This document shows, piece by piece, positions 1 through 64,000 of a stretch of 64,000 bases of DNA. How positions within the stretch are numbered: position 1 is the stretch's first letter; each line of letters begins with the position of its first letter. Where the stretch lies: assembly GCA_012932865.1 (NCBI GenBank), contig SAXG01000006.1, positions 124,001-188,000 of the forward strand. The letters run 5' to 3'. Made by a program: the position numbers and the translations under genes. The notes under the pieces are model-generated. The model did no database searches, was not told the DNA's origin, and saw only the letters and a program-made list of their open reading frames with translations. The stretch is from Amylostereum areolatum. Its lineage: Eukaryota > Basidiomycota > Agaricomycetes > Russulales > Stereaceae.

Positions 1-973
1 CCCACGTCTCCGCGGTCGATCGTACACCACGCTCGTGAGGGTGGCCAGCCTCTGACGTCTACCGCCAAACAACAAGCCCCTACGAGGCCTCCCTCCGTAC
101 CGGCTCTCCAGCGTACCATCCCTTCCAGCGCATCTCCAGCCCCTGAAGTGCGTCTGGCCGGGCCGGGCCGGACACCGACATCACCCATTTCGTCTCATAT
201 TCCATCCCCGCCAGTCTCCAGTCTTTCCTACGGCCATTTCCCCTAGGTCCACGAAAATGTTGCATAACGGAAACACGATGTCGAACCGTCCGCCTACAAC
301 GACCGCTGATATCTCACCATATCTTTCGAAGTCAGATGCGGTCGTGAACGGAAAGCGTCTACGACAGTTGGCTCTGTTGGAATCGGTCGTTGATGAAGCA
401 GCGCGCATGACACCGGTTTTAAACCATCGTGGATCTTACATGTCACCACCATCGACGGCCCCGACCGGTTCATTTCCGTCCTTTGCGCCGCCTCCACCGC
501 CTTTCCAAGTTCCCCCGACATCGACATCTGTACCTCCACCCAATGCGACCCCCGGTAACTTATCGATGAGTTACCGATCCCAAGAAACAGCACCCCCGCA
601 CACGATATATCAAACCATTCCTTATAATCCGGTCCATCCGTCTATGTCGGTCAACCAAGCTGGCGCATTTCGCCCGCAGACTAGCCAAAGCTTCCATCCC
701 CACCCAATGCACTCTCCTCCCCGCAGTGGCAATATGCGGGGGAGCAGCATGAGCCAAGCACAACTATTGGGCGTGCTGTCCGGCGGTCCCTCGCCGATTG
801 GTTTTCTGAACGCGACTACGCCTGCGCCAGGGCACCCAAGTTCTTACTTCCCAGCATTCGCCCCCGCTCGCGGTAAATTGGGAGGTAACGCCAGCCTGCT
901 CGGCATCTTGAATAACCACGGTGGAGCCATGCCTCCGACCAACCCCACATACATGGGCGGCCCTCCGTATTAA
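1..973 (+). CDS. Probable C-terminal part of mRNA decapping enzyme DCP2 (5' end outside window)
   Basis: The frame is open from base 1. Exon 1..147 ends at a GTGCGT donor, the intron is 148..214 (67 nt, CAG end), and exon 215..973 continues in phase to the TAA. The visible 300-odd residues are proline/serine rich and disordered. They carry short leucine motifs of the helical leucine-rich type: RQLALLESVV, AQLLGVLSG and ASLLGILNN. Such motifs recur in the long tails of fungal Dcp2, where they bind Edc3/Dcp1 partners to control decapping. The catalytic Nudix domain would lie upstream, so the assignment rests only on tail architecture. Another disordered mRNP protein is possible. The next gene is convergent. 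Confidence 0.4.
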
Positions 974-1697
974 TCTAACTTATGATATTGTCGTCGTACA
1001 CTGTAACATACACACATTCTCCCTCCCCCAGCATGTTCTGTCGGTTCATTCTACGCGTACTATTCCAGCTATTTCCCTTCCCTTGTTTCCTCTCCCAGAT
1101 TACCCCCTCCCTCCGGGTGCCATGCCCCACGCCTTGACAAGTTGTCTACTACTATTGCTCTCAAACATCCTCCCTCCACTCGCTTTACGTTTCTTCGATT
1201 CTCCTCCTTTGGTCTCAAACTCCGGCCTTCCAGGCTGTAGGACTCATTTCCCTTCCCGCCCCCTCTCCTTTTAGCTCTCGCTGTGGTCGTGCATGTGCTT
1301 TGCACATTGCCGACATGTCCCTTCCTTGGCTTTTCTCATTCTCCGTACCGTATATCTCCATTTTCTTGAGTCTCGCGTCCTCTTAGTACATATGTTGATA
1401 CGCATCGACCTTGTTTCCCTCCTCCCCTCCACTCGTTTCCGGCTTCCCACACCTCTGTCCCAGTGATACCAACCTGTAGTTTGTAGCGTTTCATACCTCT
1501 CGTAACACGGCGGCTTTTGTTGAATGCGCAGGAATGTAGGAAGAATATGTTTACCACAGATCTTTCCATAGAAACGAAGTGTCCGTGTAAGTAACTTGAC
1601 ATGGGTCGATAACTAGTTTTCATCGTAGGGTTATGAATTGAACGCACGGCATTGTGAGACGATGCAGTGATGTACCCTATTGGCCGAACGTCATACG
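974..1697. other. Convergent 3' intergenic region
   Basis: This stretch lies between the stop of the DCP2-like gene and the C-terminal end of the caspase remnant. It is pyrimidine-rich around 1020-1270. The open frames in it are shadows or read-through of the caspase frame, and no conserved motif was seen. Confidence 0.5.
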
Positions 1698-3411
1698 TTA
1701 CATGGCATCTTCTCGCCTGCCTCTGCGTTGAACGACAGTGACAAGGAGGGTATCCCACAAGGGCGGTTTCCTTCGGCCTGAAGGGCGAGGTTGGGCGATT
1801 AGGGTCGAAAGGCGAGGCTTGCGGTATGTTCGAGAAATCGACGTATCCAGTCGTGAGGAATAGCTTCAAGAACCCGACGTCCACGTCTTGTTCGTCCCTC
1901 AGGAAATAGTACTGAGGAGGCGCCCCGCCCGAGCCATAGCCGATGGTCAGAGAACCGCCCGCCGGGAGTGGCTCGTACACCCGGCCATTTTTCGCGGTTC
2001 CCGGCTGGTAATAAGATGCTGCAGACGCTGTCAGTGCTACAGAACTGCGAGGAGTAGAGCGAGTGACGTAGAGTACCGATGCTCAAGTCGCTGACGTCGA
2101 AGTAGAACAACGATACGTAAAGCGACACCCTGAGATTGTTGATCACCTTGAATCCGTACTTGTCGCCGTCATCCACGAAGACGGTGAAGAGACCGTCCCG
2201 GTTCAGATTGTCGCCGTCTGGTGTCATGATCGGCTCCAGCTCGTCAGTGAAGTCTCCCGACTCCCGTAACTTGGTGCATTCGAACGCGACGCCCTTCGAG
2301 AGGACGGGGATCTTGCTCGAGCGGCGAAGGTGTCAGTAAAAATCAGCGGCGCTGCGGATGACGGGAAAAATGACTGTCGACGTCGATCGCGACGCGAAAG
2401 GGCATGCGCGTGAGTGCCATTGAGGCCGTGGTGCTGGTAGACCTCGTCCGTCACGTCGAACACGTCGTAGGTCGTTCTCCACCTCCACAATCAGATCCGG
2501 CTTTGCGTCCTTCTCCATCCAAGCTACAGTCCCGACCAGGCGCAACGTCTACAGCAGCACCAGTTGTGGAAGATGCATCGTGTTCCGTCCTCTTTTGCAA
2601 GCTGCTCCTTAGTACATGCCGCCAACAGCACGTGGGAGGACAGTCCTGCATTCCCATGTCCGGATGCAACGGCCTGTACTCGATTATAATCGAGCAAGAC
2701 GTCCTCGTCGAGACGAGGAACAACAACATAGTTCCTCGGGAGCGAGACGCCGTGCACCTTTAACGTTGAATCGTAAGTATTCATTCGCGTTCCCGAGCCA
2801 GAGTAGCAGCAGTCGAGGATGAGTCCATGCATGAACAATGAGAGGCGAAAGCTGAGGAGAGAGAAGGTATTACTGACAATGTTATCGCCTTTCGCTTTTG
2901 CGATGCGAATGAGAAGAACGGACAATATGATATCGGGTATGCCCTGTCCTCGTTCGGAATGCATCGTGGAAGGGATAAAATCGTATGGGACAAGCATCTG
3001 GATCTTCTTGTTTGGACCTCCAGCCGGCCACCCTCTCGGCGGTACTGCCTCTGAGCCATGTCCGGCATAGAATGTGAGGATTGGGTTGTCCTTTTTGATA
3101 TCGGGGTGGGTCTCCAGACCGCGTATACATCCCTTGATGTTCCTGCGAGTTGCCTTGTCGTCGTGCAGCTCTTGAATGCGGGAAGTTGGGACATTCATGT
3201 TCTCGGTTAGGAATTTTTTCACGTCGCGGGCATCGCGAACAGCGCCATACAATTTATCGACACGACGATCGCTGTAATTGTCGAAGGCGATAATGACGGC
3301 AAACAGAGGCGACGAAGAACTGGATGGGAACATGGATAAGAAGGACAGTCGAGGCGTAAAAAAGATTACGACATACTTGAGAGGTCGAACCTTCGGCTTC
3401 GGCTTGGGCAT
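1698..3411 (-). pseudogene. Basidiomycete caspase-domain protein (peptidase C14), frame broken many times
   Basis: Start at 3411; intron 3320..3376 (57 nt) joins MPKPKPKVRPLN to SSSPLFAVIIAFDNYSD. The caspase fold follows with both catalytic residues: His in YAGHGSEA and Cys in LDCCYSGSGTR. After ACTKEQLAKEDGTR (about 2590) the conserved protein continues only by changing frame repeatedly. TAG stands inside the segment before TLRLVG. There are shifts near VEND/YDVFDVTDEVY, HGLNG/LTRMPFRV and IDVD/VIFPVIRSAADFY, and TGA replaces the usual Trp codon of FYWHL. Frame is then kept through KGVAFECTKL and KYGFKVINNL. A good intron (2019..2076) leads to YYQPGTAKNGRVYEP and LTIGYGSGGAPP. A last +1 shift precedes LWDTLLVTVVQRR and the stop. 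Introns remain canonical, so decay is recent or partly due to sequence error. Confidence 0.6.
2827..2877 (-). other. 17-codon insertion with intron-like 5' end inside the caspase domain
   Basis: Between KAKGDNI and GLILDCCYSG, which are adjacent in relatives, 51 in-frame bases are inserted. They begin GTCAGTAATA and contain CCTTCTCTCTCCTCAG, but have no AG at the point needed to restore the conserved junction. It may be a damaged intron (acceptor lost) or a true loop insertion. Confidence 0.4.
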
Positions 3412-5456
3412 GGTAGGGACTGTCGTGAGGTGGTGTTTGAGGTCTTTGGAGAGGGGATAAGCCAGCCAGCCGTAAGGGAGATCAGCGGGAAAGACGTTAG
3501 ACTGGGAGCTAGATTATGACGTACTCGAATGTAGGCGTAGTATGTTCTTCGAGCGGCGCTGATATTCGAGGTCTTATGGGGAGGAGGTCAGAGCGCGGTC
3601 GGTAACCAAGGACACGTCTACCTAGGAGGTGGACCACTGTTACAGCGTCAGAGTTGCGTAGACCTGAAGGTAAGAGCACGTACATCTTGAAAACCCAGAG
3701 CACTTGACGGATCGTTTGTATCACAAGATTGCCTATCCACCAGCAGAACGACATTCGACGCAATCAGAGGAAAGACGAGGAAGAGAGTCGGGTAACAGAG
3801 GGCGTAGTCTTAGTACGATTGAATGAGTGGCGGTGGCAGTGCGAGGACAGATATTGTGTGCATGCCATGTAAAGGCCCTCTGATATGCCTAGATATGGCT
3901 CATCTTGACGCGGATGAAAAACGCGAACACTGGCGTATTGTCCGATCCGTAGTACGTTCGACAAAGGCCTGCTGTCTTCGTTCTTCGACCCGGTATGCTG
4001 ACGAAAGCGCATATCGGCGCAGTGTCGATGGCCTTCAGGGCACTGCACGCGACATAAGTCAGCTCGAGCCGTCCCAACCTACCTCAGGAGGAAGAAGCCC
4101 CTTTGGGGCTCGGACGGGTTTCATCCAGAGCACGTGCGGAAGTGGCTCACAACCGGACGTCCATTCCATTGTGCAGACGGAGATGGTCCAGAGATATACA
4201 CAAGAGGCTGGATTTCGCGGGATAAAATCGGGCATACCTAGGTATATAAGGAGGGGGATCTGCAGTGTGATGCTCCTACGGAGGCTTGCATTTCTATACG
4301 CACCGCGCAAATATCCCGGGTGTCCCATATTGGAGAACACATAGATTTGTGCGCATTGCGGGGAGATATCTATATTAACGACGCGAAATCAGTTTGGCCT
4401 TATGTGGATTGTTTGTAGCGCCTCGCAAGACGACTACGATAACTGTGCGCCCTGTGAAAACGGGAATGAATGAAGAGGATAGCGACGATGGCCGACACTG
4501 AGTGAATTTCCGATAAGTTATGAAGGGGGGAGGGTGTTGGAAGTACGGAAGGTTTGCGGGCGTTGAGCGCTTGAGCTACGGACGCGATGGGCTGGTTCAA
4601 ACGAAGTTTTATGAGAGATGCGGGAGATGCAAGTACGATCGCGGAAGACAGACTGTAAGTCAGTTAGTGATCACGAGACATTGAAGAAGTTACCAAGTAA
4701 GTAAGTGCTCTAGAAGCGGGCGCACTGGTGTGGCGAGGATGACGAGAAGGAAGCGGTCGCAGAGGAGATGAAGAAAGAAGATGAATACGGCGGAGGAAGC
4801 GCTACGAATGGGAGGTGCGTAAGGTTTGTAAACCCATCACGGTACATACGCGGCAGGGTGAGAAGAGGTGGCGCTCGAGGCGAGTGGTCGGGGGAGTAGG
4901 AAAGAAAAGAAGGTTTGGAAAGTGAGATAGGAAGTCGAAGGCGAAGACCTGACAGGACTGATGGAAGTCGACGTACGTACTTACGCCGCCGCCGCGGGGA
5001 AATGGAACGCCCTACGCTCTGCACCTTGCTCGCTCTTTGCTGTTGGTCACCGCCTTTGCGCGCGTTGAACAAAGCTTGGGTGTGTGGAGTGCCAAGCGGG
5101 GGGACCGGCGGCGGGAGGGGAAGAGCACGAGCCACGAGGTCGGGGGTTGTAAGCAGGAAGCGCCGGGGACTTGTGGGAGAATACGCAAGCGATTGACAGC
5201 CTTCTCGAAGTACGGCGTTTCCTTCCACGCGACTCGTCCGATGGCCTGACGACCGATTCGCTGACCAGGCTGCAAACTCGAGTTAGAACTCGAGCCAGAA
5301 CCGAGCGGCGGCCAAGCGGCGGCGCTGTCACACAGCTCGTTCACCTCGTCCAAGCTAAAATGGAGAATCGGCGCGGCTAGCGGAGACTATCTTCGGAGCC
5401 GCAACGTCCATTGACGGCTGCTGGCGCGGCATCCGACAGATTGGCGCTGGACGCAG
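3412..5456. other. Region without a supportable gene
   Basis: Several open frames exist on both strands (for example 3823..4344 + and 4710..5228 -), but none shows a recognisable motif, credible intron structure or coding-like composition; the minus-strand frame is Pro/Ser/Arg low complexity. A TATATAAGG sequence lies near 4246 on the plus strand with no obvious gene behind it. Confidence 0.4.
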
Positions 5457-6030
5457 TTGGGAAGCCTTTTGCTTATCGTGGGTGATGTCGTCCAAGATCG
5501 GAATCGAAGCAAGATCACCGCCCGCGCTGTTTCCTTTCACGGATTTGCCCTCTCCATTGGGCCACCCACCCCTCGTCCTTGGCGTGTCTCCGTCGTGGGA
5601 TCGTCCACACACCAAGATGCAAAATCCGAGGGTTCAAGCTCGTCCAGTCGCAGAGCTCGTTCTCTTTCGAAAGCTCCGTCGTGCGCCTCGCGGGAATCTA
5701 CGTCCCCGACTTCCAAGGCTAAACCGATGTTACGTTCCACTCCCGTTAGTTGCCGGACTAGACAGACGTGACGTCGTCACAAAGATGAAAGATCCCTGCC
5801 CCGCAAAATCGCAGCAAGCTTGCTCCATCGGCGATGATACCAGCGCCGATCCTGGATACTGCGATATGAGTCTTCCTTCCACACCGTCCAATATCATACA
5901 GGCAACTGATTCAGATTCGAGTTGGCATGCCACAACAACAACTGAAACCTCGTCGCGAGCGCCCGCCCCCGGCACCGCGGTGTTGCGACATCGGCCACGC
6001 ACGTACGTGGCCTCCTGATACCTGTACGGA
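5457..6030 (+). other. Possible fragments of a serine-rich disordered protein
   Basis: Two plus-strand segments look coding-like in composition: about 5598..5768 (SSTHQDAKSEGSSSSS followed by SRRARSLSKAPS) and about 5785..6018 (DMSLPSTPSNIIQATDSDSS). They lie in different frames with no clear splice pair between them. A short tandem GGAAAC repeat follows at about 6058-6080. No family is recognised. It could be the disordered end of a gene, an upstream leader region of the PRPP synthase gene, or chance. Confidence 0.2.
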
Positions 6031-6328
6031 AGATACGCGTTGGCATTGAAACACGAAGACGGAAACGGAAACGGAAACGGGGACGAGGGACGCGTACCGC
6101 GTCGCGATCACGTTACGTTCGGCCTCGGTCCGCCGATGGCGCTACCGGATATGGGTCGAATCCTGTCGAATCCGATGAAGGCGGTGGTGAACGAATCCAC
6201 TCGATTTTTCAGGCTGCACATGCTCCTGTCGTCCGTACCGCTCCCTCAACTCCGTTCCCTCCCCCTCGCACTCCCCATATAACCCTCACGCTGGTCCATG
6301 GCCTGGGCCCGCCTCGCACTAGAAGACC

Positions 6329-7623
6329 ATGTACAACGGTAGCGGCATCAAGTTTTTCACCGGTCACTTTCTTTCCCTTGCCTGTCCTCGTGCGAGCCGC
6401 GCCGCTGAGCGAAATTTGTAGGAACCAGCCATCCCGAGCTGGCGGAGCTCATCGCGCGTCGGTGCGTCCCCATCTGGCACTCGCCCGTCCGATCCTCATC
6501 CATTTCCAGCCTCGGCATCCCCATCTCCAAGGCGTCGGTGACGAAGAGCGGGATCGGAGAGACGAACGTGCGCATCGCGGAATCGGTGCGGGAGGACGAC
6601 GTGTACATCCTCAACTCTGGATGCGGGGACATCAACACCGGGCTGATGGAGCTCTGCATCATGATCCACGCCTGCAAGATCGCGAGCGCGCGACGGATAA
6701 CGGCGGTGGTGCCACTGTTTCCGTACGCGCGGCAGGACAAGAAGGACAAGAGCCGTGCGCCGATTACGGCCAAGCTGGTGGCGAACATGCTGCAAAAGTC
6801 TGGATGCGACCATGTGATCGTACGTACGCGGGGAGGAGGCGAAACGGGCTATGGCAGACGCTGACGGGAGGGGTGAAATCCAGACCATGGACCTGCACGC
6901 GTCGCAAATCCAGGGATTCTTCGATGTGCCGGTAGACAAGTGCGTAAACGCATCGTTGTTTGGGATGTGGCTGATCGGGGTGCGTCGTTTGCAGCGTAAG
7001 TGGAATTTAGCCACTGGGGGTGGGCGTTCGAGTTGACATTAGGGGGTGTGAAGCTGTACGCGGAGCCGTCGGTGACGCTGTACGTGCGGACGCACTTTGA
7101 CCTGGCGAACGTGGTGATCGTGTCGCCGGACGCGGGGGGTGCGAAGAGGTAAGCGAGGGAGGGTTGTGTGCTCGGATAAGCTGACGGGTGGGACAGGGCG
7201 ACGTCGATGGCGGACCGACTGGGAGTGGATTTCGCGCTGTTCCACAAGGAGCGAAAGAAGGCGAACGAGGTGTCGCGGATGGTGCTGGTGGGGAACGTGA
7301 AGGATCAAGTGGCGATACTGGTGGACGACATGGCGGACACGTGCGGGACGCTTGTGCTGGCGGCGAAGCAGCTGTCGGAGGCGGGGGCGAGCAAGGTGTA
7401 CGCGATCGTGACGCACGGGATCCTGAGCGGGCGGGCGTTGGAGGCGGTGGAGGAGAGCGCGCTGGAAAAGCTGATCGTGACGAACACGCTGCCGCAGACG
7501 GCGAACCAGGCGAAATGTGCGAAAATCGAGGTGATCGACGTTGGGCCGGTGCTAGGGGAGGTCATACGCCGAAGCCACTACGGCGAGAGCGTGTCCAAGC
7601 TGTTTAACGAAGTACCGTACTGA
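6329..7623 (+). CDS. Ribose-phosphate pyrophosphokinase (PRPP synthase)
   Basis: The enzyme makes PRPP from ribose 5-phosphate and ATP for purine, pyrimidine, His and Trp synthesis in the cytosol. Exons are 6329..6362, 6422..6461, 6510..6819, 6884..6939, a single base at 6995, 7054..7148 and 7197..7623. Together they total 963 nt (320 residues), matching the roughly 318 of animal PRPS1. Visible family sequence includes [62 protein letters not shown] and [10 protein letters not shown], and the PRPP-binding loop [11 protein letters not shown] near residue 222. The N-terminus [12 protein letters not shown] fits the family start. All introns are 48-64 nt. The frame holds only if the 1-nt exon is used; no base insertion is needed elsewhere. 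Confidence 0.93.
6995..6995 (+). other. Putative 1-nt micro-exon of the PRPP synthase gene
   Basis: The preceding exon ends GACAA. Intron 6940..6994 (55 nt) runs from GTGCGT to TTTGCAG. One base, C, follows, and then intron 6996..7053 (58 nt, GTAAGT ... GAAG, with TTGAC branch-like site). Joining AA + C + CTGTAC gives Asn-Leu-Tyr, the family sequence VDNLYAEP. A single intron 6940..7053 instead shifts frame and soon meets TGA. Confidence 0.7.
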
Positions 7624-7706
7624 AATAAAGAGCACGTGCGTCCAGAACGATTCTAGTCGATCGGGCGAAAGGGATCGGGGGTGTGACGGGCCCGGGAGAT
7701 GTGACC

Positions 7707-7728
7707 GGGGCCGGGGCCGGGGCCGGGG
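7707..7728 (+). repeat. G-rich hexamer repeat, (GGGGCC)3GGGG
   Basis: Four runs of four G separated by CC lie 84 bases after the PRPP synthase stop and about 210 before the kinase start. The pattern fits a four-tract G-quadruplex on the plus strand. Confidence 0.8.
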
Positions 7729-7940
7729 AAGATGGCCGGGGGTGGCCGGAGCGTGGCCGGGTTGACGGGGGCGGGTGAAGGCAGCTGGTGGACTTCCCTT
7801 TCCTTGAACTTCTCGTCGCTTGCCCGCCCTCTGCGCTCTCTCCCTCCTCCTCCTTCCTTCCCCCATGTTCTGCTGAAGCTCTGGCTTTCCCTCTTTCCCT
7901 TTCCCTTCCTCCCCCCAACGTCGCCAATGAGACGCAGATC

Positions 7941-10900
7941 ATGTTCCATCCCCCCTCTCTTCCCCCTCAACCCGCCTTCTTTCCTCACAACAACCTCCTC
8001 AACCCCAACAACCTCCCCCCCAAACTCCCGAACACGAAGGAGCCCTTCGTCGCACAAGCCATCCCCGCCGTCCATCTCGCCCACAACGTCCTCCACTACG
8101 GCGATGCGAACAGCTGTACGTCCCCGCCCCACCCCTCTTTTCCCTTCCCGAACACCCCTCACCCCCACCCCCACCCCCCCAGCTTCCACCCGCTCTTTCA
8201 CGCCCATCAAGGCCGTCGGCGACGGCTCCTTCGGCACCGTATGGCTCTGCGATTGGCATGGGGAACTACCGTCCGATACACCCCTCGCCGCCATGCAATC
8301 CGGCGCTGGCGCACGCCCAGAGTACGCTAACAAGCGTCTCGTGGCTGTCAAGCGCATGAAAAAGAAGTGGGAGGGCGGTTGGGACGAGTGCAGGCGTTTG
8401 AAGGAGCTCGAGGTCCGTCCTTTCTTTCCATTTCCCCCCACCACCTTCCCCCTCCTCTCCTCTCTCCCCCTCCCACTCACCCCATTTCTCATCCCCAGGC
8501 TCTCAGAGCGATCCCCATGCACGAGAACATCATTCCCCTTTACGACTCCTTTCTTCCTCCCGGAGACCAAGGAGCTCTACTTCGTATTCGAGCCCATGGA
8601 GGGCCACCTCTTCCAGCTTATCAAAGCTCGCAAGGGTCGTCCCCTCGCAGGCGGTCTCGTCGCCTCCATCTTCCGCCAAATCGTCTCCGGCCTCGACCAC
8701 ATTCACCTCTCCGGTTACTTTCATCGCGACATGAAGCCCGAGAACGTTCTCGTCACCACCACTGGCCTGCACGACTACCCCAACCTCTCTCCCAACGGTG
8801 GAGCCGTCGAGAGGGACGTGATGGTCATCATCAAGCTAGCCGACTTTGGCCTCGCCCGCGAAACGAAGAGCAAACCGCCGTACACCGAGTACGTTTCCAC
8901 GCGCTGGTACCGCGCCCCAGAGGTCTTGCTCAAGAGCAGGGAGTACTCCAACCCCGTCGACATGTGGGCCTTGGGCACCATCATGGCCGAACTCGTCAAC
9001 TTGCGGCCTTTGTTTCCGGGAAAGACTGAGTATGATCAGATCACAAAGATCACCGAGGTCCTGGGCGATCCTTCCGACGACTATGGTCTCGACGCCCGAG
9101 GTAAGGCCATCGGCGGGGGCAAATGGCCCAAGGGCATCAAACTCGGTAAGAGCGTTGGCTTCACCTTTCCCAAGGTGCGTTCTTTTCCCCTCTTCGCCCC
9201 ACTGACGTCAGCTGACTCGCTCCCACCCACCCAGACGCAACCGAGGGACATTACATGCATGTTCGATCAGCACGTCCCCCCCAAGCTCATTCAATGCATC
9301 GCCGACCTGCTCAAGTACGAGCCTGGCGCGCGGCTGACCAGCAGGCAATGTCTCGAACATCCTTATCTCTTGGAAACCGCCCGCGCGATGCCACCTCTTC
9401 TGCCGACGACCGCCCCGGCCCCTCCTCTCGCAGGCCATCGCAACGGCGTTCACACCTCGGGTTCGTTGCCAACCGGCGCCCCTCGTGCTCACCCTTCGCA
9501 GACCCATTTTCTCAACGGCCATACTCCCTCTCACCTTCCCGATGCGTCCGCTTCCCATCGCCAGTCCATCTATTCGACCTCGAGCGGGCCGGCGGCGACG
9601 TACGCCCCCGAACCTGCCTACGCCCATGTCAAGCACTTGCACGACCCGATGCACCCGTCCTCGCATCAGGTGCAGCATTCCATGTCGTCCACGTCCTCGT
9701 ACATGAGCTCGGTTCCATCCGATCCGGGAATGTTCCCCACCGTCCACGGGGAAATCAGCGAAGAGTACGTCAGGCAGCCGATGGACGTCCAGACCCAGAC
9801 GTCCCCTATGGCAACGGATTACCCCATGCGCCCACCTCTGGACGCGGACGCGATGTTGGACCCCACGAACCAAATCGTGCAACCCATCCCGTCCGGCACC
9901 GTGTTTGGAAAGTTGTCCGGCCTGCGCAAGCAGCACAAATGGGGCGGGCTTTTCGGCCACAGCGAAAAGCCCACACAGGGTCCGCTCGCCCCCGTCGACG
10001 AGGTCCAAGACCACAACCCGACGTCGCTCAAACGGTCCAAGTCGTCGAGCACGAACGACAGCCACTCCGCTGTGGACGTTCCCTCGATTTCCGAGCCTCA
10101 GCGCGATCCGCGCAAAGTCAAGAAGGAGGCGGAGCGCGTGGCACGCGAGGCGGAGAAGCAGCGCCGGGCCCTCGCGGAGAAGAACCATCGAGAGCAAGCG
10201 CGTGCCGTCATCGAGAAGCGGAACCTCATCCAACAACAGCAAGGTCGCTCCGACATCGATTGGAAATGGCAACACCATGCCGCGCTCGCGAACCCCCACC
10301 TTGTTCCCGAAGCCTCTCCACCGCCACGCTTCGAACCGCGCGACAAGGGCAAGAGCGCGCACGGTGGGGGTCCCATCCGGCAAATCTCGGCTTCGAACGG
10401 GTTTGGACCGAGCGCACCTTACAGCTGGCGGGCGGAAGAGCGCATGGCCAAGGCGCGACGGCGGGAATACGACGACGACCATTCGATGTCGTCCTCGGAC
10501 GTTCAGAGCATTGGGCCTATGTCCGCAATCTCCTTTGCGACCGTCGACAGCGATCCCGGTCCTTCTCAGCCGCCCGCCCTGCTCCGAAATCGACCGAGCT
10601 TGTTGGGCATACGGGGAACGTCCTCACGGGCGTCGTCGTCGCTGCGGCAGTTCGACGAGTATTCGATGTCGGCGCGATCGTCGCAGTCGCATTCGTTCGA
10701 GCAGCAACTGGTCCACGACTTTCATTTGCGAGCGTCGGTCGACAGCGGCTCGATCTCGGATGCGGGGTCGCCGCCGCCGATGCACGCCCTCACGCTTTCG
10801 CCGCAGCATTCATGGCAGACCGTGCGAGATAGGAGTCCGGACGTCAGCATGGCCCAACCCCAACCCTCACGGTTGTTCATCCCTCCTCACCTGCAGCACG

Positions 10901-11271
10901 GACCCGCGAGCTACGGCGGACACAGTCACCCGAGACTGTCGTCCCACAGCCCCAACTTCGACGCCCCCAAATCAGCCATCAACCCGATCTTCAAAGTGGT
11001 TAGTGCTTTTTTTTTCCCACTTCTGCGCGCGGCTCCGTGATGCGGTGGAGCCCTCACGTAAACCCCACGCTGACGTCCTGCGCTCCCTCTTCTTTTTTAT
11101 TTGTTGTTTCATTAGCCTTCGTTGCCATCAATGAAGTCGGGAGCGTCCTTGTTCGACGTGTCCAACGCGCCGGCGCTTCCGCCGTTCTCGCAGCTCGAGG
11201 CTATCGCCAAGGGCGAGTATCCGCAACCGTTGTCGCCCATGGCTTTCACCTCGCCCGACGACGTCAGATAA
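7941..11271 (+). CDS. Ime2/Crk1-type (RCK family) protein kinase, one frame break
   Basis: Exons: 7941..8115, 8183..8412, 8499..9174, 9235..10998, 11116..11271. The kinase domain begins near residue 70 (VGDGSFGTVW), with Lys in LVAVKRMKKKW, HRDMKPENVLV, DFGLARE, a TEY activation loop followed by VSTRWYRAPE, and PVDMWALGTIMAEL. This is the RCK/Ime2 group that includes Ustilago Crk1, which links nutrient and pheromone signals to morphogenesis, mating and meiosis. The C-terminal half is disordered (Ser/Pro/His rich) with a charged helix around KKEAERVAREAEKQRRALAE, and ends SPDDVR. An extra G at 8562/8563 separates PLYDSFLPP from ETKELYFVFEPMEG with no intron possible there. The start is uncertain; an in-frame ATG exists at 7788. 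Confidence 0.85.
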
Positions 11272-12187
11272 CACACACCCGCGTCCCGACCGCCTGCTCT
11301 GCCTCTTTGCCCTCTCGGATTCCGTTTGCTGTTTTCCCGCTCCGCTCCGCATCGCCATCATCATTTTTCTCTTCTCCCCCTGCAATCCTGCATCCCCCAT
11401 CCGCATCGCCGCCCCCATCGAACCCCGGCCAGCCCATTCATCATATATTTAACCCTCCCCGCTTTGCTTTTTTTCTTTCTTTCTGTGTGCATTACCTCTC
11501 TGCTCTGACTCTTCGTCTCAGTCCTGTCCTTTCTCGTACACCCCCCCACCCCCCCACAGGAGCATCCTAGCCATCGCCTTTTTCTCGTCGCGGACTCCGT
11601 CCATTCGTTTTACCTCTCTTTTCCTCTTTTTCCCGCGCGGCGCCGTCCCAAGAAATTTGACCCCTGCCCACGCGTATGTAACCCCTCCCCCTCATCCCCA
11701 CCCACCCCACCCGCTTCGACTTCTCCCCACGACGGACCCTTTTCGACTTTATCATTATTTCCCGCACACTTAATTGGGACCGTTCCGGCAGCGAGGTCGA
11801 CGCTTGCCACCCTTAGTATACACACACCTGTTGAATTAGTAACATCTTTACCCCACGGGACCGAGGCGTAGTTGATAAACACCCCTTTGTATTCTTACCC
11901 CCACCCCGCGAACTTTACCAATAAATCGCTGAAAAAACTCCCTCAAGGACGCTGTGACAGGCGTGATCACTGATCCATCACCGGTCGAACGGAGCGGATT
12001 GAATTGGACGGCGGCGTGTTTGGTACTAAGTACGGGAGGTCGGCAGGCGTGAGACCGGTGCGGTACGGTGCCCGCGACGTGATGGAATGGAACGGTTCAT
12101 TGTTCAAAATGGGCTTTGCTCGGACGGAAGGAAGGAAGGGAAGGGGGCATGCAATTGCGCTCGGAGAAACCGGATGGGGTACAAAGT
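11272..12187. other. Convergent intergenic region (kinase / NDUFS6 3' ends)
   Basis: About 900 bases of pyrimidine-rich sequence (11280-11760) then mixed sequence. It likely holds both 3' UTRs. No coding motif was seen on either strand. Confidence 0.5.
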
Positions 12188-13030
12188 CTAATGCTCGTGA
12201 CCGTGGTGGGGGGCCTGTTCGTAGCGGAGACCGCTGGAAGAGCGTGGGCAGGTCAGCGACGAGTTGAGAAACGGGAGGACGCATGGAAGAGGGAAGTACC
12301 AGTATCTGTTGGCGATGCGTGCGTGTGCGTGCGAACGCGCGAAGCGAAACGAGGAACGGGCGGGGGACGGCGATGAGCGAAACGGAGGGTTTTGAGAACG
12401 GAGAAGGGGGGCTTACCCGCAGGCTTTGGGCCCGGCTTTGTCCTGGGAGCGAGGGGAGGTCAGACGAGAAACGAGAAAGAGCATGGCAGAACATGGGGAC
12501 GGGACGGGGACGGACCAGGTTGATGAAGATCTTGGGGTGACCGAGCGGGCCATCGCCTGCAACGCGAACGCGAACAGGACACACAAGTTTCAGCGATTCG
12601 GGGATCCGCGGACGTCGGACGTTATACATTCGGTTTAGAGGGGAGATGGATAAACAGATGACAGGAATGAATTGAGACTTGAGGACGGAAGGAGGAGGAG
12701 GAGGAGGAGGGAGCACGTACCGCCGTCGCAAACGGCCTTGCGTCCGTGGACGACGCGCACGGGCTCGTTCGCGATGAGCTCCATCGCGCTCAGCGGGTTC
12801 GGCTGCAGCTCCATGGCCGTCTGCTCGAACCGGGCGTTCTCCGTGCCCGAAGGGCGCGCGCGCTGGTTCGTGGACCAGGGGGCGGGGTAATTCGGGGCCT
12901 GCGCGGGTTGAGCGGCCGGGGTCGGGGGTGCGGTTGTGGAGGGCGTGGGGACGGAAGAGGAGGAAGAGGCGGCGCGGACGATGTGGCGGGGGGCGAGGCG
13001 CAGCCTGGCGGCGAAGCGGGAGGAGAGCAT
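12188..13030 (-). CDS. NDUFS6: Mitochondrial complex I zinc-binding subunit NDUFS6 (13 kDa subunit)
   Basis: Exons on the minus strand: 13030..12721, 12556..12516, 12442..12417, 12305..12300 (6 nt) and 12233..12188, total 429 nt, 142 residues. The start at 13030 gives a mitochondrial presequence rich in Arg/Ala/Ser (MLSSRFAARLRLAPRHIVRA). The conserved core follows: FEQTAMELQPNPLSAMELI, AVCDGGDGPLGHPKIFINL, DKAGPKACGYC and GLRYEQAPHHGHEH. The Cys-His-Cys-Cys zinc site is complete only when the 6-nt exon supplies Tyr and most of the second Cys of CGYC. The subunit sits in the matrix arm of NADH:ubiquinone oxidoreductase. Introns are 66-164 nt. The HSP104 gene ends 280 bases upstream on the same strand. 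Confidence 0.9.
12300..12305 (-). other. 6-nt micro-exon of NDUFS6
   Basis: On the minus strand the context reads CCAACAG|ATACTG|GTACTT. The flanking introns are 12306..12416 (111 nt, from GTAAGC) and 12234..12299 (66 nt, ending TTCCAG, with a CTGACC branch-like site). Joining TGCGG + ATACTG + CGGT gives Cys-Gly-Tyr-Cys-Gly, the conserved zinc ligand pair. Confidence 0.85.
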
Positions 13031-13310
13031 GGTTGGGTTGGCGGTGCTGGTCGTTGTGCGCGGCGTCGTTCGGAGTCGCTCGATGCGCTCACGTAGAGTC
13101 ACGAGATCGTGAGAACAGCTCACTTCAAATTTTACGCATCGGTCGAGCGCAATGTGCGCCTATTCGCGAAGTGGAGATCCAAGTAAATGCTATTGCGAGT
13201 ACAAATACAGTGCTGTGTTGGTATGCGTAAAGTACAAGATTGTGCCCGAGACGTTGTCCAATGGAGATCTTTCAGACTTTCAAGCCGCCAATCTTCTTCC
13301 TCCTCCCCCT

Positions 13311-16300
13311 TCAGTCCATCTCCTCGATCTCAATGTCACCATCGTCATAGTCGACATCCATATCCTCCACACCGGCGCCTTCGTGGTTCGGGTAGATCTG
13401 GAGGCGGTTCCGAGGCCCGTCGAATCCGATGCGAACAACTTCGCCATCGCGCACGCGGTCCGCGAGGAGCATCACGGACAGCGGGTTCAAGAGCTCGGTT
13501 TGGATCGCGCGGTTGAGCGGACGAGCGCCATACGTCGTCGAGTAGCCGATCGAGACCATGTAGTTCTTCGCCTCGTCGTCGATGGCGAGCTGGATCTTCC
13601 TGTCGGCGAGACGGTCCTGAACCTCCTTGAGCCGGAGCTCGATGATCTTCATGACGTTCCTCCGAGAGAGCGTGCGCTAAAGACGAATCAGTCCATTGAT
13701 ATGTCGGATACGATGAGAAAAATCACTCACGAAGATGACCACGCTGTCGATTCGGTTCAAGAATTCTGGAGGCTGTAATGGAGTCAGCGCGCGTTCGAAA
13801 AGGGAATAGGGTAAGAATACTCACGAAATGCATCTGGATGGCGCCCGTGACAAGGTCCCTCGTCTCTTTCTTTACGGGGCCATCGCCCATATCATTGAGG
13901 TAGGCGGCTCCGAGGTTGCTCGTCATGATAATGACCGTGTTGCGGAAATCGACGACACGCCCTTGGCCGTCCGTGAGGCGACCGTCATCGAGGACCTGCA
14001 GGAAGAGTGTAACGAACTCCCGGCAGGCCTTCTCTATCTCATCGATAAGAACGATGCAATAAGGTTTACGCCTGTGAAACGAAGTCAGCTAAAAAGCGTA
14101 ACCGTGAGTACGGTGGCAGGTTCTACATACCTCACGTATTCGGTTAGCTGTCCTCCTGCGTCATGCCCAACGTAGCCGGGGGGTGCGCCGATGAGACGAG
14201 AGATAGAATGTTTCTCAGAGTATTCGGACCCGTCTATACGAACCATGGCATCGGGTGAATCGAAGAGAAGGGTGGCGAGCTGGAAGGTTCCAAGTCAGTC
14301 ACTCACGGTCCATGACAACGTGGAAGGCGTGTAACTCACCGTCTTGCTCAGGAGCGTCTTGCCCGTTCCGGAAGGCCCAGCCATGAGGAAACTTGCGATG
14401 GGACGGTTAGGGTTACCCAGACCACTGCGAGAGAGGACGAATAGCATTGGCGACGGCCTTGACTGCCTCCGGCTGACCGACGACGCTTTCAGCAAGGACC
14501 CTCTCCATGCGGAGGAGCTTCTCCTTCTCAGTGGACATGAGGCGAGTGACGGGAATGGACGTCCAACGCGCCACTATTTCCGCAATTTGTTCGGAAGGTG
14601 ACGGTGTCAGAGCCCCCTCCTGCCGCTGAGTCTTCCTCGGCCTTCTTCGCGACGAGTCGCTCGAGGCGGGTTTGAAGGTCGGGCAATGCGTAATACCGCA
14701 AGTCAGAGGCGGTAGATAGGTCGTAGCTATACATAGAGTCAGCAAAGGTCGCCAAGCAGGCGAGAAGCGAAAGGGACATACCGTCGTTCAGCTTCATCCG
14801 CCTTCGCCTTCAGTTCGTCAATTTTACGACGCACTTGGGTGATCTCGTCGCCGCGGGACTTCTCGTTTTCGTATGCAGCAATCAGAGGGTTGAGCTCCTC
14901 TTCGACTTGGGCGATAGCCTTGCGCGCGACCGTCAGTCGTTCCTTCGACGCATCATCCTTTTCGCGCTCGAGGGCGTGAATCTCCACTTCGAGCTCGAGC
15001 TTGCGACGCTGAAGCTTGTCGATGGCCTCAGGGGAGGTCTCGCGAGTGACACGAACGCTACGAAGATTGAGTGAGCACTTTGCATACACGTGGACGGGAA
15101 TGTTCCGACATACCTTGCACACGCCTCGTCAACCAAGTCAATGGCAGCGTCCGGAAGTCGCCGTGACGTAAGGTAGCGGTGAGCGAGGGTTGCGGCAGAG
15201 ATGAGGGCGCCGTCCAGGATACGAACGCCGTGGTGAACTTCATACTTCTCCCGGATACCGCGAAGAATGCTGATCGTCTCCGGGACAGACGGCTCGTTAA
15301 CGATGACCTGGGCGAATCGTCGTTCGAGTGCGGCGTCCGTCTCGATGTACTTCCTGTACTCAGCAAGGGTCGTGGCGCCGATACACCGGAGCTTTCCACG
15401 AGCGAGCAGAGGCTTGAACAAGTTGGCCGCGTCCATGCCACCGCCTTCGGAGCCCTTGCCGGCCATGATGAGATGAAGCTCGTCGATAAAGAGAATGACG
15501 CCAGGGCCACCGTCCTCAGTCGCTTTTTCGACCTCGTTCAAGACGGACTTGATGCGTTCTTCGTACTCGCCCTTGTACTTGGCACCGGCCATGAGAGCAC
15601 CCATATCGAGCGAGTAGAGACGGGCGATGAGGGATGCGGGAACATCGCGGTTGACGATACGCTGAGCAAGACCTTCGGCGATGGAAGTCTTACCGACACC
15701 AGGCTCTCCAATGAGAACAGGGTTGTTTTTCGTCCTGAGAATAGACATAAGTACCTCGATCCAAGTGCGAATAGGACAACAACATACCTCCTGCAGAGGA
15801 TCCGAATGGCGCGTCGAATCTCGTTGTCACGACCGATGACGGGGTCGATCTTTCCCTCTTCTGCGAGCGCGGTGAGGTCGACTGCGTACTTGTTGAGAGC
15901 ATCGAATCCTTGCTCAGCAGACCTGCTCTCTACGCGACGGTTTCCTCGGATTCCCTCAATGGCGGTCTTGAGGGTGGCCTCGGTGAGGCTGGCTTCCTTG
16001 AGCACGGGAGCGAGCGAGGGCGATTTGATAAGGGCCATGAGGATATGGTCCTGGGCGACGAAGGAGTCGTGCATGGTCTTCTGCAGGGATTGGGCCTCGC
16101 GAAGAGCCTTGTGGGACTCGGCGGAGAGGGAGACATCGTCGGGTGCAGGCGATTGTGAAGGAAGTCGAACGATAAGCTTTTGAAGGGAGCGCTTTACGAG
16201 AGTCTGGAGGGAAAGTGAATACGAAGTGAGTGGAGAAGATGGGAGGCGACTTACGGGTTCGCCGCCTGCCTTTTGGATGACGGAGGCGAAGAGGGGGACT

Positions 16301-16506
16301 TGTGATGTCTGGTTTTCGCCAGAGCCCTCATTCAGGAGGACAAAGGCAAGGTGTGCGGGGTGTACTACATCGATGATTGAGAATCAGGCTGGAGACATGA
16401 AAGAGAAGAACGCACCTTGCGAGTTGGAATAGTCCTTTGCAAGCTGGACGGCGTCCTGCAAAGTCTGCTGTGCTTTATCTGTGAATAGGTCGAGGTTGAG
16501 AGACAT
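13311..16506 (-). CDS. HSP104: HSP104/ClpB-type AAA+ disaggregase, two single-base frame breaks
   Basis: Starts [19 protein letters not shown] at 16506 and ends in an acidic tail [10 protein letters not shown]. Order: Clp N-domain repeats ([21 protein letters not shown]), AAA-1 with Walker [10 protein letters not shown] and Walker [10 protein letters not shown], the coiled middle domain ([20 protein letters not shown]), AAA-2 with [32 protein letters not shown] and [11 protein letters not shown], then MTSNLGA and the C-terminal [10 protein letters not shown]. It is the heat-inducible cytosolic chaperone that extracts proteins from aggregates with Hsp70. At least seven short introns are present. 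An extra base near 14596 (before [11 protein letters not shown]) and another in 14431..14438 (NAIR / [12 protein letters not shown]) break the frame; no intron can explain either. A TATA box and heat-shock element lie upstream. Confidence 0.93.
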
Positions 16507-16567
16507 GGCTGGGGATGAGTGTGTGAAATGGATGATGGAGAGGACGGGGAGGGAACATGGGAGATGG

Positions 16568-16574
16568 TTTTATA
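16568..16574 (-). promoter_or_regulatory. TATA box of HSP104
   Basis: TATAAAA on the minus strand, about 62 bases upstream of the HSP104 start codon, in the position expected for a strongly inducible promoter. Confidence 0.55.
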
Positions 16575-16646
16575 GAAAAGCTTGGGGAGATCGCTCGTCG
16601 CAGCTCGAAGACGGGCGTTGGCTCTCGACGGCTTTCGCTTCATCGA

Positions 16647-16654
16647 GAATGTTC
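16647..16654 (-). promoter_or_regulatory. Heat-shock element core upstream of HSP104
   Basis: GAATGTTC matches GAAnnTTC, the inverted pair recognised by heat-shock factor Hsf1, about 140 bases upstream of the start codon. A further TTC lies at 16639-16641 but is out of the 5-bp register, so only one strict pair is seen. Confidence 0.5.
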
Positions 16655-16699
16655 CCCATGACGTCACTTGCTTTTCTCGGCCCCGCCCCGAAGGTCCTC

Positions 16700-17499
16700 G
16701 AGCCTCCGAGTCCCGACCGGCATTCCATCTCGAGCTCGTCTCCCAATACGCCCACTCGACGAACGGATACATGTACTGCACCGTTCTCGGCGTGTCGCGC
16801 TTTCACTAGCACTTGGGTTCAAGTAGACGCGGCTCGGAGCAGGCCCACTGGCACTACCGAGTCTGTTAACTGGACGTCCGGCGCGCATCCAGTTGATGAA
16901 TGTGCAGTAAGAGTTCGTCTCGGACGATTGGGATTTTCCACTCATAGGTATGTGCTGAAGACTTTATCGTGCGACACAAATGCACGCTACCAAGCTGGAG
17001 TTCGACTGGTGCGTGGCATAGGGGTTCCGTAAATGAGGAAAGTCCTGGCACTAGAGGTGACCGTGAGCTGATTTTCACCACTCTTTATACTTTGGGCGGT
17101 GAATTCGCACCGCTCTACTCGTTTTCACAGGAACAGTCCTGCACTGGGTGATTTTCTAAAATCACCGGAAAAAGTACCATTTCCCCTCGGTCAAGTTGAA
17201 CTGAATATACATAAAAACAGTGAAAGCACACCCCATGGTGGAATCTCAAACCCTGGCAGGATCCAGCCTTTTAGCGTGACACATGGCGGTGATGTTCGGA
17301 GGAGTCGACTCACATGAATGAAGATTGTCCGACACTTTTGCACGTCGGTGGACTGACTTTGGTGGGGATAGGTATATACCGGCTTGAAGGCCTTGAGGAT
17401 CGGTGGAACGAGGGCTGAGTCCTCCATCGTTGAAGGTGTTGCTCTGGTAACGAGTATGGGCGGCAACTTCGAAATCTGTCATAAGTAACTACTGTCATA
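16700..17499. other. Spacer between HSP104 promoter and the transposon, no gene seen
   Basis: Open frames here overlap on both strands and show no motif. The sequence is AT-richer than its surroundings from about 17030 on. Confidence 0.4.
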
Positions 17500-17509
17500 T
17501 GTAACACAG
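17500..17509 (+). repeat. Target-site duplication, left copy
   Basis: TGTAACACAG occurs here and again at 19658..19667, immediately outside the two ends of the inverted-repeat element. A 9-10 bp duplication is characteristic of Mutator-type transposition. Confidence 0.7.
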
Positions 17510-17845
17510 CAAACAACGGCGAGTTGGTCCCTTCGGGAATAGCCGGGGAATAGTGCCCCGGGAATACAAAATTTTTTTAGGGTCTATTCCCGCCAGGAGC
17601 GGGTAGATTAGTCCCAGACTATGCCGAGACTGGACCGGATGGGTCACTTTATCTGACTCCGACCGGGTAGAGGTCAAAGAACCCTTACAAAGGCCTGGCG
17701 GGAAAAGGATATGTATTCCCAAGGGTAGTAAAAAAAACTATTTCTTTTATTTTCCTATCCGAAAGCGGCATCCTTTACCATGATGATTGCCCATACCGGT
17801 ACTGATCCGACCAAAAAAAACTTTTCCCATCTGCCCAATCAGACT
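17509..17845 (+). repeat. Left terminal inverted repeat of the MULE
   Basis: Pairs with 19318..19656 in inverted orientation. It starts GCAAACAACGGC and ends near AAAAAAAACTTTTCCC. Confidence 0.8.
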
Positions 17846-18510
17846 CCTGAGAGATCCTATCACCATCCAATCAGCTCACTCTCCCTGTTTAGCTAATAAG
17901 TAGATGTGTTGCAATTTACTACACCACCAGCAGTTGCCTCAGCATGACTCTATGCGGGGCCATTCGGATGAGTCTGATGGCGTGACCAAGGGTTCACGCT
18001 AGCATCGTGTCAGCTTCAATCCAACCCCCTCAATCTCGGCGCCATTCCGATTATCCGTTGCGAGAAAGTCGGCTTCGCGCCCAAGTCAGCGTGAGTACAG
18101 GTTGTCCTCTCAGTTTCAATCCCCACAGAGTCCTCGATGGACGGCGACGAGCGCGGGTTATGTAAGCAGTATTCATTTTCGTCGTCGCGCCAAGTCATCC
18201 TCGACTCCTTGTTTCCTCTCACCATGTCCTTCTCTTCTCCCCGTCCTTCACCTGGCCATAACCCCTCATCTGTAATGGGCGACTCCGACGTACCGAGATT
18301 TGGACGGCGCGTCAGGGTTTCCGTGGATGTACGAAGGGTTGGGTATGGACTCTCCCTTCGACACTCTCATGTGGGCATCATCCAGAGTCTGGACCATGGT
18401 GCGTGTTCTATTCACTTACCGCCCACCTGCCCTCGCGACAGCATTCAGGATTTGCACATGCTCCGGCGCCCCTCTTGTTGTCGCTGGCAGTCGTCCTCAC
18501 CTTCGCTCGC

Positions 18511-18627
18511 GGCCTTGAACTTTACTCCTGGTCTTGAACTTTGCTCGTGGTCTTGAACTTTACTCTCGGTCTCTCGATTTTTGCTTGCGGTCTTGGTCCT
18601 CGCTCGCGATCTTGGTCCCGCTCGCGC
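18511..18627 (+). repeat. Degenerate ~19-bp tandem repeat inside the MULE
   Basis: About six units related to GGTCTTGAACTTTACTCCT. The first three are close to each other; later ones drift to GGTCTTGGTCCTCGCTCGC. Confidence 0.7.
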
Positions 18628-19053
18628 TCCTCTCTGGTCCTGGCTCTCTGTCCCCTGGCTCACTGGGTTCCCTGGTCTTATCTCGGTCTCCGTCTGGTCC
18701 ACCTGCTTTGTTGGCATCCCAGGTAACCCTCTCTCACCTGTCATCCCTCTCCATATATCCCGTAGCAGCCCCCATATACTCTGTAGTTATCAAATGAAAA
18801 TATCATGATTTTCTTCCTTCTACATCAGGATAAGATCGCAATAAGCACGATTTAAGCCAGCAACCCGCCGAGCGATTCTTGATGAGCTTAGTAAGATTAT
18901 TGGATTGAATCCAAAGAACCTCAGCTTCGGGCCCAAGGGAATTCGTTGAGCGTGATATCCGCTTGACATTTTTGGATTCCATCCATCGGCACACCAACTT
19001 CAAACTCAGGGGCGTGATATCGGAATGAAGCTGAGGGATCGCCTGGTGGTGTA

Positions 19054-19313
19054 TTAGCTAACTCAAAGCTAACTGCTCACCACCGCATTTTGTATATTTC
19101 TTACCAATTAACCCACTAGCTCTGATTTAGCTGCCTAAGAATATGCTAGCTAATCACGGAAAGTCTGTAGATATGTGGATAGCTAGTATTTAGCTAAGGG
19201 TTGAGAGATTCTGTTTGTTGTCACGCCCGCCCGACTCCCGGATTATGTAAGCCGTAAGCTTGTTATTGGCTTGTTAGCTAAATCCCGCTGCTTTGTCAAT
19301 CCCGCTTAGCTAA
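19054..19313. repeat. Cluster of TTAGCTAA palindromes inside the MULE
   Basis: Exact copies lie at 19054..19061, 19190..19197, 19274..19281 and 19306..19313, with one more at 17889..17896 just inside the left arm. Near-copies (TAGCTAG, AAGCTAAC, GCTAGCTAA) fill the gaps. Confidence 0.75.
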
Positions 19314-19317
19314 ACTC

Positions 19318-19656
19318 TTCCAGACAGAAAAAAAGACGGGAAAAGTTTTTTTTAGTCGGATCAGGACCGGTATGGGCGATCGTCATGGTAAAAGAATGCC
19401 GCTTTCGGATGGGAAAATGGAAGAAATAGTTTTTTCTACCATTCTCGGAAACATGTATCCTTTTCCCGGCAGGCCTTTGTAAGGGCTCTTTGACCTCTAC
19501 CCGGTCGAGCAGGATACAGTGAACCGTCCGGTCAGTCTCGGCATAGTCTGGGGATCTTTTACCTATCCTGTGGGAATAGACCTTAAAAACTTTTGTATTC
19601 CCGGGGCACACTATTCCCCGGCTATTCTCAGAACGGACCAACTCGCCGTTGTTTGC
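19318..19656 (-). repeat. Right terminal inverted repeat of the MULE
   Basis: Reverse complement of the left arm with perhaps 15-20% divergence. It ends CCGTTGTTTGC. Confidence 0.8.
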
Positions 19657-19657
19657 G

Positions 19658-19667
19658 TGTAACACAG
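19658..19667 (+). repeat. Target-site duplication, right copy
   Basis: TGTAACACAG, identical to 17500..17509 and separated from the right arm by one G. Confidence 0.7.
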
Positions 19668-19709
19668 GATTGCCTTTTTACTTTTTGTGGAATACGTTCT
19701 CAGGCGAAT

Positions 19710-22700
19710 CTAAGAAAGCCACTTCGCTCCACAGCCTTGTGACATCCTAAGTGCGACGACGAGACGTGATTGCAAAGGTCTAAGGACGAACGCCAGGGAG
19801 CGTCGCAGACACTTGTATCGAAGGTTAAACTGCCTCTCATCTATATTCGTACCACTGTACCTTCTCTTTTTGTGACACGCTGCATTAACGACTTTCACGT
19901 TATTCGACCATAGGAAGGTCTTTCCACAATTCGGAGCCGGACATTCAATGGATCGTCAAACGTTTTGAAGGATCTGCAAGCAGAGTCGCTCAAGGCCTAC
20001 CTTTCTTTCCGTGTACTCCGCGGTAATGCTCCTCAAGGGTCCTTGCTTCAGTAACAGTTCTTTGCAGTCACGACTACGTAGGGCAAACGAATTCTGTATG
20101 GACGTTAGAGTCAGCATCGGATAGCATAGTCGTCAGCCATTAGAAAACTCTGACGTTGGTCTTCCCCGGCGTGAATCGCCCTCTTGTGTCGGGATAGATC
20201 GCAGACACGACCAAAAGACCGCCTGTAAGACGGGAACGGGCATACCAACCCCCGTGCCAGAAAAGCAGAAGGATGTTGGCAGTGGATCATCCCGATCCCT
20301 GCCACCTCTTGCCTTCGTCGTCACCGCTATTATTCGCAGCCGGTAGCGTTCCATTATATGACGAGGGACCAGCTTCATTGTCGCGTTCGACTTTGACTTC
20401 TTTCACGCTTTCAGGGCTCCTGTAAACACATCTTCGATTAATGGTCTGATTCAACGTGTTATGCACGCCGCGCTCACTCCAACGGCCCCGCAGCTTCTCT
20501 TTCATGGCGCAAGAGATGTTTTCGTAAGCCATCCTGCCGCAACACATAGCATGGACACATTGTACATTTATGTACTGTGACCACCAAGTCTAGACGGTAT
20601 ATAGGATAAGATAGGACGCAAACTCACCTGTACGACCGGGATGAGCACTTCGAATATGCGACTGGAATTCAATTTCCCGGGAGAAGCGTAGATTGCAGGA
20701 TCGGAAAGGACAACGATGCCCTGGAAAGTATTAAAAATATGTGATACTTATGTCGGAAAGAGAGACTGATGTGTACGTACTCAACGAAGGTGCGCGGTAG
20801 TGCAGTGTAGCAAGAGTACCACCACCATGAGCGAGGACAACATGTCGCCGAAGCCTGTCAAATCTTGAGAACGTTTTCCCACAGCCGCGTGTATGGCACT
20901 TGTGTGCTTGAATTTCAAGCACGTTTGGGTCATCTGAAAGGATCAAGGATGTAGGAAGCGCGTACGTTTATCTTTCTTGTGCACTTCGCGGACATGACGC
21001 GTCACGTCATACTTGCGTGCAAATTGTTTCCCACACTTCAGACACACCTCTCCTGCGTTTGTCGGACCACCATTATGGATTTGCCGCACCTGTGGACACA
21101 CCTGTGAACGGGGCCACTGTCGTGACTCAATACTAAGACGGCACTGACGATCCTTACCGAGATCGTCTTCTAGCGAGCTATTCATCGCACCTACGTCTTC
21201 ACCCGAATTATCACTGGGCAGAAGTGTTTGGTCTTCGTCCTCGATATCTGTCGTCAGCACTCCGTTACTATCACTGTAATCATGATCATTCCTATTGCTA
21301 ATATAAAAATGAGCGTAATAATAATAACACGGCCAACCAACCATCCAGCACCACCCGCAATCACGACGCCGACTACCACAGGGCTTCCAGGCAATGAAGA
21401 CTCACATCTCCCGTGTCTCTGCCTTGATGCGCTGCCTCTCAGCGATCCATCTCGGATGGTGTACTGGAGCCTTCTGCCTTGACGGATCTATCCATCTTAA
21501 AGAAGGCTGCGGCCAGTTTCATCAACAACATAGTTCTGAAGACGTAGGAAGAGCTCAGACTAGCATACCTTGGCTCTGTCGGGAAGTTGAACCCATTTGA
21601 TACCTAAGCTCGCCAGGTGTTCTTCATTGTGTGCGGTGACGATCATACGGAGCCCGAGGTGTAAGTTGTCGTCGTCGAGGCATATTGAACCATCTTCTCT
21701 GTGGAGGATCATATCATGTCTGAGCGCCATCGTGTTCTCGGCGGTGAGCCTAAGGAGGTCAACAGTGTACCGACACTCTCCAAGAGGACAGACCCAGCAG
21801 AAGTCGAGGGGGACCTGCGGTTCTCGTGCAATCTGTGGTGGGATGGCGGATACCATGTCGGGGTCAGGGGGCGAAGGCGATCGCTCCGGTTCCGTATCAG
21901 GCTCTGAAGACGATGAGCCCATGGACATATCCGAGTCCCATTCATTGACGGGTTCGCCCTCGATCACCTCATGCGTCAAAGGCTCAGCTTCGTCGTCAAT
22001 CTAGGCCATGGATGAACATTCCGATAGATTACAGTCGGGGAAAACGAGCCACGTACTTCATCTACTTCCGGCTCCGGGCTACTACTAGCACGGGAAGACG
22101 GCTCGCGTGTACGAACGCTGGGTCGCGAGCGCCCGCGTTGCGATGGCTGTATTGTCGCAGAACCTGCCTCGACAGTGTCCTCGAGGGGTTGCGGTCCTTG
22201 ATATTCGTCTCTGCGCGCCCAAAGTGTTGACCGATCGGCCTCTTGCAGTTGCCGTCGCTCGGACCTTCATCAGATTAGCCCAGGTCTTCCAGCTGTCCGT
22301 ATTCAGCCACTTGGACTTGTTCGTCGCCTCGAGCTGCGCGATGATCCAATCCACGTGCGACCCTAGAATGCTCCTGATTTCGGCCCTGTGTACGGTTCGA
22401 ACCTCGTGCGGGAGCGTAGAAAGGGCTCCGAGGGGCATGTCGCGTACTTTCTCGGAAGGCTTGCCGTTTCCTTGCGGCCTTTCCGCCTTGAGGGCAGGGT
22501 CGAAGATCATGCGCCGCCAGCGGAGCTCAGGATGTTGGTCTTGAACGACTTGGACGTAGCGGCTTATGAACCATTCGGGAGTGCGCCGGAGAATAGTGAC
22601 CTTGCTCCCGCGGACGGACTCCTTGAGGTCTGCCATAATCCGGTATCGAGAAAGATACGTGCGCGAGAGATCGTAAGTTTCAATATCCATTGAGGTGATC

Positions 22701-23414
22701 TCATAATGTCGAGTTCTGGTATGGTCAGAAAATCGCCCATCACCTCCATTGACGCGTGAACACACCTGTCCTCGGAAGTGATACGCAAGCCTTCAGGAAC
22801 AAGATCGGCTGTAGAAAAATGTTTACACTGAGTGCGGCTATCGCGAGTTCATGTTAACGGCAAATACACGTGAGGTAGCCAGCAGGCAAGTGCTTGATGC
22901 CTTGTATACGAATCTTGAGAGGATGTTCTTTGTCTTCGAACTTGCCATTTTCGTTGAACAACTCGCTGATAGACGCCTGGCCATGTCGACCAAGACGCCT
23001 GCAAAGTTCACGATCTAGGAGACGTTTGGCCGCGGGGCGAATATGGTCAAGATGCAAAATGGTGAGCGTGCCGCGGAAATGGACGGGCTGATCAGGAGGA
23101 AGTGGGTTGTGAAGAGTGACGGTAAGAGGACGCAAGCGCTGCTGTGTGGCCCTGCTCGCTTCAGAATCATTACGGTTGTACGACGATTCTGTTTGGTCAA
23201 GACTGAAAGGCAGAGAGGTCAATGGACGATACCCAGCAGTATATGAAATTGCACGGGAAACATACCCGGTGACCATTCCACCACTGCAAAGCGCGAAGCT
23301 TTCTAGCTGAAGAACGCTAGAAGGGGTGCTTTTACAGGCGTCTGAGAGGAGTTCATGATCGAGGTATGGACCAAAGGGTGCGATGACTGCGTCGTAAAAT
23401 CTCTTCCCGGGCAT
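19710..23414 (-). CDS. Basidiomycete multi-C2H2 zinc-finger protein of unknown function
   Basis: Exon 1 (23414..22870) starts MPGKRFYDAVIAPFGPYLDH, a region I do not recognise as a named domain. Introns then join GYLT to DLVPEGLRITSEDR, and that to TRHYEITSMDIETYDLSR. The middle carries WFISRYVQVVQDQHPELRW and SHVDWIIAQLEATNKSKW. An acidic stretch DSDMSMGSSSSEPDTEPE is followed by FCWVCPLGECRYTVDLLRL. Then come at least four fingers: VCLKCGKQFARKYDVTRHVREVH, CHTRGCGKTFSRFDRLRRH, VCPFPSYRRSFGRVCDLSRH and ECPAPNCGKTFLWSNN. It is probably a nuclear DNA-binding protein. An extra base near 22262 shifts ANLMKV away from ERRQLQEADRSTLW. The 3' end is uncertain and lies within about 45 bases of the transposon. 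It is divergent from the NIPA gene. Confidence 0.6.
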
Positions 23415-23700
23415 GATCAAGGGTGGCCACCGGCGTAAGTTTGGTCAGTACTTAACTTGGTGTCTCAGTGGACTGGTGGGGGCCGGCGTGGGGCCACTGC
23501 GTGTCTGCGTCGCGCGACGACCTTTCGGAGATTGCCGTGCCACGAACCCGGCGGGACCAACTGCCCAGGAAAGCCAGCACGCTCAACCTGCTTCCGCTTG
23601 ACTCCCGCCGCCATCTACTCTCATCAACCCACCGCTCACCAGCCCTGAAATACAGACCTGACCTGAACACCCTCAAGTGCAACCCTCTCCGACCAACGAG

Positions 23701-25582
23701 ATGGTCGACGCACCCATCTCGATCGCCGTTGGCATCTTCGTCGGCCTCTTGGCCTCGTGTGTTCAATCCCTTGGTCTGACCATCCAGCGCAAGAGCCACG
23801 TTCTAAACGGCGCTCTTCCGGAGGACCTGCAGCGCTCTGAGCATCGACGCCCGTGCGTGCTGTTTTATATCGGAACCATTGTTCGGCGCTAACCGGTGTC
23901 TTCCAGACTTTGGATACTGGGCTTTGGTGCGTTTGACGCCCCGGTTCTCCATGCGCATGTTCGCTAACACGAACATCAGCCATCTTTCTTTCATCCAATA
24001 TTCTTGGATCCCTCTTTCAGATCGCATCCCTCCCCGTTGTCATCCTTGCCCCGCTTGGTGCCGTCTCCTTACTCTGGAACGCCTTCTTTGCGCGCCTCCT
24101 CCTCGGCGATGCATCCTCCCTATGGGTGGTCCTGGGAACTCTCCTCATTGCAGGTGGAGCCGTTCTTATTGCCGTTTTTGGCATCGTGCCAGAGCCTACA
24201 CACTCCCTCGAAGACCTCCTCAGACTCTTCCGTCGGCCAGCCTTTGTGGCATACTTTTCCCTCCTTGGCTTCGTCGTCGTCGTATGCCTCGTTATCGTGC
24301 GTCGCGTCTCATCCATTTCATCATGCTTTGCTGACGGCGTCGTCTAGACACATGTCGCTGAATTCTCGTATCTCCGACGCCTGCGTCGTCTACCAACATC
24401 ACCCCCCCTCTCCCCTCTCCTCATCCCTACCGATTCGTCCACAGACCTGACAACAGAACACACACCTCTTTTAGATCGCAAGCCCCCTTCTTCCTCAGCA
24501 ACTTCCATCTCCTCGGCTCGCAGAGCTTTCCTCGTGCACATCCGACCATCCCGCGTTCCATTGTTTCTCGCGCTTTCCTACGCGTCCGTTTCCGCAATAC
24601 TGTCAGGGATGTGTCTACTTTTTGCAAAGTCGGGGGTTGAACTTTTGTTGCTCACCATCGGCGGGGACAATCAGTTTTGGCGCTGGCAAGCCTGGATGCT
24701 TCTGCTCGGCCTGGCAGCCTTTGCCCTTTTGCAGCTGTGGTATTTCCATAAGGCGCTCAAATTAGCCGATCCCACTATCGTGTGCCCTCGTATGTCCCTG
24801 TTCAGCATTGGTGGTCGCGCCGTACACTCACCTCAAATACAGTCGCCTTTTGTTTCTACAACTTATCATCCATTATCAACGGTCTGGTCTATTTCGATCA
24901 GTTCTCGTTGATCGCCCCCCTCCACCTTTGTCTCGTTGCTCTCGGCATTGTCATTCTCCTGGGAGGGGTATGGGCGGTCAGCTTCCAGGCCGTAGACGTG
25001 GGGATGTGGAACGGCGAAGGGGATGAAGAATCCGTCCTTGACGAAGAGATCATCGTCGAGCCTATTGCTCCACTAATCTTGGAATCAACGCCACCACGTA
25101 GCTCAACACCTCCCTCGGACGAGGACACGTTTGGGTCGCCCAGCACACATAGGGGCCGAGTTATGGAACGTGAAGCTTCTCCCGAAACTCCTAACCTCTC
25201 TATGATCCTGGGTTCTTCGTCCCAGCAAGGGACACTCTCACCTCAAGATAGACACCGGGCCCGCCGCCGTCACACCCTCATCTCGGACCACTCATCTCCA
25301 CCGCCGACCCCAGGGTTCTCCATTGGGTTGTCGCCCGTTAGCCCTGGCTTCTCACTCGTTCCGAGGGAACGACGACGAAGAGTGAGCGGAAACGGAGGGT
25401 GGAGAGAGTCGGTGCGGTCGCCGCGTAGAGCGGTCAGCGAAGGCAATGTGTTGCCGCCGCGGGATGAGGAGGACGGACCTGCTAGCCCAACTCAAGGAGG
25501 GGAGGAGAGTCGACCGCTTGTGGCTGGCAAAGCGAAGGGGAGATGGAGGTGGCTGAGGTCTCTCGTTACGAGCCGGTCTTGA
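23701..25582 (+). CDS. NIPA-type membrane transporter (Mg2+ transporter family, DUF803)
   Basis: Exons 23701..23852, 23907..23926 (20 nt), 23980..24296, 24348..24789, 24843..25582 give 556 residues in an unbroken frame. The N-terminal start MVDAPISIAVGIFVGLLASCVQSLG and the block LWILGFAIFLSSNILGSLFQ are typical of the NIPA/DUF803 family. The core has about nine hydrophobic segments, including LPVVILAPLGAVSLLWNAFF, FFAKSGVE-like LLFAKSGVELLLLTIGG, and AFCFYNLSSIINGLVYFDQ. Family members move Mg2+ and other cations across plasma, vacuolar or endosomal membranes. The C-terminal 200 residues are cytosolic, Ser/Pro/Arg rich and disordered. A Ser-rich loop also sits after FSYLRRLRRLPTSPP. Introns are 51-54 nt. 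Confidence 0.85.
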
Positions 25583-25645
25583 CGAAGTACAGCAGTAATA
25601 TTCAAGTTTGCATGTGCACGTTTTCGTGTACCACCACTTCTTACC

Positions 25646-26565
25646 TTGGGATACCAGAGGACCCTATCCATACGTCGCATTGATAGTCGGTTTATAAACT
25701 ATAGTCAGCCACGCATCGTTGCCAGATTTGACTGGTACCTGTACCATTCCAATACTTTATGTATACGATCCATCTCGGAGGGTGCAAGACGCGGTCACGC
25801 GCACCAAGACGCGCGTCCGCGCTTCGTGAACGCAATCCCGACTCAGAACTCCCCTCCCGTCGAAAAATGGCAAAGTGGTTTCGGTGAGCAATGCCAAAAC
25901 TCCGTCATGCCACTGACAACCCCTCTGGCGCAGGATGAAGGGTGCGTTGTTAGGTTCAGGACGCCATGATCGCGAGCCTCGCATTGTCCTGGCCGACGGG
26001 TTCCTCGAGCGCGCGGAAAACGCCCTATGACTGGAGATTTACGTGTTCGAACGCTTCGGTCGTGTCGAAGAGATGTTCTACCAATGTTCTAAGTCGCTAC
26101 AGGATGCAGGAGGATATTCGTCGTGGGTTCTGGTCGTCGTGGTACGACAATGCCCATGCCGCCGCATTATGTAGTCGCGACGGCTTCTTGCTAGCCTCTT
26201 TCGCGGATACTTATGTTCCTCGACCGGCGGAAGTCATGGAGATTCTCCAACGTGGGTGATGGCCCTGCCCCTGTCTCGCTTCGAGTCTTCGTCCGCGGAC
26301 GCCCTCGACGACGCCGACGCTTGTTGGACACTATCTGGACACTATCCTTCCTTATAGGGACAAGCGAGTCCGTCTTCCATTGGTCCATGTCGGTTCATTG
26401 TCCTGGCCAGTGGCTGCCAGTGGCAGGTTTTATCGTCGTTTCGAAGTTCTGACAGATCTGGAAGCTTTGGTCCAGTGGACGCAAGAGGGGGTTCAGACGA
26501 AGCTGGCTGAATTACGAGACGGCATTACGCAGAGTTACGCGTGGTAAATTGCTGCTTTGATTCTT
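25646..26565 (+). other. Unrecognised protein-coding gene, frame broken
   Basis: Coding-like segments follow one another in different frames: NAIPTQNSPPVEKWQSGFG, MKGALLGSGRHDREPRIVLA then DGFLERAENAL (ends TGA), LEIYVFERFGRVEEMFYQCS, AALCSRDGFLLASFADTY then VPRPAEVMEILQR, and KRVRLPLVHVGSLSWPVAA then GRFYRRFEVLTDLEALVQWT. A good intron (GTGAGC ... GCGCAG, about 25885..25933) lies between the first two, and another donor follows TQSYAW near 26545. I cannot name the family. It may be a pseudogene, or an intact gene disturbed by sequence errors like others in this window. Confidence 0.45.
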
Positions 26566-26579
26566 CTTAAGCTTGCTTA

Positions 26580-27496
26580 CAGCAGTCCAAGATGCGATTG
26601 ATACGGAAGGGGATGTACACTGTGCGCGCCTTCTGGTCGAAGATGCTTCAGGGTCGTCAAGGTGGAAAAGATGAGCGGTCGCGTCCGCCTCCATCGCATG
26701 TAGACTCTGGAGGGGTACCGGTGAAGGAGCGATGCCCAGGAATCGGAGACGGACTGGAGGTGACGCCGGAGGTGGAGTGAGACGTGCGATCTGTCAAGCA
26801 CGTCAAGTGAAGATGGGATAGCTCTGCGGAAGAGAGATTGCCAGCCTTGGGGGTACTCGGAAGAGACGATGGGACGCGGGAGAGCAGACGACGGAAAGCT
26901 GGTGGAAACGCCGTCCTCAGCTGGCTGGGAGGTGTTCACGTAGAGCGATGGCCAAGGGATGGCAGTGCAGGGCCTGCAGGCTGCTATATGGGTGGTTGGT
27001 TATTCGGGGACGTCGGGGGGGCGTCACTAGTCTCTTATTCACGTGGTCCGAAACGGTTGATTGACTAAAACAGTAGGATCGGCGATGGGATCTGCGCCGG
27101 GTGCTGGGTACGTGGTGGGGAACGGGGAGCCTCGTTGTGTTCATTTCGTTCAGGCTGCGATGTTCGAGCGCTGAAGGGAGGGAGGCCGCGTCCGGAATGG
27201 CACAACGCTTGTTCTCTGGATGAGTTGGTCCGTGGAGGTGATAGCATGCGAGTCCGACACGATCACCCGTCCGAAGTTCTCGCTCAGGGCTTAGCCAGGG
27301 CGTGGGTCTTTTCGCTGGCCGTGCCGCCGTAGTCGTTCCTGCGAATTTCGAACAAGCGAGGTGCTACGCGAAAAGTATTCCAAACAAACAGACACAATCC
27401 CTCCGAAGCCAGAGCCTCTCTCCTCACCTTCTCCCACCGACTCGCTCCCAGGTCGTCGTCCTCACCCTTCCACTCATTTTTCTCTCTCTCCTCTCC
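26580..27496. other. No supportable gene
   Basis: Purine-rich plus strand (26600-26950), then mixed sequence. Short open frames on both strands lack motifs and may include decayed 3' sequence of the preceding broken gene. Confidence 0.4.
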
Positions 27497-28058
27497 ATGC
27501 TGAACCGGCGCAGCGAGCGGACGGGCGGGAACGGGCGCGGCGGTGTCCGTTCCGGGAATGGGGCATATCGCAGAGGAACGAGCAATGGCTCCTGACCGGT
27601 TTCCAACCGTAGCCCATCCATCATCCGTCTCTCACAGGCAACAGCTCGACCGTGCTCTCAAAGGTCCCTCCCGCTCTTTCTCTCGAATCAGCATCAAATC
27701 CACCTCGACCACAAGGACCTTTCGTTCCGTCATCCCCGCCCCAGATCCTCCCCCCGTCCCCGTTCCCGCCATCCTCGAGAGTCGCGGCGAGCTCAAATCC
27801 GACGCGAACGACGACGCCCAGTTCGACTCCCTCGCCGACGAGCTCGACTACATCTCCTGTCTCCCCGCCCTCGCCCACTGAGTACGACAGGCGCATATCC
27901 CATTCAGACAAGGCCTCCCGCATCCTCGGCATAAAACACCGTCATTCCATGGAACCTCTCCCCGCCGTCTCCCGCGCTTCTATCGTCTCTACCCATTCCG
28001 CCCGCGATCCGCCCCGCGACCCCCTCTCACACTCCTACCACTCCCCTCACTTCTCTAT
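27497..28058 (+). other. Possible 5' exons of the DENN gene
   Basis: Pro/Ser-rich coding-like sequence, including HRQQLDRALKGPSRSFSRIS and SDKASRILGIKHRHSMEPL, runs in frames that do not connect directly to the DENN frame at 28059. An unrecognised intron or a frame break near 28050 would be needed to join them. Confidence 0.3.
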
Positions 28059-31000
28059 ATGTCGTCTCCGGTCTCCCCTAAGGCCCCCCACACCTGGACC
28101 CTGGCCGACCCCGACTCCGTCCTTGGTCTCGCTCACACAGACGGCGCCGTGAACCGATGGTGGAGAGCAGAGGTCCTCGGGAGCACCGTCAGTCCCGGTG
28201 CCGGCGGTGCCAGGAAGAAGAAGAAAAGCAAAAACGATACGGAATATTCCAAGGGCGCGGGCGCGCTCAGCAAACAGGAGGTGGGCAAAATGCTCTCAAA
28301 GGCGCTCAAGGTACGTTAGCGCCCTGCTTCTCCCGCGCGCGCAAGACGCGACTGACGCGCCCCCAGCTCTCCTTCACGCGCGAGGTCGAGATCATTGCGT
28401 CGACGCTTCAGCCAGCGTCAACCGTGCACACGTTCTCGTTCAACCTCCCCGCCCCGTCCACGCCCCTCGCCCCTTCCGCTTCCAACACCCTCCTCAGAGC
28501 TTCCGTCGTGTCTGCCACCACCTCCATCTCAGACCGGCCCCAGTCTGGCGTCACAACCTCCCTCTTCCCCTACAACGACCCTTTCTCCCATGCACGGCCT
28601 TCGTCCGCATTCCTCGGTCCGCCCACCGTTTTCTCCCCCGGCAACGCTTCCAAGTCGGCTGCGGACCCGTCTCAAGCAGAATCTCCGAGCGCAACCGTCA
28701 CCTATCACGGCGTCTGTCTCACCGTCTGGTCACACGCAGATGCCGAGCGTAGTGCCGCCATCCGGCGAACCCTCGAGGCGAGCCGCTCCCGCAAGGAATC
28801 CTCCCAGAGTCTCGTCGCCGCCCGCCTCAAGAATCTGCGTGCCGATACGCACCGCGCGAGCGACCCGTCGTTGCAGGCTCGACGCAGTGCGAAGAAAAGT
28901 GCTCGAGGTCCCTGGGGAGGCGGTGCCGGTACAGACGTGGACACGGACGTGGACGGAGAGACAGACGGCGCGATGAGCGAAAGCGATATGGACGTGGCGA
29001 GTACCTACAACCATAACCCGGGAGAAAGCACTCTTTTTTTGCCCGGAGACACTGTCTTCTGGCTACCCTACGCGCTCAGTAAGTTACGTTTCGGCTGGGC
29101 AGGCTATATGCGCTGACATGCTCCGTTTTATCAGCTCTAGTCTCGCGCCACCCCATCTACGACCTCATGCGCGACTACCTGACCTTGTCCTGGGCTCGTT
29201 TCTCCAAGGACGTGCAGTCACACACCCTGCAGATCTCGAAGATTCTTGCGCACCCTGCTCCCCGTGCCGGCGACCTCGTCAAGCTGGACGCTTCCGCGAC
29301 GTCCTCGTCTTCTTCATCGAACGGTGGCGTGGACACCAGCCTCGAAGTCATCGCTCGCTTTCCCGGCGGTTTGGACTTCGGTCGCGGCCTCGTCGATATC
29401 AATTTCACCATGTGGCCCTTGTTCAAGGCCTTGAACATCGACAACATCCTGACCATCTGCGAGGTTAGCCTTAAACGTCCCTTCACCAAGATCATTGCTT
29501 AACTTCCAGGACCCAGATCGCGTTGACCCCAACGGGACGCATTCTCTTTTACTCGCGACATCCTGCAATGCTGGGCGTATGTGCATTTTTCTGCCTTTCT
29601 CCGTTGCTCTGACCTGTAGGCGTTTGCAGATTGCGGTGTCGACGATCAAATACCTTGTTGAGCTTCGCGGGTGGAACGGCGTCGCTCTTCAAGCGGTTCA
29701 TTCGCGCGATGCGAAAATTTATGTCGAGGATCCGGGACCTTGGATCATCGGCCTTTCTACCGAGGCCCGTTACAGCGCACGTCCGTCCTCGGAGGTATGC
29801 GTCTGCGACCTGTAAGCTGTTTCTCATTTTGATCGCTTCAATATCGCACTCACACCTGTCCAGTGACATCAACTACCTGAACTGTGCTTCGCCTCCTCCA
29901 GGTGCAGTTTCCGTCAAGCAGCAGCGTGAGCGCTATCGTCAGAGGCTTCTCCAAGCCTTTGAGCCGCACTATCATCCTGACCATTCAGTTCCGAGGTACG
30001 CCTCCCTCTTATACTCGCCGAAGCATCTTGATTGATGTATATATACAACAGCGAGTTCAAGGAAGCCTTCCCTGCTGGGCGTTTCCGTCCTGTGTGTAAA
30101 ATTCAGGCTAAGCGCGGCGGCTCCTCTGCGGCGGTCGCCGACATCATCAAGCCTCCAGAATGGTGGCACTCTACACGTATCATCCAAGCCTTCGACGCGG
30201 TCCTTCAGGATAAGATGAAGAAGCCCTCCTTCCTCAAGCGGATCTCTTCCTTTGGCACTCCCAGGCGCGCTCCACAGCTCACGGTCGCAGAGCAACACAT
30301 CCAGTACTCGATCCGCAAGCGCGCCATGGCGTTCGTCGATGCTCGTGACGATCTGGAGACGAAAATCGGACGACTGAGCAGGAGGCTCAACTTCTTGATG
30401 ACCGAGAGCGACCTCTGGAGGGACAAGTTCGTCACCTTCGAGCAGTACGCGGAGAAGCTGAGCGTAGAGGCGAACGAGCTTCGTTCCAAGATCAACAAGG
30501 AACAGCGCGAGTCGAAGAGGCTGAGCGGGCTCATCAGCATGACCGCCGCGGAGAAGGCCAAGCTTCAGAATCGTGGGTGTCACATTTTCAACCTTTGCTT
30601 CACATGTATGACTCACTCGTGTGGTCATTTTCTAGAATTGAAGGATACCGAATACGCACATCGGGAAGCGCAAGAGGAGCTCACTCGAATGCGCGAGGCT
30701 ATGGAGACGATGGAACAGGAGCGTGCGGAGATGGTCGCGGAAGTAGAAGCCCAAATCGAAAAGGCCCTTGCGTCCATGGCTGTCGACGTCGACTCGGATG
30801 ACTATGACTCACGTCCTGGAAGCCGCGTATCCTCCCGACCTGCTTCACGTCCTGGAAGCCGCGTGTCGTCGCGCCGTCCAAGCGACGCTGGTGGTCGGAA
30901 CAAGCAGTTGCGCTCGTTCCCCACCGAATCCACACTCACCGGGTCATACGAAGGTATGATGAAGGAAGAGGGCGGCCAGGACAAGCTCGACCTCGCGAAG

Positions 31001-32034
31001 GCCGTTATCGAGGAGGGCGAGGAAAGTGAAGAGCCAATGTCGCCGAGTCAGAAGAAGCGTTTCTCCGCGTCCAATATGGAGACTGGCCCCGACGGCATGG
31101 GTGCTGTCGACGAGGGGATCAGCGAACGGAGCGACCGCATCGCGCAGAAGGTGCTTCAGATCCAGCAAAAGGTTTGTGATACGACTCGACTGCTTGCATG
31201 TACAGGGATCCTGACAGATACGTGTTCTAGCTCGAAAGTGCGCTTGCTTCGGATGGCGAGACACGTTGGAAAAACACCCGCTATAACGGCGACAGCGAGA
31301 GCGAGATGTCCGAGCGTCAGATCGCCACAACTCGCCCTCGTCCACCCAGAGGCACCAAGCTCGTCGGCAAACCTCCTCCTCGAGCCAAGACTCGCAAGCG
31401 CAGCGACACTTCATCCAGCAAGGGACACACCAGCGCGACCGAGCGTCCAGATACCTCCGACACAACCAATGTGCACCAGTCAAGGATGCCGCTCATCGAA
31501 GACGACAATCTCCCGGAGATCCCCTCGCGAAGCAGTCTCTCCGATGTCAGGACGCCGACCAGAGGCGCCTTCATAACCTCGCGCGAGATCCCGGACGAGC
31601 AATCCACGTCGGAGCGCGAGCGTGCCTCTCCACCTCGTCCCGCGCGGTTGCGCAAAATCGCATCGGACGCGTCGGTGTCTGCGACGAGCCCGACCACGAC
31701 TGCGTCGAGCGCTATCACGCCGACCACGCCTGCCCTCACCCCCGCCATAACGGGTACCACGGATGACTCTGATACCGACTTCCAGAGCGCGTACTCGACC
31801 AGCCCGCGGAACAGCTATAGTCACGTCGACGACAAGACCCTGATGGATGCGGAGGAGGAGGGTCGCTTCGAGGACGATGCTACCCACATGCCTACGTTTG
31901 ACTCTTACAAGGGGCGGCCGCGTGTGGAAAGCGTCGTGACTGTCGGCCCCTCCCGCCCTAGTCCGACTTTCAGTGACTCGACCGTCGTGTCTCCCATGCG
32001 CCAGACTAGGCGTATGGCTGTAGGCGATGCATAG
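28059..32034 (+). CDS. DENN-domain protein (putative Rab/Rho-family GEF)
   Basis: Exons: 28059..28310, 28367..29078, 29135..29463, 29517..29576, 29630..29811, 29864..29995, 30052..30572, 30636..31171, 31231..32034; all introns 52-63 nt and all junctions in phase. The uDENN part has TVHTFSFNLPAPSTPL, VCLTVWSHADAERSAAIRR and DTVFWLPYALTLVSRHPIYD. The core DENN motifs follow: IDNILTICEIALTPTGRILF, YSRHPAMLGIAVSTIKYLVE, WNGVALQAVHSRDAKIYVED, and EVCVCDLDINYLNC. Then comes a coiled coil (about 30370-30760: TKIGRLSRRLNFLMTESDLW, HREAQEELTRMREAMETMEQ), an Arg/Ser repeat SRPGSRVSSRPASRPGSRV, and a disordered tail. DENN proteins activate Rab GTPases in membrane traffic. The start may lie further upstream. 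Confidence 0.8.
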
Positions 32035-32428
32035 TCGCGTCATCATACCACGTCTTCCACGGTTTCGTTATCCCTCTCCTTTATCATTATTCTATTACAT
32101 TTCGTCGCTGATCTTCAGCTTCTGGTTGAATGGTATCCCTCATGCGATTCTAGTTTGTCTCATATCCTCGTCACTCGTTTGCTCTTCCACTTTCGTTCTC
32201 ATCGTTACCCCCGCCCTTTGGAAACCTATATCTTCAGATCTTTCGCGCTAGTAACACGTACACAACCTATTCGTATCTCCCCTACTTTGACTGTGCATTG
32301 CGATATCTCGTCATTATTTTGCAGTCTGCGCTGTATACATAGTAGCTACACTTCTTGATTACACTTCTGTCCGTCTGTGGAGTAGTATCCAAGCTCGAGT
32401 CCATCCCCCAAATGCCTCTGCACATGAG
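32035..32428. other. Convergent 3' region between DENN and VPS13 genes
   Basis: T-rich plus-strand sequence that should contain both 3' UTRs. No coding signal. Confidence 0.5.
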
Positions 32429-35400
32429 TTAGTCCATCCGCCTGCGTGCATTGTAACCCTTCACGACCGTCGCGACTTGTCCGAAAAACCAAGATTGTGA
32501 CACCTTGTCGGGAATAACGGCGAACCGGTCGTGTTCCTTCCCTGACTTGTGCGCGAAGCGAATACCGCGGTCCTCGACTGTGACGCCTTGGACGACAGAG
32601 AAGGGCAGATCCCATTCTAGGCGGAGCCGCTTTGGTCCAGAATGAAAGGACGCGTGTGGTCGTCAGAAGGACGACAGTTGTCGCCGCCAGGAATATCTAG
32701 GGAGAGCAAACTCAGTCCTGCTCGCGGTTCTTTACCCCGCTGATGAGAAACACGCACTGATGTGGGCGACGTAGGATTCGTTGCGGTATGATCCGTGCTC
32801 GAGATCCTTCATCCAGTATTGTCCCTTGGGCTTCACGAGCAGAATACGACTAGTCAAGATTGACCTAGTCAGCATATACTGTCGGAAAACATACAACCTA
32901 TACTTACAGCTAGAACCATATCGGAGGGCACATGTCGAGGCTATGCGAAGCAGCTGTAAGTGGCCATATTCAAACAAAGACGAGCTTGCTCACCAAGCGA
33001 ACACGGTCGCGGGCAGGATTGTCGAAGACCATCGTGGTGTTTCGGACACCTACACTGAATGTCAGTCTATGCAGATTCTAATGCAGATAACACTCGCCCT
33101 TCTGATACGTTAGAAGCCAGATCAAAAACTCCGACGACAGGTTTCGTGACCGCGCTGCTATCCTCGAGAATCAGAGCTCTAGCAAACAAAGATATAACTT
33201 ACCCGACCAAGCCCTTTCCGACGCCTTTGAAGAATCCGAATGCGCCCTCGGATTCCGCTCCCTCCAGGGGTTTCATCTGTGGTGGCGGAGTGAGTTTAGA
33301 TTGACGCAACCTCGGAGATACTTACCACAATGCCTTCGACGCCGCTCGTAATGCTGCTGGCGAACGCTTCCGCTCCCGCCGCCACTCCATAACTGCAGTA
33401 GATGTGAACAACTAGACGTCTAAGATGATGTATGAACCAACATTGCATGCCGCGGCTTGTTCCGTCGCTGGTTCATCCGACGTCGCTTCTGGTATTCGGA
33501 GTCCATCGTGGCAGCGGAGAGACCTGCGACGTGTGAGAGGGTATCGGTGGTAAAGGACGAGAAAGACCAACCTTTGCCTATGCTACCGGTGACCTTCGTT
33601 ACGCTGTCCTGACAACCCAAAGACGGTCTTTTTCACGAAACTTGCAGCGCCCTATAGGAAACAATAAGAGAAATGACGACATACACAGGAGAGAGAGAAA
33701 ACACTACCTTGGCGATTCCAACTCCCAACTCACGATTACCGTGCATGACCGCGCCATTAAAAGGTTCGTAGAAAATATCAGAAACACCAGAACTGACGTT
33801 GGTGAACAGGCCGACAGGGTTTCCGATGAAGTCTGCAGAGCCGAGGATGCGATATAATTGCCGAAGGACCTCCTGACGGTAATGGTATGTAATCCTAGTT
33901 TGAAGGTCTGGCAGCGTCAGGCGCATGTCCTTGATTGCCAACGCGTTCATTTCCAAAGGCGCATCGTTGATGTTCCCGATGGTCATGGTCAATGCATTGA
34001 CTATAATGGCCAGCGGGTTCCGGATACTTAGCCTACAGATCGAGTTAATTCAATAGAATGCTTGTCAAAAGCCCGACTGATGACTCACTTCTCCTCTGCG
34101 CTGACACGTTCCATACGCATGAAAGAAAGAGCTAGTCGAATAGGTTGCAGCTCCAAAACCTCGAAGTACAGAACTTGGCCAGTATTCGTAACTCCAGGCT
34201 CAGGAATGTCATTGATACGCTCCACAAGCACACTGGAAAACATTACTCAAGAGGCTGCAAGGATGAGGGGAGAAAGCGGACATACTCTTCTTGGCCATCC
34301 TCCCAGGATGCTCCTTTGATCTGGCTCAGCTCATAGAGTGCATATAGGAAGTCTTCGTCCGCCTCAATGGTCAGGGCTTGCAGCAGTATCGAGCAGTATT
34401 TGACGAAGAGTACGCCATGAGCTGATACGGAATATCATCAGAAATGAATATGTCCAGTTCTGAGAAACCTGTCTACCTTGGTCATTGAGCCATATGATGG
34501 ATGCCTGGATGGTTGGCAGAGCAGCCACCTCACTAGCCTCTTTGGATATAGGTGTGGGTTGGAGCACAACGGGATATAGGGCATCGTGCAATTGGTTATC
34601 CACTTGCAAGCTCCCACACGACACGTTGACAGCTTGGGCGATATGGTTGCTGCTGTACTCGAACTTCAAGTTGCGAGCAAAGAGATAGACAACTTCGACG
34701 AGACGCCGGTTGATCATCGAGATGCCAATCCCCTCGAAGTCGACATTGAAGGCTAGTGTAGGTGGCGCGTCCTCTGTGACAGCCTCGAATGCATCGTGGT
34801 TGAGGGTAGAGTCCGAGCGCAACGTAGAAACCGAGCCGGACCGGGTAGAGCGATTGGAGGTGAGCTGATAGACGCTAGTCTGCTGGTTATAGTTCGAGAT
34901 GCGAAGGATCTGAGTATTTCCATCTGCGCGTACGTCCATTGAAACGACTCCAACGCCGTAAGGTGTCTGGACTGCGTCAGCCCAATAGCATTGTATATCC
35001 GGTGGATGTACTTGCCTTAAATCTGAACGGAACGAGATTTCCTATCTCCAAGATGTCTACGGCACGGCGGAAGCCATGGAACGACAAGAGCAATTTCTTC
35101 TCTCCAGCCGCAGGGTAGTCCCAGGCGTAGGAGGTCAGGCTATGTTCTTGCATATCGTAGCGAGGGTGGGATTTGCTCGAATCCTCGGCATTTCCATGGG
35201 CCAAATCCTACGGAAAGCGTCAGCGCATGATAAGAAGCGTACAATACTACTGACCATCTGACAGAAGGAAAGGGGATAGCTGCTGTCGTTCTCAATTTTA
35301 AATGGCCAATCGTCATCTGAAAGGTTCAAGAACACAAATATAGTGGCGCCTTCCATCTTGACGTCCGCTCGAATGAGGTGCATGTCTCCTCGCTCGCCTG

Positions 35401-38400
35401 GCTTCTTCAATCGGAAGTAAACCGAGCCGATGTCCTCGATGCTAACTGGCGGGGACCTGGGAAAACAACCATAAGCTTGTGCATGGATTTGTTGCCAAGG
35501 TTCGTACCATTGAGTATTCAGGCCAGGAAACGCGATCGTGAGAAGCTTTTCATAGCCTACCCTCATTGAGTGTAAGACTGTTCGCTCTCCATCTTCGAGG
35601 GTTTGACGACCACGCGGGGCAACGCCATGCTCGCGATAACATATGGGCTCGCCGAGATTATTTTTCACTAAAAACCTAGGTGCGATCGTGGCCACTTTGG
35701 TCAGTTTATACTTTCCCAAGCCTTCAGTCCAGGACATTCCGACATGTATCTCCTGGGTTTTCGACGATTGTGATGGTATGGTGAGCTCCGTTTCAGCTGC
35801 GGGTGCCTCCAAGTTGATAACCTAGAACAAAAGTAGGCAATATGAATACGTCGTAATGAGCTGCGAACCTTGGACCAGGCAGAATCTCCAACTTGGAGAA
35901 CGAATTCTTTTGCGGTATCACTGGGATGCGAAAGCACTGGACATTTTGGTTAACGACGGGGCAGTGCGTTTGATAAGTATGCCACTAACTGAAGGGCCCC
36001 GCGCCTGCGAGCACATCTAGAGGACAACATATGAGAACAGCTTACAATGAAATTGAGTGATTGATCTCACCCCGACGAGTGTCTCCAGCAACATCCTGTG
36101 GCGAGCCTGCCCGGTTGGAGCGCACAGAGCGCACGCCAAACGGAAGTCCTATCTTGTTGACCAGCAAGTATGGACTATAGATCTGGACCTTGAATGCTCC
36201 GCCAGCGTCAGGGTACCGCCTGAAGAATTCAGTGTCCACGATAGTTGTATCTGTTGTGAACATGCTTACACATAGTTCAATCTCAAGTCAAGCTTGCGAC
36301 CATGAGGATCCTGCAGAGTGAGCTTGTTCTCGATGTCGTAGTCCGAACGCCCATCCGTGTTGATAATACTGAAGTCACTGGGTTTGAAGACTGTCTAAAA
36401 TGAGAAAACTAGCCTTGGCAATTGCTGTGTTACAGTGCTTACCGGTGTCTTGAATCTCGATGTTCAGCAAAACCAGGTGACCAAGTTCCACGGAGTGGAC
36501 AGGCATGACGCCACCTTGGCGGAGGTAACTTCGCCAGTTCTGATCTGTGTCCTTGTCATACACCCGATACTGTAGGTTGTAAGGAAGAAGATTCTCGAGC
36601 TCTACGGGGGCTCGGAGCTTGAGATTGATTTTGGGGTATCTCCTATAGAGGCGGAATTAGATAATACCGCATTAGGGTGCGGATGTCAAGAAATACCGCA
36701 AAGGTGCATTGCCTGCATCTGTCTGCACAAATGCGTGGAAACGGAAAGCGGCTTCCCCTTCGTTGGAATGAGGGCATCGCAGTGTGAAGGACTGCCGTGA
36801 TACTAGATCATCCCATCGTATCGCTGGAGACCATTTGTAGCCAAAGCCCTCTGGAATCCGAGATTAATCACAAACGTCGAGCGAAACCCCGCTCGCCACT
36901 CACGGTCCGGCTGTATTCTGACTTTGCTCTTGCCGACAATGTGAATGGGCAAAGAGTAGTCTTGGCCAGGAGCTAAGAAAAAGGGTCGGTGAATACGCCA
37001 TGTAATAACAGTAGTCGTAGATGATTACCGATCTTGAAAATGTCATGACTCGGGCGATCACCGTCAACGAGCGTGACTTCCACTGGATACAGAGTCTGGT
37101 TGTGTATCTTGTAGGTGGAGCGGAGGGTGACGATCTTGACGTTGGCCTCAACATGAACTTCGCACAAGAGTCTGCTGTAAAGCTTGTCCGTCTTTGGGCG
37201 AAGGGAAAACGTGTATTCCCCTTCCCTATCAACAGGAATGCTACGAAGTTGCTCCCATGGCTGGCCGATGAACTGGACGGCTATACTGCTATCCCCAGAC
37301 GAAGTGTGCTATCTCTTTCGTCAGCAATCGAATATGAAATCAACGGTGGGGGAAGTCACTTCGCGCATAGTCCTCCAGTCATCAAATCTCCAATCTATGT
37401 TCTGCCCGTCATTCAACTTGGTTGCGTTGGCATCCTTCTTTTCTCCGCTGGCATCCGTATCTGACCACACATATAACGGGGTGCCGGTACGGTTCCTGAT
37501 TTTGTAGGGAGCATAGGTCCCACGCGCCGACTGCAACACACGCTCGCTGTCCTTTGTCAACATGTTCCAGGTCTCGAGGGCCAACTCTACGAAAGTTGTG
37601 CTGATGTTGAGATTCATCCGCTCTCTCGAAAGCAGGTTAGCAGTCAGCGCCCCGGAAGGGCCATTCTTGGACACCTATGAACTCGTATAAGTATAGAAAG
37701 ACTTCCCCCCAAAAGTAGACATACAGATGCCGTGAAGGTCCAGGGATCAAGCACTGAAGAGTGTCAGACGTCTGGAGAAGGGATGGGGGTCAATCGGCTC
37801 ACGAGGTTCCCAGTGAGAGTTGGTCAAGTTCCAGTAGCTCACATACGTCGCGAGGGTCGTGGTTGCATCAAGCTGGTCATATGCTTAGCTCTGCCCAAAG
37901 AATAGAAGATCTAAGTGCACAGACCTCGCCTGACCAGTCCTTTGCTTCGATGCGGAAGGACTTCATCTGAAGATGTAACATGGGTTGTTCGTGCAAGTCT
38001 CCGATGAGAATAAGCTTGAGTCCATCAAACGACGCTTTCAACTGAGGTTCTCATGAGCACAGTCTTTTACCCACGGAATTGCGCGTCTACCTGTTCTCTC
38101 GACATGATGACCCTCGCTTTGCCAATGGGCTGCGACTGACTGGCCTTTGACGAGTGCCGGACCATTGAACTAGGTCGTCCCGGACTTCCCGCGATGGACT
38201 CCGTGCTTTGAATGGATACTTCTCCCATGGACGGACCCTTGTCCTGCTTTGCATAAGCCTCCATGGCCTTGTTCGCGATGGTCAAAATAAGCCGTATATC
38301 GCGGTAAGATGCCCGCAAAATGATAGGCTTCGAGGTGATTTCGACGTTGGTCATCTGGTGAGATGACGAAGAACGACTGTCCAAGGACAGTGTGAGATCG

Positions 38401-41400
38401 ACGTCATCGAGGAAGCGGACATCCTCAGCGCCTTTGTCCATGTGTGTAAGCGACATCCCGAGTTTATCTACCGTCAAGGCGAGAATGCCCTGTATTTTCA
38501 ATTGAGCCCTGACTTGATCACGACGAAATGTTGGATTGCCTACCTGCTGCGATAAAGAAATTTGCCCTACGCTCAGACGGACCGCCTGGGTATCGGGAAT
38601 CTGGTCATTCTCGAGGACACTGATAGAGACGTCATGCAAGTCGATGCGAAAGTCGGTCCCTGACGATCGTGAGGGCGAAGATGTGCTTTCCTCCTGGGCC
38701 TGTTGTTGGGACTCGAGGGTTACGTCTGGTGAAGGTGCGAAGGCCGGGAAGGCGCTTGTGAAGAATTCCAAAAGAGCGAAAACGAGCTCGATAGCGAAAA
38801 TGACCTGTGGTGAATCCACCGTGAGGATGGCTAAAGACGACGACTCTGGCCCTCCGGATGCGGTGTACAGAATCATAAATTGATTTCGCTGGTGCTGGGC
38901 AGCGGGGATGATTTCCCGATATTTTGAACTTCCTGGGCGGGTGTCGTACATGGTAAACGATTTTAGTACGACTTGAGCTTCCATAGCGCCATCGGAGAGC
39001 ATTTTCATTCTCAACGTATTGTTTGTCAAGGCGAAGCGAGCGAGGCCGTGATCTTTTAAGCTGGCCTCCGTCGTCGCATCCTTGCCGTACAGATGCAACT
39101 TCACCGCATTTACGGAGATGACCAGGTCGATCGTTGTCCGCACTGCACTATTTTTCACGTTGGCAAGTTCAGGACGAAGATCAGTGCTTGGACTGTCTTC
39201 CAGAGGACTCGGAGTGCGTTGAGGCGTATCTGCCGAGCTGTCGGCCTGCGCTTGACCTTCCGGAGCACCTGCGAGCACCTTTGGAATTGACTGAAGCACA
39301 GACAGGCCGATGCCATACTGGGCCTGTGTTAAGAAAAGTTTGATATCTGAAATCGTCAACGACACCTGTATACCCATTTTAGTTGCGAAGGCTGCGCGGA
39401 CGAGACGGTAGATACCTGAGTGTCTGGTTGAGGTTTCTCTGTACTACTTGGGTTGTTGGGCTGATTTATCTCGGCAATGATCTCAATGTCCTCGATGAGC
39501 TTTAAGGTGGCCGGCTTCTGGTCGTGGTAGGCCGTGTGTGCGAGTTGGAGACCCCGAAGACTGGCTGATGTTTTCAGCGAGTCATCCGCATAGGTATTTT
39601 TGGCCATGATCTCTCCGAGTCTCATGGTGAGAACGTCGGAGGATGTAGTGGGGTTGGCAGGGAACACAATGATCGGGGATTTGACGGAAATTTCGAATTG
39701 CATTCGTTCTATCTCGGATGCTCGCTGCACCGCGACTTGCGTGGCGGCATCATATAGCCCTTTAAGCTTTGCTAGTTTCGTAAGAAAGACGTAGAGATCA
39801 TGCAGCGGCCTCTCCAAGACATGGAATTTGACCGAGGCAGCGGTAAGGTTGATGGCAGATTTAATTCCTTTGTAGTTCTCCTTGTCGGAGGGGTCAAACG
39901 TCTGGTACCGGATTTCGGCCAAGTTGTCTCCTTCAATGGACATCAGCTGCTTGAATTCGGGAAGCGCCGTGTCGAGCTGCGAATCGTCGGTGAGGGATAA
40001 TGTACCAAGATGGACGTGCACGTCCATCGCGTTCGGGCGCAAGGAAACCCTGGCGTCGGCAGTAGACAGAGCCAACGTTGCCAGAGCCAACTTCCCATTG
40101 ATCAAGATGACTGCAATGCCAACCCGTTAACACAGAACTCCAAGAATCGATGGAATCCATACCTTTGACACTAGCGAGCTTCACCAGGACTCGTATCTTC
40201 TGGTCCGAGGGCGCCTCGGTCTGGATCTCAGGTTCGATTTGCTCGGACTCGGGGCTACTGGTATCCATGGAGGGTGTTACAGCCCCTTCAGGCGAAGGTG
40301 GCACGAAAGTCGTCATGATGAAGTCGTACAGAGTCACGACGGCCTCAGGCGAAGCGTGGAAGATGACGGTCGATATCTCCATGTCCACACTTTGGTCAAT
40401 ACCATCGTAGACGGAGACAAACTCAGGGGAATCCCTCTGGACTCGCGTATATCCTACTGTGAGGAGATTCCGTCCTTCAGAAGTCCCATCAGCAGAAGAC
40501 AGGACCTCGAGGGGCCTCGATCTTGAGTCATCGAGACTCATGGAAAGGGACCTAGAACAGACGCTAAGCTGGTGCATCGTGTGACGCATGAATAGCTTCT
40601 ACACACCCGAGATGGACGTCAACCTTCATATCGTACTTCGCCACTCCCAACGCAAGGCCGAAGCGGCTGAAAGACACAGCGCCGAGGGGCCTCTCGCCAT
40701 CATCGCCTTTGGCCTTGAGGATGTCCGCGCTCAACTTATCTACGTGGAAATCGAACTCAAAGATCTTCTGGTGGAGACTCCGGTCCTGCAGATGGTGTCA
40801 GTCCCCCGAGATTAGACGAGACGTACGATCTGGACGTACCTCGGGAATTTCCTGAGCTTCAAAAAAGTGCTCGTCCTTCTCGTCGCCTTCTCCGTCTTCT
40901 TCGTCGTCAAGATTATATTCAACGCCTGGGAGGCTGAAGAACCCTGAAGGGATTTGGAAGCTCGAGGGACCGTCCGCGGACGACGAGGGATGGGATGTAT
41001 CGTCGCCAAAGTGTGGGATCGTCACATCAACCAATCGGAGAATCGACTTGTACTTCGTGTCCGAGAAGTTCAGGTGAAGGGACGGAAGCCTGCCCGAAAT
41101 TTTGAACTTGGACAGATTCACGGCGGTCGGAACGATGGAGTTCTGAACCTGAAGACTAAGGTTGATACGCTCGATCAGGTGCAGGGTATCAGTACCATTC
41201 GAGGTGAGAGCCTGACGGCACAATGACAGGTCATTGCCTAGGATGAACTATACCCGTGGGTCAGAAAAGACTGTCACATCGTGGAAGAAAGGACGTTACC
41301 TGAGCAGCCTCGAGTCTCAGGGAGAATTTATCGTACATGAGGGCCTCGAGTCTGGCATAATCTTCGTCAGTGTATTGCTGGTTGCGTTTTGCGTGGACCT

Positions 41401-44180
41401 CTTTGATAGCATCTTTGTTCACAAGGTCGCTTTCAATGGCAATGTGGCCAGCATCAACAAGAAGATACGTGCACTTCGGGGTCGTCACACTGAAAATGCC
41501 GATAAGTACCGCGTGTGCATCATTGTTGCAATCATTACCTCTCTGGGATGATGATGATGGGGGCATTCATGTCCACTTGAAGGTCGACGGTCTTATGACT
41601 CTGGAGCGCGTACTCCAAACCAGCACGAGTTTCTTTGCGAAAGCCTTCCAGCGTTTCGCTGGCGACATTCTTTCAAGTGCCGGTGTTAACGTCATACTGG
41701 GAATCAGTAGCTGAATTGCCTACCAGAAGTGCCTCCACGGATTGCAGCTGGCTAGAAGGGGGTCTGAAAAACTTGTATACAGCCTCGACATACCCCTTGT
41801 GGTAGACGATTTCCATATGACGCATGCGGACCGTGAGCGCAGTATCCGCTCGTTCGTCCAATGGGTTATTTTCAAACTTGACAAAAAAGAACGGGTCGCT
41901 GTTGACAGACCCAGTGTTATCGTTTCGCCCATCATCGGACTTGACATGGACGATCTGGGGGTAGAGGGTGCCCTTTGTAGTTCCATCGAAGACGCCGAAA
42001 CCTCCCAAAGACGCGCTTGCTTCAAAATTATCGCGCCTCTGCAAGATGTCTGCCTGAAATGCGTCAAAGACAACAGATATCACCTCAGCGTTCGCTCCGT
42101 GTGGGTCGCTCCGCAGGCCAAAGGATCCCTTCTTCAATTGGGCGGCTACTCGCATTTTGAGGGCGTCCCTCGGAGCTTCAAATGACTCCGCCATGGCTGT
42201 CTTCTCGTCATAATCCAGGACGTCATAGAGTTCTTTGCGCTGTTCGTCCGTCATTGGTCCATGGAAAGTCGACTCCTCAGCGGTTTGGCTCGATGTAGAG
42301 CCCCACAGCCAGCCGGTCCAGCCGGAGCTTTGGGTAGACTCCTGTCTTTTTCTCTCACCTTCCAATTTCTTCCGGAGCGCTTGGTCCTTGCGTAGCTCCG
42401 ATCGAGATATCGATCTGTAGAATCGGATGTCCTCGTAGGACAGCTTCTTCTCGAGCGCCGCGAGCACTGAGGCGTCCTATAGCCGTGGTTAGCAAGGAAG
42501 GGGTTACTCGGACGAGATCTATTTACCTGCGGCGTCTGTGCGTTCAACTGCGTCTTTTTGAAAAGCTCCACATAGCGATGACGATCGTCACGACGCTCAG
42601 CAAAATATGCCCAGGTCCATTTGCGATTCCGCTCATGAACGCCGTCCAGAATGGCTTGTCCCGCGAATTTGAGAAGGGCTCGAGGATGGCTCCCCTCATT
42701 CTCCTCAGCAGCGATCTTGTACTTTCGATACTGCAAAGACGTTTAGAAACTGTAAGATTTACGATGTCCGCCAAGTTACCTGGTGCTTGCGCGCGTATAC
42801 GTGGAACATGTCCACCAGCGAAATTATATCTCGGTACTGATGATCGTCCAAGAGGACAGCAATCTCATCGAATAAGATTTGAATGTCGAATCGCGGCGTC
42901 TTGCTGTCCAGTTGGTTGTTCATGACAACCTAGACATGAGCTATGTCAAGACCTGCCGTTAGTTATTATTGCAATCCAAGATACGCACCCGACCTTCCCC
43001 AGTGACTGGTTTGAGAACAAACTGATGATCCTGAGTGCTATCTTCCCTGGCAATCTAAGAGGGGGTTCAATATGATCAGAGTGTCCTTAAGCATACAGAG
43101 CACATACCATAGACACAAAAGCTTCAACAGCCTTTTCGTAAGGAAGGCCGGCCATACTTTTCGCGTCCGTATCGAAGTACAGAGCCAGCGACTCGAGTTT
43201 TGCGAGCTGTGGCACACATTAAGCATTGGTTTTCCCTTGCTAGTGAAATCAATCACTTTGTGTATACGGCCGGCGGTGCTTTCAATGAATGCGGGGACCC
43301 AATTCTCGTCAACAGAGTAGGCCGAGAAACCTGCGAGGGTGAACCCTGCTGCGAATGGATGCTGACCATGATGTCAATGTTATCCATCACGGTGCGTGAG
43401 AGAAGGGGAGTTTGTTACATACTCCAGGAACGCTCAGTTTATCCTCGTAACGAATGTGAATGTTCTTGACTGTGATCTGGAGATTGTTTACAATTTTTGC
43501 AATCAACGAAGCCAGCAAGCCTTGCTGCTGGGGAGTCTCTGCATACCGGTCGTTCAGCGAGAGTTAAATAGCGACGTGCTAAAAACAAGACCCACCTTCG
43601 ATGTTGGTCTGGCTGCGCATGTGAAGCAACTCTGCGTTCTCCAGTCTCTCAGCTTTGGCAGCCTGCATACGGCGTTCACTTTCTTCAGGATCGTCATCAC
43701 CATGAGGCGATGGAACGACGAGGAGATAAACATCTTCAATCAAAACCTCCACGGGTTGGTTGCCAAGGTTCATCCAGTGAAGGGAAAGAGTAAACTTCCC
43801 GAGATGACCTGAGCCGGAATGGTGACATTAACGAGCAGGACGAATAGACAGTAGAAAAGACGCGCCTTCGAGAACGTCTACCGGGAGCCGAAACTTGTCG
43901 AGAGCGCCCCGCTTTAAGCGTAGCTTCTTGAGCATCAGCTGGCCTGTAACCCATTGGTTGAGGAGCAGGTTAGGTTAGAAAGGAAGGGAGACGTACCTTG
44001 TCCAATACCATAATTAACCTGGTTCATATCTAGATTCTCGACATAAGGGGCGAGGATTCGATTGAACACCTGGCATCATGGAAGGGTGGATTAGCTTATG
44101 GGGCTGGTCTGTAAGATGTGGAGGTGTGCGGGAGAACGTACGACGTTCAACACCTCCTTGCCCGGATCGAGCCACCACAT
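32429..44180 (-). CDS. VPS13: VPS13 (chorein) bridge-like lipid transfer protein
   Basis: About 11.7 kb with dozens of short introns. Exon 1 (44180..44142) encodes MWWLDPGKEVLNV. Chorein sequence follows: VFNRILAPYVENLDMNQVNY, LKRGALDKFRLPVDVLEG and FTLSLHWMNLGNQPVEVLIE. The long body carries repeating-beta-groove sequence. The SHR-BD/APT1 region has GAFKVQIYSPYLLVNKIGLP and MLSHPSDTAKEFVLQVGDSA. The end has GDNCRPSDDHTRPF, EWDLPFSVVQGVTVEDRGIR and QSWFFGQVATVVKGYNARRR before the stop. Vps13 moves phospholipids in bulk at ER-endosome/vacuole-mitochondria contacts and in autophagy and sporulation. Near 32625-32632 the reading frame jumps by the equivalent of one missing base between PFILD and KRLRLEWDL. 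This is the longest gene in the window. Confidence 0.92.
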
Positions 44181-46190
44181 GCCGTCGGAGATTTAAGTAC
44201 GTGTACAAAGTGGTAGGTGGAAGTTGGAGGAGGGAGAGAGTGCGGGGTGGAGGAGCATGCAAGCTTGCGATGCGGAGGGTAGACGCGCTCTACTCGCGAG
44301 AAAGTAAGTATGTGTGCGCGCGTCTACGGAGTCCTTCAATTACGTCACCGCACCCATAGCGCTCACGTGCTCTCCATGTGCCTTTCCAAGGCTACCGCTT
44401 ACGCCTTTCGGTTTGACTCTGACGAGTCTGAACTGAACCAACGCTCAGCTGAGGTGCGTCTGAATCATACTGCATATGTTCCGGACAGGAGCTGGCGAGA
44501 TGTCTACGAGATTGAGGCTAGACCGCCTCGTGACAAAAGAGGAAGAGAGAATTGGAAAACATAGCCGAGAACACGATACCGTGACTTTCCGGGGCACAGC
44601 CGAGACTGCCCGCGTCTGGGGTTCCCTGGGGTCCCCGCAACGATCGAAAGCTACGGCCTCGCGGCCGTCCTCCGTGTATAAATGTATCCAGCCCCCCTCT
44701 CGTTCCTCACACCTTTCTCCTCTTCCCCGCTACCATCTACCCCCCTTCCCCGCACCGCCGTCTTATTCCCTCTTGGTCTGTTACTCTCGACATGCTCGCA
44801 CTCGCCCCTACCTCCGCTCTTCACGACTCAGAACACCACCTGCAGCTCAACGAGGTCTGTTCACTGGGCCTCGCGTACCGCTGGTCACACGACTCATCCC
44901 ACCTCTCTCGCAGTTGGGAGACGTTGAACACGCCCTCAAGCCTACAACAGAGTGCGTTCTTGTCCTTACTCTGGACCAACTCCTTTCTCATCCTCGTCGG
45001 TTTCAGGCTCCTATGTCAAGCCGCTCATAACGACTCGGTCCAGCTTTTTTGCACGGTGCCAACCTGGGCACCTGCCTCCGATACATGTTAGGCCGCCCGA
45101 CTTTTTCGTCCCCTCGTGTCTAATAAATCTCTCAGGCATTGACCTTCATGACCTCCACGACCTCCGTTCACGTTCACTCCTCTTCATCCATGATCTCGTC
45201 AACTCCCTTCGCGCGTCTGGAGTATGCTGTCAACACATATTCTGTCTTTCATACATCCCTGACCTCGTTTTGACCAGATCCCTACATCATATACTCTCGC
45301 CCCCTCGAACTCACCGCTATGCCTCGTTTGTGCCTCGCACTCCCAACTCGACAAACGAAAAGTGCAGATGTCCGCCTTTGAAGCGTACGAACGCGTTAAA
45401 CCCAGTTCTCGGTGAGTTCTCCGGTACTTTTCCCAGAAGCGATTCTCATACGCGTGTTTCGTACAGTGACAGGGTCCTCCTTATCGAGCTGCAAGAGGGC
45501 CCTACTCTTGTCATCACTTAGGTCTCTCCTCACACGCATTGTACCTATACCTATCTGCATCTTCGGACTGGATTTTTTGCTCTCCGTGTGGCTTCCTTCG
45601 TCATCTATTTGGGTTAATCGTTCGCTCTCGCCAGAAATATACTCTATTTTTATGCCTTGTGTGAGTCGTGTCTCGGTAGTGCCACCGCTCATTAACATTC
45701 TTGAAGCGCCAGCACTTTGCTGTGAGACCGATATAGGAGCAAGCGCCTTATCCACCTCGGCTTCTGTGACCTGTCGAGTTCTTTCAATTGAAACCGTGGT
45801 CCCCTCACTTACCTATCGCTAGGACTACTTGCTGCAAGTTAGCCTTCGGCTCGGGACACTTCCCACCCTTCATTTGAGGGGCATGTCTTCCTAATGCCCT
45901 TCCGCTCCCTGGAACTCTATACAGCGGTCACACGACTTCCGCTAAGGAGGGACTGGAGCGGGCGGGCCAAATCTTTGCATCCAGAACACTTGAACGCATG
46001 GGACTTTCGAGCAAGACGTTCTCTGGTCTCGGATCACAATACCGCCTGCGTTATCCGCCTGCATCCGGCTTTGCATCCTCTACGACCTCGCCGTCGACAT
46101 CTCGGACCTATTCCATCAGCTTCGGAGACCGCGGTATATGTTCCGCATGGGCCCCCACGCGAAGGTACGTTATGATCTGTTATGATACAC
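44181..46190. other. No secure gene; scattered plus-strand coding-like segments
   Basis: One plus-strand piece around 44792..45090 has an intron candidate (GTGCGT ... TTTCAG, 54 nt, about 44953..45007) flanked by open frames such as VEHALKPTTELLCQAAHND, but no family is recognised. The rest is low-complexity Ser/Pro/Thr sequence. Confidence 0.3.
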
Positions 46191-46471
46191 GAACCCGTGT
46201 ACGGACTAATGTACGAAAGAACCCATGACCATATGCATCTCTCTTCTGAATCGCCCTCATCTCCCTTCAATGGCCGGTATTCTTGTGAGTCCTTCTTGGG
46301 ATGACCATGTGAAATCGTCGGGATCGATTCCTTTGGGTCATGCTGAATGCATCTGTCGTCCTGTGATAGATCGTGAAAGATTCAAAGGCTCGCGACACCG
46401 CTGAAGAGCTCATGAAGATCATATTACTAGCACAAAATGACCTACAAGGGTCTGCGTCCTGCCTGATTTAG
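46191..46471 (+). other. Possible small gene or last exons of an unrecognised gene
   Basis: ATG at 46270 begins MAGIL. An 85-nt GT-AG intron (46285..46369) is followed by IVKDSKARDTAEELMKIILL and AQNDLQGSASCLI before the TAG at 46471, giving 38 residues; the frame is also open upstream of the ATG. The exon looks coding-like, but no family is recognised and the 5' part is unresolved. Confidence 0.25.
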
Positions 46472-46657
46472 CCTACGTTTGGTATGCGCACTGACGGGGC
46501 TGTGAGCGAGAGGGCGAAGTACAATCAGTCTGATATCTATCAACCTACACGGCACAGTCATAAGTACAAGTACGCACAGCTGTAAAGACAACAAAATTTA
46601 GACAAACAGAACGAAGACGAGTGGAGGAAAGAAGGGCAAAGAGAAGGATGGCGTTGG

Positions 46658-49399
<2,742 letters not shown>

Positions 49400-49976
49400 C
49401 GCGGGGGAAGGGATCAGGATGGAACACAACGCGCAAACCGGAGGGACGCGTCGAGACTCGAGCGCGACGCGGAAAACGCGCTTCCCCAAAACGGTATGGC
49501 TTTCACACAGGTCACGTGATCATCTCGCTGTTACGAGGGACGTTCGGTGACCACTGCAGATTTTTTGCAATGACGATGACTACACCGTACACAACAGAGC
49601 ACATAGCAGACGCTGCCAACCAACCCTGCTCCCCCCTCTCTCGACGCGCTGGCCATCTGGTGCACGGGAGAAGGCGATCGAACACCATTAATTTCAGCGT
49701 GTATCTCCATGGCTTCGGAGTCCCAGGGGCCAGGGGTGGGAGGTGTGCGTTCTGGAACCCACGCCCACGTCCATGAACAACCAGCAGCCCCCCACGAGCA
49801 CGTATGATTACAGCTTGACGGTGCCACGACGCGAAGTTTTTCATGATATCCATTGGCCCAAATAGTACACTGCGCGTACCCAGCGCGACTCTGCTCCCAA
49901 CGTAACAGCCCCCGTCTGTTGCCCTTCGTGTCAGCTCACGTATGGTGAGAACACGGTTGAACTCACCTGTTTCGCC
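49400..49976. other. Intergenic, MCM3 promoter side
   Basis: Contains the MCM3 upstream region and the 3' flank of the repeat-peptide gene. No coding motif. Plus- and minus-strand frames over 49512-49853 look like chance. Confidence 0.5.
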
Positions 49977-50342
49977 CTACCAATCCGTTTCACCACCCCC
50001 GCCCCCGCCCCCCATCCTCCGCCAGTCCGTCTCTCCACCTCCACCTCCACCCCCCATCCTTCTCCAGTCTGTTTCCCCTCCGCCTCCACCCCCACCCATC
50101 CGCTTCCAATCTGTCTGTCCGCCGCCACCACCGCCTCCCATCCGCGCCTAGACAATAACGATGAATCCACCGAGATAGAACATGGGCAAGGGTAAGACAT
50201 ACCGCGACGTGCTTGCCGTTCGGGGCCTGGATCAAATGGTCAAGGAAAAGGGAAAGAGGACAGAGGGGAGGAGACGTACGGGAGCTGCAGTTGCGTGAGC
50301 GACGAACAAGAGCACCGAGAGAGTAGCGAAGATCGACTTCAT
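49977..50342 (-). CDS. Secreted tandem-repeat peptide precursor with Kex2-type sites
   Basis: Exons 50342..50280, 50226..50203 (24 nt) and 50147..49977, introns 53 and 55 nt, give 85 residues. The signal peptide is MKSIFATLSVLLFVAHATA, followed by a short pro-segment APAPNGKHVAAR. Four 12-residue units fill the rest: MGGGGGGGQTDW, then three of MGGGGGGGETDW, joined by KR, RR and RR. The protein ends exactly at the last Trp. This is the arrangement of fungal Kex2-processed repeat proteins, whose units are cut at dibasic sites in the Golgi and secreted as peptides; some feed cyclic RiPP pathways and others act as pheromones or surface proteins. Glycine codons vary between units (GGA, GGT, GGC, GGG) while residues hardly change, which argues for selection on the peptide. 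No tailoring enzyme is adjacent. Confidence 0.75.
49980..50141 (-). repeat. Four tandem 42-bp coding units (36-bp core plus dibasic codons)
   Basis: Cores lie at 50106..50141, 50064..50099, 50022..50057 and 49980..50015, separated by six bases coding KR, RR and RR. All four have exactly seven glycines. Confidence 0.9.
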
Positions 50343-51498
50343 TAGAGTAGAGGCGCAACGAGTTGGGGAGCCTCAGGGAGGCAAGAAGGCATGTACCTTA
50401 TAAGAGACTGGAGTGTGGTGGAAACTTGAGACCGGAAAGGGAGTTGCCCCGAAAGACGGGTCTCACAATTCGTCATCTGATCGCTCGAGTGCACGATAAG
50501 TGCCGCCCCTCGTCCCTGACACCAAGTCCCCGCACCCTGGCCACGCGCGGCCACATGGCATAAGTCTATGGCTATCTCATCACGTCCAGGTCCACAGGTC
50601 ACCGAGGTCGACATCACCTGAGGTCGGTCTTCGTATACGCTTGGGACGCGGACCATTTTGCAAATCGCACAAAATATAATACTTCTTGCTGTTCAGGAAC
50701 CATTGGCGGAGTACCAAGTATTACTTATCATTCACTTCAAGCTTCACGCTTTCGCCAGCGGCGTATACGGAACTCTATACCCCGACTCGCCTTGGCAGAT
50801 TGTTCATGGGACTGTGCATCAGTGGGTGATTTCTCGGTCAAAAAGTGACACCACTGGCCAGAATGTCCAAGTTCGTGGTCAGGTCACACCTGTGCTTTGC
50901 GGAAGGTGCCGGGATGGACTGAATGGCAAGACCACAACTGACCCGGACGCTTTACGAACGTAAAGGGGGCACCGGTGGATCTGAAGGTCAGATGTCACTG
51001 GTACCTCGGCATACGAATCGTCAGTAGCTTGCAGTTTACCGTCTATGGAAAGTCTACGGATGCAGGGGCAAGGGATCTGACGTCGCGGCATTCGACTCGG
51101 CGTATCCTGCAGCTCATCGTATCACATGATGGGTGTAACGGTCGGATATCGCTACTTACCACCGCGGCATGCGACTCCACGTATCCCCGGAACTTGCAGG
51201 ACATCGCGAACATGAGACTGACAGTTCAATGTCATTACGCCTCGGTGATACGAGGCGTACCGATAATCGAGTTTGTGAGGCCCTGTAGCTCAGTTCTGCA
51301 GATGTAGAGGGTGTGCTCGCGGGTCTGGAAGTTGAATGTCACTGGTTTGGTGTGTATCGGGTTCCGCAGTTCACCATTGTTTCTGTCCAGGTGACAGATA
51401 CAGTCATCGGGCGTGAACGTGGATTCAACATAGACATTGGTACACAGCGGCATGTAGCACAGGGGATGAAATATGAGGGGTCGCGTCGGTTCAGTGGA
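50343..51498. other. Intergenic region without a recognised gene
   Basis: About 1.15 kb. It includes the promoter of the repeat-peptide gene and the 3' flank of CDC40. A phrase like GTCACTGGT recurs near 50850, 50992 and 51338, but no clear repeat unit or coding frame was found. Confidence 0.4.
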
Positions 51499-51504
51499 TT
51501 AGTC
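51499..51504 (-). other. Minimal terminal coding exon of CDC40 (one codon plus stop)
   Basis: Minus strand TTTCTCAG|GACTAA supplies the Asp and stop of the conserved ending KLWD. Reading through the donor instead gives KLW followed by VCLFFH. Confidence 0.7.
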
Positions 51505-53556
51505 CTGAGAAATTTTGATCGTCAATCGCAGATCTAAAGTCAGTGGAAGAACAGGCATACCCATAGTTTGATGAGACCATCCCAAGACGCAGTGACAACT
51601 TTAGACTGGAAGATACAGAGCGTGAGCCAAGGCAAGGCAAAGGAAGGGAAGTACGGCACTCACTGTTTCATGCGGAAGCCATTCGTGAGCAATGACCACC
51701 TTTGAATGGGCCCGCAGTCGAGACTTGATCCGACCGGTCTTCCAATCCCAGAATACGACGTTACCTTCGCCATCGCCGCTACTGATCCATTTTCCGTCGG
51801 GTGAAAAGCCGACCTGACAAGCATATCCTGCAACGGAATGACCCGCAAAGCGTTTCTTGCGATCTTGACGGAAGTTGTCCGTGCTGTAGATGAGAATTTG
51901 GTTATCGAGTGATTGTGCGGCGAAGTATTTTTCTGGGATTGATGCCATGATGAGCCCAATCCTAAAAAGGACACACGAGGCTCACTGGATGGATGAAGCG
52001 TCACTGCAGGCATCGAGTGCATGTGAGGCTCAGCGATATACTTGATGACGACAGGGATGTCATAATCCCAAGCACGGATGGTCTTGTCATCGGACGTGGT
52101 CACAAATCTCCGATTTTCGTCGACGAACGTGATCGTGTTCACTGGGCCCAAATGCTGGTCATACTCTTGCGTGATCTCGCCGCTGTTCATGTCATACTGT
52201 GGGTTCGTGAGCCCAAGCACTCGAACGATGAAAAACCAACACACCTGAATGATCTTTTTATCAGACATTCCGGCAAGGAAGACATGCTGCTTGTCTTCGT
52301 CGGGATGAAACCGTATAACGTACGGGATCTTGCCGTTGCTAAAGCGCTGTAGACACTGGCCTGTCTCTGTGTCCCACAATTTCATCTGTCTGTCATAACC
52401 GCATGAAAGGAATTTCCGCCCATCGTTGGAAAAAGTTACGTCCTTCACGGCTTTCACATGGCCGTGGAAGGTGCGTAGACAGTTGCCATGAGTATAAACA
52501 TCCCAGAGCTATGCGTATTTTGATTATTGCTGATTACTATCAGTCAGAGGCAAGTGAACGCGCACCTTGATCTTCGTGTCCATGGATCCGCTCAACAGCA
52601 GATGACCAGTTTCGGGGAAGAGACGGACGACGGAAACGCCTTGCGTGTGACCCGTCCAGGTGTGGATGCATGTTTTCGGAATGAAACAGTCCTGAGAGCC
52701 TGGTTCAGACTGCAGATGCGGGGCCTCGCTGAGTGGCGGTGACATGTACGTGCGTCCTTGGTAGTCGTGCATAGTCTTGCCGTGGAATATGGAGGTCTCC
52801 TGTCCTTGAGCGCCACGCTTTGGTTTGGCCTTCCTCGGCGCGACATCGTCTTCAGACTCTTCCTCTTCTTCTTCCTCCTCTTCTACACCGTCGGCGGCAA
52901 CGCCAATGGGTTCATCGCCCTGCCACGAGGCCCAAGGACCAACGTAAGCACCGTCCCCGTCTACAACTTCCAAGTCACCCTTCATCTTCCGCTTCCTCTT
53001 CAGTTCTTTCTTCTTTGCATTGGGCGCGCGCATCATATCCACGGTAACGAAATTGTTGGCCTCGGCAGCAGCAATTGAGCCGAGAACCGCGGGGGCAGAG
53101 GGATCCACTGAAGGATTCGCTGAATAACCAAGAATCGAGTGCGTGAGATGCTGAGAGCGGAATGCGTGTTCCGACATCGCCTGTTCTTCGACGTGTCCCG
53201 CCAGCGCATTCTGGTTGAGAAACCGATTCCTGTCGCCGAAAGGATTCTCGGGACCCTGTACAGGAAGTGTCATGTCGCTGTAAGGGATATTTACGTTCAT
53301 TTGCGTGTCTGTAGGACGTGTGATAAGAGAAGTTTGGTTCAGTGGATCCTGTTAGAAGTTAAAGATATGTTTGATGGTAGGGTCACTGTCTCGTACCTCC
53401 GCCAGTACATCAGGAGCGGCTTGTAGTGAGGTTTTGTACGTGGAGTCGTCTATGCGGGGCCTTTTGTTGGAGGGGATAGAAGAAAGGTTGAAAACATCGT
53501 TGGAGCTCGTGAATTCCGGTATCCTCATCGGACGAGTAGCCTTGAACGAGGGACAT
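51499..53556 (-). CDS. CDC40: Pre-mRNA splicing factor CDC40/PRP17 (WD40)
   Basis: Starts [12 protein letters not shown] at 53556. The Prp17 N-terminus has [20 protein letters not shown] and [13 protein letters not shown], then a basic and an acidic tract ([12 protein letters not shown]) and [20 protein letters not shown]. The WD40 propeller begins at [18 protein letters not shown] and includes [58 protein letters not shown], and [20 protein letters not shown]. The protein ends KLWD: the last exon (51504..51499) carries only GAC TAA after a 50-60 nt intron that starts GTATGC. Prp17 acts in the second catalytic step of splicing. An extra base at about 53520 shifts SSDED away from [14 protein letters not shown]. 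Confidence 0.93.
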
Positions 53557-53791
53557 GGCGAAGAGAGGATCTTTACAGGCCGTGCAAGTGGTAGGTGAAG
53601 CGCGCTCACAACGAACGCGGAGTCCTCGAACCGTATCTCTTACGTAACACACAGCGTAGATCTAATCGGACTTGCCAACATTACGACAATGAAAACCGCT
53701 CCTGACCTCCACCCATGATCCCCTCTTCTATTCACCATCCCGCCTCGAACCTTTCTCCCGCATAGGAACGTCCTGGGACGTCGTATGGGAC

Positions 53792-55853
53792 ATGGACGCT
53801 GAAAGAAAGGTCGGGCAACCTTGGACAGCCCATGAAGATGCTCTTTTGTCCCAAGCAGTATCGAACTACGGAGGGAACACCGACTGGAAAGCCATCGCTC
53901 TGCAGGTTCCTGGGCGAACAAACAAAGCATGTCGTAAGGTATATTCGGGCTGTGTCCTGTAACTCTGTAATATACTGACATTCGGACGGACCAACTTAGC
54001 GGTGGCTCCACTCACTTTGTCCCTCGATCAAGAAGTCTGCCTGGACCAAGGATGAAGATGATACGCTCTTGGCCTTGTACCAACTCCATGGTACGAAGTG
54101 GTCTCTCATTGCTAGGCAGATACCCGGCAGGACGGATGATGCTTGCTCAAAGCGATACCGCGAGGCCCTGGATCCATCTCTTAAGAAAGACGAATGGACT
54201 GCAGAGGAGGATGGTCGACTACTGTCTCTCTATGCACAACTCGGTGGAAAATGGGGTCAGGTTGGACAGGAAATGAAAAGGAGCGGTCTTGGATGTCGCA
54301 ACCGGTGCGTGGTTGTATGGTACCTGTGTTCGTGACCTAAAGGAGAGATTAGATGGCGTCTCCTAGAGAGAAAACGCGCATCCGCACTTCGAAACGACTC
54401 TCAAGGTCAACCCTCTTCTCTGAATACAGACGCTCTCGAGGAAACAAACACCAGTCCAAATCAGCCTTCGGCGTGGAATGCTGGCCTGTTCGATATCAGC
54501 CCATTCTGGAATCCTCAGCTGCCTCCCTTCCCCTCGTTAACAGCGAATTCGGACCACAGCATGGAAGGGCCTTCGTCCTCTGGACACGCCTCGCCTCCGC
54601 CTGCGCCACCGTTTTCTAACGCAGAAGATAGCGTTCAAATCAGGACTCCTTCGCCAATATCAATACCATATGAACCGTATCCATACGACCAGGAATTCGA
54701 AGGATTCGACAGCAGTGAAATGCTTTCGACCGCGAATTTTCCGCCCCTCCCCTCCTCTCATCGCTCAGAGGAGCTGTCTCCCATTCCTGCGGATGTCCTT
54801 GGCCATAATATAAATCGTCAACCTCTGTCGCGCGACGACGAACGGCGCATACACTCCGATCTCTCAAGCACCCAGCATCCTCCCCCCTTCGCAAATCGAC
54901 CCCCTAGCCCTACATACCACCCCACCGGACTAACTTATGTCGCCCATGACCATGATTCGTTGCAGCATATCACATCGTCTCCCACTACACCTCCCACTGA
55001 GCATTTAGCCCCGACTATTACGTTTGCTGACGTCGTCCAGATAATAACCAACGCGTCTATGTCGAGATCTTCGCCTTCACCTACCCCACAATTCCCGCAA
55101 GTGTCAGATCAAATAGCACAACTGCCCAGGCTATCATCACAACTCCCCACAAGCACCGAGTGAGCATCCTTTTTGTTCTACTCAAGCCTCATCTGACACA
55201 ATGCCGATAGTCCAACTGTACTTGGCTATGCTTGTGGACATGTGAACTGCTGGTCCGATGGCTCTAGCAGTGAAGAGCCGTCGCGGTTCGCGACTTCCAA
55301 AGAGCTATCCGATCATGTTCGAAGTCAACACCCCGGAGATATCTCAGCCGATAGTAAACCTTACCGCTGCGGCCTACAAGGATGTGGTAAAGGATGGAAG
55401 GTGTGCGACGTTCCCAAGTTGTGACTTCTAGATCCTTGACCTGATAGATGCATTGCAGAGTGTTAATGGTCTTCAATACCACCTCCAGGTGTATGTTCGT
55501 ATATCAGCAGCGTCGTATCATAGCTAAGCATCTTTCTTCCCTAGCTCTAAAGCACATTTTTTGCAGGCGATCACACAGACGAACATCTCGGCAGACGACG
55601 ATTCATCTCGGCCACGGAAGAAGACATATCCTTGTACTCAGCCACATTGCTTGCATGTTTACAAGCAATTGAGCGGTCTGCGCTATCATTTGACACATGT
55701 CTGTCTCTCACCGTCGGCGGCTACCTCTCTCACTCACCAAGTAACCGATCACAGGGACATCCCGCTGAATCTCCTGTCCAACTGCATATCGTTCCACCAA
55801 CTTTGGCCCGCAAGATGAATGAAAAATCGCAGCGGCAGAGTGCTGCAGCCTGA
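53792..55853 (+). CDS. Three-repeat MYB protein with C-terminal C2H2 zinc fingers
   Basis: Exons 53792..53938, 54000..54304, 54353..55159, 55211..55400, 55459..55490 (32 nt), 55545..55698 and 55755..55853; the frame is intact. Three MYB repeats open the protein: QPWTAHEDALLSQAVSNYGG, SAWTKDEDDTLLALYQLHGT and DEWTAEEDGRLLSLYAQLGG, each with the spaced Trp pattern and an RW or KRY ending. A disordered Pro/Ser region follows. Then come three C2H2-like fingers: one starting YACGHVNCW and ending LSDHVRSQH, YRCGLQGCGKGWKSVNGLQY, and YPCTQPHCLHVYKQLSGLRY. It is probably a nuclear transcription factor. The architecture differs from Cdc5/Cef1, which lacks fingers. It is divergent from CDC40 with 235 bases between the start codons. 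Confidence 0.85.
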
Positions 55854-56075
55854 TGGGTGTTCGTACAGTACGATATATTTACCTTTTTCACATTTTGCCT
55901 GGGACATTCATTTCCGCTGCCAAGAGGGTCGCTAATCAATACCCAGATCCTGCTGTCGATTAGATATACGCCTGTAAGTCCTGTACCATTGAGCACATAT
56001 TCCTAGAGTGACATGAACCATACACTACAAACCGTACATAATGCTGCACAGAAAGTTCCACATAGAAAACATTCT

Positions 56076-57310
56076 CTAACTCGTCCCCGCTCCCCCTCCG
56101 AACTGATTGGCCCTGAAAACGGACAATGTGAATCAGGATAGATACTGCAGTATCTGAACGTGAAATGCGCCCACAATTCTCTCAACGACGGGTCGTTCAT
56201 CAGGTCGCTCATTGACGGCATCCCGCCCCCTGAGCCGGCACCATTCATCTGCAATGACCAGATATAACGAAAATTGTTACAGAGGTGGACCAAGCACACA
56301 TACCATATTCGCGACAGTAGGGTTTGACATCAAACGTTCCATTCCACCATTAGCCATCATCTGCTGGGCCATTTGCATCATCATGGGATTGTTCATGAGG
56401 CTGGCAAGGTCTGGCATGCCACCCCCTCCACCACCGAGGCCACCGAACGCATTCGCCAGTCCGGCCAGGCCTCCGGCGCCAGCAGCCGCAGGCGGAGATG
56501 CTGCACGAGGTGGGGGGGCAACATCGGCAGTGTCAGCTTCAAGTCGAGCCGACGAGTTTTCCAATCCGCTCTTGAGACTGGCATTTGTGGGGTCTAGTTC
56601 AAGTCCGCGACGGAAGGCTGAAGCTGCGGACTTGTAGTCGCCGATGGAGTATTGGGCGTGTCTATAGAAAACGATGAATGACCGCTCAATGATACCAAGG
56701 CTCAATGTGCTAACCCAAGACGAGAGTAGCCTTTTACAAAGCTTGGGTCGACTTCGATCGCCTTCTCAGCGTCGCCGATTGCGGATAGATGGTCTCCCTT
56801 GCTCGAATATGCCGCGGCGCGATTAGAGTAGTAAACCGGGTTGGTTCCGTCAAGTGCGACAGCCTTGTCGTAAGACTCGATAGCCTTATCATACTGTTTG
56901 CTCGTCATTAACACGTTTCCTTCCTGTTTCAACTTCTCAGCCTTGGCCTTGTCTTCGGCAGAGACCTTGGGGGAAGCGAATGTCGGCACGGCGGGAGAGA
57001 CCTGCGCACTCGACCCTAGCTTGTCTTTGGTTTTTAAGAAGACATCAAATATGGTGGGTAGAGTTGCGGGCTTTACAGTGAGCCTGTTGACTTGAGCCTG
57101 GTCCGATGGATCGACGCCGAACGCCTCGCCGATGCACTGGACTAAACAAGGATGCGTGCGGTTGAGGGCAGGATCTCAGGAAAGTTGACACCACGACGCA
57201 CCTGCTACTTCAAGACTCTCCTTATCGTCTTCTTTGATGGTCCCATCGGCTATAGACTGGTCCAAGAAGTCGATGATAGAAAGAACGAGACGTTGCTGTT
57301 TTTCAGACAT
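56076..57310 (-). CDS. SGT2: SGT2/SGTA small glutamine-rich TPR co-chaperone
   Basis: Starts MSEKQQRLVLSIIDFLDQS at 57310: the N-terminal dimerisation domain that binds Get4/Get5. Three TPRs follow (KLKQEGNVLMTSKQYDKAIE, AAAYSSKGDHLSAIGDAEKA, SIGDYKSAASAFRRGLELDP), then a Gly-rich linker and the Met-rich client-binding domain (SLMNNPMMMQMAQQMMANGG, MNDPSLRELANQFGGGAG). The last splice removes 60-odd bases so that REL joins ANQF, with stop at 56076. Sgt2 hands tail-anchored proteins from Hsp70 to the GET pathway. It is head-to-head with PRP19. Confidence 0.93.
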
Positions 57311-57422
57311 TATCGAGGGAGTCGAAGAAGTGTAATACGCGCCGATAAACAAGCGTCAACAACGTTCTTGTCTCCCGCTCGACGCGTCGTCGACGCTCTC
57401 ATCATCCTTCTTGAACGTCCTC
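57311..57422. promoter_or_regulatory. Compact divergent promoter, SGT2 / PRP19
   Basis: Only 112 bases separate the two start codons, so both 5' UTRs and core promoters must overlap. No TATA box is visible on either strand. Confidence 0.6.
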
Positions 57423-59051
57423 ATGTTTCCCTGCGCCATCTCTGGTGAGCCAGCTCAGGACCCTGTCCTGTCCAAGTCCGGCCAAGTTTACGAGCGTCGT
57501 CTCATCCAAAAGTACATCACTGAGAACGGTACCGACCCAATCACCGGGGACAAGTTGGAGGAGGGCGACCTTATTTCTATCAAATCCAGTGCGTGTCAAT
57601 GGTCTCTACTGCTCATTGAACGTGTCTTAACGTGTTCCGTGTCTCACAGGCCCCAATGCTGCCCCCCCTCGCCCTCCCTCACACTCTTCCATACCGGCCC
57701 TTTTGACGGCTTTGCAAAATGAATGGGACTCTGTGATGCTCGAGACTTTCACACTCAAACAGCAGTACAACTCCACTCGCCAGGAGCTGAGTTACGCGCT
57801 CTACAGCCAAGATGCTGCCAGTCGCGTTATCGCGCGTTTGATGCGGGAACGCGACGCAGCCAGAGAGTCAGTTCCAAACTGTTTTACCATGCTTTTTCCT
57901 TCCTAACCACGCGGCGCAGGGCCCTTGCAAATGTACAAGCTTCGATGGGTATCACTCCGGCTGATCCCTCGGGCGACGTGGAGATGGCAGAAGGCGCCGC
58001 CGAAACTGACGGCAGCCTTCCCGCCAATGTTCTGGCACAAATCGACGAAACCCATCAAAACCTGTCGGCCCTTCGCAAGAAGCGCAAAGCCCCAGCGGAC
58101 TACGCGAAGCCCGCTCAAGTCAAGGAGTTCAAGCCAAAGCACGAGATCCCATCCCTTCATTCCGCTTCGCCCGCTGGGATCACGTCCATTGCAGTTTCCA
58201 CTTCCAACCCATCGCAGTTCCTCACCGGCGGAAATGACAAGATTGTACAACTGTACGACCGCAGCACGGATAAGGTCCTAGCATCGCTGAAAGGCCACAC
58301 GAAGAAAATCAATCATGTCGCATTCCGTGAACGTGAAGGCGAACCGACTCTTTTGTTATCCGCCAGTGCAGACAAGCTCGCGCGCGTCTGGTCAGTGGAC
58401 AGTGCTTCCGGCGAGTACATCCCGCGTTCTACCATTCGCACGCACAAGGGGGAGCTCAGTGGCATGGCCGTGCATCCCGCATCGACGCTCCTTGTTCTTT
58501 CCTCCCTGGACAAGACGTACTCCATTCACGACCTTTCGACGTTCGAACAAGTCTACCGCTCGTCACAGGCTCAAGAAGCGTTATCATCCTTGTCCATTCA
58601 TCCCGACGGCACCATATTGGCATGTGGAACGCCGTCGTCCACCGTCCAGGTGTTCGATATCCGCACAGGCGACATCGCCGCCACCCTTACCCCTGCGGAT
58701 GGCGTCCCGTTCACCGTGAACAGCTTGAGCTTCTCTGAGAATGGCTACCATCTCCTAGCTCCCGACTCCCTGACGTCCGTCGGTATCTGGGATCTGCGCA
58801 AGCAAAAGGTCGTACAGTCGATCCCTCTGGGCGAAAGCTTCAAGGTCAACAAAGTCCTCTACGACTACAGTGCGCAGCTGTTGGGTATCGCGGGATCTGA
58901 GGGCGTGCGGATACACGCGCACAAAACGTGGGAGGAGCTTGTACGCTTTGAAGAGGCGGGAGATGTATCTGACTTGGTCTTCGGGAGGCAAAGCAAGGAG
59001 GTGTGGGGCTCGAGCGGAAGGGAGGTCAGGATCTGGGGATTGTCGGAGTAA
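57423..59051 (+). CDS. PRP19: Pre-mRNA-processing factor 19 (PRP19), U-box E3 ligase
   Basis: Exons 57423..57588, 57650..57866 and 57920..59051 give 504 residues, the usual Prp19 length, with no frame break. The U-box is [20 protein letters not shown] followed by [20 protein letters not shown] coiled-coil tetramerisation segment ([36 protein letters not shown]) precedes a seven-bladed WD40 domain from about residue 190 to the end ([38 protein letters not shown], ... [12 protein letters not shown]). Prp19 is the scaffold and ubiquitin ligase of the nineteen complex that activates the spliceosome. Confidence 0.96.
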
Positions 59052-59524
59052 GGGTGCTACTGTTGTTTGTTGTACTTTTCAGACTGTTTTGCTAGTCTGA
59101 CTTCGAATCTCCTTTCGGTATAAGTACTGCGCGCTTTGGGCACGAAGTTAAATAAGACACGTAGCTCACGTCAGGGATATCCAAGTAGAAATCACTATTT
59201 AAAGGTTGCCATCACTCCCCAGATACAGCGTTCAAAACGTTTCATTCCGTTGTCGGAGTCGTGAATCGTAGGTACAAATACACTTGGGGTACTACTTGTA
59301 ACAAATTATGAAGTGGGGAGGGGGGCTGGCGCGGCGTACATGGTGGAGAGCACAAAGGGTGAAGAGCACACTTCTAGCAGAACAAAGGGTTAAGGATAAT
59401 GGCACAGGGGACGTAGTCCTCGCAGAGGCTGGTCGTGAGAAGAACGTGCGGTGATCATGATACATAGCCATAGCGTGAGGAGGAAGGGAATATAGAAAAT
59501 ATAGGTCCAATGAAGGCATACGCC
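59052..59524. other. Convergent 3' region PRP19 / OPT
   Basis: 473 bases containing both expected 3' UTRs. No coding signal. Confidence 0.5.
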
Positions 59525-62408
59525 TCATGACCACTGAGTGGGTCCGAAAATATCGCCTGGGGCAGGGACCTTCAGAGGGAGGCCCATTGCATCGGCACTG
59601 ATAGAATCGCAGTCAGTCATGGACTCGTGTGAGAAGGGGGCGAGAAGACATACGTGTTCAACCACACCTCATTGCCCCACCAGTTCAGCTCGATGCCGCC
59701 CTTCGGGAGCTGGATAACGAGGAAGATGACAAAGAGGCCAATGATGACGCCGGCATCAAGCCCGGACGAGAGCAGGTAGTTGTAACGCATCCACCAGCGG
59801 AAGTGGAAGCGGCGAATGTACCATTGGAAGATAAGGCCCACAATGAAGAACGACGAGAACTGGATCCCGGTCGCAGGTGGAACGATGACCAAGGTCCCGA
59901 CAGCAACGGGGACATGCACGTAGCGCCACATGGAGCGGGGGTAACGGCGCGCGAGGAAGTAGAAGGGAATGGGTAAGAAGGCGCCGATGAGGAAAAACCA
60001 CATGATGGGGTAATACCTGGAAACAATAAGCGGTCAGAGACGGCATGTAAGGCGGCAGAGGGGAGAAACGTACGTGGAACCAGGTCCAAAGACGCGCTTA
60101 GGGCCGATGTTGCCCCAGAGGAGCGCAGACGAGTCGAAGACGGAGAGGTCGGGGCAGGTGAAAAAGTCCTTCTGGTCGGGCGCGCAGACGTCTTCGATGT
60201 TGTGCAGGGCCCATGTTTGCATGCCCGACGCACTGAAGACGCCGATGATGGCAGCAAGGACCTGACCCATGAACATCATCTGCGGCGGGACTTTCATGTA
60301 ATGGCCCATCTTCATGTCGCTCGCGAAACTCAGTGCTTGGTATGTCGTTGAGTATGTCATCGTCTTGAAAACCATGTTCGCAACGGGACGACCGGGAACC
60401 ATGTATCCTCCCATCATCTCAGCAAGCACGCTGACACCTAGAGGCTGGTTGGTGATAGCTTGCAGGATACCAAGGGGGAGGATGAAGACGATGCCGACGA
60501 GGACGCCAACGACATAAGCCCAGATGGGGAGGCCGGTGTCCGCGACTTCGTTGCCGATTATACCGAAGACGAAGGCCACCACCGCAATCGCGCCATACCA
60601 CCAACGGGGGACTTCGGGATAGGCACCCATAAGGCGGGAGTGGACGTCGCGTTGCAGACGCATGGAACTGCTGAACTGGCGAACGATGTCCTTGCGGTAC
60701 CAAACTGTATCAAGGTCAGGAAACCGAGAAGGCGGTGAAGACACCATACGACGTACGGAACGTGTGGACAATAACGGCACCGTACAGTGCGAACGCCATG
60801 CCCCAAGTCAACGCAGCCGTAATGGGCATGTAAACCGGAGAGTACTGAATGTATTTGTCCTCGTCGAAAACGTTGTCTGTGAGGATCGCGCTGGCATTGT
60901 AGGGCAGGCCCGTGTTATCGAAGGTCCCCGTAGACATGATGGGCATGAACTGGGAGAAGAACACATTCTTGGCTGTGTATCTAAGTCAGGTCGACAATAC
61001 CAGACAAAGGAGACGAAGAGGCTCACCCCACATGATCGGGGCCATAAACCAGACCACGATGATGAAGGCGGCCATGATATTGAGTTGCGCCCACCACTAC
61101 ATGACCTATCAGCAAGGGTATCGTCGTGAAGAAAAACCAGGGCTTACAGGAACGACAAGCGGGCTGGCGATCCAAGAGATCATCGACCAGTCGAAAGTCA
61201 GAAGTCCCATACCAAGGCCAGTGTTGGTGCCGAACAGTGTGTTGACGACGATGTTGTTCGGGGCGATCCAACATACCCAGTTGAAGACGCTCAGGCCGGT
61301 CCAGAGGAAACCGGGGACCCAATACCAAACGAAGCTGCAGATCATCGCATACAGGAAGAAACGTTCGCGAGAGATGTGCTTGGTCTCCTTCTTGCCGTAA
61401 TTCTTGTGCATCGTGCTCAGAAGGGCAGCGCGGACAAGAACGCCGGGCCAGATCATGCTAGATGGCCACACGAGAAACTGGCGGAAGAAACCGGCTGCGC
61501 CGAAGCCAAAGAGCTGGACGGAAAGGCTGAGGAGGATTTGTTTGCCGTATCCCCACACGTTGTTGAAGAAAACCATTTCAACAGCTACCACGTCGCTAAA
61601 GTTAGAAGCGTTGATTACGACGTTGCCCATCATGGTGATCAGCGTGTGCTCTTTGATGTTGAACGGACCGGGGTTAAGCGACATGGAGTATCCGAGGACA
61701 GTGATACGGTAAGCGGGGAGAATCTTCTCCAGGAGCTTCCCGAACGGCAGGGCTATGATTTGAATGAGGAGAGCGTTGATAAACGTGCCGGGCACTAGTT
61801 GCATGTATGTCAGATGGGTAGCCGGGGGAAGTTAGCAGAGCTAGACGTACTGCGTAGGGTGATGAAGGCGTTGTATCCCGAGACGACGACAACGATGAAC
61901 ACCCCGATGAACCAACTATCAGGCGGTCAGATCATGTCGTAAAACAAACTATATGCGAGCTTACGCTCTGAACGTGTTCACAGGTATCGCCGGGTCGTCC
62001 GTATTCGACACGGCGGCACGAACCTCAGCGTAAGGAGAATCGCTGAAGGAAGGTCAGAAGGCTGTAATGCACAGAACAAAACGAAACGTACTCGTTGTAC
62101 TCCTCTTTCTGAAGCTCTGGCTTAGAACCGCGCCACGAGGACGAGACTTGCGACTCTGCGTCGATGTCGGTCGTGCCGTCGATATAACCAGAAGATGGGG
62201 CGGGATAGCGACCCTTTTCTGAAGGCTCGGAAGAAGCGTCGTAATAGGTATCGGAAGCTGAGGTGCCATCCAAATCGTAGTTTGGATCGTTGAGGTGAAG
62301 CAAGAGCTCGTCTTCGTCGACGTCTGTTGGCACATCGGGCAAAGACCTGCGATGCCTGAGCTCGGAGACGTCGTTGAGGGCACCCGGATCGGAGTAACGG
62401 CTCGTCAT
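59525..62408 (-). CDS. Oligopeptide transporter, OPT family
   Basis: Starts MTSRYSDPGALNDVSELRH at 62408 with an acidic cytosolic N-terminus. Following exons give DSPYAEVRAAVSNTDDPAIP and NTFRAWFIGVFIVVVVSGYN, the OPT signature region, and then about 14 hydrophobic segments with PGPFNIKEHTLITMMGNVV, GFFRQFLVWPSSMIWPGVLV, NVFFSQFMPIMSTGTFDNTG, MGGYMVPGRPVANMVFKTMT, DMKMGHYMKVPPQMMFMGQV and PIMWFFLIGAFLPIPFYFLA. It ends MGLPLKVPAPGDIFGPTQWS. NPGPFNIKEH and KMGHYMKVPP are hallmark OPT motifs. It imports tetra/pentapeptides or glutathione with protons at the plasma membrane. Introns are short and the frame is intact where checked. It is divergent from the TauD-type gene. Confidence 0.93.
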
Positions 62409-62893
62409 GGTGTTGAGAAAGGCAGCGCAAGGCGGAGAGCGAGCCTGAGACGAGAGCGCGCGTTGGGGGCGGGATGTTGAAGAACAAGACCGAGAGCAGA
62501 GAGCCTTATAGAGGGCGGGGAGGGCATGGTACGGAACTCGGTATGGAAGAGAAAAGAACTGAGCAAAGACAATTGGGAGAGGCGCCGATAGGCAAGACAC
62601 GGAAATCAGAGGCGGGTGCGCGTGGAGATGACAAAAAGGCAGGGGTAACGGTTAGAATACGTGAAGAGACAGGCGGCAAGGCTAGGGCGGCGATGCTTTT
62701 GTGTGTGCTCAAGTCGGAAAGTCGGACGGCGGCTGACGGCGGCTAAGTCGAGGCGCGGTCGATCCTATTGTTATTGTCTTGTCCCAGGCACCTCCCTCTC
62801 GGCTCCTTCCGCTCCACGCCATGCCCCCGGTTTACGTTCCACCTCCAGATCTTATCTTCATTCTCTCGTCATCGTACACCCCAATCGCACGAA

Positions 62894-62924
62894 TATCACG
62901 TCGCCTCGCGTTTCTATCACGTCG
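62894..62924. promoter_or_regulatory. Duplicated TATCACGTCG sites in the OPT / TauD intergenic region
   Basis: TATCACGTCG occurs at 62894..62903 and 62915..62924, about 80-110 bases before the dioxygenase start codon. The CACGTC core resembles bZIP/bHLH sites. It could serve either divergent gene. Confidence 0.35.
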
Positions 62925-63001
62925 TACCCTCACACGATGGCGATCCTACTCGATTCAAATATCCAGAACACACGCACAAGTCGTTACTCTCTCTATTCGC
63001 C

Positions 63002-64000
63002 ATGTCCACCACGCAAACAATTACCGAGTCCTACGCGACCCTCTCCCTCCGCCCTGCCGACGACCCCTCTCACGCGGACAAAAAGCAAGGATCTGGCGAG
63101 GCCCCGTACCCATACGCCCATCTTTTACCTCACTTCTCTCCGGCAACCTACCCGCCCTTGACTCCCTTCACCCACGTCGACCCCGGTTCGCGCGCGCTTG
63201 CCCATCCAGACACCCGATCGTTTCTCCGAAACGCGGAGAGCGTCGTCGAACTCACCCCGAACCTTGGCACCGAAGTACGAGGCGTCAATCTTACTAAACT
63301 CGACAACGATGCCAAAGACCAGCTCGCCCTTCTGGTATGCGCGCCCGCTTTCTCGTTACAATTGTAAACGATACCAGCGAGGTACAGGTTGCCAAGAGAG
63401 GTCTGGTCGTCTTCCGGGACCAACCCGATTTTATTAATAGCGGTCCCGAAGCCTACCTGGAATGGGGACGCTATTTTGGAAGGTGAGCATATTTTTCCTC
63501 CATATGTAATTTCTCATCACAGCGATAGGCTCCACATACATCCTACGTCTGGACATCCCAAGGATTACCCCCACCTGCATCTCGTATATAAGTCAGTCCA
63601 TTATAATCACGTCCAGGTCCTAGATTTCTAACAATACTTCGACCCTCGTAGGGATGCCAACAAGTCGTTCAACTTCGAGAGAAACGACAGCATCACCAGC
63701 ACTCTGTGGCATTCAGACGTTTCCTATGAGCTCCAGCCCCCTGGCCTAACCACGTTCTTCATTCTCGCGCGACCTTCCACTGGCGGCGATACGCTCTTCA
63801 CATCTCAAGTGTCCATCTTGAAGAAATTGTCTCCTCAGTTTGTCGCTTTCCTACGCACCTTGAAGGCCGTACACTCCGGAGTCGAGCAGGCTGAGTTCTC
63901 GAGGAAAGGAAACCGAGGGGCTATCGTCCGTCGGGAGCCGGTTGAGCATGTCCATCCCGTTGTCCGCGTCCATCCCGTCACGGGCGAAGAGGCTCTGTAC
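63002..64000 (+). CDS. TauD/TfdA-type Fe(II)/2-oxoglutarate dioxygenase (3' end outside window)
   Basis: Exons 63002..63334, 63388..63482, 63529..63591 and 63652 to the window end. The family start region is PNLGTEVRGVNLTKLDNDAK, then VAKRGLVVFRDQPDF, LEWGRYFGRLHIHPTSGHPK and the iron-binding HxD in STLWHSDVSYELQPPG. ARPSTGGDTLFTSQV follows, as in yeast Jlp1 and other fungal sulfonate/alpha-ketoglutarate dioxygenases. The distal His and the Arg that binds 2-oxoglutarate lie beyond 64000. The likely reaction is oxidative release of sulfite from taurine-like sulfonates, allowing their use as sulfur source, though herbicide-type (TfdA) and other substrates are possible. Introns are 46-60 nt. Confidence 0.88.

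Follow-up and report, generated by a model that had tools for sequence, protein, structure and literature searches.

The one-nucleotide exons of the plant genes APC11 and VPS55 are conserved over land plants and absent from reference annotations (PMC8831610). They share with the locus presented here a nuclear setting, spliceosomal introns, apparent conservation over a large clade and omission from annotation. VPS55 also keeps a GTRAGT donor directly after the single base, as GTAAGT follows it here, and the existence of intronless copies is a further parallel. Unlike ours, the plant cases have longer introns and are proven by RT-PCR, with base changes in protoplasts as additional proof for APC11 (PMC4674806 and PMC8831610). 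In Arabidopsis APC11, which the initial annotation of our locus had named as a precedent, Guo and Liu argued, as we do below, that the two introns are removed in succession, and they point to a potato gene, with an exon of 9 nt, in which the second intron is removed first (PMC4674806).

In fungi, CYP621A of Fusarium carries a nuclear one-nucleotide exon with read evidence in two species, which its authors call the first in a fungal gene; nearly all orthologues reported there have a faulty gene model at this position (PMC12940212), and most annotated orthologues of our gene likewise deviate. Both are nuclear fungal genes in which one base needed for the frame lies between two short introns within a conserved motif. 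Our case concerns Agaricomycetes rather than an ascomycete genus, a central metabolic enzyme rather than a P450 of unknown function and a C rather than a G, and it is predicted from sequence and homologues, whereas the Fusarium exon is backed by reads. One base is also left between two introns in placozoan mitochondrial cox1, where it is again a C for a conserved residue (PMC5436844), and in fungal mitochondrial rnl (PMC12308204); these organelle introns belong to group I or group II and are not removed by the spliceosome. Fungal stwintrons are two short introns side by side that are removed in succession (PMC5639578), as proposed here, but a stwintron keeps no exon base whereas one base is kept here.

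We analysed a 64,000-nucleotide stretch (hereafter the window) of the 57.1-Mb, 182-contig assembly of Amylostereum areolatum. Its gene for PRPP synthase (ribose-phosphate diphosphokinase) very probably contains a constitutive one-nucleotide exon, C6995, with the flanking introns removed in turn and the exon likely shared by orthologues. C6995 joins the nuclear one-nucleotide exons of plant APC11 and VPS55 and Fusarium CYP621A, few of which are known, and extends them to an essential enzyme of central metabolism. As far as the literature searched goes (titles, abstract openings and passages, with few subscription journals), it is the first in a basidiomycete: we found no one-base exon in a basidiomycete or in PRPP synthase, and the basidiomycete texts that use the word microexon do so only for a mapping option or give 6 bp as the shortest exon, in Phanerochaete P450 genes.

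Gene structure and product

The gene product scores 384.7 bits against NCBIfam NF002320 (cut-off 297), which covers residues 4-316 of 320, and 358.7 bits against TIGR01251 (cut-off 113). Its best relatives with a solved structure are human PRPS1 chains (E about 1e-131), and the closest proteins among the best 120 of 7,989 matches come from Agaricomycetes, with 88% identity in Heterobasidion and Auriscalpium and 87% in Laccaria and Scleroderma. The features of the gene, in window positions, are:

6329-7623, + strand: PRPP synthase gene from start to stop codon, with six introns and a 320-aa product
6363-6421, + strand: intron 1, 59 nt, GTCACT...TGTAG, from frame and protein homology
6462-6509, + strand: intron 2, 48 nt, GTGCGT...TCCAG, from the gene model
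6820-6883, + strand: intron 3, 64 nt, GTACGT...TCCAG, from the gene model
6940-6994, + strand: intron 4, 55 nt, GTGCGT...TTGCAG, phase 2, from the gene model and splice enumeration
6995-6995, + strand: predicted one-nucleotide exon, C, completing the Asn147 codon (AA+C) as its third base, from the gene model, enumeration and homologues
6996-7053, + strand: intron 5, 58 nt, GTAAGT...GTGAAG, from the gene model and splice enumeration
7149-7196, + strand: intron 6, 48 nt, GTAAGC...GACAG, from the gene model

A complete acceptor, a single base and a complete donor stand together at 6988-7001 (TTTGCAG-C-GTAAGT). The initial annotation had described two back-to-back introns of 55 and 58 nt around a single C, completing an Asn codon and making the coding sequence divisible by three, and the anatomy of the sequence bears this out. 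With C6995 the coding sequence is 963 nt (320 codons plus stop) and the protein aligns gap-free at the site to human PRPS1; without it, that is, with one intron from 6940 to 7053, it is 962 nt, the frame is lost and an early stop follows (VDNCTRSRR*). The exon is predicted to complete the Asn codon of VDN-LYAEP at its third position. Codon 147 would encode Asn as AA+C or AA+T and Lys as AA+A or AA+G.

Intron 5 ends in AAG (GAAG), the sole AAG acceptor among the 12 introns examined in this gene and its paralogue, and passes over a nearer TAG at 7042 in favour of the AAG at 7053, which counts against the model. Possible branch sites, judged by the general consensus, are CTGAT in intron 4 and TTGAC (7033-7037) in intron 5; the TAG at 7042 would then lie some six bases downstream of the probable branch A, a distance that is probably too short for use. 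Asn147 corresponds by alignment to Asn144 of human PRPS1, and N144S stands among relapse-specific leukaemia mutations in a review table (PMC7403961, table entry).

Splice solutions around C6995

We enumerated GT or GC donors at 6905-7050 and AG acceptors at 6930-7089, with a minimum intron length of 40 nt for one-intron and 35 nt for two-intron solutions; GC donors were admitted because the paralogue in the same genome has two GC-AG introns. Within these bounds 79 solutions are in frame and free of stops (28 with one intron, 51 with two), and exactly one of them, the one-base exon model, joins VDN directly to LYAEP. The initial wording on single introns is therefore too strong: none of the 28 yields VDN-LYAEP, but all 28 leave an open frame. 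Similarly, a TAG does close the read-through, as had been argued against any exon longer than the C, but a 5-nt exon CGTAA with the acceptor ending at 7042 is open and inserts VRGVK. The single introns 6944-7053 and 6932-7053 are open as well and give VDKC-LYAEP (321 aa) and VP-LYAEP (317 aa). Against NF002320, the one-base exon model keeps its 384.7 bits, compared with 377.1 for the intron 6944-7053, 368.0 for 6932-7053 and 377.5 for the 5-nt exon. In cDNA, the junction would read GACAACCTGTAC under the one-base exon model and GACAAGTGCCTGTAC under the VDKC model.

The array at C6995 exceeds chance expectation: AG-N-GT occurs once within the 114 nt (6940-7053), and when the interior was shuffled 20,000 times with dinucleotides preserved, YAG-N-GTAAGT arose in 7 cases, YAG-N-GTRAGT in 28, and YAG-N-GTRNGT with two introns of 44 nt or more in 65. 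Taken alone, however, the short motif YAGNGTRAGT is not unusual (2 found against 1.3 expected over the whole window), so the case rests on its position in the frame and on homologues. The other acceptor-base-donor array, CAGCGTGAGT, lies at window positions 18087-18096 on the + strand, where chance alone would account for it.

Homologous proteins at the VDN site

The best 120 of 7,989 matches were split by source into 52 proteins with NCBI genome annotation and 68 known only from jgi or lgn sets. The latter have an uninterrupted frame on short contigs (longest contig per protein 963-6274 nt) and, as the gene has introns, we take them to be spliced transcripts and call them cDNA-like. Scored over the segment between GFFDVP and L-Y/F-AEPS, the cDNA-like proteins read VDN in 67/68 cases and VDS in the remaining one, while the genome-annotated proteins read VDN in 5 of 52 and deviate in 47 (Fisher P 2e-26, to be read loosely as the sequences are related). 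The deviating forms are VDK (23), absence of VDN (6), VDKW (5), VDKC (2), VDKY (2), VDNVSD (2), VDNVS (1) and longer or odd strings (6). VDKC-type annotation is carried by Heterobasidion irregulare (P0004) and Dentipellis (P0079), and VDNVS stands at the site in three annotated proteins (P0030, P0103, P0054). All internal indels in the alignment of the 120 fall at residues 145-147. Near-identical pairs show the same without recourse to statistics. The Pleurotus ostreatus PC15 model P0092 differs from the cDNA-like P0072 at one of 320 residues, K147N, and P0090, a Suillus clintonianus model, departs from P0010 solely by lacking VDN.

Near-uniform VDN in the cDNA-like proteins beside frequent deviation in annotated ones fits relatives whose genes share the same hard-to-annotate exon. 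Loss of VDN fits a donor shifted to the GTA of Val145, and VDKC, VDKW and VDKY fit a donor 4 nt further on, at the second GT of GTNNGT. VDNVS matches the translation of a C that runs on into GTAAGT, and VDK at unchanged length would fit a transcript alignment in which a junction was forced and a single mismatch accepted, though in some of the 23 VDK models it could also be a real Lys beside an ordinary intron. The five annotated proteins with VDN (P0001, P0005, P0035, P0038, P0043) may come from genomes that were modelled correctly or that have a different arrangement. C6995 has splice sites on both sides, a place in the frame and in a conserved residue, and uninterrupted relatives of the same length, as a nuclear one-nucleotide exon does. 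A contig search for orthologue DNA returned 15 loci, all bacterial by title, and 2 viral loci, at 42-46% identity and none fungal; from the proteins we infer that other Agaricomycete orthologues most likely carry the same exon in their DNA.

Probable spread across Agaricomycetes, and controls

One deviating species was examined in each of six orders:

Pleurotus (Agaricales): VDK
Suillus (Boletales): VDN missing
Auriscalpium (Russulales): VDN missing
Gelatoporia (Polyporales): VDK
Jaapia (Jaapiales): VDK
Plicaturopsis (Amylocorticiales): VDK

Errors other than VDK, which expose the frame problem itself, are present in Boletales and Russulales. They also occur in Agaricales (for example Cyathus and Tricholomella) and Polyporales (for example Trametes elegans and Dichomitus). 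The protein pattern makes a conserved exon fairly clear in four orders, and in six if the VDK models count, Jaapiales and Amylocorticiales being represented by VDK only. The exon is probably older and more widespread than the initial annotation could see, and its fixation before the sampled Agaricomycete orders parted has good support at the protein level.

Searches aimed at fungi beyond this class yielded chiefly animal proteins and Agaricomycetes already in hand, and these lists were used as controls. VDN-L-Y/F-A/S is present in 120/120 of the matches listed in the first set (animals where named) and in all 29 new proteins of the second (mostly animals, one Allomyces and two that look like Agaricomycetes), hence in 149/149 together. 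Allomyces, the sole other fungus recognised by name, reads VDN. Culex quinquefasciatus P0121 was the top match for a mixed query, with a score far above the rest, and may be a repeated-domain protein or an odd gene model.

Alternative explanations

The single intron 6944-7053 (GTAAAC...GAAG, 110 nt) would give an ordinary gene structure, is in frame and stop-free, and is the form annotated in the Heterobasidion irregulare and Dentipellis models named above. Its product is absent from the cDNA-like relatives (0/68), falls short in family score and breaks a motif kept in every control sequence, and we regard it as very unlikely to be the true structure. Slightly less likely still is an assembly error in which a base is missing at the junction, such as one C before the donor at 6940, so that one 114-nt intron would do. 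One additional base would indeed suffice, but independent genomes are in trouble at the same codon (47/52 models), 114 nt is about twice the length of the gene's other introns (48-64 nt, the range spanned by all six introns of the model), and a full acceptor-base-donor array of a kind found in 7 of 20,000 shuffles stands in mid-stretch. The pattern of deviation, with indels confined to residues 145-147, argues against such an error, which the initial annotation had itself envisaged, and for a conserved exon, and we consider the error highly improbable.

A stwintron, in which one intron interrupts a splice signal of the other and nothing is left behind, also offers two neighbouring short introns and is known from fungi. 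Removal of all 114 nt, however, produces the frameshift to VDNCTRSRR* described above. We rejected this arrangement, to which we assign next to no probability, as C6995 must remain for the frame. The one-base exon is the sole enumerated solution that restores VDN-LYAEP, has the best family score and matches the cDNA-like relatives. The earlier reading of C6995 is in this way supported, and the observation is real as far as sequence and homologues go, its description having been right in the main.

Proposed splicing and significance

We infer that in this species C6995 is spliced as an exon flanked by two short spliceosomal introns of ordinary type, 55 and 58 nt long, each of which would be recognised across the intron. 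Sequential removal is most likely, because simultaneous occupancy of the two splice sites flanking a single base is improbable. The downstream intron may go first, because its donor is a full GTAAGT while the upstream donor is GTGCGT. Skipping of the C would yield the frameshifted, early-stopped message, and if the exon, fixed before the orders parted, had been kept as a splicing control point, splicing efficiency would help to set PRPP supply; we consider this combined history unlikely.

The interest of the locus lies in its likely conservation across much of a class and in the recurrent mistakes that public protein models show at this site. The finding suggests that such an exon has been kept over much of a fungal class, and with 47/52 annotated orthologues among the best 120 matches deviating at a nearly invariant residue, alignments, structural models and expression work based on these proteins may carry an error forward. 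The 114-nt unit would also offer a compact natural substrate for studying how the spliceosome handles two introns one base apart.

Paralogue and neighbouring gene

A paralogue in the same genome encodes VDNLYSEP within one uninterrupted exon; having no intron at the VDN site, it gives no date for the one-nucleotide exon. It is present in two copies on the minus strand of contig 45, at 663000-667000 (L036) and 671500-675500 (L037), which share an orientation, lie some 8.5 kb from each other and are 99.25% identical over 1339 bp. There is little similarity in the flanks (82% over 112 bp upstream), and the pair could reflect a recent duplication, gene conversion or an assembly effect. Six introns are predicted in L037, of which two are apparently GC-AG as judged by protein homology:

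L037 reverse complement 1482-1528: GC-AG intron, GCATGC...CCACAG
L037 reverse complement 2434-2490: GC-AG intron, GCACGT...CCCCAG

Downstream of the PRPP synthase gene, at about 8100-9400 of the window on the + strand, lies a short-intron gene that appears to encode a protein kinase, with motifs such as HRDMKPENV and DFGLAR.
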